DNA from: Spirochaetota bacterium | GTDB taxonomy: Bacteria > Spirochaetota > UBA12135 > COTS27 > JAFLEE01 | Direction: 5' to 3' | DNA: 38,898 nucleotides | NCBI GenBank assembly: GCA_017302015.1 | Contig: JAFLEE010000050.1 | Location: 1-38,898, forward strand | Shown: piece by piece, positions 1 through 38,898 of the stretch | How the letters are laid out: each line of letters starts with the position of its first letter | Position numbering within the stretch: the stretch's first letter is position 1 | The notes under the pieces: model-generated | What the model was told of the DNA's origin: nothing | Seen by the model: only the letters and a program-made list of their open reading frames with translations | Databases searched by the model: none | Made by a program: the position numbers and the translations under genes

Positions 1-168
1 GGCGGCGACGGGCACCGCGACGGCCGCGTGCTTGCGCAGCGTCACCCGCAGGCCCTTCTCTTCGACGGTCAATTCATCCAGCCGGTTCTTCTCGAAGAAG
101 CGCGCGTAATCGGAAATCTCACGTTCTGTCAGGGCGCCGATGATGGAAACTTCGCGGTTCTTCGCCAT
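1..168 (-). CDS. accB: Biotin carboxyl carrier protein of acetyl-CoA carboxylase, N-terminal part
   Basis: Only the first 56 codons are in the window. The gene starts at an ATG at 168, five bases downstream of a strong GGAGG ribosome site, and runs off the left edge. The peptide has the N-terminal shape of AccB: a helix (EREISDYARFFEKNRLDELT) followed by a short beta segment (VEEKGLRVTLRK), then the start of the Ala/Pro/Val linker that precedes the biotinyl domain. The biotin-attachment MKM motif would lie outside the window, so the call rests on the N-terminal pattern alone. AccB carries the carboxyl group between biotin carboxylase and carboxyltransferase in fatty-acid synthesis. It follows panD on the same strand with a 58-base gap and is probably in the same transcript. 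accC is the expected next gene. Confidence 0.65.
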   Translation of the reverse strand, partial: MAKNREVSIIGALTEREISDYARFFEKNRLDELTVEEKGLRVTLRKHAAVAVPVAA

Positions 169-226
169 GCAATCCTCCGGGGGTGCAAATTGTATTATGA
201 ACGGCGGCCCCCCGGGGAAGCCCGCA

Positions 227-592
227 TCAGGGGGCGTGCTTCAGCCGGAACCGGTTCTGGGCGTCTTCGACCAGGGCGATGCGGGGGACGGGGGCCTCTT
301 CCCGGGAGAGGTCGATCCACGCGTAGGCGCAGATGATGAGGCGGTCTCCGGGGACCACCAGGCGCGCCGCGGCGCCGTTGAGGATGACCTCGCCGGCCTT
401 GCCCGTGGGCTCCAGGACGTAGGTGGAGAAACGGGCGCCGTTGCTGACGTTGTAGATCTCGACCTGCTCGTGCACGCGGAGGTCGAGGGCGGCGAGGAAG
501 GCCCCGTCGAGGAGGATGCTCCCCTCGTAATGGAGGTCGCCCCCGGTGACGTAGGCACCGTGGATCTTCGCCCGGAGGAAAGAACGCAGCAA
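227..592 (-). CDS. panD: Aspartate 1-decarboxylase (pyruvoyl enzyme)
   Basis: The protein of about 121 residues decarboxylates L-aspartate to beta-alanine for pantothenate and CoA. Active-site numbering matches the E. coli enzyme exactly: Lys9, Tyr22, the self-cleavage pair Gly24-Ser25 (LHYEGS), Arg54 and Thr57 (NGARFST). Ser25 becomes the pyruvoyl group after chain cleavage. The NGAAA stretch and a VVPGD segment are also family features. The start is taken as TTG at 592, because it gives the usual beginning MLRSFLRAKIH; there is no ATG nearby and only a weak GGTAG upstream. It lies 10 bases after the preceding secreted-protein gene in the chemotaxis operon. The C-terminus runs about 15-20 residues past the E. 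coli end, with a charged tail (after AYAWIDLSRE). Confidence 0.92.
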   Translation of the reverse strand: MLRSFLRAKIHGAYVTGGDLHYEGSILLDGAFLAALDLRVHEQVEIYNVSNGARFSTYVLEPTGKAGEVILNGAAARLVVPGDRLIICAYAWIDLSREEAPVPRIALVEDAQNRFRLKHAP

Positions 593-602
593 GCGTCTAC
601 CG

Positions 603-1139
603 CTAGATGATGAAGCCGAAGATCTTGAACTCGCCCTGGAGCGGAACGAAATCGATCTCGACGAGGCGCGAAAAGGTCTTGGTCTGGGAGGTGGAGGCGT
701 TGACTTCCTGCACCTGCATCTGGAACTTGAGGAAATAATAGCGCGTCTGGCCGCCGCCATGGTCGATGGTCTCGTCGAGCACTTCCCGGGGGAGTTCGGG
801 CCGGGTGGCAAGTTCCCAGGTGCGCCCGTCGAATTCTTTGAGGAATTTATGGGCGTTATAGCCCGAGACGACCTTGAGGTAATCGAGGGCCGAGAGCTCG
901 TTCTGGATCATGGCGTCGATCTTCTTCTTGAGATCCATCTTCGAGATGTAGCGCACCTCGATGCCGCTGGCCAGGGCCCCGTTGACCTTGGTTTGGTCCC
1001 GGGCCGAGAGGGCCTCGAGGAAGCCCTTGGCCGTCGTGAGGATCTTCTCGCGGTCAGCCTCGGTGAGGCTTTGGCTGAAGGCCGGCACCAGCCCGACCAG
1101 GAAAAAGGCCAACATGGAGGCCCGTGCGAAGCGGATCAT
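603..1139 (-). CDS. Small secreted protein of unknown function
   Basis: This is a 178-residue protein with a clear Sec signal peptide (MIRFARASMLAFFLVGLVPAF, cleavage probably after FSQS), so it is periplasmic or surface-exposed. The mature part is a mixed alpha/beta chain. An early helix (ADREKILTTAKGFLEALSARD) resembles the start of NTF2-like or DUF4878-type small domains, and the end alternates hydrophobic residues in beta-strand fashion (FSRLVEIDFVPLQGEFKIFGFII). No catalytic motif is seen and I do not recognise the family. The ATG overlaps the cheR stop by four bases (ATGA), which indicates translational coupling to the chemotaxis genes. Confidence 0.8.
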   Translation of the reverse strand: MIRFARASMLAFFLVGLVPAFSQSLTEADREKILTTAKGFLEALSARDQTKVNGALASGIEVRYISKMDLKKKIDAMIQNELSALDYLKVVSGYNAHKFLKEFDGRTWELATRPELPREVLDETIDHGGGQTRYYFLKFQMQVQEVNASTSQTKTFSRLVEIDFVPLQGEFKIFGFII

Positions 1140-1984
1140 GGATTTTCCCTCATCGGAGCGGGCGTTGGCGCGCCCTCATCCTTATAGTATAGGGTTGTTT
1201 TGTCATTTTTGTAAAGTTGGAACCGCGTTTTCATGGAAAATAAAGATTCAGAATGCCCCAGAAAAAGGTATCCTTTCGGCCCTAGCGTATCATAAAACGA
1301 CTGGACGACCTTTTCCTGGGTGCTTTCCTCGAAATAAATGATGACATTCCGGCAGAAGATGATGTCCATCTCCCGTAGGTTCGTGGCGTGCTGGAGGTTA
1401 TGGTAGTCGAACCGGATGAGTTTCTTGAGTTCGGGGCCGACCTCGTAGCCGTCCTGGAGGTTGATGAAATACCGGGCCAGGAGGTCGGGGGGGATATGGG
1501 TGACCCGGGAAGTCTCGTAAAACCCCTGCTTGGCCACCATGAGGGTCCGCAGGCTGATGTCGCTGGCGTGGATGTGGAGGTCCCAGGACCGGGGGTCGGG
1601 GAGGATTTTCAGGAGCGATAAGGCGATGGTGTAGGGTTCCTCGCCCGTGGAGCACCCCGCCGACCAGATGGAAAGGCGCTTTTGGGCCCCCTTGCGGCGG
1701 ATGATTTCGGGGAGGATCGCCTGTTCCAGCACCTCGAATTGGGCCTCGTTGCGGAAGAAGCGGGTGAGGTTGGTGGTCACCGAATCGATGAATTCGGTGA
1801 GCGTGGCCTTGTCGGAGGTCAGTTTCCGGTAGAGCAGGTCGAGGGAGTCCAGGGCGTACTTCCGCAGGGCCCCGTCGAGGCGGTTCTCGAGCACGCTCCG
1901 GTTATACCGGGTGAAGTGGATCCCGGAGGCGGAACGGATGAGGTCCCGAAATCGGTCGAAGTCGGGTTCGGTGAGGCTCAGCAT
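1136..1984 (-). CDS. cheR: Chemotaxis protein methyltransferase CheR
   Basis: The protein of 282 residues transfers methyl groups from S-adenosylmethionine to glutamates of chemoreceptors in the cytoplasm. It has the usual CheR layout: an N-terminal helical domain with LIRSASGIHF, the linker VTTNLTRFFRN, the SAM-binding motif SAGCSTGEEPY, the acidic strand HASDIS, and the FCRNVIIYF catalytic segment near the C-terminus. All expected motifs are intact. It begins one base after the cheX-like stop and overlaps the next gene by four bases, so it is co-translated in the che operon. No receptor (MCP), cheB, cheW or cheY gene lies in the window, so its substrates are encoded elsewhere. Confidence 0.95.
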   Translation of the reverse strand: MLSLTEPDFDRFRDLIRSASGIHFTRYNRSVLENRLDGALRKYALDSLDLLYRKLTSDKATLTEFIDSVTTNLTRFFRNEAQFEVLEQAILPEIIRRKGAQKRLSIWSAGCSTGEEPYTIALSLLKILPDPRSWDLHIHASDISLRTLMVAKQGFYETSRVTHIPPDLLARYFINLQDGYEVGPELKKLIRFDYHNLQHATNLREMDIIFCRNVIIYFEESTQEKVVQSFYDTLGPKGYLFLGHSESLFSMKTRFQLYKNDKTTLYYKDEGAPTPAPMRENP

Positions 1985-1985
1985 G

Positions 1986-2447
1986 TCACGGGGTGTCCAT
2001 GCTCACGATGATGCGGATTTGGCCCACGGCGGTCTCGAGGAGCAGGTAGAGGGACTCCTGCTCGAGGCGAACGCCGCCGCCGGCGGGGTGGAACTGGATC
2101 TGGGGGGGCTCGATGTCGAAGAGCAGGCCCTCGCGCTCCATCTTGGTCACCGAGAGGCCGCAGAGCATGTTGGCGAACTCGCCGAGGGCGGAGCGGGAGA
2201 CGTCGTCCCAGGCGGCGAGTTTCTCCTCCATCAGGCGCCCGGCGATGGCCAGGCCCGTGGGGTCGCCCATATTGACGATGATCTTGTCCCCGGGGTGCCC
2301 CTTGATGCCGACGATGATGGACAGGCCCTCGATGGGCGTCTCGCGGTCTAGCAGCGAGATATCGCTCTTATGGAGGCCGTCGGGCCAATAGCCCCGGATG
2401 AGCTCGTAGGAAGCTTCGACGAAGGGGTGCACGAGTTCTAGTCGCAT
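1986..2447 (-). CDS. cheX: CheX/CheC-type CheY-phosphate phosphatase
   Basis: This is a 153-residue single-domain protein matching the CheX/CheC fold. It has a beta segment (EGLSIIVGIKG, KIIVNMGD), then the key helix ALGEFANMLCG carrying the ExxN phosphatase signature (Glu90, Asn93), and a repeat-like second half. CheX proteins dephosphorylate CheY-P and act as dimers with one active helix per subunit, which fits the single ExxN seen here. It starts 11 bases after cheA, with its ribosome site (GAGG) embedded at the cheA stop codon. The neighbouring kinase and methyltransferase support a chemotaxis role. The exact subfamily (CheX versus a one-helix CheC-like protein) is inferred. Confidence 0.78.
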   Translation of the reverse strand: MRLELVHPFVEASYELIRGYWPDGLHKSDISLLDRETPIEGLSIIVGIKGHPGDKIIVNMGDPTGLAIAGRLMEEKLAAWDDVSRSALGEFANMLCGLSVTKMEREGLLFDIEPPQIQFHPAGGGVRLEQESLYLLLETAVGQIRIIVSMDTP

Positions 2448-2458
2448 CGTTTCTAACC

Positions 2459-4675
2459 TCAGCCGTTGATGCGGATGGCGGCGCGCCCCGCCTGGTGGCC
2501 GCGTTCCCGCTCCAGGGCCATGCCGACGAAGGTGTGGATGTCGAGGATGAAGGTGATGGTGCCGTCGCCCAGATTGGCGGCGCCGGCGACGCCCCGGGCC
2601 GGGAGGAGGCGGTTCTTCAGGGCCTTGATGACGATATCCATCTCGCTGATGAGCTGGTCCACCAGGAGCGCGACTTTATTGTCTTCCTGGGTGACGATGA
2701 CGGCGTACATGTCCTCGGCCTCGTCCTCGGGGAGGTTGAACACGCGGTGGACGCGCACCACGGAGATGAGTTCCTCCCGGACCGTGATGACGTCGCGCCC
2801 CTCGATGGTCTTGATCTCGCCGGGGCCCAGGCGCAGGGTCTCGTGGATGGAGGAGATGGGGATGGCGTAGGTCTCGGAGGCGCACTGCACCAGGAGCGCC
2901 TGCATGATCGTCAGCGTCAGGGGCAGTTTCAGCACGATGGTGGAGCCGCGGTGGATCTCGGTTTCGATGGCGATGGTGCCGCTGAGGGCCTCCATGCGCT
3001 TGCGCACGACGTCCATGCCGACGCCGCGGCCGCTGATGGCGGTGACCTCTTTCGCGGTGGAGAAGCCGGGCAGGAAGATGAGCTGGATGCGCTCGCGCTC
3101 CGAGAGCGTCGTGCCGGCCTCGATGACGCCCTTCCTCACCGCGGACTGGTAGATGGCCTCGGCGTCCATGCCCTTCCCGTCGTCGCTGATCTCGAGGATG
3201 ATGGTGTTCCCCTCGTGGCGGGCGGCGAGGTGCAGGCGGCCCTTGGGGTTCTTGCCCAGCTTCACCCGGGTGGCGGGGTCTTCGATGCCGTGGTCCACCG
3301 AATTGCGCACGAGGTGGATCATGGGATCGAGGAGCTCCTCGACCACCGATTTGTCCATCTCGGTGTCGTCGCCGGTGATGATGACCTCGATCTCTTTGCC
3401 GCGTTCGCGGGCCAGGTCGCGCACGACCCGGGGGATGCGGTTGAAGATCTGCCCCACCGTCACCATGCGGATCTTCATCACGAGTTCTCGCAGGTTGGCC
3501 GAGATGCGGTCGAGTTCCTGCCAGGCGGTGCGCAGGGAACTGCCCACTTCGCGCAGGTTGGCTAAGGGGGCCCGGAAGGCCTCGAGTTCCTTGGAGAGGG
3601 CCTCGTCATCGCCCTGGTTTCCCTCGGCCTGGCGGTTCTTGCGCTGCTCCAACATGGTCGTGAGGTTCATGAGGGCCAATTGGAGGGAGGCGTCGAGGGG
3701 CGCGTAACTCGATTTATTGACCGTGAGTTCGCCCACCAGGTTGAGGATTTTGTCGACCCGCTCGGAATCGACCCGGAGCACCGAGGTACTGGCGTTCTTG
3801 CGGGCGCCGCCGGGGGCCTCGGGCTCGTCGCCCTCGGGCGCCGCGGTCGGCTTTCCGGCGGACGCCTCCGACTTCGCCAGGCTCATGAGTTGGATGCGGC
3901 ACTGGGTGACGGAATCGACCTGCCGGGCGGTCTCCTCGAGGACGGCGGTTTCGAGGCTGCTCGCCACCAGGAAATCGGTGATTTCAAACGAGCCCTCGCC
4001 CTGCAGTTCCTCGACCGTCGGCCGGGAAAAGAGGATCTCCCCGGCGTCGCGGAAGCGCGCGTAGGCCTGGGCCGGCGCGACGCCGGCCATCTCGCCCTTG
4101 GGGTCGTAATGCAGGCGGATCGCATGGACGGCGAGACCCTTCCCCACGGCTTCTTCGAGGCGCGCGACCACCGCGGGGTCCAGGCCCGAAAGCGTGAGTT
4201 CGGGCCCTTGCGCGGGAACCGGAGCGCTCTCGGGCGGAGGGGTCGGGGCGCTGCGTTTGACCGGGGCGGCGGCGGGGGCCCCTTCGATGAGGCTATGGGC
4301 CAATTGCAGCGCCTTCCCCATATCGCCGGGGTAGGGTTTCCCGTCGCGGGCGGCATCGACGAGGGTCGTCAAGATGTCGAGGCATTTGAGGAGTTTGTCG
4401 GCCAAGCGGTCGTCGACGGTGACCTTGCCCGAACGGATCTCGGAGAGGGTATCTTCGAGGGCGTGGGTGAACGTCTGGATATCGGCGAAGCCCACCGTGG
4501 CGCTGCCGCCCTTGATGGTGTGGGCCGCGCGGAAGACCTCGTTGATGGCTTCGAGGTCGCCGGGATGCTTCTCGAGGTGGAGGACGTTCTCTTCGAGCCG
4601 GCGGAGCATCTCGTCGGTCTCGTCGAAAAAATCCTTCTTCATTTCCTCGTGGTATCGGTCTTCCGTATCGCCCAT
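2459..4675 (-). CDS. cheA: Chemotaxis histidine kinase CheA
   Basis: The 738-residue kinase passes phosphate to the chemotaxis response regulator. Domains in order: P1 phosphotransfer with the phospho-accepting His52 in AAHTIKGGS; a Pro/Ala linker; a P2-like response-regulator docking region at about 160-268; the P3 dimerisation helices from about 296, enlarged by a charged insert near QRKNRQAEGNQG; the P4 ATPase domain with N-box HLVRNSVDHG (about 451), G1 box DDGKGMD (about 496) and GRGVGMD (about 545); and the P5 CheW-like domain to the end. All catalytic boxes are intact. The start ATG at 4675 has a GGGAGG site four bases upstream. No separate cheW is visible here, so the coupling protein must be elsewhere. 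Confidence 0.96.
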   Translation of the reverse strand: MGDTEDRYHEEMKKDFFDETDEMLRRLEENVLHLEKHPGDLEAINEVFRAAHTIKGGSATVGFADIQTFTHALEDTLSEIRSGKVTVDDRLADKLLKCLDILTTLVDAARDGKPYPGDMGKALQLAHSLIEGAPAAAPVKRSAPTPPPESAPVPAQGPELTLSGLDPAVVARLEEAVGKGLAVHAIRLHYDPKGEMAGVAPAQAYARFRDAGEILFSRPTVEELQGEGSFEITDFLVASSLETAVLEETARQVDSVTQCRIQLMSLAKSEASAGKPTAAPEGDEPEAPGGARKNASTSVLRVDSERVDKILNLVGELTVNKSSYAPLDASLQLALMNLTTMLEQRKNRQAEGNQGDDEALSKELEAFRAPLANLREVGSSLRTAWQELDRISANLRELVMKIRMVTVGQIFNRIPRVVRDLARERGKEIEVIITGDDTEMDKSVVEELLDPMIHLVRNSVDHGIEDPATRVKLGKNPKGRLHLAARHEGNTIILEISDDGKGMDAEAIYQSAVRKGVIEAGTTLSERERIQLIFLPGFSTAKEVTAISGRGVGMDVVRKRMEALSGTIAIETEIHRGSTIVLKLPLTLTIMQALLVQCASETYAIPISSIHETLRLGPGEIKTIEGRDVITVREELISVVRVHRVFNLPEDEAEDMYAVIVTQEDNKVALLVDQLISEMDIVIKALKNRLLPARGVAGAANLGDGTITFILDIHTFVGMALERERGHQAGRAAIRING

Positions 4676-4693
4676 GGGGCCTCCCGCCGGCTT

Positions 4694-5347
4694 CTAGCGG
4701 CCCTGCTTGATTCCGTAAAGGTCGACGGTATCGTTGATCTTCACCGGGAACTTCGCCTTGATCTCCACGAGGCGCTTTTCCAGGATCTCCTGCAGGCGCG
4801 CCTGCTTGAGGTAGGCCCGCAGTTTGATCTCGGTTTCGCTGCTGAACCCTCCCTGGAATTGGGCCTTGTTCTGGTTGTAGAAATTGGCGACTTCCTCGTC
4901 GGTGACGGTGATCTCGCGCCCGAGGCTGGTCATGAGCACGTATTGGAAGGCCGCGTCGCGCAGCGTCTTGCGCATGTAGTTCTTGAAGAGTTGGTTGGTG
5001 AAACTATTGCGGTCGCGGGCGTCGAGGATCAAGAGGTACTGCTTCTGGAGCCCGTCGAGGAGCATCTGTTTCTGCTGGATATTGGCCCGGTACTGGGCGG
5101 CCATCTCCTCGGGCACGTCGCTGAACTTCAGGAGCAGCTCGTATTCCTCCTCGAATTGTTCGCGGTGCATCGGCCGGTCGCCCACCGTGAAGAGGACCGT
5201 CTTCCCGTCGCTGGACAGCGCCTGATCCAAGAGGCCCTTGAGGCCGCCCCCCCCCTGGCCGCGCTGGATCACGAGGACGACGACGGCGGCGGCCAGCAGC
5301 AAAACGGCCGCGGACAAGCCGAGAACGAGGGGCGAGGGACGGGACAT
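4694..5347 (-). CDS. Membrane-anchored SurA-like chaperone/isomerase relative without a PPIase domain
   Basis: This 217-residue protein has one N-terminal membrane helix (about residues 7-28, LVLGLSAAVLLLAAAVVVLV) and a helical soluble part resembling the N-terminal domain of SurA/PrsA proteins. A strand VLFTVGDRPMHREQF is followed by helices and the typical EITVTDEEVANFYNQNKAQF segment that normally leads into a parvulin domain. No parvulin domain follows; the protein ends after a coiled helix and a short tail. It is therefore more likely a periplasmic chaperone-like or assembly protein than an active isomerase. The ATG at 5347 has AAGGA six bases upstream, which is preferred over a longer in-frame start. 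It is the first gene of the che operon, 18 bases before cheA. Confidence 0.75.
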   Translation of the reverse strand: MSRPSPLVLGLSAAVLLLAAAVVVLVIQRGQGGGGLKGLLDQALSSDGKTVLFTVGDRPMHREQFEEEYELLLKFSDVPEEMAAQYRANIQQKQMLLDGLQKQYLLILDARDRNSFTNQLFKNYMRKTLRDAAFQYVLMTSLGREITVTDEEVANFYNQNKAQFQGGFSSETEIKLRAYLKQARLQEILEKRLVEIKAKFPVKINDTVDLYGIKQGR

Positions 5348-5372
5348 CTTGAATCCTTGGGGAGAATGCCTA

Positions 5373-5382
5373 ACTATAATAC
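5373..5382. promoter_or_regulatory. AT-rich core of a divergent promoter region
   Basis: The 94-base gap between the divergent SurA-like gene and lemA contains one AT-rich core. On the plus strand it holds TATAAT (5375-5380), and on the minus strand it reads TATTATAG. It is well placed for the minus-strand operon (26 bases before its start) and for lemA (62 bases before). No convincing -35 element at 17 bases is seen for either strand, so the strand assignment is open. Confidence 0.35.
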
Positions 5383-5441
5383 AATTCCCCAAATCACTCC
5401 ATGACCCGACCCCCTCCGGTCTGGAGCCCCCCGGAGCTTCC

Positions 5442-6038
5442 ATGAAACAGAAGACCATGAAATTCGGCTGGATCCCCCTGGCGCTCGTCGCCGCCCTCGG
5501 CCTCTCCAGCTGCGGCTACAACACCATGATCGCCGGGGATGAGGCGGTGAAGGCCGCCTGGGCCCAGGTGCAGAACCAATACCAGCGCCGCTATGATCTC
5601 ATCCCCAACCTGGTCGAAACGGTGAAAGCCACCGGGAAATACGAAAAAGAGACCCTCCAAGGCGTCGTGGATGCCCGCTCGCGCATGGGCGGGGTCATCA
5701 ATCTCCCGCCCGATGCCGTGAACAATCCCGAACTCATGAAAAAGTACCAAGAGGCCCAAAACGGCCTCGGTTCCGCGCTCCAGCGCCTCATGGTCGTCAA
5801 CGAGCAATATCCCCAGCTCCAGGGCGTCACCGCCTATCGCGATCTCATGGCCCAACTCGAAGGTACGGAGAACCGGATCGCCGTCGAGCGCATGCGCTTC
5901 AACGAGACCGTCCAGCGCTATAACACCTCGGTGCGCACCTTCCCCAATAACCTCACGGCCATGATGTTCAAGTTCCAGACCGCCGTGCCCTTCGCCGCCG
6001 GGGAAGCCGCGAAAGAAGCGCCGAAAGTAAAGTTCTAA
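5442..6038 (+). CDS. lemA: LemA family lipoprotein
   Basis: This is a 198-residue LemA protein. A lipoprotein signal ends in LSSC with Cys24 as the lipidation site. The LemA helical core then begins with AAWAQVQNQYQRRYDLIPNL, a family hallmark, and continues with VVDARSR, RLMVVNEQYPQL and the late ENRIAVERMRFNETVQRYN segment. The end (FPNNLTAMMFKFQTAVPF) also fits the family. LemA proteins are envelope proteins of unclear biochemical role, often coded beside TPM-domain proteins or M48 proteases; neither partner is present here. A lipidated form is common in diderms, while Gram-positive homologues use a membrane helix. The ATG has GGAG six bases upstream. Confidence 0.93.
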   Translation: MKQKTMKFGWIPLALVAALGLSSCGYNTMIAGDEAVKAAWAQVQNQYQRRYDLIPNLVETVKATGKYEKETLQGVVDARSRMGGVINLPPDAVNNPELMKKYQEAQNGLGSALQRLMVVNEQYPQLQGVTAYRDLMAQLEGTENRIAVERMRFNETVQRYNTSVRTFPNNLTAMMFKFQTAVPFAAGEAAKEAPKVKF

Positions 6039-6059
6039 CGGCGGGGTCTTCCCGCGAAA

Positions 6060-6084
6060 GCGGGTCGAATCAACCCGCGATTTT
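6060..6084 (+). terminator. Weak terminator-like hairpin after lemA
   Basis: GCGGG (6060-6064) can pair with CCCGC (6074-6078), followed by GATTTT. The same GCGGG can instead pair with CCCGC at 6051-6055 across a GAAA tetraloop, so two exclusive hairpins are possible. The stem is only five pairs and the T-run is four, so this would be a weak terminator. Confidence 0.35.
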
Positions 6085-6220
6085 CCCCATGGCTGGCGGC
6101 ACGAAGCCCTCCGAACGCTGGCTTGGCAGCTTTCAGGCAAGATTTCATTTCCGGCATTTTTCTGTGTTCAATGCCTTGAGTTCACCGTGGGATGGCTCGC
6201 ACCTTCCAGGCCTCAGCGCA

Positions 6221-6249
6221 TTGATAAAATCAGATATTTGAGGTATAAA
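6221..6249 (+). promoter_or_regulatory. Sigma-70-type promoter for the TPR/membrane protein gene
   Basis: TTGATA (6221-6226) and TATAAA (6244-6249) are separated by exactly 17 bases. Transcription would start near 6256, about 40 bases before the ATG at 6296. The surrounding gap is noticeably more AT-rich than the genes. Confidence 0.65.
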
Positions 6250-6295
6250 TGAGCGGGTTGGTCCCTCGGGGAACTTACCATATAAATGGAGCATC

Positions 6296-7600
6296 ATGGG
6301 CAATCGATTTTTTCTGATTCTAATCCTTAGCGGCTTGGTTTGCATGGCTTGGGCTGATCCAGCCCTTTCCGATAGCTTCATGAACGCCGGCCTCAAGGCC
6401 TATTTGAACGGAAACGTCGAGGAGGCTATCGAATTATTCCAGAAGGCCACTGCGGAAAATCCAGCCAATTCGAAGGCCAAGAATGCCCTTCTTTCCGCAC
6501 TGCTTTTCGAGGGAAAGAAGCGCTTCACAGACCGCAATTTCCTCTCCTCGAAGGGCTTTTTCGAGCGGGCCCTCTCCCTCGACCCCGCCAATGCCGTCGC
6601 CAAAGACTATATGTCGAGGATGCCCGCCGATCGGGCCCTTAAAGACAATGCCGAACCCCAGGCGGCCCAAAAAAGCCGCATTGAAAAAGATCTGGAAGCC
6701 CGGGCCCCCGCCACCAACAACGCCCCAGAACCCTCCTCCCCCCAGGCCCGCGCCGAACAATTCCAGAAGATCATCGTCGAAACGCGCAATATGGGCGGGT
6801 CGTCCGAGGGTTTGGACGAGTTCATCACGGCCCTCAAATCCGTCGAGAAACAGAGCCGCGAAGCGGGAGACCTCAAGTACCGCCTCGGCGCCAGCGAGGA
6901 ACGCGGCAAATCGAAGAATGTTGTGTTCATCGCGGTGCTCATCGCGCTCGTGGCCATCTTCCTCGCCCTCCTCTCCTATTTCATCGTGCGGTTCTACCGG
7001 TTCCGGGTCAAACTCGCGGAGCATAGCTACCAGTTCACGGCGGAACGCGAGGCGAAAATCCTCCAGGTCATGAACAATGTGGTCAACCTCGAATATAAAT
7101 CCGCCCCGGGAGGGGCCGTCCGATTGACCGGCCCCCAATCCGACCGCCTCCAGATCGACCAAGCCCCGTCGCCCCAACCCGATGAGACCATCCTCGTCCC
7201 CGACGCGATCGTCCGGCGCCTGGAGGACCTCGGCGCCCGGGAACAAATCTCGGTGCGCCAGATGGAACTCGACCTCTCCTCCTCCAACGCCCATGTGCGC
7301 GCCATGGCGATGCTGTGCTGCTTCCTGCAAGACAAGGCGCGCGGCCTCGAACTCGTCGTCCATGCCGCCGACCTCGAATTCGAGAACGCCCGCCTCATGG
7401 CCGATCTGGTGAAGATCACCGGCGCCCTGGGGGATGTGGACCTCTTCGCCCTCCTCCTGGACCGGCGGGCGAAGGTCGCCCATACCCCGGAAAATGCCGC
7501 GCTCCTGCGCGAACTCGCCCGGGAGTTCAAGGACGCCGGCAAACTGGCCGGGGAGCCCGATCTCGACCGCATGGCCGGCGAAGTCCTCGCGGCGGGCTAG
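6296..7600 (+). CDS. Exported TPR-containing single-pass membrane protein of unknown function
   Basis: The 434-residue protein begins with a Sec signal peptide (FFLILILSGLVCMAWA). It is followed by two or three TPR-like helix pairs at about 28-105 (AGLKAYLNGNVEEAIELFQK; FFERALSLDPANAVAK). A charged, Pro-rich linker leads to a transmembrane helix at about 209-234 (VVFIAVLIALVAIFLALLSYF). The C-terminal half, predicted cytoplasmic, is helical and HEAT-like (HVRAMAMLCCFLQDK; DVDLFALLLDRR). The layout suggests a periplasmic TPR platform tethered to a cytoplasmic domain. It sits upstream of the giant surface-protein cluster with a 176-base gap. No enzymatic motif is seen and I do not recognise a named family. 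Confidence 0.8.
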   Translation: MGNRFFLILILSGLVCMAWADPALSDSFMNAGLKAYLNGNVEEAIELFQKATAENPANSKAKNALLSALLFEGKKRFTDRNFLSSKGFFERALSLDPANAVAKDYMSRMPADRALKDNAEPQAAQKSRIEKDLEARAPATNNAPEPSSPQARAEQFQKIIVETRNMGGSSEGLDEFITALKSVEKQSREAGDLKYRLGASEERGKSKNVVFIAVLIALVAIFLALLSYFIVRFYRFRVKLAEHSYQFTAEREAKILQVMNNVVNLEYKSAPGGAVRLTGPQSDRLQIDQAPSPQPDETILVPDAIVRRLEDLGAREQISVRQMELDLSSSNAHVRAMAMLCCFLQDKARGLELVVHAADLEFENARLMADLVKITGALGDVDLFALLLDRRAKVAHTPENAALLRELAREFKDAGKLAGEPDLDRMAGEVLAAG

Positions 7601-7776
7601 GGGCCTGTTTGATATCCCCCCGTTCGCTGCAGTCGCCGTCGAGAGACCGCCGAAAGACGCCCCATGCGTTCCCTCATCTTGACGGCTGGGCGGGACAAAC
7701 GAACCCACGCGAAGCGAATCCACCGAAATCAGACGGGCCGCATGGCCCGACCCTAGCGCCACGGGAGAAATTCCGA

Positions 7777-10700
7777 ATGCCGATCCCATCGCTCCGTTTT
7801 TTTTCCATGGCCACCGCCGCGTTCGCGCTCCTCGCGCTCCCCCTATCCGCGGCGTTCACCAACACCTTCGACGTCACCCTCTCGAACAATTTCGCCACCA
7901 ATGAAGCCGTCTTCCGGTTCACCTCCACGAACCTGACCCACGGGCGCTACGGCGAGAACCAGTGGCTCGACACGGCCTACACCAAGCGGATCAAATACTC
8001 CGTGACCAATTCGATGATCGCGGGCGACCTCACGAATTTCCCGGTGTTGGTGAAATTGACCAACGCGGTGCTGTTCGCCTCGTCCAAAACCTACGGAGAA
8101 GACCTCCGCTTCACCTCCATCGACGGAACCAACCTCCTCAATTTCGAGATCGAGAATTGGGACGCCGCCGGGAAGACCGCCAACGTCTGGGTGCGCCTCC
8201 CCCTCCTCAGTTCCGGCAGCAATACCTCGTTTTACGCCTATTTCGCCAATGCGGGCCTTCCCACCGACGCCTCGTTCCGGGGGCTGAACCCCTCCAATGC
8301 CTGGGACACTAATTTCCGCTCCGTCTGGCACCTCAAGGAGAGCGGTAGCGGCGCAGTGGGCGAGTTTTTCGACAGCACCACGAACACGAACGGGGGCCGC
8401 GGCGGCAACGGCACGGCGGGGCGCATCCCCGTGCGCACCAACGGCGTCGTCCAAGACGGGCAGTACTTCGACGGGGTCAACGACTACATCCAATTCAACC
8501 AGAGCAATCTCGGGCCGCTCACCCTTTCGCTCTGGGCGAAGGCCGACTCCGTCAACCCGTCCAAGATGCTGTGGTGCTTCAAACTCCAGAGCCCGGGTCC
8601 CGACCTCTGGTTCCAGAACAACGCCATCATCTACCTCAACACGTGGGACGGGAACAATACTCCCGTCTGCGCGACGCCGGCGACCGTCACCTCGTGGCAC
8701 CATTACACGATGGTCTTCTCCAATTCCGCGCGGTTCTTCATCGACGGGGTCTATGCCGGAACGGCCTCCGTCTATAAAGACCCAACCAGCGCCAATTTTA
8801 GCCTCGCCACCTCCGACACGAGCTATTGCTGGAAGGGGGCCATCGACGAGGCTCGCCTCTCGTCCGGGGCCCGCTCCGCCGCCTGGATCCTGGCTGAGTA
8901 CACCAATATGCTCGATCCCGGCGCTTTCGCCGTCTCGGGAACGGTGGAAGACCTTTCGTCCGTTCGCCCCTCCACCACCCCGTGGGTGGCCCCGAAGGCC
9001 GCGTTCCAAGTGGCCGATCTCGCGACCTGGACCAATTTCGCCGTGTCGAATCTCGTGACCAACGGGGGGCTCGCCCTCTTCCAAATCGCCACCAATGACG
9101 GCTCCAACGCGAGCGATTGGCTCTACTGGAGCAATAGCATCGCCTGGGTCCCCGCCAACGGACTCCCCACGACCAATAACCGCTCCAACGCGAACTCCGT
9201 CACCGAGGTCAACGCGGGCCTCACCAATCTCCCGGTCGCCTCCGGGAAATTCAATTGGCGGGCCTGCTTCCTCTCGGACGGCACCAACGAACTCTACATG
9301 GGGAACGTCTCCATCGCCTTCACCCGGGTCGCGCCCAGCATCACCAATCCGGCGGCCAGCGGAACGCCCGTCTTCGGGCTAAACCAGAGTTTCGTTTGGA
9401 CGGGGAACTCCAACCTCTATTACACGCTGCTCGTCGGCACCAACGCCCTCCTCACCGGTTCCCGCCTCGCCGTCTCCAACGTCCAGGGGAACCAATGGGC
9501 GATCTCCAATACCGCCCCGACGAATTGGCTCCAGACCTCGAACTACTACGTCACCGTGATCTCTTCCGATCCGTTCCAGAACGCGACCCCCGGCGCGGTG
9601 ACCAATGATTTCCAATTCCAGAACAATGCGCCGTCCCTCGACTGGGCGTCGAACAAACCGCGCCTCTGGTTGGAGAGCCCCTCCGCCTCGGATCGGTCGC
9701 TCGCCTGGCAGGCCAGCGATAGCGATCCGTGCGACGTGCCGTACCTCGCCTACACCCTCACCCTGGCGACCAATTTGCCGTTGGCCTCCCACATCATCAC
9801 GAACATCAGCCTCTCCAACAACAGCATCGACCTCGCCCCCGTCCAGACGGCCCTTTCCGGGATGATGCTCGACGGCGCGACGATCTACTGGCGCGTGAGC
9901 GTCTCCGATCCCCACCTGGGGACCTCCCCCGCCTTCGCCACCCCGAGCAATTTCTACCTCGACGTGACGAATAATACCCCGGCCGTCACGAGCAATCTGC
10001 TCTTTACCGTGAGCGCCTCCAACCTCTTCAGTTCGAATACCGTATTCAGCTGGTCCGGGGGCGACTTCGACCAGGGCGACCTCGTGACCTATAATTTCCA
10101 GGTCGTGGAGTCGGTGTCGGGGTTGGTGGCCGCCGATCTCTTCACCACCAATACCAACCTCGTGCTCCCGGTGCAATTGACCTCGAACGAGCACTACGTC
10201 CTGCGCGTGCGCGGGCGCGACCAGAAGGGCCTCGTCTCTTCCCTCCAGACGAATTGGGGCGTCTGGACGAACGGTACCACCAATTACTTCATCTACGACA
10301 CCACGCTCGCGAGCCTCGCCACGGCTTTCCCGACGGTCCTGAGCGGCACCACGGTGACGAAGGCTTCCGCCCTTTCCTGGTCCAACGCCCAGGCCGGGTA
10401 TGGCTACCAGGTCTTGGTGTCTCCCACCAGCAATTTCACCTCGGTCCAATCCACGACCAACCTCTCCGGCGCCTCGGTGCCGCTCACTTCCCTCGCCTCC
10501 TTCTCGAACCTGGTCTCCGGGTCCACGAACTACTACGCCATGGTGTCCGTGCTCTCGAATACGCTCTCGGCGCCGAGCTATATCTACGCCTCAGGCCTCG
10601 GTTCCTTCGTGTTCCAGGACGACGCGAACCCCATGGCCTTGGGCGCGCTCAGCGTCAGCAACGAACTCTACATCCCCGGTCCGTCCCCGACCCATTACTC

Positions 10701-13572
10701 CCTGTTCTTTTCCGGGACCGAAGCCAACGGCATGGAGATCTCCTACGTCTTCACGTTCTACACCAACACGAACGTGGTGGTCGAAACCCGCAGCAACGTC
10801 ACCGGGACCTCCCTCGACGTCCGTCTGCTCACCAATTACGCCGCGTTGCCCGACAACGTCGGGATCAACTGGGAAGTCACGGCGATGGTCAACAGCCACC
10901 AGACCCTCAAAACCCTCACGGGGGTTTCCCGCTCCTTCTTCCTCAATAAGGCCAATGACGCGCCGACGGCGAGCAACCTGAGCGCGCCCCTCGACGGGCG
11001 CCTCTATTTGAACGATCCCATCACGCTCCAGAGCGTGAGCGATCCCGACCTCTACGACGCGGTGAGCAACGAGTTCGTCGCCTCGCTCTACCCGGCCTTC
11101 CCGGCGTTTTCCCTCTACACCTACGCGAGCACCAACCGCACGGCGCTGCTCTCCTCGTTCACCAACGGGAGCGGCACCGCGATCCTGCAGGACCTCGGCG
11201 CCTCGAACGCCGTCTACGTGCGCGTGCGGTCCTTCGACAATCGGGGCGGGCTCTCCCCGTGGCTCTCGGCCACGAACGCCAGCGGGACCCTCTTCGCCGG
11301 CCTCAACGACCTCCGCCTCGTGGCCCCGGTGCCCGTCTCGCCCGTCAGCCTCTCCGTGACCCAAGGGCACGGGGGCACGCTGTCCTGGTCCAACGCGGTC
11401 ACCCTCCCATCGACCAACGCGGGGGGGCAACCGCTCCTCTACGCCATCCAATTCGCGACCAATTCCAACTTCAACGGCATGACCTCGACGAACGTCGACT
11501 TGAGCCTCGCGGGCAGCGTCGCGTTCTCCCAGGTCGATTTCCCCCGCCTCACCAATTATTCCGCGTGCTTCTTCCGCCTACAGGCCTATTACGGGGCCGG
11601 GAATGCCGGCAGCGTCTACGGCACGAACCTGGGGAGTTTCACCTTCCTCGACGACAACGCTCCCGTGGCCGCCTTCGTCCTCACGACGACGAACGAAGTC
11701 TACGGGACCAACGACGGCACCCCGGCGGAGCGCAGCCTGCGCTGGCTCGCCGCGAGCGAGGCCGACGGCGACCGGGTCACCTACGACCTCTACCTCTTCG
11801 CGACCAACACCAACGGGGCCCCCGCCATCTCCACGAACACCAACCTCGCCACCAATGTCCTCGATATCGCGTCGGCGAACAATTTCCAGGTCCTCCAGGA
11901 CAATACCCGCTACTGGGTCATGATCACCAATATCCGCGATAGCCATGGGCGGGAGAACGTCTCCTACCCTTCCTTGGCGTCCTACCGTCGCGATTTCCTC
12001 TTCAACTTGAGCAACGACCTGCCGACGGCTCCCTCCAACCTCGCCTTCACGGTGAGCGCCCCCGCCGCCACCAATTTCGCCGTCTGCGCGCCCAAGGCGG
12101 AATTCGGGTTTTCCGCCACCGACCCCGATTCGTACGACATCGCCTCCCTGCAATACCACCTGTACGTGTACAGCACCAACGACGTCACCAATGCGTCCAA
12201 CTACTACACCAACGGCGTCCCCGCCCAACCGATGTACGAGTACGTGACGTCGAGCAATAAAGCCAGCCTCTTCGACCTCGTCGCCCGGTACGCCACGCGC
12301 AATTTGAGCGATCCCGGCCTCACCAACGGGCGGCCCTTCGTTCTCGGCGTGCGGGCCTACGATCAGCGGGGCGGGGCCTCGGGGCTCTGGGTGTATCCCC
12401 TCGTCTTCACCTACTCGAACAATAACCTGGCGCCCACGGTCAAACCCCAATTGGCATTCTCCAACGGCCTCCTCGGTTCCACCCTGTATTGGACCAACGG
12501 ATCCGATCCCGACGATTCCGCCCTCCTCTACCGCATCGAAATCTCCGCCTCCTCGTCGTTCGCCACGCTCTTGGCTTCGACCAACGCCGCGGCGCAGCAG
12601 GGCGCGGCGAACCAGGTCTCGAGCCTCCCCCTCGCCTCGCTCCCGGGCTTCGCTTCCCTCGCGACCGGCCGGGCCTATTTCATCCGCATCGAAGGACACG
12701 ACCCCTACGACGGCACCAACCTGGGTTATTCGGCCCCCTCCGGGTTCTACCTCCCCCGCGCCGACGAAGACCTCGACTTCACCGAGTTCCATATCGGCGA
12801 CCTCTCCGCCGCTTACGCCGGTCGAAGCGCCGACAAGGCGCTCAAATTGACCCTCCCCGCCCCCGGGCTCCCGGAGGGGATGCTCCTGCGCCTTCGGAGC
12901 GTGCCCTACGCCTCCGTGGGCCTGAAGACGAATTTTTCGGCCTGGGTGACCGCCTTCGGGAAGGTCTTCCCCGACCGCAATCGCCGGGTCGTCCAATCCA
13001 AGATCTACGAAGTCGGCGCCAGCGCGCTCGATGGCACGCGGGCGGACGCCGCCTATGCCACCCCCGTCCGCCTCTCCCTCACCCTCGCCGATGCGGCGCT
13101 CCTCGCCATGAGCAATACGGCCTATTACCGCATCGCCCAACTAAACGGCGCCACGACCGAATGGAATATCCTCGATTCGGCCACCCAGGCCGATGGCCTC
13201 TTGGGATGGGTCGCCACGAGCAATGGCGCCTTCACCGTGCTGGCCCACGTCACCCCGATGGAGGCCCTCTCGAGCCCGCTCGCCTTCCCCAACCCGGTCT
13301 CCATCGAGAAGACGGGGGCCGTCTCGCTCTCCGTGGTGACCACCGCCGCGGGTAGCCTCGAGATCCAAGTCCTCGATCTGCGGGGGCGGATGGTCTTCAA
13401 GACGCGCCAAGACGTGGAAGCCTCCCCCGAAGGCCGCCTGCGGGTCTTCCGTTGGGATGCCCGTGATTCGTTCGGTCAATTATGCGCCCCGGGCGTCTAT
13501 GTCGTGCGCTATCTCTTGACGTCGCCCGGACAAGCGGTCGTGGTGAAGACCACCCGGATAGGAGTGAAATGA
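7777..13572 (+). CDS. Giant secreted DUF2341/LamG/Fn3-like surface protein with T9SS-like C-terminal domain
   Basis: The 1931-residue protein opens with a signal peptide (residues 1-27, ATAAFALLALPLSAAF). A DUF2341-like domain covers about 70-168. A LamG/concanavalin-like fold covers about 178-378, with the typical FDGVNDYIQF and KGAIDEARLSSGARSAAWI. A long array of Fn3/Ig-like modules of about 100-120 residues follows to about 1660. Several have the pattern DPDxYD, ATN, YWRV, D-x-x-G and FxxNxxNDxPTAPSNL. A non-repeated region precedes a last domain (about 1832-1931) that begins FPNP and contains LEIQVLDLRGRMVF, WDARDSFG and APGVYVVRY, as in FlgD-Ig and type IX sorting domains. The Thr-Asn dipeptide is strikingly frequent. 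The ATG at 7777 has GGGAG about nine bases upstream. The likely role is a surface polysaccharide-binding or adhesin-like protein; this is inferred. Confidence 0.88.
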   Translation: MPIPSLRFFSMATAAFALLALPLSAAFTNTFDVTLSNNFATNEAVFRFTSTNLTHGRYGENQWLDTAYTKRIKYSVTNSMIAGDLTNFPVLVKLTNAVLFASSKTYGEDLRFTSIDGTNLLNFEIENWDAAGKTANVWVRLPLLSSGSNTSFYAYFANAGLPTDASFRGLNPSNAWDTNFRSVWHLKESGSGAVGEFFDSTTNTNGGRGGNGTAGRIPVRTNGVVQDGQYFDGVNDYIQFNQSNLGPLTLSLWAKADSVNPSKMLWCFKLQSPGPDLWFQNNAIIYLNTWDGNNTPVCATPATVTSWHHYTMVFSNSARFFIDGVYAGTASVYKDPTSANFSLATSDTSYCWKGAIDEARLSSGARSAAWILAEYTNMLDPGAFAVSGTVEDLSSVRPSTTPWVAPKAAFQVADLATWTNFAVSNLVTNGGLALFQIATNDGSNASDWLYWSNSIAWVPANGLPTTNNRSNANSVTEVNAGLTNLPVASGKFNWRACFLSDGTNELYMGNVSIAFTRVAPSITNPAASGTPVFGLNQSFVWTGNSNLYYTLLVGTNALLTGSRLAVSNVQGNQWAISNTAPTNWLQTSNYYVTVISSDPFQNATPGAVTNDFQFQNNAPSLDWASNKPRLWLESPSASDRSLAWQASDSDPCDVPYLAYTLTLATNLPLASHIITNISLSNNSIDLAPVQTALSGMMLDGATIYWRVSVSDPHLGTSPAFATPSNFYLDVTNNTPAVTSNLLFTVSASNLFSSNTVFSWSGGDFDQGDLVTYNFQVVESVSGLVAADLFTTNTNLVLPVQLTSNEHYVLRVRGRDQKGLVSSLQTNWGVWTNGTTNYFIYDTTLASLATAFPTVLSGTTVTKASALSWSNAQAGYGYQVLVSPTSNFTSVQSTTNLSGASVPLTSLASFSNLVSGSTNYYAMVSVLSNTLSAPSYIYASGLGSFVFQDDANPMALGALSVSNELYIPGPSPTHYSLFFSGTEANGMEISYVFTFYTNTNVVVETRSNVTGTSLDVRLLTNYAALPDNVGINWEVTAMVNSHQTLKTLTGVSRSFFLNKANDAPTASNLSAPLDGRLYLNDPITLQSVSDPDLYDAVSNEFVASLYPAFPAFSLYTYASTNRTALLSSFTNGSGTAILQDLGASNAVYVRVRSFDNRGGLSPWLSATNASGTLFAGLNDLRLVAPVPVSPVSLSVTQGHGGTLSWSNAVTLPSTNAGGQPLLYAIQFATNSNFNGMTSTNVDLSLAGSVAFSQVDFPRLTNYSACFFRLQAYYGAGNAGSVYGTNLGSFTFLDDNAPVAAFVLTTTNEVYGTNDGTPAERSLRWLAASEADGDRVTYDLYLFATNTNGAPAISTNTNLATNVLDIASANNFQVLQDNTRYWVMITNIRDSHGRENVSYPSLASYRRDFLFNLSNDLPTAPSNLAFTVSAPAATNFAVCAPKAEFGFSATDPDSYDIASLQYHLYVYSTNDVTNASNYYTNGVPAQPMYEYVTSSNKASLFDLVARYATRNLSDPGLTNGRPFVLGVRAYDQRGGASGLWVYPLVFTYSNNNLAPTVKPQLAFSNGLLGSTLYWTNGSDPDDSALLYRIEISASSSFATLLASTNAAAQQGAANQVSSLPLASLPGFASLATGRAYFIRIEGHDPYDGTNLGYSAPSGFYLPRADEDLDFTEFHIGDLSAAYAGRSADKALKLTLPAPGLPEGMLLRLRSVPYASVGLKTNFSAWVTAFGKVFPDRNRRVVQSKIYEVGASALDGTRADAAYATPVRLSLTLADAALLAMSNTAYYRIAQLNGATTEWNILDSATQADGLLGWVATSNGAFTVLAHVTPMEALSSPLAFPNPVSIEKTGAVSLSVVTTAAGSLEIQVLDLRGRMVFKTRQDVEASPEGRLRVFRWDARDSFGQLCAPGVYVVRYLLTSPGQAVVVKTTRIGVK

Positions 13573-15515
13573 TGACCCTCTTTCGTACCCGCCTCCCCGC
13601 GGCCACCCTGGCCCTCGCCGCCCTCCTGGGGACCGCATCCCGGGCCCAGGCCCAAATCGTCAATCCCATCGCGATCACCCAACCCACCGCCGATAAGGCG
13701 GGGCTCTTCTCCACCGAAGTCGGGATGACCGCCCGTAATTTGTCCATGGGGCGGGCCTTCACCGGCGTGCTCGACGACGCCAGCGCCCTCTACTTCAATC
13801 CGGCCGGCCTCGCCCTGGGCACCCAATTCCTGGGCGCCGCGAGCTATTCCTTCATGGATCTCGGGGTGCGGTATTTCAGCGGCGCCTTCGCCTTCCCCTT
13901 CACGGAACGCTTCGTGCTCGGCGTGGGCTGGATCAATACCGGCCTCGCCACGAAGATCGACAAGATCGACGTCTTCGGCATCCCCACCGGGGAGACCTTC
14001 GGCCAGGACGAGAACCTCGTCACCGTCGGCCTCGGCATCCGCCTCTTCCAAAGCGATAAATGGGGCCTCATCACCACGGGGATCAACGCCAAACTCGCCA
14101 CCCTCGCCTTCGATTCGGATGTGAGCGCCGGCCTCGGCTTGGACGTCGGCTTCGCGTGGGATCTCCCCCGCATCGCCTCCCGCTTCGGCCTCTCCTTCCA
14201 GAACGTCCCCCCGCCGAAGATGACCCTGGCCACGGGGCGCGCCGCCAGCTATCCCATCAACATGCGCTTGGGCTACAGTACCCGGCTCATCCCCAAATTG
14301 CTCCTCGCGGCCGAGTTCGACCTCATCGGCCTCGCCCATCCCCAGCCCCAGTTCGGCGCGGGCGTCGGCGCGGAATGGACGCCCATCCGCTTCCTTTCCC
14401 TCAACGCGGGTTGGAACCTGACCGAACTCAGCCTGGGCACCTCGCTCCACCTCCTCTCCTTCGACGTCGGCTACGCGTTCATCCTCGGGTCGGGCGGGGC
14501 GAGCCACCACCTCTCCCTCGGGTACGTCTTCGGGCGCATCCCTTCCCTCGAGGAGCGCGACCAAAAGAAGCGCGATGGCGACTTGGCCTACCGGGAACTC
14601 GACCTCGCCTACCGGGAAAAAATCGCCAAGGAAGACTACCGCGCGGCGAGCGACCTGATGTCCCAGCTCATCCAGAACCGGAAAGCCTATACGTCCACCG
14701 TCGAGGAGGCCCTCCTTCTGGCCCAGAAGGAACTCGGGATGAAGATCCGCTCCGAGGAACTCTACGCCAAGGCGGATAAGGAATACAAGGCCCGCCAATT
14801 CGACAAGGCTTTCGAGACGATCCAGGAAGTCTACCGGATCAATCCGGACTACCGCAAAGCCGTCTCGCTGAAGGAGAAGATCATCAACCACCGGGAGGTT
14901 TCGGAGCGCATCGCCGCGATCCGGGAGCACGTGGCCAAACGGCGCTACGAAGAGGCCGACAGCATGATCGAATACTGCCTGAAGCTCGAGGCCGAGAACC
15001 CCGATCTCGCCGCCCTCAAAAAGCAGGTGAAGCCCTTCGTCGCCGAGTCCATCTCGCGGAAGATCCTGGAGGAAGCCGCGCTCTTCGTCAAGATCGGCAA
15101 CCGCCCGAAGGCCCTCGAGAAGGTGGAGGACGCCCTCAAATACTGGCCGGAGAACCCTGACGCGAAGGCCCTCAAAACCCGCATCGGCGCCGAGGAACTG
15201 TCCGCGCGCTACGCCCGGGCCTTCGAGGCCTTCAAGGCCGGACGCCACGAGGACGCCATCGCCCTCTGCGTCGAACTCGAGGCCACCAAGGCCGAAGGAA
15301 CCGAAAGCGCCAATATCCTCGCGGATATCCGGAAACTGAAGAACCTCGCCAACTCGCGCCTGTGCATCGTCAAGGCCAAGGCGGCCCTGGACGCCTCGGA
15401 CTTCAAGGCGGCGGAGACCCAGATCAAGAAGGCGCTGGAGTTCGACCCGACCAACCCCGAGGCCCTGGAAACCTACGAGCGCTACAAGAGCATGAAGGCG
15501 CTCCTCTCCCCCTGA
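13572..15515 (+). CDS. PorV/UPF0164-like outer-membrane barrel fused to a C-terminal TPR region
   Basis: The 647-residue protein has a signal peptide ending near ASRAQA. A beta-barrel domain to about residue 325 carries the PorV-family motif ARNLSMGRAFTGVLDDASAL followed by YFNPAGLA, and alternating strands end in LSLGYVFG. From about 330 to the end it is all helical, with TPR-like repeats (AYREKIAKEDYRAASDLMSQ; KARQFDKAFETIQEVYRINP; ALEFDPTNPEALETYERYK). PorV in type IX secretion receives proteins bearing C-terminal sorting domains. That fits the upstream partner, whose stop codon overlaps this start (TGATG; an ATG three bases earlier would give an ATGA overlap). GGAG at 13561 favours the second ATG. 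The TPR tail probably lies in the periplasm. Confidence 0.82.
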   Translation: MTLFRTRLPAATLALAALLGTASRAQAQIVNPIAITQPTADKAGLFSTEVGMTARNLSMGRAFTGVLDDASALYFNPAGLALGTQFLGAASYSFMDLGVRYFSGAFAFPFTERFVLGVGWINTGLATKIDKIDVFGIPTGETFGQDENLVTVGLGIRLFQSDKWGLITTGINAKLATLAFDSDVSAGLGLDVGFAWDLPRIASRFGLSFQNVPPPKMTLATGRAASYPINMRLGYSTRLIPKLLLAAEFDLIGLAHPQPQFGAGVGAEWTPIRFLSLNAGWNLTELSLGTSLHLLSFDVGYAFILGSGGASHHLSLGYVFGRIPSLEERDQKKRDGDLAYRELDLAYREKIAKEDYRAASDLMSQLIQNRKAYTSTVEEALLLAQKELGMKIRSEELYAKADKEYKARQFDKAFETIQEVYRINPDYRKAVSLKEKIINHREVSERIAAIREHVAKRRYEEADSMIEYCLKLEAENPDLAALKKQVKPFVAESISRKILEEAALFVKIGNRPKALEKVEDALKYWPENPDAKALKTRIGAEELSARYARAFEAFKAGRHEDAIALCVELEATKAEGTESANILADIRKLKNLANSRLCIVKAKAALDASDFKAAETQIKKALEFDPTNPEALETYERYKSMKALLSP

Positions 15516-15522
15516 GGGCGAT

Positions 15523-16563
15523 ATGCAATTGCGCGACCTGCTCAACCAGTACCAGCCCATTACCCTGGAGGAGATCCTCGCCCAATGCGAGATCCTGCCC
15601 TTCGACATCTACCACCTGCATCCCGAATCGAAGTCCTACGTCCTGCTCGCCAAGGCGAATCGAAGCGTCTCGACCATCGCGAAACTGGCCTTCCAGTTCT
15701 ACATCCGCAAGGAGGACGCGGCGGCCTACCTCGAGATCAAGACCCGCAGCGTGGCCAAGTACCGGGAGACCTTCGAGACCAAGATGTCGGACCGCTTCGC
15801 CACGATGGAGGAGAAGGCCGAGTCGCTCTACCGCTTCGCCGACGTGCTCATCGAGGCCTCCCTCAATAATCCCCAAGACCTCAAGATGATCGAGGAGACC
15901 CGGGGGTTCGTGAAGATGGTGGTCGACCTCGCCGCGGTCAACCTCACCCTCCTCGACCACCTGAAACGGGAGGGCGACGTCAACCGCTACCTCTACCGGC
16001 ATTCCATCAACGTCTTCATCCTCGCCAGCACCTTCCTGCAACTCCACGCCATGCGCGCCGGGGGGATCACCCCCAAAGAGGTGCTCAACGCCGCCATGGG
16101 GGCGCTCTATATCGACATCGCCATGCCCCAAGTCCCCGAGGAGATCTACGGGAAATCCTCCCCCCTCACCGATGAGGAGATGGCCGTCATCCGCCAGCAC
16201 CCGGCGGCGGGGTATGCCATCCTCAAGACCGCCGTCGACGAGCACCAGGTCGTGATGTCGGAGACGTCCCTGGCGGTGGTCCTGGGCCACCATGAGCGCT
16301 TCGACGGCTCCGGGTACCCGAAGGGCGCCAAGGGCGACACGCTGCCCCTCGCCATCCGCGCCATCTCGATCTGCGACGTCTATGAGGCGCTCACCTCGCC
16401 TAGGCCCTACCGGCCCCCCTACCTTCAGTTCGCTGCCGCGAAATTCATGAAAGAAGAGATGGCGACCAAATTCGACCCGGATCTCCTCGACAAATTCATC
16501 ATTATGCTGGGCCCCAAGCAGATGATCGAATACGAGTTCGAAAAGCGCCGCCTCCTCAAATAA
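15523..16563 (+). CDS. HD-GYP-like protein with degenerate HD motif
   Basis: The 346-residue protein has an unfamiliar N-terminal region (1-150) and an HD-GYP domain after it. The first conserved His is kept (His160, HSINVF), as are RQHPAAG, HHERFDGSGYPKG (His256-His257) and DVYEALTSPRPYR. The core HDxGK motif, however, reads I-D-I-A-M at 197-201: the metal-binding His is Ile and the catalytic Lys is Met. Active HD-GYP proteins hydrolyse cyclic-di-GMP; this one may instead sense it or act as a scaffold. It starts only seven bases after the PorV-TPR gene, so the three genes probably form one transcript. No membrane segment or receiver domain is visible. Confidence 0.85.
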   Translation: MQLRDLLNQYQPITLEEILAQCEILPFDIYHLHPESKSYVLLAKANRSVSTIAKLAFQFYIRKEDAAAYLEIKTRSVAKYRETFETKMSDRFATMEEKAESLYRFADVLIEASLNNPQDLKMIEETRGFVKMVVDLAAVNLTLLDHLKREGDVNRYLYRHSINVFILASTFLQLHAMRAGGITPKEVLNAAMGALYIDIAMPQVPEEIYGKSSPLTDEEMAVIRQHPAAGYAILKTAVDEHQVVMSETSLAVVLGHHERFDGSGYPKGAKGDTLPLAIRAISICDVYEALTSPRPYRPPYLQFAAAKFMKEEMATKFDPDLLDKFIIMLGPKQMIEYEFEKRRLLK

Positions 16564-16605
16564 GCGCCCCGAGGCCGGAAACTCGCGGCTTCCGCGTTTT
16601 CGGAC

Positions 16606-16635
16606 TGGACATCCCACCGGGATGCAGGGTATAAT
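16606..16635 (+). promoter_or_regulatory. Promoter for the tRNA-Met pair
   Basis: TGGACA (16606-16611) and a perfect TATAAT (16630-16635) are separated by 18 bases. Transcription would start near 16642, about five bases before the mature 5' end of the first tRNA. Confidence 0.72.
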
Positions 16636-16646
16636 CCTTTCGTTAT

Positions 16647-16720
16647 TGCGGGGTGGAGAAGTCCGGTATCTCGTCGGGCTCATAACCCGAAGGTCCCAGG
16701 TTCAAATCCTGGCCCCGCTA
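16647..16720 (+). tRNA. Initiator tRNA-Met (CAT)
   Basis: This is a 74-base cloverleaf. Acceptor TGCGGGG faces CCCCGCT; the D-arm is GAGA/TCTC; the anticodon stem TCGGG/CCCGA carries the three G-C pairs that mark initiator tRNAs; the loop is CTCATAA; the T-arm is CCAGG/CCTGG around TTCAAAT. Position 1 faces 72 as T opposite T, an unpaired end as initiator tRNAs require, though C-A is the usual pair. The discriminator is A and no CCA is encoded. Confidence 0.95.
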
Positions 16721-16776
16721 AGAACAGCGCGGCGGGCGCGGGCAAGTGTCCGCTTCCGCCGCGTTTGCTTTTGGAG

Positions 16777-16849
16777 GGCGGCGTAGCTCAGTCGGTAGAG
16801 CAAGGGAATCATAATCCCTGGGTCCGCGGTTCAAATCCGTGCGCCGCTA
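16777..16849 (+). tRNA. tRNA with CAT anticodon, probably elongator tRNA-Met
   Basis: This is a 73-base cloverleaf: acceptor GGCGGCG/CGCCGCT with a G-T end pair, D-arm GCTC/GAGC, anticodon stem AGGGA/TCCCT with loop ATCATAA, and T-arm CGCGG/CCGTG with a G-T wobble. It lacks the three G-C anticodon pairs of an initiator. A CAT anticodon could also belong to a tRNA-Ile modified to lysidine; elongator Met is favoured but not proven. No CCA is encoded. Confidence 0.9.
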
Positions 16850-16854
16850 ATCGA

Positions 16855-16885
16855 GAAACCCCGGGGAAGCCCGGGGTTTCTTTTT
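16855..16885 (+). terminator. Rho-independent terminator of the tRNA operon
   Basis: An eleven-pair stem, GAAACCCCGGG pairing with CCCGGGGTTTC, is followed directly by a T-run (CTTTTT). It begins six bases after the second tRNA. Confidence 0.9.
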
Positions 16886-17156
16886 GGTCCCTTTCCCGTC
16901 GCGCATCCCCGGAACCCCCGATACGACGTACTTCCTTATCCGTTTCCCTCTCGTACCTCGATAGGACCGCTCCGCGGCAACCGTCGCCCGAAGTGGCCGG
17001 CACGAACCCCGCCCGCGTGGAAAAGCAGCGCCGCATCCAGCCCCCTATTTTTGGGAAGGGAACCGTTCCACGGAAAATTCGGCCCACGGGTGAACTCGAA
17101 GGGGCCTTCCGGGCCATTCCCGGAGCCCATTCCCGTAGGAATCGAGTCGTGGGGGT

Positions 17157-17185
17157 AAAAAAAACCCCGGCCGCTATGGCCGGGG
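17157..17185 (-). terminator. Rho-independent terminator of the prx-sod operon
   Basis: CCCCGGCC pairs with GGCCGGGG across a five-base loop (17165-17185). On the minus strand the stem is followed by eight T's (A's at 17157-17164). It lies 23 bases after the SOD stop codon. Confidence 0.92.
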
Positions 17186-17208
17186 TCTTCTTCTATCCGA
17201 TGGGGCGT

Positions 17209-17826
17209 TCAACCCTTGAAGCGTTCGGCGACGTGGGACCAGTCCACCACGTTCCACCAGGCGTCGACATAATCGGCGCGGCGGTTCTGGTAATTGAGGT
17301 AATAGGCGTGCTCCCAGACGTCGAGGGTCAGGAGCGGACTGCCCGAAACCCCGGAGATCGCCTCGCCCATGAGGGGATTATCCTGGTTCGGCGTGGAGGC
17401 GATAAGCAGCTTGCCGTCTTTCTTGAGGAGCCAAGCCCAGCCCGAGCCGAAGCGCTTCAGCGAAGCGTCCTTGAACTTGGCCTTGAAATCGGCGAAACTG
17501 CCGAAATCGCGCTTGATGGCGTCGGCCAGGGCCCCGGTGGGCTCGCCGCCGCCCTTGGGCGACATCATCTCGAAGAACCAGTTATGGTTGATCACCCCGC
17601 CGCCGTTATTGCGCACGGCGGTTCGGATGTCCTCCGGAACCTGGGCGAGCTTCGACATGAGGTCTTCCAGGCTCCAGCCCTCCACCGGCTTGCCGGCGAT
17701 GAAGTTATTGAGGTTGGTGACGTAGGTCGCGTGGTGCTTCCCATGGTGGATTTCCATGGTGCGCCCGTCGACGTGGGGTTCGAGGGCCTTGGTGTCGTAG
17801 GCCAGTTTGACGTGTTGGATAGGCAT
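17209..17826 (-). CDS. sodA: Superoxide dismutase, Mn/Fe family
   Basis: The 205-residue protein converts superoxide to hydrogen peroxide and oxygen. The four metal ligands are present: His27 (EIHHGKHH), His81 (VINHNWFF), and Asp169 and His173 ([11 protein letters not shown]). The TPNQD segment carries the active-site Gln in the position typical of manganese-type enzymes, and GSGWAWL agrees; cambialistic use of iron cannot be excluded. There is no signal peptide, so it is cytoplasmic. It lies six bases after the peroxiredoxin gene, and the pairing makes sense because the peroxiredoxin removes the peroxide formed. The pair ends at a strong terminator. Confidence 0.95.
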
Positions 17827-17832
17827 GTGCTC

Positions 17833-18432
17833 TCACTTTCCGCCGAAAATTTTCTCGAGGCCCTTGGTGTCGGCGGTCATGGCCTTGTCGCCCTGCTTCC
17901 AATTGGCCGGGCACACTTCACCGAATTTCTCGAAGTGCTGGAGGGCATCGACCATGCGCAGCGCCTCGTCGACCGAACGCCCGAGGGGCAGGTTATTGAC
18001 GACCTGGTGCTGGACGACGCCCTTCTTGTCGATGAGGAAAAGGCCGCGCAAGGCCACGCCATTGTCGCCGCCGTCGCGCACCAACACATCGAAGGAAGCC
18101 GCGATTTCCTTTGTGAAATCGGAGACCAGGGGGTAACTCACGCCTTCGATGCCGCCCTTCGCCTTGGGCGTGTTGAGCCAGGCATGGTGCGAGAAATGGC
18201 TGTCGGTGGAGCAGCCGATGACCTGTACCTCGCGCTTCTCGAACTCGGCGAGTTTCGCCTGGAACGCGTGGAGTTCGGTGGGGCACACGAAGGTGAAGTC
18301 GAGCGGGTAGAAGAACAGCAGAACGTTCTTTTTTCCCCGGAAATCGGAAAGTCGGAAATTGTCCTTGACTTCCCCACCGCCGACCACCGCTTTTGCGCTG
18401 AAATCCGGCGCCTGTTTGCCTACGAGAACCAT
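17833..18432 (-). CDS. Typical 2-Cys peroxiredoxin (AhpC/Prx1 type)
   Basis: The 199-residue protein reduces hydrogen peroxide and organic peroxides. The peroxidatic Cys50 sits in DFTFVCPTE and the resolving Cys174 in EVCPANW, and a full-length C-terminal tail is present, as in dimer/decamer-forming typical 2-Cys enzymes. The STDSHFSHHAW segment is a family feature. No ahpF is nearby, so electrons probably come from thioredoxin. The ATG at 18432 has a consensus AGGAGG ribosome site seven bases upstream. It is the first gene of the prx-sod operon. Confidence 0.95.
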   Translation of the reverse strand: MVLVGKQAPDFSAKAVVGGGEVKDNFRLSDFRGKKNVLLFFYPLDFTFVCPTELHAFQAKLAEFEKREVQVIGCSTDSHFSHHAWLNTPKAKGGIEGVSYPLVSDFTKEIAASFDVLVRDGGDNGVALRGLFLIDKKGVVQHQVVNNLPLGRSVDEALRMVDALQHFEKFGEVCPANWKQGDKAMTADTKGLEKIFGGK

Positions 18433-18443
18433 GATTGCCTCCT

Positions 18444-18458
18444 TTAGAATCAGTCTAA
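18444..18458 (-). promoter_or_regulatory. PerR/Fur-like operator upstream of the peroxiredoxin
   Basis: The 15-base site TTAGAATCAGTCTAA is a 7-1-7 inverted repeat with six of seven positions symmetric. It resembles the PerR box TTATAATNATTATAA. It directly abuts the AGGAGG ribosome site, so a bound repressor would block the start of the transcript. A PerR regulator itself is not in the window, so the assignment is inferred from sequence likeness and the gene content. Confidence 0.5.
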
Positions 18459-18507
18459 TTTGATACTCTACAATCTAACTCGACTTCCCGCCGGGGTCAA
18501 ATTTTGA

Positions 18508-19479
18508 TCACCAGAGCGAAGTCGCCTTTCCGGAGGCGATGGCGAGGTGGTCCCGGGGACCACAATGACCGAAGAAACGCAGGCCGCTTCGCGCCTCGAC
18601 ATCCCCAATGCTCGTGAGGTAGGGCTCATGGCGATAACCGCCCTTTTGGCGCTGAATTTCCTGGGGATAGATGAATGCGAGCACGATCGGGGGGATTTCC
18701 TGGAGCGGCCCGGTCGGTGGGGCGCCCTCTCGGATCACCACTTTGAAAAAGGAGTCGGGGATCGCCACTTTGAACTCGTTGGATTCCCCCAGGAAACGGC
18801 GCACTTTTTTCCAATCGAAAAGGGGGCCGCAGATGACCCAAATTCGGCCGAACCGATCCGCCCATTCCAGGGTCTTCATCTCCAAATCCAACCAGATGCC
18901 CTCGTTCATTTCCTTGCGCTGGGGGCAGGCGTTGAGGAAGGTATGGGTATTCCAATCCGCCGCTTCCCCCAGGCGGGACGCGGCTAATTTCATGCAGAGG
19001 TGCCCGCGGTCATAGAGGATCTGGGCGGAATCGGGGAAGCGGTCCCGGAACGCCTTCGCATAGTGGTAGGATTCGTCGTCGGGCGCCCAACCGCGGGCGA
19101 AGAGGTCGCCATCGGTCATCCATCGGGGGGGGCGCTTGAACTTGGGGAGCACGCCATCGGGACAGGTGTTCGTGAGGGCCTTGATTTCGTAGGACACCCA
19201 TTGCGGCACGCCGAGGAGGTCGGGCGCTCCGTCCCCATCGTCATCATCCGGCCCGTCAAAACTCGAGACGTAGGCCTCGAAGGCGCGGACGATTTCCTTG
19301 GGCTGGGTATTCCAACGATCGTGATCGAAATCGGGGCGGAGGTTGATCGGCTTGAGCACCGCGGCGGTGAGGTACGCCTGGCCGAAACAGACGAGGAGCG
19401 CCAGGGAACGCGCCACGTCGAGCCCGCGGCATCCCGCTCCCCCATGTTTTTCAATACCGGCAATCGTTGAAACGGGCAT
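18508..19479 (-). CDS. Secreted DNA/RNA non-specific endonuclease (NucA family)
   Basis: The 323-residue protein belongs to the DRGH nuclease family. The catalytic motif is YDRGHLCMK (His at about 159), and the following Asn-rich segment (NTHTFLNACPQ, EGIWLDLE) supplies the usual Mg-ligand Asn. A hydrophobic N-terminal stretch after about residue 22 (ARSLALLVCFGQAYLTAAVL) looks like a signal or anchor, so it acts outside the cytoplasm. At about 74-91 an acidic loop (DGPDDDDGDGAPDLLG) resembles a calcium-binding EF-hand/thrombospondin-3 loop. The ATG at 19479 has GGAG nine bases upstream. It is divergent from the small secreted protein gene. No immunity gene is recognisable, which suggests nutrient scavenging rather than a toxin. 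Confidence 0.85.
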   Translation of the reverse strand: MPVSTIAGIEKHGGAGCRGLDVARSLALLVCFGQAYLTAAVLKPINLRPDFDHDRWNTQPKEIVRAFEAYVSSFDGPDDDDGDGAPDLLGVPQWVSYEIKALTNTCPDGVLPKFKRPPRWMTDGDLFARGWAPDDESYHYAKAFRDRFPDSAQILYDRGHLCMKLAASRLGEAADWNTHTFLNACPQRKEMNEGIWLDLEMKTLEWADRFGRIWVICGPLFDWKKVRRFLGESNEFKVAIPDSFFKVVIREGAPPTGPLQEIPPIVLAFIYPQEIQRQKGGYRHEPYLTSIGDVEARSGLRFFGHCGPRDHLAIASGKATSLW

Positions 19480-19529
19480 GGGAAATGTCTCCGATCCGAC
19501 ATATTAAAATGGGCTCGGATCCCCGCGCT

Positions 19530-20054
19530 ATGCCACGTTTTTTCGCATTGATGGCGCTTTTCGGCGCCTGCATGGCCTTTGCCGAACTTCCCCCCTCCCC
19601 CGATGCGCTCTCCAGGGTTCCAGGCGTCGATCTCATCTTATTTCTCCAATCCGCTTCCGCTTGGGAAACGCGGCGCCAGGAGCAGATGCGAAACCTTTTC
19701 GGGGAGGATTTTCCGACGACCAACGCCAAGTACGGCCCGGAGTCCATCCGCCTCGTCATGGTCCCCGTGCTGCTCGATCTCCGTTCGGACGTGGCCTTCC
19801 TTAAAATCGACCCTCCGCTGCTCGGAGAAATCCGCTCCAATTATCTGCTCGGTCTGTCGGATCAGGTCGCCTTTTTCACCCAGTGGGCGGAAGCGATCAC
19901 GAACCGCCGCCTTCCCCCGGCTTCGCGCAGCGCCGCCGACCTTCTGTCGTCCGCCCGGGAACACCAAGGGCGCCATCTGGAAAGTCTCGAGGTACTACGC
20001 ACCCACCTCGGGCTATCGACCCGGGGGAATAAGGCCGACCGTCCCCCGCGCTGA
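19530..20054 (+). CDS. Small secreted protein of unknown function
   Basis: This is a predicted 174-residue protein with a signal peptide (MPRFFALMALFGACMAFA, cleavage before ELPPSP). The mature part is mostly helical with alternating hydrophobic strands (SIRLVMVPVLLDLRSDVAFL) and no catalytic motif. The start is uncertain: in-frame ATGs at 19509 and 19485 give longer N-termini, and none has a good ribosome site; 19530 gives the cleanest signal peptide. The gene is divergent from the nuclease gene with a very short gap, so their promoters must overlap. I do not recognise the family. Confidence 0.55.
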   Translation: MPRFFALMALFGACMAFAELPPSPDALSRVPGVDLILFLQSASAWETRRQEQMRNLFGEDFPTTNAKYGPESIRLVMVPVLLDLRSDVAFLKIDPPLLGEIRSNYLLGLSDQVAFFTQWAEAITNRRLPPASRSAADLLSSAREHQGRHLESLEVLRTHLGLSTRGNKADRPPR

Positions 20055-20230
20055 AACGTCCGGGGGGACCGTTCAATCGTTCCCGCCGACCCGGGCGGGG
20101 GTCGCACCCGATCCCACCGCGCGCTGGAGGCGGAGGCCTCGCGCCCGCCGCTGCCGCCATGGGCCGAGGCTTCCGATGCGAGAATTCAACCGAGTCCCGC
20201 CATTTCGCCCGCCGAACCACGGAGAATTCG

Positions 20231-21583
20231 ATGACCGATACCATGACCGCGATCGCCCAGAGCCTTTCGACCCTCAGCGGCCTCCTTTGGGGGTGGCCCC
20301 TAGTCCTCACGCTCTTCGGCGTGCATCTCTTCCTGACCGTGCGCCTCGGTTTCATCCAACGCTACCTGCCTTTGGCTATTCGACTTTCGTTTTCGCGCAA
20401 ACGCGAGGGCGCGGGGGATGTGAGCCAATTCGGCGCCCTCATGACCGCCCTCGCCGCCACCATCGGAACGGGCAATATCGTGGGGGTCGCCACGGCCGTC
20501 GCCGCCGGCGGTCCGGGCGCAGTGCTTTGGATGTGGCTCACCGGCGTTTTCGGAATCTCCACAAAATACGCCGAGGCCCTCTTGTCCGTGAAATACCGCA
20601 TCCTCACCCCCCAGGGCACCATGGCGGGCGGGCCGATGTATGTCCTAGAAAAGGGGCTGAAATCCAAGCCCTTGGGCGTCCTCTTCGCCGCCTTTACCGC
20701 CGTCGCGGCCTTCGGCATCGGCAATATGGTCCAGGCCAATTCGCTGGCCGGCCAACTCCAGCAGGGCGCCGGGGTCGCCCCCTGGGTCTCGGGCCTTCTC
20801 ATGGCCCTCTTGACCGCCCTCGTCGTATTGGGGGGGATCAAGTCCATCGCCCGGGCCTGCGAATGGCTCGTGCCGTTCATGGCGATTTTTTATGTGCTGG
20901 GCTGCCTGGCGCTCCTCGCCTTCGCCGCGGGCGATTTATGGCCCGCCTTGAAACTCATCTTCACCTCGGCGTTCTCCGGCCATGAGGCCATCCTGGGCGG
21001 GTTCGCCGGGGCGGGGATGAAGGAGGCCGTGCGCTACGGCGTCGCCCGGGGGCTCTTCTCCAATGAATCGGGGCTCGGGAGCGCGCCCATCGTCGCCGCC
21101 GCGGCCCAGACGCGCAACCCCGTGCGCCAGGCCCTCGTCAGCAGCACCGGCACCTTCTGGGATACGGTGGTGGTGTGCGCCCTCACCGGCCTCGTCGTCG
21201 TGGCCTACGGCGATTGGAAGGGCGGCTTCAAGGGGGTGGAATTGACCCGTCGGGCCTTCGCCCACATCCCCCAGATCGGTCCCGCCATCCTCACCGTGGG
21301 TTTGGCCACCTTCGTCTTCTCGACCATCCTCGGCTGGTCCTATTACGGGGAAAAGGCGATGGAATACCTCTTCGGACCCCGCGTGATCATCGGCTACCGC
21401 GTCGCCTGGGTCGTCTTCGTCTTCATCGGGGCCACGGTGCCCCTCCACGCGGTCTGGGACTTCGCCGATATCGCCAATGCCCTCATGGCGCTGCCCAACC
21501 TGCTGGCCCTCCTGCTCCTCTCCGGGGTGGTCGCCCGGGAAACCCGCAAGTATCTGAAGGAGCAGAGCCTCGACTCGGAGTGA
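20231..21583 (+). CDS. Sodium:alanine/glycine symporter (AGCS family)
   Basis: The 450-residue inner-membrane transporter takes up alanine or glycine with sodium. About ten to eleven hydrophobic segments are visible. Family motifs include ALAATIGTGNIVGVATA near the N-terminus, KYAEALLSVKYR, GGPMYVLEKGL, and GLFSNESGLGSAPIVAAAA in the middle; these line the substrate and sodium site. WSYYGEKAMEYLFG follows near the C-terminus. The ATG at 20231 has GGAG six bases upstream. Its stop lies four bases from the convergent glnK stop, and no terminator separates them. Placement beside the ammonium-uptake genes may reflect shared nitrogen metabolism, but transcription is opposite. Confidence 0.93.
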   Translation: MTDTMTAIAQSLSTLSGLLWGWPLVLTLFGVHLFLTVRLGFIQRYLPLAIRLSFSRKREGAGDVSQFGALMTALAATIGTGNIVGVATAVAAGGPGAVLWMWLTGVFGISTKYAEALLSVKYRILTPQGTMAGGPMYVLEKGLKSKPLGVLFAAFTAVAAFGIGNMVQANSLAGQLQQGAGVAPWVSGLLMALLTALVVLGGIKSIARACEWLVPFMAIFYVLGCLALLAFAAGDLWPALKLIFTSAFSGHEAILGGFAGAGMKEAVRYGVARGLFSNESGLGSAPIVAAAAQTRNPVRQALVSSTGTFWDTVVVCALTGLVVVAYGDWKGGFKGVELTRRAFAHIPQIGPAILTVGLATFVFSTILGWSYYGEKAMEYLFGPRVIIGYRVAWVVFVFIGATVPLHAVWDFADIANALMALPNLLALLLLSGVVARETRKYLKEQSLDSE

Positions 21584-21587
21584 CGCC

Positions 21588-21929
21588 TCAGCCGATGGCC
21601 TTGCTCCCCCGCTCCCCAGTGCGGATGCGCACGCATTCCTTCAGATCGAGCACGAAGACCTTGCCGTCGCCCACGTTCCCGGTATGGCCGGCGTGCTCGA
21701 TGGCCTCGAGGGCGGGCTTGACGAACGCGTCATTCACCGCGATCTCCACTTTGATCTTGTGGAGGAGGGCCCCCATCTCGCGGTGGCCCCGGTAGACCTC
21801 GGTGAGGCCCTTCTGCCGCCCATGGCCGAGGACTTCGCTCACCGTCACCAGGTGGATGTCGGCTTTATAGAGGGCCTCGAGGACTTCCTCGGTGCGGTGC
21901 GGTTGGATGATGGCGATGATGTACTTCAT
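21588..21929 (-). CDS. glnK: PII nitrogen regulatory protein (GlnK type) lacking the uridylylation tyrosine
   Basis: The 113-residue PII protein is a trimeric sensor of 2-oxoglutarate and ATP/ADP that controls AmtB and other targets. The nucleotide-binding ends are intact (HAGHTGNVGDGKVFVLDL, RIRTGERG). The T-loop reads GRQKGLTEVYRGHREMG: Tyr46 is kept, but the site of uridylylation (Tyr51 in E. coli GlnB/GlnK) is Glu51. Regulation by GlnD-type uridylylation at that site is therefore unlikely. It lies six bases after amtB and is co-transcribed from the sigma-54 promoter. Its partner is AmtB, whose pore PII proteins block through the T-loop. Confidence 0.95.
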   Translation of the reverse strand: MKYIIAIIQPHRTEEVLEALYKADIHLVTVSEVLGHGRQKGLTEVYRGHREMGALLHKIKVEIAVNDAFVKPALEAIEHAGHTGNVGDGKVFVLDLKECVRIRTGERGSKAIG

Positions 21930-21935
21930 GGGGGA

Positions 21936-23246
21936 TCACTCGATGATGGTGTAGGCCCGTTCGTGGTGCTCGGTGACGTCGAGCCCCGCGGCTTCCCCGA
22001 GGTTGGACACCCGCAGGCTGACGAGGACGTCGATGGCCTTGAGGAGGGCGGCCGTGGCGATGAAGGCGAAGAGGCCCACGGTGATGGTCGCGAGGAGTTG
22101 GGAGAAGAAGAGGGATCCGGAGCCCGAGAAGAGCCCCTTCACCGCCGGTTGCACGGCGGGCGAGGCGAAGATCCCCACCGCCAAGGTGCCCCAGATCCCG
22201 CCGATGCCGTGCACGCCGAAGGCGTCGAGCGCGTCGTCGTACATGAAGCGGGGCTTGACCACCATCACCATGGCGTAGCAGAGCCCGCTGGAAACGAGCC
22301 CGATGGCCATGGCCCCCATGACATCGACGTATCCCGCGCCCGGGGTGATGGCGGCCAACCCGGCGATGGCTCCCGTGGCGGCCCCCAGGATCGTCGGGCG
22401 CTTGAGGATCATCCAATCCAAGATCATCCACAGGAGGGTGGCGGCGGAGGCCGCTAGGTGGGTGACCAGCACCGCATGGGCGGCGAGGCCATTCGCGGCG
22501 AGGGCGCTGCCCCCGTTGAAGCCGAACCAACCGAACCAGAGCATGGCCGCGCCCATCATCGTATAGGTGAGGTTATGGGGCGGGTAGGCCTTGATGCTGC
22601 GGCGCCGGCCGATGATGTAGGCGGCCGCGAGGGCGGCGACCCCCGCATTGATGTGGACCACCACGCCGCCGGCGAAATCGAGGGCCCCGGCTTTATACAG
22701 CCACCCGTCCGGCGACCACATCCAATGGGCGACGGGGCAATAGACGAGAAGAGTCCACAGGAGGGTGAAGACGAGAAAACCGGAGAAACGCATGCGCTCG
22801 GCGAAGGCGCCGATGATGAGCGCCGGGGTGATTGCGGCGAACATCATCTGGAACAGCATGAACGCGATGTGGGGAACCGTCGTCGCGTAGGCCGTGGAAG
22901 GCGCCTGCCCGACCCCCCTCAGGAAGGCGTAGTCAAAATTGCCCAAGATGCCCGGAATGAGCGGCTTGGGGCTGAACGCGAGGGTGTACCCGACCGTGAC
23001 CCACAGCACGCTCACGGCGGCCAGGGTGATGAAGCACTGCATCAGGACGGAGAGGACGTTCTTCCGACGCACCAGACCGCCATAGAACAACGCCAGGGCC
23101 GGGATCGTCATGAACAGGACTAACCCGCTGGAGAAGAGCACCCAGGCGGTATCCCCCGAACTAATCCCCGCAGCGGGCGAAGCCCCCTGGGCCCCCAAGG
23201 GGACGATGCCGAGTATGCTCGCGACCCAATACTTGCCCCATTTCAT
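21936..23246 (-). CDS. amtB: Ammonium transporter
   Basis: The 436-residue inner-membrane channel has about eleven membrane helices after an N-terminal helix that may be cleaved. The twin pore histidines are present in their family contexts, GGVVVHINAGVAAL and AFGVHGIGGIWGTLAVGIF. The N-terminal core ALALFYGGLVRRKN and the segment WFGWFGFNGGSAL are diagnostic. The ATG at 23246 gives MKWGKYW; an in-frame TTG at 23255 is also possible, and the AGGTGA site serves either. It is the first gene of an amtB-glnK operon, 31 bases downstream of the predicted transcription start of a sigma-54 promoter. Confidence 0.96.
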   Translation of the reverse strand: MKWGKYWVASILGIVPLGAQGASPAAGISSGDTAWVLFSSGLVLFMTIPALALFYGGLVRRKNVLSVLMQCFITLAAVSVLWVTVGYTLAFSPKPLIPGILGNFDYAFLRGVGQAPSTAYATTVPHIAFMLFQMMFAAITPALIIGAFAERMRFSGFLVFTLLWTLLVYCPVAHWMWSPDGWLYKAGALDFAGGVVVHINAGVAALAAAYIIGRRRSIKAYPPHNLTYTMMGAAMLWFGWFGFNGGSALAANGLAAHAVLVTHLAASAATLLWMILDWMILKRPTILGAATGAIAGLAAITPGAGYVDVMGAMAIGLVSSGLCYAMVMVVKPRFMYDDALDAFGVHGIGGIWGTLAVGIFASPAVQPAVKGLFSGSGSLFFSQLLATITVGLFAFIATAALLKAIDVLVSLRVSNLGEAAGLDVTEHHERAYTIIE

Positions 23247-23288
23247 ACCTGCCAAAGGTCACCTACCTAGAGTGGATGGCTTTTCCAG

Positions 23289-23303
23289 GCAAGAAACGTG
23301 CCA
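23289..23303 (-). promoter_or_regulatory. Sigma-54 (-24/-12) promoter of amtB-glnK
   Basis: On the minus strand the site reads TGGCACG, four bases, TTGC, a full match to the sigma-54 consensus, with the invariant GG and GC ten bases apart. Transcription would start near 23277, about 31 bases before the amtB ATG. It implies an RpoN sigma factor and an NtrC-like activator encoded elsewhere, and nitrogen-limited expression. Confidence 0.9.
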
Positions 23304-23526
23304 AACGGTCTATCCCACCCGAACTCCTGATCTATTGGAAGACGTCCTTAGGAAAATAGAGGGGATTTCGTCGGAGCCTGCCCCATTTACGATGGTCAGG
23401 TCTCCCGACTTACGGCATATGGGCCAAATAGGCCGAAAAACTTATTTTGTGGAAATCAAAAGATAGTTCAAATATTTTGCGATTTGCCTACTTCCTGGGC
23501 ATCTCGTTTGATTTATCACGAATCCT
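23304..23526. other. Upstream region of the amtB promoter, no gene seen
   Basis: This AT-richer stretch has no open frame with a ribosome site. It would be the place for activator sites of the sigma-54 promoter. The only clear dyad is GGCC, AAATA, GGCC at 23422-23434, about 120 bases upstream of the promoter. It does not match the classical NtrC box, so its role is unknown. Confidence 0.4.
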
Positions 23527-23566
23527 CCATGTCGGCGGGGCCATGGAAAAGGCCCCGCCGACATGG
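23527..23566 (-). terminator. Perfect 16-bp hairpin after xylA
   Basis: CCATGTCGGCGGGGCC (23527-23542) pairs perfectly with 23551-23566 across an eight-base loop. It starts nine bases after the xylA stop codon. There is no T-run on the minus strand, so it may protect the 3' end or act as a factor-dependent terminator rather than an intrinsic one. Confidence 0.55.
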
Positions 23567-23574
23567 AGCGCCCC

Positions 23575-24915
23575 TCAGCGCAGGAACTGGTTGAAGAGGT
23601 TCTCGTATTTCTCCTGCTTACCGCTGGTGCGGGACGGGACGTGGTTCTTGAGGGCGAGGCCGCGGAGGGCGAGGAGGTCCATCTTTCCGCTTTCGAAGCG
23701 GCGGCCCGCTTCCGAATCCCATGATTGGTAGCGCGCGCGGCGCATGCCGGGGAGCGCGCTCTCCTCGAGCATGGCGTGGGCGCACAAGAGGCCCCGGGCG
23801 AAGGTATCCATGCCGCCGATATGGGCCAGGAACAAATCCTCGACGTCGGTGCTATTGCGCCTGACCTTGGCGTCAAAATTGAGGCCGCCGGCCCCCAAGC
23901 CGCCGTTCCCGAGCACCACGAGCATCGCTTCGGTAACGTCGTAGAGGTTGGTGGGGAATTGGTCGGTGTCCCAGCCGTTGAACTCGTCGCCCCGGTTCGC
24001 GTCGATGCTCCCGAGCATGCCGTTCATGGAGGCCACCGTGAGTTCGTGGGCGAAGGAATGCCCGGCGAGGGTGGCGTGGTTGGCTTCGATATTGAGTTTG
24101 AAATCACGGGCGAGGCCGTGCTCCTTCAGGAAGCCGATCACCGTGGCGCTATCGAAGTCGTACTGGTGCTTGCTCGGCTCGCAGGGCTTGGGCTCGATGA
24201 GGAAGCTTCCCTTGAAGCCCGCCCGCCGGCCGTAATCCCGCGCCATCCGGAGGAAGCGCCCCAGATGGTCGAGTTCGCGCTTCATATTGGTGTTCCAGAG
24301 GTACTGGTAGCCCTCCCGGCCGCCCCAGAAGACATAATTCGCGCCGCCGAGTTCCACCGTCGCATCGATGGCGGCCTTCACCTGGACCGCGGCGTGGGCG
24401 GTGATGAGCAGGTCGGGGTTGGTCGCGGCGCCGTTCATGTATTTCGGGTTGCTGAAGCAATTGGCGGTTCCCCAGAGGAGTTGGATGCCCGACTCCTTCT
24501 GCTTCGCCTTGGCCAGTCGCACCATCGTCTGGAGGTTCTTCTCGTATTCCCCGAGGGTGGCGCCCTCCGGGCTCAAATCGGTATCGTGAAAGCAGTAGAA
24601 GGGCACGCCGAGTTTGCTCATGAACTCGAAGGCGGCGTCCAATTTCCACTTGGCGCTCTCGAGCGGCGTCTTTCCGCGCAGCCAGGGCAAGGCTTGGGTT
24701 CCGGGTCCGAACGGGTCGCTGCCGGTGCCGCAGAAACTATGCCAGTAGGCGACCGCATAGCGCAGGTGCTCTTTCATGGTTTTGCCGCCGACACGCCTGC
24801 CTTCATCGTAGTACTTGAAGGCCAGGGGTTGGTCGCTTTCGCGGCCTTCGTAGGGAATTTTTCCGATGCCCGTAAAGAATTCTTTTTTCCCGACCGTGAC
24901 GTTGATGGGATTCAT
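23575..24915 (-). CDS. xylA: Xylose isomerase
   Basis: The 446-residue enzyme interconverts D-xylose and D-xylulose, the first step of the isomerase pathway. It has the class II features: [13 protein letters not shown] near the start, the catalytic [44 protein letters not shown] with a metal-binding Glu, [19 protein letters not shown], and the late [11 protein letters not shown] metal site. The length is usual for class II. The ATG at 24915 has GGAG six bases upstream and a near-consensus promoter. The xylB kinase lies upstream on the same strand but has its own promoter region, separated by an opposite-strand lipoprotein gene. Confidence 0.97.
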
Positions 24916-24936
24916 GAATGGCTCCTTCTGCTATTT

Positions 24937-24965
24937 ATTATATATCAGTATAGCCAGAATGGCAA
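24937..24965 (-). promoter_or_regulatory. Sigma-70 promoter of xylA
   Basis: On the minus strand TTGCCA (24965-24960) and a perfect TATAAT (24942-24937) are 17 bases apart. A small inverted repeat, GCCA-TTC-TGGC, overlaps the -35 element and could be a half-operator. The -10 lies 22 bases before the ATG, giving a short leader. Confidence 0.85.
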
Positions 24966-25020
24966 GGATTTTGGTTCATCTTTTTACAAAAACTCCCAAA
25001 GACAAAATTTCGAACTTTTA

Positions 25021-25035
25021 TAGGGGAATCCCCTA
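25021..25035. promoter_or_regulatory. Perfect 6-3-6 palindrome between xylA and the lipoprotein gene
   Basis: TAGGGGAATCCCCTA is perfectly symmetric around a three-base centre. It lies 56 bases upstream of the xylA -35 and about 89 bases before the divergent lipoprotein ATG. It has the look of an operator that could serve both genes. No regulator gene is nearby and the cognate protein is unknown. Confidence 0.45.
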
Positions 25036-25123
25036 CTAACACACGAATGACAATAAAGGTCACCGTTTGCTCTATAAAAATTGACGCAATGTTTTACATA
25101 ATTGAACTACAGGCTGGTTTCCA

Positions 25124-25993
25124 ATGATTAAAACACTTCAAATCGGCATTCTTTGCGCCTTCCTCCTGTCCGCGCTTTCTTGCGCCTTCGATCCCACCAC
25201 CGTCCCGAAGGATGGCGGAATCGACATGCAAATTTTGAACGCGGCGCCCCTGGCGGAGATGGAGATGGTGGATACGCCTTTGACCCGCTTCCCGAGCGGC
25301 CCAAATAATAGCCTCTGGGCGCGCACCACCTGGTCGAGTACCGGCATCGTCAAAGAGACGTTGGCGTCCAACCTGTTCCTGGGGACGATCACGCTTCGGA
25401 TCCGAGAAGCGATCTGCGGAACCTTCGTGACGGGGGCCGACCTCGACTCCGTGTGGGGTTTCTCCAACTCCACGAGCCGCGCGTTCCAGACGACCCGGAC
25501 GCGTTTCGCTTCCTTCCTCAGGATGGACGGGGCGTGGTACCTCGATCGAGTCGCTCCGCTCGCCATCGCCGCCCCGAATGGGGCTTCGGTCTCGATATCC
25601 GCGGTGCGCCTCTACCCCGCCTCCAATCTCACGGTACCCATGCTCACCCTTTCCAACGATAGCCTCTCGAACCTCATGGCGACCAACAGCCTGCCTCGGG
25701 TGGATAATTTCCAGTGGATCCGGGTCGAAGTGGATGCCACCGGAGCCGCGGCCAACGTCTTCGCCCACCACAATGGCACGCGCTCCCCGCTCTTCGACGA
25801 CGGCTCCAATGGGGACCGCGTCGCCGGGGACCACACCTATTCGACCTCGATCTATATCGGGGGCGCCACCTGGAAGCATCTCCAATTCGACGCCATCGAT
25901 CGCACGAGCATCACCGATCCCGCCACCCCCGTCGTCGCCACCGTTTGGGACGTCTTGCTCACCGCCCGCTACGCCACCGACGTCTACGAATAA
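25124..25993 (+). CDS. Lipoprotein of unknown function
   Basis: The 289-residue protein has a lipoprotein signal (LLSALSC, Cys20 lipidated). The mature part is beta-rich. Near the C-terminus a DDGSNGDRVAGDHTYSTSI segment matches the small acidic loop seen in Ig-like choice-of-anchor modules of secreted carbohydrate-related proteins (D-x-G-x-x-x-D-x-x-x-x-D-x-x-Y-t). No catalytic residues are recognised. It is divergent from xylA and convergent with xylB, whose stop it nearly touches. The position between two xylose genes suggests, but does not prove, a role at the cell surface in sugar binding. The ribosome site is weak. Confidence 0.75.
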   Translation: MIKTLQIGILCAFLLSALSCAFDPTTVPKDGGIDMQILNAAPLAEMEMVDTPLTRFPSGPNNSLWARTTWSSTGIVKETLASNLFLGTITLRIREAICGTFVTGADLDSVWGFSNSTSRAFQTTRTRFASFLRMDGAWYLDRVAPLAIAAPNGASVSISAVRLYPASNLTVPMLTLSNDSLSNLMATNSLPRVDNFQWIRVEVDATGAAANVFAHHNGTRSPLFDDGSNGDRVAGDHTYSTSIYIGGATWKHLQFDAIDRTSITDPATPVVATVWDVLLTARYATDVYE

Positions 25994-25996
25994 GGC

Positions 25997-26015
25997 CCGG
26001 CCCTATTCGGGCCGG
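25997..26015. terminator. Hairpin shared by convergent lipoprotein gene and xylB
   Basis: CCGGCCC pairs perfectly with GGGCCGG across TATTC. It begins four bases after the lipoprotein stop, and the xylB stop codon straddles the stem and loop on the other strand. Neither side has a T-run, so termination activity is uncertain. Confidence 0.4.
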
Positions 26016-27511
26016 TAAAGCGGGGCCAACGCGGCGAGATGGTTCTTGTAGCGGAGGTAGGCACGCTCTTGGGCGGGCCCCGTGCGTGGGGAGGGTTTCG
26101 TCTGCGCCGCCCGGTTCATCCGCACATGCCGGGCAAGGAGGCGATTCAAAGCAGGACGGTCCGCTTTGCCCCCGCTCCCCACCGCCCAAGCGGCTTGGAG
26201 CGAGGCGCCAAAGGCCGCCGCCTCCTCCTCCACCGGGGTGACCACGGGAACCTCGAACGCATCGGCGGTCATCTGCCGCCAAAGGCGGCTCTTGCTGCCC
26301 CCCCCGATTAATTTGATTTCACGGGCCCGGAGCCCCAGCCGTTGGAAGGATTCCCACCCGAATTTCAGCCCAAAAACAGCGCTTTCCATGGCGGAACGGA
26401 GCACATTGGCTTCGTTCAAATTGCCCATCGTCAAGCCGAGGAGGCTTGCGCGTCCCCGGGGTAAATTCGGCGAGCGTTCGCCGTTGAAAAAGGGGAGCGT
26501 GACGACCCCGTCGCTCCCCACCGGGGCGCGAGCGGCCAGGCGCTCCAACTCGGGGAGGCTCTTGCCCAGAAAACCGCGCCATTGCTCCGTCGCCACGGTG
26601 CAATTCATCGTGCAAAGGAGGGGGAGCCACCCGCCCGTGGAACTGCAGAACGCCGCGAGATTCCCGTCAGGATCGATGACCGGCTTGGAGGCGTAGCCAT
26701 AGAGCGTCCCGGAAGTGCCCAGACTCATGGTCAGGGAACCGTCCTCTTGGGTACCCGTACCGATGGCGCCCATCATATTGTCGCCGCCCCCCGCGCTGAC
26801 GGGCACTCCCTCGGGCAAACCCAAATGGCTGGCCGCGCGGCGACTCAGGGTGCCCGCCCATTCGTGGGGGCCGATGAGCGGTGGCAGGCAGGCGCGAAGA
26901 TCCCTTTTCCCGTCGATGGCCTTAAGGACCGTAAGGTCCCATGCCCTCCTGCGGACATCGAGGAAGCCGGTGCCGGACGCATCCCCCCACTCCATCGTGA
27001 GTTTTCCCGTCAACCAGAAATTGAGGAAGTCATGGGGCAGCAAAAGATGCGCCATGGCGCGATAGGCCTTCGGTTCGTGTTTTTTCAGCCAGAGTACTTT
27101 GCTGGCGGTATACCCGGGGAGGATCGGATTCCCGGTCCTGCGGATCATCGCCTTTTCCCCGCCGCAGGCGGCCATGATTTCACCGCATTCGCGGACCGTG
27201 CTCGTATCGCACCATAATTTTACGGGGCGAATGGGATTACCCGATCGGTCGATCGGGACGAAACCATGCTGCTGGCCCGAGACCCCGATTCCATGGATGG
27301 AGGCCCTGAGCGCCTTGGGGATTCCCTTCATGGCCAGGGTGAGCGCCTGGACCCATTCAAGCGCCTCTTGTTCCCGGGTTCCATCTTCCCGCGAAACCAT
27401 CGTGTGGGGGGCCGCTCCCCTCGCTACGACCTTCTTACGGTCCAAATCATAGACCAAGACCTTTGTGCTTTGGGTCCCGCAATCGATTCCTAAAAAGAGG
27501 CTTTTACCCAT
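26003..27511 (-). CDS. xylB: Xylulokinase (FGGY family)
   Basis: The 502-residue kinase phosphorylates D-xylulose to xylulose-5-phosphate, the step after xylose isomerase. It has the FGGY features: phosphate-1 loop GIDCGTQSTKVLVYD, substrate segment GVSGQQHGFVPID, GGGDNMMGAIGTG, the phosphate-2 motif SLGTSGTLYG, and the C-terminal adenosine motif IGGGSKSRLWRQMTAD followed by EEAAAFGAS. The start is ATG at 27511, which has GGAGG upstream and begins right before the ATP loop; an in-frame ATG at 27535 adds eight unlikely residues. The gene is convergent with the lipoprotein and lies upstream of xylA on the same strand. Confidence 0.95.
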   Translation of the reverse strand: MGKSLFLGIDCGTQSTKVLVYDLDRKKVVARGAAPHTMVSREDGTREQEALEWVQALTLAMKGIPKALRASIHGIGVSGQQHGFVPIDRSGNPIRPVKLWCDTSTVRECGEIMAACGGEKAMIRRTGNPILPGYTASKVLWLKKHEPKAYRAMAHLLLPHDFLNFWLTGKLTMEWGDASGTGFLDVRRRAWDLTVLKAIDGKRDLRACLPPLIGPHEWAGTLSRRAASHLGLPEGVPVSAGGGDNMMGAIGTGTQEDGSLTMSLGTSGTLYGYASKPVIDPDGNLAAFCSSTGGWLPLLCTMNCTVATEQWRGFLGKSLPELERLAARAPVGSDGVVTLPFFNGERSPNLPRGRASLLGLTMGNLNEANVLRSAMESAVFGLKFGWESFQRLGLRAREIKLIGGGSKSRLWRQMTADAFEVPVVTPVEEEAAAFGASLQAAWAVGSGGKADRPALNRLLARHVRMNRAAQTKPSPRTGPAQERAYLRYKNHLAALAPLYRPE

Positions 27512-27543
27512 ATCCCCACCCCTCCAGACGGTCATTTGCTTTA

Positions 27544-27549
27544 ATTATA
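27544..27549 (-). promoter_or_regulatory. Possible -10 element of xylB
   Basis: TATAAT occurs on the minus strand 33 bases upstream of the chosen xylB ATG, in an AT-rich block. No good -35 is found at the usual distance; TTTACC at 19 bases is the best candidate. An activator-dependent promoter would fit. Confidence 0.4.
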
Positions 27550-27624
27550 ATATCAGATTTTGGATTTGGGTAAAAAAAGGCCAATTCGTTTGGTAAGGGA
27601 AAAAAAACGGATGGAAAAGGAATG

Positions 27625-27695
27625 AGCGGGCATCGGGAATCGAACCCGAGACTTCAGCTTGGGAAGCTGACGTTTGACCCCTAAACTATGCCCGC
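27625..27695 (-). tRNA. tRNA-Gly (CCC)
   Basis: This is a 71-base cloverleaf on the minus strand: acceptor GCGGGCA/TGCCCGC, short D-arm, anticodon stem TCAGC/GCTGA with loop TTCCCAA (anticodon CCC, reads GGG), and T-arm TCGGG/CCCGA around TTCGATT. The discriminator is T, the normal base for glycine. No CCA is encoded. Confidence 0.95.
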
Positions 27696-27941
27696 GGGGT
27701 GTGAGAGGATTCTGGAAACGCAGCGCGATGCTCCCGAGAAAAGAGCCGCCCAGCGCCCCGAAACCTCCTAGAGCGTATCATCTTTTTGTCCCCGATCACA
27801 ATCCTCCCTCTCTCGGCAAGCGCCATCTTCCTGGGGACCGACGCGAACGGCTGCCATGGGTGCCTCGAGGCCCATGCCGACTCCCCCACGGTTCGTCGCG
27901 GCGAGTCGCACCAAGGCGCGTCAGCCCTTCGGGGATGCGTC

Positions 27942-27971
27942 TTGGTGCTCCTGGGGCCTTCGTGCTACCAT
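27942..27971 (+). promoter_or_regulatory. Possible promoter of the CrtI-like gene
   Basis: TTGGTG (27942-27947) and TACCAT (27966-27971) are 18 bases apart, 23 bases before the ATG at 27995. The match is moderate and the leader would be very short. Nothing else is recognised in the 246 bases between the tRNA and this site. Confidence 0.4.
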
Positions 27972-27994
27972 CTGGCGTTCCCTTGGAGTCCATC

Positions 27995-29539
27995 ATGCAA
28001 ACAAGCGCGACCCGAAATGGAAAGAAAGTCATCATCGTCGGCGCCGGGCCCGGGGGGCTCACCGCCGCCATGATCCTCGCCCAGCGCGGTTTCGAGGTCA
28101 CGATCCTGGAGAAGAACGCCCAGGTCGGGGGGCGCAACGGCGAGTTCGCCACCGGCCCCTACCGCCACGACATCGGCCCCACCTTCCTGATGATGAAATT
28201 CCTCCTCGACGAGATGTTCCGGGAAACCGGGCGCCGTTCGGAGGATTACCTCGAGTTCGTGCGCCTCGACCCGATGTACCGCCTCGTCTTCCATGACAAG
28301 GTCCTCCATCCGGTCGACGACCCCAAACGCATGCACGACGAAATCGAGCGCCATTTTCCCGGCGAGGGCCCGGCGCTCGGCCGTTTCCTCGCCCACGAGC
28401 GCCGCCGTTTCATCAAGATGTACCCCTGCCTCCAAGTCGACTACAGCACCCCCTGGTCGATGCTCAAATCCCGGTTCCTCAAGGCGCTCCCCTTCCTCTC
28501 CATCGGCCGCTCGCTCTACGGCAACCTCGCCTCGTTCTTCGGCGACGAGCGGCTGCGCCTTTCGTTCACCTTCCAGAGCAAGTACCTGGGCATGTCCCCG
28601 TGGGTCTGCCCGGCCGCGTTCAGCATCATCCCGTTCATCGAATACGCCTTCGGCGTCTGGCACGTGATGGGGGGCCTCAGCAAGATCAGCGAGGCCATGG
28701 CGAAGGTGGTGGTCGAGGAGGGGGGCGTCATCCGCCTGGGCGCGAAGGTGCAAAAACTCCTTTTGGAGGGGCGCCGCGCCACCGGGGTCGTCCTCGCGGA
28801 CGGCACCTCCCTCCGCGCCGATGCCGTGTTCGTGAACGCCGATTTCGGCCATGCCATGGAAACCCTCCTCGAGGGCGCGCCCCTGGGCAAATGGGCCCCG
28901 AAACGGCTCAAAAAACGCGAGTTTTCCTGCTCCACCTTCATGCTCTACCTGGGCCTCGACACGAAACTCGAGCTCCCGCACAACACCATCGTTTTCGCCC
29001 AGGACTACAAGAAGAACCTCCACGAGATCACCACCAGCAAGAAACTCTCCCCCGAGATCTCGTTCTACCTGCGGAACACCAGCGCGACCGACCCGACCGT
29101 CGCGCCCCCCGGGCATTCTTCCGTCTACGTGCTCGTGCCCGTCCCCAATAACGATTCGGGCATCGATTGGGAAGCCCAGAAAAACGCCATGCGCGAGCGC
29201 ACCCTGGACGCCATCGAAAAGCGCCTGGGTTTGCCCGATTTCCGCAGGCATATCGTCGCCGAGAAGGTCTTCACCCCGAAGGATTGGGCCGAGACGATGG
29301 GCGTCTACAAGGGCGCGACCTTCAATCTCTCCCACTCCCTCGACCAGATGCTCTATTTGCGCCCCCATAACCGCTTCGAGTCCATCGGCGGCGTCTACCT
29401 CGTCGGCGGCGGCACCCACCCGGGAAGCGGCCTTCCCACCATCTACGAATCCGGCCGAATTTCGGCGAACCTCCTCTGCCAAGACTTGGGCATCCCCTAC
29501 CCGCCTCCGCGCCCCATCGAGGAATCCCTGCCGGATTGA
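27995..29539 (+). CDS. Phytoene desaturase-like FAD oxidoreductase (CrtI family)
   Basis: The 514-residue protein has an N-terminal FAD dinucleotide loop (IIVGAGPGGLTAAMILA, residues about 13-29), then EKNAQVGGRNGEF, and a C-terminal CrtI signature (YLVGGGTHPGSGLPTIYESGRISANLL split around residues 468-494). Such enzymes desaturate carotenoid precursors in membranes; other members act on related lipids. No phytoene synthase (crtB) or other carotenoid gene is near, so the substrate is open. There is no membrane helix, consistent with a peripheral enzyme. The ATG has GGAG six bases upstream. It is transcribed alone. Confidence 0.88.
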   Translation: MQTSATRNGKKVIIVGAGPGGLTAAMILAQRGFEVTILEKNAQVGGRNGEFATGPYRHDIGPTFLMMKFLLDEMFRETGRRSEDYLEFVRLDPMYRLVFHDKVLHPVDDPKRMHDEIERHFPGEGPALGRFLAHERRRFIKMYPCLQVDYSTPWSMLKSRFLKALPFLSIGRSLYGNLASFFGDERLRLSFTFQSKYLGMSPWVCPAAFSIIPFIEYAFGVWHVMGGLSKISEAMAKVVVEEGGVIRLGAKVQKLLLEGRRATGVVLADGTSLRADAVFVNADFGHAMETLLEGAPLGKWAPKRLKKREFSCSTFMLYLGLDTKLELPHNTIVFAQDYKKNLHEITTSKKLSPEISFYLRNTSATDPTVAPPGHSSVYVLVPVPNNDSGIDWEAQKNAMRERTLDAIEKRLGLPDFRRHIVAEKVFTPKDWAETMGVYKGATFNLSHSLDQMLYLRPHNRFESIGGVYLVGGGTHPGSGLPTIYESGRISANLLCQDLGIPYPPPRPIEESLPD

Positions 29540-29712
29540 GTCGGGCGCCGGGCCGTCCACCCCTATTGCGGCGGATGGAGTCGAACCGAAGGGCAGGCCA
29601 TCGCGACGCTGATCCAAGGGAATGGATTCGTAAAGGGAACGTTCGATGAGTCGTGGCTTCCCCGGCTACACGACGGGGGGACTTTCGACTTCCGCGAAGA
29701 CTGAAAAAAACT

Positions 29713-30402
29713 TCAGCGGACGAGTCGATCGAGGATGGAAACGAGGACCTTGTTCATCGCCTGGCAGCGCACCGTGCCGTCGAGGATCGCGCTCTCCGCC
29801 TGCACCCAACGGGAAACGGCCAATTCAGCGCGGCCATTGTCCACCAGCCCCCGAACCGTGTCGGCGGTGAGTTCGAAATGGCATTGGAGGGCGAGGGCGC
29901 GCTTGCCCCAACTGAAGCCCTGCTGCTTCACGGCCTCTGACGCGAGGAGGTGCACCGCGCCCGTGGGGAGTTCCCAGGTGTCGCCGTGCCAATGAAAGGC
30001 GGGGCTCGCGTCCGGGAGATCTTTCAGGAGGGGGGATGCCTTCCCCGCGGGGGTTTTGCGTACGGGGAACCAGCCGATCTCCCGGAAGCCGGCGGGGGCG
30101 ACCCGGGCGCCCAGGGCCGCGGCCATGAGTTGGCCCCCGAGGCAGATGCCCAAGACGGGCTTCCCGCTGCGGATGACGCGCTCGATGAACGCGATTTCGG
30201 CTTCCATCCACGGGAACTTCGCCCGGTCTGCGACCCCCATGGGGCCGCCCATGATCACGAGGAAATCGGTCTCGGCCTCGGCGGGCAGGGCCCCGGTTTC
30301 GTAGAGCTTATGCTGGCGGAGGGAATGCCCGCGGACCAGGGCCCAGGCCCCGATGCTCGCCGGCCCCTCGTAGGGAACGTGCTGCAGGACTTGGAGGCGC
30401 AT
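29713..30402 (-). CDS. Class I glutamine amidotransferase-like protein
   Basis: The 229-residue protein resembles the stand-alone GMP synthase-like amidotransferases. The nucleophile Cys87 sits in the nucleophile elbow GICLGGQL, the catalytic His175 and Glu177 in LQCHFE, and the oxyanion strand in MGGPMG. All triad residues are intact, so it can probably release ammonia from glutamine or cleave gamma-glutamyl compounds. No synthetase domain is fused. It starts one base after the stop of the upstream HExxH lipoprotein gene, so the two are co-expressed. The acceptor is unknown. The 173 bases downstream to the CrtI-like stop hold nothing I can support. Confidence 0.88.
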   Translation of the reverse strand: MRLQVLQHVPYEGPASIGAWALVRGHSLRQHKLYETGALPAEAETDFLVIMGGPMGVADRAKFPWMEAEIAFIERVIRSGKPVLGICLGGQLMAAALGARVAPAGFREIGWFPVRKTPAGKASPLLKDLPDASPAFHWHGDTWELPTGAVHLLASEAVKQQGFSWGKRALALQCHFELTADTVRGLVDNGRAELAVSRWVQAESAILDGTVRCQAMNKVLVSILDRLVR

Positions 30403-30403
30403 T

Positions 30404-31447
30404 TTAGTCGATCCCCAGGCCCGTCAAGTCGCGGGCCTTCACGGCTGCCGTGCGGGTCGGGTCGTAGGTGAAGACCGGCTTCCCCGATTTCAGGACCGAC
30501 ACCCGGATCGGCCGGCCGATTTTTTTCTCGAGGAACCGGTACGCGCTGTATTCGGCGAAATCCTCGGCCCAGGATTGGCTGGCGTACATCGAGACGAACG
30601 GCGTTTTCGCGAGGCGCCGGTAGAACTCGGCCGCCCCGGAGATGGGGAGCTTCGGCTTTCCCTTGAATCCGTAGGGGCTGAGCGCGCCACGGCCCTCGAA
30701 ATGATGGGCGGCATCGGTTTCGGTGTAGCCCGTCCACACCCCGCGCGTAAAGGGCACGGGCGTTCCAGGCAAATCGTAGAGCGTCTTGAGATCGGCCTCG
30801 ACCCAGGGGGTCTTGTGCATGGCGTAATCGACCGCATGCGCGGCCTCGTGGAGGAAAAGGTAGTCGAACCCTGACAGCAGGCCACCGGCGTCGACCCGCA
30901 CGCGGAAGTCTTCATCGTCGCTGAGGAAGGCCGTCGCATCCTTCCACGAAAGCCATCGCGAGGCCGTGGCTTGGAAGGCCGCCGCGTTCACCACCAGATA
31001 ACTTCGCACCGCCCCGCTCTTCTCCGGCAGGAATTCGGTGAAGCCGCCCCCCCAATAATTCTGCACGGGATAGATGGCGACGAGGTGCTCCTTGAGGATG
31101 CCCTGCCACGCCCCGGGCAGGAGGGCGAGGGCCGACCGCACCCGCGCCCTTTCGGCTTCGCCCACCGGAAAGGCCGCGTAGTCCCAGCGGTTATCCGCGG
31201 CGCGCAGATGGTCGAGGAGCCAGCCGGGGATCGTCTTCATCCGTGCATCGACGGGGCTGGCGGGGTCGAAACCGTGGTTGGAGGCGTTGCGGTGCGCCTC
31301 GCCCGCGAATTGGGCCCAGAGCGCAGCCTTGCCCGGGGATGTCTTTGCGGAGGAGCATGAAATGAGGCCGAGGGCGGCAGGAAGGATCAAGGCGGAAAGG
31401 AGGAGCCCGAGAGGAACACAGGGCGCCGGAAGGGTCGGAGTCTTCAT
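30404..31447 (-). CDS. Lipoprotein with HExxH metallopeptidase motif
   Basis: The 347-residue protein has a lipoprotein signal (LGLISC, Cys31). A zinc-binding motif, FLHEAAHAVDY (His200, Glu201, His204), is present, and WAEDFAEY further on could give the third ligand Glu, as in gluzincin-type enzymes. The remainder is not a family I recognise. The protein probably acts on the periplasmic side of a membrane as a zinc peptidase. The ATG at 31447 is chosen over a TTG six bases upstream; neither has a strong ribosome site. It follows the ABC transporter genes after a hairpin and is tightly coupled to the amidotransferase gene. Confidence 0.78.
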   Translation of the reverse strand: MKTPTLPAPCVPLGLLLSALILPAALGLISCSSAKTSPGKAALWAQFAGEAHRNASNHGFDPASPVDARMKTIPGWLLDHLRAADNRWDYAAFPVGEAERARVRSALALLPGAWQGILKEHLVAIYPVQNYWGGGFTEFLPEKSGAVRSYLVVNAAAFQATASRWLSWKDATAFLSDDEDFRVRVDAGGLLSGFDYLFLHEAAHAVDYAMHKTPWVEADLKTLYDLPGTPVPFTRGVWTGYTETDAAHHFEGRGALSPYGFKGKPKLPISGAAEFYRRLAKTPFVSMYASQSWAEDFAEYSAYRFLEKKIGRPIRVSVLKSGKPVFTYDPTRTAAVKARDLTGLGID

Positions 31448-31477
31448 GCCCAATTAAATGATGAAATCGCCCCGCGG

Positions 31478-31510
31478 AAAAGAAGGCCGGCCCCGGGCCC
31501 GCTCCGGGGC
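31478..31510 (-). terminator. Likely terminator of the exporter operon
   Basis: GCCCCGG (31490-31496) pairs with CCGGGGC (31504-31510). Reading the minus strand, the stem is followed by CGGCC and then CTTCTTTT-type T-rich bases. It lies 11 bases after the second ABC gene stop. The T-run is interrupted and set back from the stem, so read-through into the lipoprotein gene is possible. Confidence 0.45.
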
Positions 31511-31521
31511 GAAGAGCAGGC

Positions 31522-33315
31522 TCACACGTCGACCAATTTTTCGATCTCGTCGATCTCCATGCGCATCTGCACCGCCAAGAGTCGCGCGTATTCCCCGCGC
31601 TTCATCACGAGTTCCCGGTGCGTGCCCTCCTCGATGATGCGCCCCTCCCGGAAGACCAGGATGCGGTCGGCCCGGAAGATGGTGGAGAGCCGGTGGGCGA
31701 TGATGAAGGTCGTCTGGCGCCCGGCGAGGCCGTCGAGGGCCTTCTGCACTTCAGCCTCGCTCTCGCTGTCGAGGGCGCTCGTCGCCTCGTCGAGGATGAG
31801 GATCTTGGGTTTGCGGAAGATCGCCCGGGCGATAGAGATGCGCTGGCGCTGCCCGCCCGAGAGTTGCACCCCGCCCTCCCCGATGAGCGTGTCGTAGCCC
31901 TTGGGGAGCGCGCGGATGAACTCGTCGGCATGGGCGTCCCGCGCGGCCTGCACGACGTCTTTCTGGGTGTACTTCTGCCGGGCATGGGCGATATTGTCGC
32001 TCACCGAACCGGAGAAGATGATGGCGTCTTGGGTGACCACGCCCATCTGACGGCGCACCGTGCGCATATCGACGGACCCGAGGGGCGTGTCGTCGATCTT
32101 GATCGTGCCGTCCTGCACGCGGTAGAGTCCCAGGAGGAGGTTGACGAAGGTGGTCTTCCCCGAGCCGGACTCGCCCACGAGGGCCACGGTCTTCCCCGCC
32201 TTGATGAGCACGGTGAGGTCGCGGAACAACGGGGTCTGCCCCACGTGGGAGAAGGTCACGTTCTGGAAGGTCACGTCGCCGCGCAAGGTACCCGCCTTGG
32301 GCTTGCCTTCGTTGTGCTCGAGGTCGGGGCTCTCCAGCACCTCCTTCACCGAGACCACGGCTTCCGCGAACATGGTCAGTTGGGGGAAAAAGTTGAGGAT
32401 ATTGCGCACGTTGTCCATGATCACCGTGATGAACTGGAGGAAGAGCAGCAGGGAGCCGAGGGTGAGCTGGCCCTGGATCACCCAAAAGGCCGCCAGGCAG
32501 ACGACGCCGATGAGGGTCCATTCGGAGAGCACCGAGTTCGACGAGCCGAAGAACGACTCGATGAGGCGCAATCGCTTGATCTTCTCGAGTTCGTTGAGAG
32601 TGGAATCCCGAAACCGTTCGCGCTCGTAGGCCTCCTCGCCGTGGAGGCGCGCGAGGGTCTGGGTCTGGATGAAGCTCCCCACGCTCTTCGACAGGCGCTC
32701 GTTGGCCAGGCGCAGTTCGTGGTGCGAACGCAGGATCCGCTTGATGAAGAACCGGTAGAGGAGCAGGTAGCCCGGGATAAAGGCGATGTAGAAGAGGAAA
32801 AGCTTGAAGTTGACCGTCGAGAGCACCACGCAGGCGAACCCCAGCGAAATCGCCGCATTGAGCATGAGGTCGAGGAACTGGTTGGCGAAGCCCTCCATCT
32901 TGTCCACGTCGACCATGATCTTGGAGAAGAGCCGCCCCGAATGGTTGCGGTTGAGGAATCCCACCGAGAGCAATTGGAGCCTTTGCACGATGTGGTTGCG
33001 GATGTCCTTGCTGACGTTCTTGACCATCTCGGCGTTGGCGTAGATGGCGTAGCTGGTGTGGAAGACGATGTTGAAGAAGAGCGCCGCGACCACCGCGGCC
33101 GCGAGCAGCACCATCTTCTGCCATTCGCCCGAGGGGATGTAATTGTCCACCAGCGTCATGACCACCAGGGGCACGAGCATGGTGGGCAGGCGCTTCAGCA
33201 GGTAATAGAGGGCCACCCAGCCGAGGCGGTGGCGGTAGGGGCCGAAATAGGAGAAATAGAACTTCAGGTGCTCGCTCATCGGCGAGTTCTCGGCGCTCCG
33301 TTCCTCGACGCTCAT
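31522..33315 (-). CDS. ABC exporter half-transporter (second of a pair)
   Basis: The 597-residue protein has an N-terminal six-helix membrane domain and a C-terminal ATPase. The ATPase carries Walker A GESGSGKTTF, Q-loop VVTQDA, signature LSGGQRQRISIA, Walker B ILILDEATSALD with the catalytic Glu, and switch AHRLST. It is a full exporter half, normally working as a dimer. The ATG at 33315 overlaps the stop of the first ABC gene (ATGA). The two proteins are almost equal in length and similar in layout, which suggests a heterodimer. The open frame continues upstream, but that extension overlaps the other ABC gene out of frame and is not real. Confidence 0.93.
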   Translation of the reverse strand: MSVEERSAENSPMSEHLKFYFSYFGPYRHRLGWVALYYLLKRLPTMLVPLVVMTLVDNYIPSGEWQKMVLLAAAVVAALFFNIVFHTSYAIYANAEMVKNVSKDIRNHIVQRLQLLSVGFLNRNHSGRLFSKIMVDVDKMEGFANQFLDLMLNAAISLGFACVVLSTVNFKLFLFYIAFIPGYLLLYRFFIKRILRSHHELRLANERLSKSVGSFIQTQTLARLHGEEAYERERFRDSTLNELEKIKRLRLIESFFGSSNSVLSEWTLIGVVCLAAFWVIQGQLTLGSLLLFLQFITVIMDNVRNILNFFPQLTMFAEAVVSVKEVLESPDLEHNEGKPKAGTLRGDVTFQNVTFSHVGQTPLFRDLTVLIKAGKTVALVGESGSGKTTFVNLLLGLYRVQDGTIKIDDTPLGSVDMRTVRRQMGVVTQDAIIFSGSVSDNIAHARQKYTQKDVVQAARDAHADEFIRALPKGYDTLIGEGGVQLSGGQRQRISIARAIFRKPKILILDEATSALDSESEAEVQKALDGLAGRQTTFIIAHRLSTIFRADRILVFREGRIIEEGTHRELVMKRGEYARLLAVQMRMEIDEIEKLVDV

Positions 33316-35102
33316 CGGTGCCCCCCCGTTTTGAGCGCGGCGATCTGGTCCATGGGCATCTTCACCTGCTGGGAGAGCAGGCGCGCGTAGTCGCTTTGGG
33401 CGTCGATGAGGTCGTTGTGGGTCCCGTGCTCCACGATGCGCCCGTCCCGGAAGACGAGGATGCGGTCGGCGTGGAAGACGGTGGAGAGGCGGTGGGCCAC
33501 GATGAGGGTGGTCTGGTTCCCCAGGAGGGTCTCGATGGCGGCCTGCACCTCGGCCTCGCTCTGGCTGTCGAGGGCGCTCGTGGCCTCGTCGAGCACGAGG
33601 ATGCGCGGCTTGCGGTAGAGGGCGCGGGCGATGGCGAGGCGCTGCTTCTGGCCCCCGGAGAAATTCTTCCCCCCCTCCTCGACCTTGGTGTCGAGCTTGT
33701 CCGGGAGGCGCATGACGAAGTCGTAGGCGTGGGCCTGGTGGAGGGCCTCGAAGACCCCCGTGAGATCCTCGGTATTGCGGCCGTGGGTGATATTGTCGAT
33801 GAGGCGGCCGGTGAAGAAGGCGTTCTCCTGGCTCACCACGCCGATGGCCCGCCGGAAGGCCTGGAGATGGATGCGCGACATGGGGACGCCGTCGACGAAC
33901 ACCTCGCCCTCGGTGGGCTCGTAGAGCCCGAGGGCGAGTTTCAAGAAGGTGCTCTTCCCCGAGCCGGATTCCCCCACCAGGGCGATGGTCTTCCCGGCCT
34001 CGATGCGGTGGTCGATGCCCGCGAGGGCCTTGCGTTCCGTGCCCTGGTAGGTGAAGGTGACCCCGCGGAACTCGATGTCTCCCCGCAGGTTTTCCGGCGC
34101 CTTCCGATCGCCCTGGGCGACGGGATTCTGGCCCTCGCCCGGGTAGTCGAGCACCTCGCGCACGGCTTCCACCGCCTCGCGGAACTCGATATAGACCGGG
34201 AGTTGGTTGACGATATTGGTGATCGTGCCCACGACCATGCCGACGTACTGCAGGAAGAGGACCATCTCCCCGACCTGGAGTTTCCCGCGCATCACGAAGA
34301 CGGCGGAGGCCACGGCGACGGTGAGCATGAGGGATTGGTTGACTACCGTGATCGCGCTCCCGAAGAGGGCGCTGGTGGCGATGACGTTGCGCGAGACGGC
34401 CACGACCTTCGTGTTCTCCCGGTCGACGCGGCGCCGTTCGAAGCCTTCCTCCCCGTGCACCCGGGTGAGGAAATTGGACTGGATGAACAGGCTCACCACC
34501 TGGTTGAAATCCTCCACGGCGATGCGGGAGAGGTGCTGGTGCTGGCGGAAGCGCTTGCGGAAGTACTGGTTGAGGCCGATGAAGAGCGGCACCACCGTGA
34601 GGAGCAGGAGAAGCAGCGTCGGTTTGATGATGAGGAGGAGGACGAGGCCCATCACCCCGCTGATGGCGCTGGCGAGGATGCCGTCGAAGAGGGTGCCGAT
34701 GAAATTGCCCATGCGGCCCACGCTCACCACCACTTTGGCGTAGAGGCGCCCGCTCTCCTTGCGATCCAGGAATTCCTGGTCGATGCGCTGGAGCTTGTCG
34801 ATGAGGGCGAGTTGGATGGAGATGAGGGTCCGCTTGATGAAATAGGCGTGGGTGGCGGTGAAGTAGGAGGTGTGGAAGATGACGTTCCCCAGCCCCAGGG
34901 CCACGGCCGCGAGGCAGACGACCAGGATGCCCGAGGGGTCGTTCGTGGGGATGTACTGGTCGACCAGCAGTTTGACGAGCACCGGGAAGAGGAAGAACGG
35001 CATGACCTTGAGGATCTGGAAGGCCACGATCCAGGCGCGCTCCCGGTTGGTGGTGGGCGAGAAGGCCAGGAACCAGCGCAGGAGCGCCAAGACTTCGCGC
35101 AT
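33312..35102 (-). CDS. ABC exporter half-transporter (first of a pair)
   Basis: The 596-residue protein has a membrane domain (FLAFSPTTNRERAWIVAFQI onward, six helices) and an ATPase with Walker A GESGSGKSTF, signature FSGGQKQRLAIA, Walker B ILVLDEATSALD and switch AHRLST. Both nucleotide sites of the pair look canonical, so it is not the asymmetric type with one dead site. No peptidase C39 domain is present, so it is not a classical bacteriocin processor. It begins three bases after the membrane-fusion protein gene and overlaps the second ABC gene by four bases. Confidence 0.93.
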   Translation of the reverse strand: MREVLALLRWFLAFSPTTNRERAWIVAFQILKVMPFFLFPVLVKLLVDQYIPTNDPSGILVVCLAAVALGLGNVIFHTSYFTATHAYFIKRTLISIQLALIDKLQRIDQEFLDRKESGRLYAKVVVSVGRMGNFIGTLFDGILASAISGVMGLVLLLIIKPTLLLLLLTVVPLFIGLNQYFRKRFRQHQHLSRIAVEDFNQVVSLFIQSNFLTRVHGEEGFERRRVDRENTKVVAVSRNVIATSALFGSAITVVNQSLMLTVAVASAVFVMRGKLQVGEMVLFLQYVGMVVGTITNIVNQLPVYIEFREAVEAVREVLDYPGEGQNPVAQGDRKAPENLRGDIEFRGVTFTYQGTERKALAGIDHRIEAGKTIALVGESGSGKSTFLKLALGLYEPTEGEVFVDGVPMSRIHLQAFRRAIGVVSQENAFFTGRLIDNITHGRNTEDLTGVFEALHQAHAYDFVMRLPDKLDTKVEEGGKNFSGGQKQRLAIARALYRKPRILVLDEATSALDSQSEAEVQAAIETLLGNQTTLIVAHRLSTVFHADRILVFRDGRIVEHGTHNDLIDAQSDYARLLSQQVKMPMDQIAALKTGGHR

Positions 35103-35105
35103 GCT

Positions 35106-35984
35106 TCAGCGTTGGGGGCGCGTCTGGAAGACGTAGCCGAGGAGGCCGACGCGGTCGCGCACGATCTCGCACTTCACGGAGGTGTTCACCCGCATGAGGT
35201 CGATGCCGTCGAGCACCTTGATGTGGGTCTCGAAGACGATCTCGCCGGAGACCGGGTGTCGCTGGGCGAACTGGCTCAGGTAGGTGATCTCGCCGTGGAA
35301 GATCTGGTACCAGAGGTAGTTCCAGAGGTTGGATTTGAGGTAGACCTTATTGCCCTTGGCGACGAGGGAGTAGAGTTTCTCGGGGATCCAGGCCTTCACG
35401 TAGAACTCGTCGGTGCGCGCGACCTCGTAGATGGGCGTGCCCACGTCGACCCGGTCGAAGTCCTGCACCTGCACCTTCACGATCTCGCCGTCGAAGGGCG
35501 CCTCGGAGCGCAACAGGCGCACCTTCTCCTTGAGGTCGGCGAGGCGGTACTGGGTCTGGGCGACCGCGAGGCGCAGGCGCTCCATCTCGGCCTTCTGCAT
35601 GACCTTATCGAGGCTATCGTAGTTCATGTTGGAGTAGCTCGCCAGGGCGGCCAATTGGACCCCCACATCGAGGTCCGCCACGCTGAGTTGGTTGGCCCAG
35701 CCGGCCACGTCCTGGAACTCGGTGATGACCTGCCCCTGGGTCACGCGGTCGCCGGATTCCACGAAGACCTTCTTCACCAGCGTGTCCTTGATGGCGCTGC
35801 GCACGAGGATCTGCTTCGGGGAAAGGACCTCGCCGTCGAGGACCACCTTGCGCTCGAACGAGACGAAGGAGAACAGGATGATCACGATGGGGACGAGGAT
35901 GACCGCCAGGATCTTGGTCATCCGGATATAGCGCTCGGCGAAATCCAGTTGCTTGGGCGGGTCCACCGCCGCGGGATCGCTCAT
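35106..35984 (-). CDS. HlyD-type membrane-fusion protein
   Basis: The 292-residue protein has an N-terminal membrane helix (about 23-42, TKILAVILVPIVIILFSFVS). A split lipoyl-like domain follows (GEVLSPKQILVRSAIKD; APFDGEIVKVQVQDFDRVDVG), with helices between the halves (AEMERLRLAVAQTQYRL) and a beta-barrel region after. Such proteins bridge an inner-membrane exporter to the outer membrane; it is short for the HlyD class. The start ATG at 35984 overlaps the stop of the nucleotidyltransferase gene (ATGA). With the two ABC genes just downstream it would form an export complex. No TolC-like gene is present here. Confidence 0.87.
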   Translation of the reverse strand: MSDPAAVDPPKQLDFAERYIRMTKILAVILVPIVIILFSFVSFERKVVLDGEVLSPKQILVRSAIKDTLVKKVFVESGDRVTQGQVITEFQDVAGWANQLSVADLDVGVQLAALASYSNMNYDSLDKVMQKAEMERLRLAVAQTQYRLADLKEKVRLLRSEAPFDGEIVKVQVQDFDRVDVGTPIYEVARTDEFYVKAWIPEKLYSLVAKGNKVYLKSNLWNYLWYQIFHGEITYLSQFAQRHPVSGEIVFETHIKVLDGIDLMRVNTSVKCEIVRDRVGLLGYVFQTRPQR

Positions 35985-36901
35985 GGGGCCCCCCGTTCCT
36001 TCCAAAGCGGGCTCGGGTAGGCGCCGGATTGAACCAAGGCCGCCATCGCCGCGGCCACCACGGGCTTGTCTTCTTTATAGGTGACGCCATACCATCGCCC
36101 GGGGCTCGTGAGCACACGCACCTTCGCCTTCCCGTCATGGATGGCGCGGTCCACCAGGCCCGGGATCTGGAACTCGGACTTCAGGGGATCGGGCATGGAC
36201 CCCAGAAAGGGTGGGAAATGCTCCTCGAGGTGGGCGAAAAGGGACGGGGTGAAGCCCCAGAGGTTGAGGGAAACCAACTCTTTACCTGTGAAGGATTCGG
36301 TCGCGGACCCCTGGGGGGCCTGGGCCCCGCCGCTAACGCGGGAAATACCCTGAACTTCGCGCACGGTCTCGAGTTCGCCCAGGGGACTCACGCGGCAGAT
36401 CCCCCGGGAGACTTGGCCGTTTTCGGAGAGGGTATTTCCCAGTGGGTAGCCCACCATGGACCAATCCCAATGGGCGGAATCAGCCGCGCCTTGGAGGTAG
36501 GAGGAAAGCACCCCGAAAGACTCTTTCCCGTAAAAATCGTCGGCATTGATGACGCCGAAATTGCCGGGGATATCCGCCCGGGCGCAAAGGATGGCGTGGG
36601 CCGTTCCCCACGGTTTCGTCCGCCCCGGGGGCACGGAAAAACCGGGCGGAAGGGCGCCGGCGTCTTGGAAAACGTAGCGTACCGGCAGGAGGCCCTCGTA
36701 GCGGCGGCTGACGAGCTGGCGGAAATCCGCTTCGATCTCGCGGCGGATGACGAACACGAGGCCGCCGAAGCCCGCCCGGAGGGCATCGTAGATGGAATAG
36801 TCGAGGATCTTCTCGCCGTTCGGGCCGACCGGTTCGACTTGCTTGAGGCCGCCGAACCGGCTGCCCATGCCGGCGGCGAGGATGAGGAGCGTAGGTTTCA
36901 C
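35981..36901 (-). CDS. Sugar-phosphate nucleotidyltransferase-like protein
   Basis: The 306-residue protein has the nucleotide-sugar pyrophosphorylase start LILAAGMGSRFGGLKQVEPVG, with the GMGSRFGG nucleotide loop. A metal-binding Asp pair follows in GVINADDFYG, and a WGTAHAIL segment. It probably makes a nucleotide sugar or sugar-lipid precursor, but the sugar cannot be read from sequence. The start is taken as GTG at 36901 because it lies exactly at the family N-terminus (VKPTLLILAAG) and no ATG is available; GGAG is only one base upstream, which is unusually close. It leads the exporter operon and overlaps the next gene. Confidence 0.82.
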   Translation of the reverse strand: MKPTLLILAAGMGSRFGGLKQVEPVGPNGEKILDYSIYDALRAGFGGLVFVIRREIEADFRQLVSRRYEGLLPVRYVFQDAGALPPGFSVPPGRTKPWGTAHAILCARADIPGNFGVINADDFYGKESFGVLSSYLQGAADSAHWDWSMVGYPLGNTLSENGQVSRGICRVSPLGELETVREVQGISRVSGGAQAPQGSATESFTGKELVSLNLWGFTPSLFAHLEEHFPPFLGSMPDPLKSEFQIPGLVDRAIHDGKAKVRVLTSPGRWYGVTYKEDKPVVAAAMAALVQSGAYPSPLWKERGAP

Positions 36902-36958
36902 GCTCCAAGCATAGCCTGAAACCCGCGGGGGCCCGGAGGGCCCCGTTCCACCGTTTTG

Positions 36959-36987
36959 TTGCAATTTCGCGAGGCGGAGGGTAGAAT
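36959..36987 (+). promoter_or_regulatory. Sigma-70 promoter of nusA
   Basis: TTGCAA (36959-36964) and TAGAAT (36982-36987) are 17 bases apart on the plus strand. Transcription would start near 36994, leaving a leader of about 170 bases before nusA with a purine run at 37026-37034. No rimP gene precedes nusA here, unlike the common rimP-nusA-infB order. Confidence 0.65.
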
Positions 36988-37162
36988 CGATGAAACAACC
37001 TTGACAGCCCCCGTGATTAATCTCAAAAAAAAAACGCCTCCCCGCGATCGGGATTCCTCCGTTCGCCTCTCGTAGTCGCCTTCGCGCGTCCCGCGTCCGC
37101 GGCCCTTCCCCCCTCCCCTCTCCCGACAGTTCCAAACTGAATCCGATACGGCGGACCTTCCC

Positions 37163-38689
37163 ATGAATGCAGAAGAACTAAAAACAGCCGTCGAGGCTCT
37201 CTCGATCCAGAAGGACCTCGACAAGAACGCCATCGTCGACGTGCTCGTCTCGACCTTCCAGAGCGAACTCGCCGATTACTTCAACGTCAACGACCGCGAC
37301 GTGCTCTTCGAACTCGACAAAGAGTTCCAATCCGTCGCGTTCCTCCTCAAAGACGTGGTCGAGGACGACGAAGACGCCGACGAGATCCTCGAGATCAACC
37401 TCGAGCAGGCGCGGCGCTACGACAAGAACGCCACCATCGGCAAGAAGGTGCGCGTCCCCATCGACTTCTCCACCCTCGACCGGCGCCACATCCGCAACCT
37501 CAACTCGGTGCTCGTGCAGAAACTGCGCAACATCCACAACGAGGTCCTCTTCCGCGAGTACAAGGCGAAAGAGGGCCAGCTCATCCACGGCACCCTCATC
37601 CGCCGCAGCGGGCGCGATTTCTTCATCGATATCGGCAAGACCGAGGCCAAACTCCCGTGGCGCGAGCAATCGCCCCGCGAGATCGCGAGCCTGCGCCAGG
37701 GCGACAAGGTCAAGTGCCTCCTCAAAGAGGTGCTCCTCGACGAGAACAGCCGCCTCTCCATCATCCTCAGCCGCCGCGACCCCAATTTCGTCAAGCGCCT
37801 CTTCGAGATCGAGGTCCCCGAGATCGCCGACGGCGTGGTCAAGATCCGCGCCATCGTTCGCGAGGCCGGCACCAAGACGAAGATGTCGGTGTTCGCCACC
37901 AAGACCGGCGTCGAGCCCGTGGGTGCCTGCGTCGGCCTCTCCGGCATCCGCATCAAAGCCGTCATCAAGGAACTCTACGGCGAGAAGATCGACGTCATCC
38001 CCTTCGGCGCCGACCTCAAGATCTTCCTCTCCCGCGCGATGCAGCCCGCGAAGGTCACCCGCATCCTCGTCATCCAAGACACCGAGGAAGAGAAGGAAGC
38101 GCTGGTCGTCGTCGACGACGAGTCGTTCCCCCTGGCCATCGGCAAGGGCGGCGTGAACATCAAATTGGCCCAGGCCCTCACCGGCTGGCGCATCAAGCTC
38201 AAGACCGACAGCCAGATCGCCAAGAACCCCGAGATCATCCAGATCTTCTCGAAGGCCGAGGAGATCTTCTCCAACAGCGTCGAGAGCGACCTGCACCAGC
38301 TCACCGAGATCCCCGAGGAACTCATCGTGCGCCTGATGAACGCGGGCATCCTCAGCATCGCCGAACTCTACTCGAAGAACGTGCACGAACTCGCCCGCAT
38401 CCCCGGCCTCACCGACGACGAGGCCAAGCTCATCCGCAAGACCCTCGACGAGCAGGTCGAGATCGTGGAAGACGAGAAAGACCTCGCCGCGCGGCGCGAG
38501 CAGTACATGGCCGAGTTCGAGGACGAACTCTCCGGCGTCTCCACCGATGAGGAGATCAAGGAAGAGATCCAGCAGGTCGAGTACCTCGTCTGCCCCTCCT
38601 GCTCCTTCGAGTTCGAATACAAGAACCAGACCCATTGCCCCTCGTGCGGCGTAGAGTTTGAGTTCGAGGAACGGGAAGAGTTGGTATAA
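37163..38689 (+). CDS. nusA: Transcription elongation/termination factor NusA with C-terminal zinc ribbon
   Basis: The 508-residue protein binds RNA polymerase and nascent RNA to tune pausing and termination. Domains: N-terminal polymerase-binding part (1-130); S1 (about 137-204, LIHGTLIRRSGRDFFIDIG); KH1 (about 230-280, VGACVGLSGIRIKAVIKELYG, with GLSG in place of the usual GxRG); KH2 (about 300-350, LAIGKGGVNIKLAQALTGW); and an acidic helical repeat (about 381-440, LTEIPEELIVRLMNAGI). The last 32 residues form a CxxC-x11-CxxC ribbon (Cys477, Cys480, Cys492, Cys495) between acidic stretches. That ribbon is not part of the standard NusA fold. The start ATG at 37163 has only a weak GGCGGA upstream. 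infB follows two bases after. Confidence 0.95.
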   Translation: MNAEELKTAVEALSIQKDLDKNAIVDVLVSTFQSELADYFNVNDRDVLFELDKEFQSVAFLLKDVVEDDEDADEILEINLEQARRYDKNATIGKKVRVPIDFSTLDRRHIRNLNSVLVQKLRNIHNEVLFREYKAKEGQLIHGTLIRRSGRDFFIDIGKTEAKLPWREQSPREIASLRQGDKVKCLLKEVLLDENSRLSIILSRRDPNFVKRLFEIEVPEIADGVVKIRAIVREAGTKTKMSVFATKTGVEPVGACVGLSGIRIKAVIKELYGEKIDVIPFGADLKIFLSRAMQPAKVTRILVIQDTEEEKEALVVVDDESFPLAIGKGGVNIKLAQALTGWRIKLKTDSQIAKNPEIIQIFSKAEEIFSNSVESDLHQLTEIPEELIVRLMNAGILSIAELYSKNVHELARIPGLTDDEAKLIRKTLDEQVEIVEDEKDLAARREQYMAEFEDELSGVSTDEEIKEEIQQVEYLVCPSCSFEFEYKNQTHCPSCGVEFEFEEREELV

Positions 38690-38691
38690 CC

Positions 38692-38898
38692 ATGTCGAAC
38701 GAGTCCAATCCCCCCGCCGGATCCCCGGCCGATACCTCGAAGATCATCCTCAAAAAGAACGATGACGGCACCACGACGAAAGTCGTGATGAAGAAGGTCA
38801 TGCGGTCCGTGAAGGTCAAGGCCGCCCCGCACGCGGGTACGGCCCCGGCCGCTGCCCCCGCTCCGACGCCCGCGGCGCCACCGGCCCAGGCCGCGGTG
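38692..38898 (+). CDS. infB: Probable translation initiation factor IF-2, N-terminal part
   Basis: Only 69 codons are in the window. The gene starts two bases after nusA and runs off the right edge. The peptide begins MSNESNPPAGSPADTSKIIL, continues KKNDDGTTTKVVMKKVMRSVKVK, and then becomes Ala/Pro-rich, as IF-2 N-terminal regions do. No G-domain is in view. The call relies on the conserved nusA-infB order and the composition, not on a catalytic motif. Confidence 0.6.
   Translation, partial: MSNESNPPAGSPADTSKIILKKNDDGTTTKVVMKKVMRSVKVKAAPHAGTAPAAAPAPTPAAPPAQAAV

What the first reader, a model, noticed from the sequence alone, without database searches (positions are those of the whole stretch)
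7777..15515. Giant surface protein coupled to a PorV-like barrel with a fused TPR tail
A 1931-residue secreted protein ends in a domain with the FPNP / GRMVF / GVYVVRY pattern of type IX sorting and FlgD-Ig domains. It is followed, with overlapping stop and start codons, by a PorV-family barrel. In type IX secretion PorV receives cargo carrying such C-terminal domains, but porV is not usually coupled one-to-one to a single cargo gene. The barrel also carries about 320 residues of TPR repeats. The arrangement suggests a dedicated cargo-and-receiver pair, with the TPR tail as a periplasmic docking platform.
Basis: partly seen in the sequence, partly recalled or inferred. Interest (0 to 1): 0.72.

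Follow-up and report, generated by a model that had tools for sequence, protein, structure and literature searches.

The report
Cargo protein with its own PorV-like shuttle
A giant secreted surface protein in a spirochaete-phylum bacterium is encoded together with its own PorV-like outer-membrane barrel, and related bacteria carry many such pairs (about 60 barrels and about 70 tagged proteins in the richest genomes), which suggests a type IX-like secretion route with one dedicated receiver per cargo instead of one shared receiver.

Summary
A 1931-aa secreted protein (7777-13572; DUF2341, LamG-like lectin fold, C-terminal FlgD-Ig/T9SS-type domain) overlaps by ATGA a 648-aa PorV-like barrel with a ~300-aa TPR tail. 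It is not a one-off. The window lies in a Spirochaetota genome holding about 14 PorV-like genes; 10 of the 11 examined sit beside a C-terminal-domain (CTD) cargo gene. In own loci plus four further genera, 58 of 81 barrels have a CTD cargo ending <500 nt upstream. Barrel and CTD numbers scale together. Orthologous barrels keep similar CTDs even when cargo bodies are unrelated. The barrel profile's best solved relative is PorV of the SprA complex, far ahead of FadL/TodX. A SprA-like 2278-aa protein is present; PorM and PorN were not detected and PorU matched only through its CTD, but without a positive control. Best reading: a type IX-like pathway outside Bacteroidota in which each cargo has a dedicated PorV-type shuttle/anchor, with variable periplasmic tails (TPR, OmpA, transglutaminase-like) holding it in place. 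This resembles Bacteroidota type B cargo + SprF/PorP (+PorE) operons, but with type A/PorV-like parts. Several curated family cut-offs are not reached; function is inferred.

The parts
7777..13572 (+). giant secreted cargo protein, 1931 aa
   Evidence: signal sequence by eye
8095..8271 (+). DUF2341 domain of the cargo (aa 107-165)
   Evidence: E=7.5e-9
8470..8889 (+). Laminin_G_3 / ConA-like lectin domain of the cargo (aa 232-371)
   Evidence: E=3.3e-16
13264..13569 (+). C-terminal sorting-type domain (CTD; FlgD-Ig / T9SS type A-like), ends at the stop codon
   Evidence: 7-strand sandwich model, pLDDT 65, nearest folds FlgD, PorU lower in the list
13560..13572 (+). AGGAG ribosome-binding site and ATGA stop/start overlap coupling cargo to barrel
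   Evidence: sequence
13569..15515 (+). PorV-like outer-membrane barrel with TPR tail, 648 aa
13569..14534 (+). signal sequence and PorV-like barrel part (profile match; NF033709 match aa 50-294)
14559..15512 (+). TPR-like helical tail, about 300 aa, predicted periplasmic
   Evidence: side inferred from OMP topology
15523..16563 (+). HD_5-domain protein starting 8 nt after the barrel stop; probably same transcript, role in the pair unknown
6296..7600 (+). upstream TPR/membrane protein, 176 nt before the cargo; probably not part of the pair

Best explanation
The two genes encode a T9SS-like cargo and its own PorV-type shuttle. The cargo crosses the inner membrane by Sec, its C-terminal FlgD-Ig-like domain is the sorting signal, and it crosses the outer membrane through a SprA/Sov-like translocon encoded elsewhere in the genome. 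The co-translated PorV-like barrel binds that CTD, draws the cargo out of the translocon sideways and probably stays bound as its surface anchor, since no sortase was seen. The TPR tail hangs from the barrel into the periplasm and fixes or positions the complex, in the way PorE (TPR + OmpA-like) serves SprF/PorP-bound type B cargo, here fused to the barrel. Shown: gene pairing, its recurrence, CTD-barrel co-evolution, homology of barrel and CTD profiles to PorV and to PorU/PorZ CTDs. Inferred: binding, translocation through the SprA-like protein, anchoring, and the side and role of the tail.
For: In the own genome 10 of 11 examined PorV-like genes adjoin a CTD cargo gene, 8 as cargo then barrel (spacing -4 to about 90 nt), two in the reverse order (C94, C109); chance expectation 0.02. 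In 60 loci of four other genera plus own loci, 58 of 81 barrels have a CTD ORF <500 nt upstream, with the CTD ending within 13 aa of the stop codon; in a further genome 7 of 10. PorV and CTD counts per genome correlate over 33 genomes (Spearman 0.78). Barrel profile vs PDB: PorV of the SprA complex 6H3I E=2e-12, next TodX 5e-4. CTD profile vs PDB: FlgD, PorZ (5M11), PorU (6ZA2). SprA family TIGR04189 matched by all 11 Spirochaetota proteins aligned (chosen from its hits), best 2.7e-45, own 1.9e-32, and SprA presence goes with 3 or more PorV-like genes (17 of 20 vs 1 of 13). Mirror-tree r=0.43, 0 of 5000 within-genome shuffles as high. Orthologous barrels: 15 of 31 keep homologous cargo bodies vs 68 of 1818 background; where bodies differ the CTDs are still closer (median 53 vs 24 bits, p=4e-4), and a CTD's best match elsewhere belongs to the top-ranked barrel in 74 of 137 cases vs 11 expected. 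Tails with OmpA and TPR recur.
Against: Window barrel and SprA-like protein are below the curated cut-offs (54.8 of 90; 112 of 200), and the CTD is at the border. No PDB match for the SprA-like alignment. One paired genome, G146 (97% complete), gave no SprA match. In two of the four genomes tested singly the mirror-tree signal is absent (G026 r=0.005, G014 p=0.14). The window pair itself has no clear ortholog pair in the few near relatives. About a fifth of barrels have no CTD neighbour. No experiment exists.
Confidence: 0.62

Rival explanations
1. The barrel is a FadL/TodX-like channel or a general porin for small hydrophobic ligands, and the cargo is a surface protein that merely shares its operon (for instance a binding protein feeding the channel).
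For: PorV belongs to the FadL-type barrel fold; TodX and TbuX are weak second hits; spirochaete UPF0164 relatives score weakly in some members.
Against: PorV outscores TodX by eight orders of magnitude in E-value; cargo bodies are of many unrelated kinds while the CTD is the constant partner.
Confidence: 0.12
2. The barrels are shared, exchangeable PorV shuttles or receivers; they duplicate together with cargo genes as units, so adjacency and tree agreement reflect joint duplication and regulation and not specific recognition.
For: Bacteroidota PorV accepts all type A CTDs (PMC12618676); mirror-tree signal is missing in G014 and G026; some CTD cargos have no barrel found nearby (e.g. C24 and C101 in the own genome).
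Against: CTDs stay similar next to orthologous barrels even with different cargo bodies; about 60 barrels per genome would be needless if one served all.
Confidence: 0.2
3. The terminal domain is an ordinary FlgD-Ig-like domain used for assembly of the surface protein, and secretion occurs by another route; the TPR-barrel protein is an assembly factor in the manner of Slam or BamD-linked TPR proteins.
For: FlgD is the top fold match and a strong sequence match; TPR_Slam appears weakly.
Against: The domain is strictly C-terminal, linked to PorV-like barrels, and also matches PorU and PorZ CTDs.
Confidence: 0.06

Closest known systems
Bacteroidota T9SS: type A CTD cargo, PorV shuttle and Sov/SprA translocon
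   Same: Type A-like Ig-fold CTD on Sec-exported cargo, PorV-like barrel, SprA-like giant protein gene in the genome.
   Different: Many PorV-like genes each next to a cargo instead of one general PorV; barrel may carry TPR or other tails; PorM and PorN not detected (PorL and PorK not searched), PorU only by its CTD; phylum Spirochaetota, whereas surveys give T9SS as confined to Bacteroidota or the FCB group (PMC4793230, PMC12618676, PMC11205867).
F. johnsoniae type B cargo / SprF(PorP)-like shuttle operons, some with PorE-like genes (PMC12618676; PMC9143113)
   Same: Cargo gene directly followed by its own shuttle barrel gene; specificity between signal and shuttle; TPR/OmpA-type protein (PorE) thought to hold the complex statically.
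   Different: Here the barrel is PorV/PorQ-like, not SprF-like, the CTD is type A/FlgD-like, not type B, and the TPR part is fused to the barrel.
P. gingivalis porU-porV neighbours (75 bp apart; PMC5445135)
   Same: A CTD-bearing protein gene lies just before porV; the window CTD's best NCBIfam match is the CTD end of PorU.
   Different: PorU is the sortase, not a cargo; no C25 peptidase part in the window protein; the review says no gene adjacent to the T9SS genes encodes cargo.
FadL/TodX channels and UPF0164 of spirochaetes
   Same: Same broad barrel fold.
   Different: Much weaker profile match than PorV; no Pfam hit for any of the ten own barrels.

Membership tests
PorV/PorQ family (NF033709) | score over the curated cut-off of 90 bits | tested here: not met
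   54.8 bits whole, 57.1 barrel part; no own-genome match is over the cut-off in the genome search (best 85). A related member in another genus passes Pfam PorV PF19572, 27.6 vs 27. Hence called PorV-like.
PorV/PorQ family (NF033709) | nearest solved relative is PorV and not another FadL-type barrel | tested here: met
   6H3I PorV E=2.1e-12, TodX 4.9e-4
T9SS type A sorting domain (TIGR04183) | score over cut-off 23 at the C-terminus | tested here: inconclusive
   19.0 bits in whole protein, 23.4 for the isolated last 100 aa
T9SS type A sorting domain (TIGR04183) | seven-stranded Ig-like sandwich ending at the C-terminus | tested here: met
   seven strands in a single-sequence model of modest confidence, pLDDT 65; FlgD and PorU among matches
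Type IX secretion system | Sov/SprA translocon | tested here: inconclusive
   2278-aa SprA-like protein, three collinear segments, E=1.9e-32, 112 bits below cut-off 200; no PDB hit
Type IX secretion system | PorL/PorM motor | tested here: inconclusive
   GldM TIGR03517: no credible match in 12 genomes, no T9SS-positive control genome; GldL not searched
Type IX secretion system | PorK/PorN ring | tested here: inconclusive
   GldN TIGR03523: nothing anywhere, tool warns absence not shown; GldK not searched
Type IX secretion system | PorU sortase | tested here: inconclusive
   NF033707 matched only at its CTD end (positions about 950-1095) in every listed hit, none over cut-off
Type B CTD / SprF(PorP) shuttle pair | SprF/PorP-like barrel and type B CTD | tested here: not met
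   window barrel matches PorV/PorQ models and no PorP/SprF model; CTD matches type A-like models
TPR protein (tail) | TPR motifs and helical solenoid | tested here: met
   Fis1_TPR_C 31.7 bits over its cut-off 25.3, other TPR models below theirs; helix pairs, pLDDT 70-94 in the last 150 aa; TPR chains among structural matches

The most novel reading that the evidence does not exclude
A branch of Spirochaetota runs a simplified type IX-like system, a SprA-like translocon without the PorLM motor, PorKN ring or PorU sortase, in which up to about 60 type A-like cargos per genome each have their own PorV-type shuttle that remains as surface anchor, with interchangeable periplasmic tails (TPR, OmpA, transglutaminase-like) deciding where the cargo is held.
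Probability: 0.35. Interest if true: 0.85.

Novelty: new variant of a known kind. Interest (0 to 1): 0.67.

Why it matters
Published accounts place T9SS in Bacteroidota or the FCB group and say type A signals share one PorV. Dozens of PorV-type barrels each paired with one cargo in another phylum would show that dedicated shuttles are an alternative way to run type IX-like secretion, give natural sets of signal-shuttle pairs for working out recognition rules, and raise the question of how secretion is powered if the motor is really absent.

Tried and rejected
Named-genome scan with the barrel found no relatives; with NusA it gave only distant Spirochaetia hits and one Micromonospora, so the phylum was fixed instead through a same-phylum genome identified as Turneriella parva by its plasmid. 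A window-barrel ortholog with the same cargo was sought in 149 relatives and not found as a clear one-to-one case. Considered and rejected: unique fusion or assembly artefact (TPR-tailed barrels recur in L084, L086, L103, L104, L117, L162); type B/SprF pair (no SprF match for the window barrel); Pfam PorV for the window barrel (no hit). The SprA-like protein and alignment found nothing in the PDB. A search of an open-access library for T9SS in Spirochaetota and for PorV paralogs found nothing describing this arrangement.
Full report
Observation. The cargo (1931 aa) carries DUF2341 and a LamG-like lectin domain near its N-terminus and a C-terminal domain matching FlgD_ig, TIGR04183, and best of all the CTD end of the PorU model. 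The barrel (648 aa) matches PorV/PorQ models; its last ~300 aa are TPR-like. The matches are significant but mostly under curated cut-offs.

Organism. The window is one contig (C112) of a 5.4-Mb draft genome. A genome listed as same phylum (G054) has a second contig of 25,287 bases that is identical, over the 6 kb tested, to the Turneriella parva plasmid, so the phylum is Spirochaetota. The genome is isolated: only three of the relatives searched share its class.

Not a one-off. A PorV-family search of the own genome gave 8 loci, a profile of the own barrels 14. At the examined loci the neighbouring gene usually ends with the same kind of CTD: C97, C17, C155 (two), C96, C57, C103 and the window have cargo then barrel; C94 and C109 have barrel then cargo. 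C109 repeats the window's plan in reverse: a barrel with a ~300-aa tail (transglutaminase-like, weak match) overlapping by 4 nt an 1881-aa Big_5/CTD protein. C89 is unpaired. Chance would give about 0.02 such pairs. Cargo bodies are unlike each other: fn3/Big_7, beta-helix, CBM96/F5_F8/PKD, Big_5.

Related genera. Four genomes of the phylum hold 28 to 64 barrels. In 60 fetched regions plus the own loci, HMMs iterated from the own barrels and CTDs found 81 barrels, 58 with a same-strand CTD ORF ending under 500 nt upstream. In these pairs the CTD lies 0-13 aa from the stop. In a further genome, G146, 7 of 10 fetched barrels are paired. Barrel and CTD counts correlate across 33 genomes (Spearman 0.78, 0.60 without the six rich ones). 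Caveats: fetched regions were chosen around barrels, so the figure is the chance of a CTD given a barrel, not the reverse; and both profiles were seeded from one genome.

Are the pairs specific? Distances among CTDs and among barrels correlate (r=0.43; no within-genome shuffle of 5000 as high), clearly in the own genome and G005, not in G014 or G026. Among 31 reciprocal-best barrel pairs between genera, 15 have homologous cargo bodies, against 68 of 1818 other pairs. In 10 reciprocal-best pairs with unrelated bodies and untruncated cargos the CTDs are still more alike than background (median 53 vs 24 bits, p=4e-4), and the best-matching CTD in another genome sits beside the most similar barrel in 74 of 137 cases against 11 expected. 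So the unit that is inherited is CTD plus barrel, while the cargo body can change. Joint duplication without functional specificity remains possible. These tests rest on the other genera; the window pair itself has no close ortholog pair to test.

Homology. The barrel profile finds PorV of the SprA-PorV complex first in the PDB (2e-12), with TodX far behind. The CTD profile finds FlgD, PorZ and PorU. Nine of ten own barrels match the PorV family model. The own genome has one SprA-like ORF of 2278 aa with three collinear matches to TIGR04189; eleven such proteins from the phylum match that model and no other secretion family, but this one is below cut-off, and there is no PDB match. GldM and GldN models found nothing credible, and PorU only CTDs, without a positive control; absence is therefore not shown.

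Tails. Many fetched barrels have short or no tails; the rest carry about 60 to 880 aa after the barrel: TPR arrays (L084, L086, L117, L162, window), OmpA (L074, L126), transglutaminase-like (L034, weak; a similar tail with TPR in L085), CsgG/FlgO-like (L079), FlgD-Ig with CHU_C and OmpA (L126). Several tail types are kept in groups of related barrels across families (quick tree). Since both ends of outer-membrane barrels face the periplasm, the tail is expected there (established knowledge, not tested). OmpA tails suggest peptidoglycan anchoring; TPR tails fit the PorE part of the PorE-PorP-cargo complex (PMC9143113, PMC12618676).

Mechanism. Best supported: Sec export, CTD recognition by the neighbouring PorV-like barrel at a SprA-like translocon, lateral release, and retention on the surface by the barrel, with the tail fixing position. 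Steps shown are pairing, recurrence, homology and co-evolution; the rest is inference. In Bacteroidota, type A signals share one PorV while type B signals have dedicated SprF/PorP genes directly downstream (PMC12618676); P. gingivalis has no cargo gene beside its T9SS genes although porU and porV are 75 bp apart (PMC5445135). The window therefore works like a type B pair but is built of PorV/type A-like parts.

Verdict. Real, recurrent and not described in the open literature searched; a new variant of a known kind. The main uncertainties are whether the pathway is a true T9SS and whether recognition is dedicated.

Noticed in passing
L025:3983-11098 (own genome C94): A PorV-like barrel and a 374-aa CTD cargo lie inside a run of CxxCH-rich (multihaem cytochrome-like, by eye) genes, which could be a surface electron-transfer complex.
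   Followed up: no
L027:6640-7662 and L030:10702-11877: Two pairs (C155, C57) are followed by a second, similar-looking secreted gene, suggesting a three-gene unit.
   Followed up: no
L126:4604-7999: One ORF joins a PorV-like barrel, several FlgD-Ig/CHU_C domains and an OmpA domain.
   Followed up: partly
L029:2177-12947: The sprA-like gene follows ybaB-, recR-, dxr- and rseP-like genes (assigned by eye), a housekeeping neighbourhood.
   Followed up: no
15523-16563 and 1136-4675: An HD_5-domain gene starts 8 nt after the barrel; upstream on the minus strand are CheR- and CheA-like genes (assigned by eye).
   Followed up: no
L086:2-2410 and L075:2905-7128: Very large ORFs (803 aa, cut by the stretch; 1408 aa with a long TPR array) give split matches to the barrel profile; their nature is unclear.
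   Followed up: no
L162-L171 (genome G146): A 97%-complete genome with at least 7 cargo-barrel pairs gave no SprA match, so its translocon is unaccounted for.
   Followed up: partly
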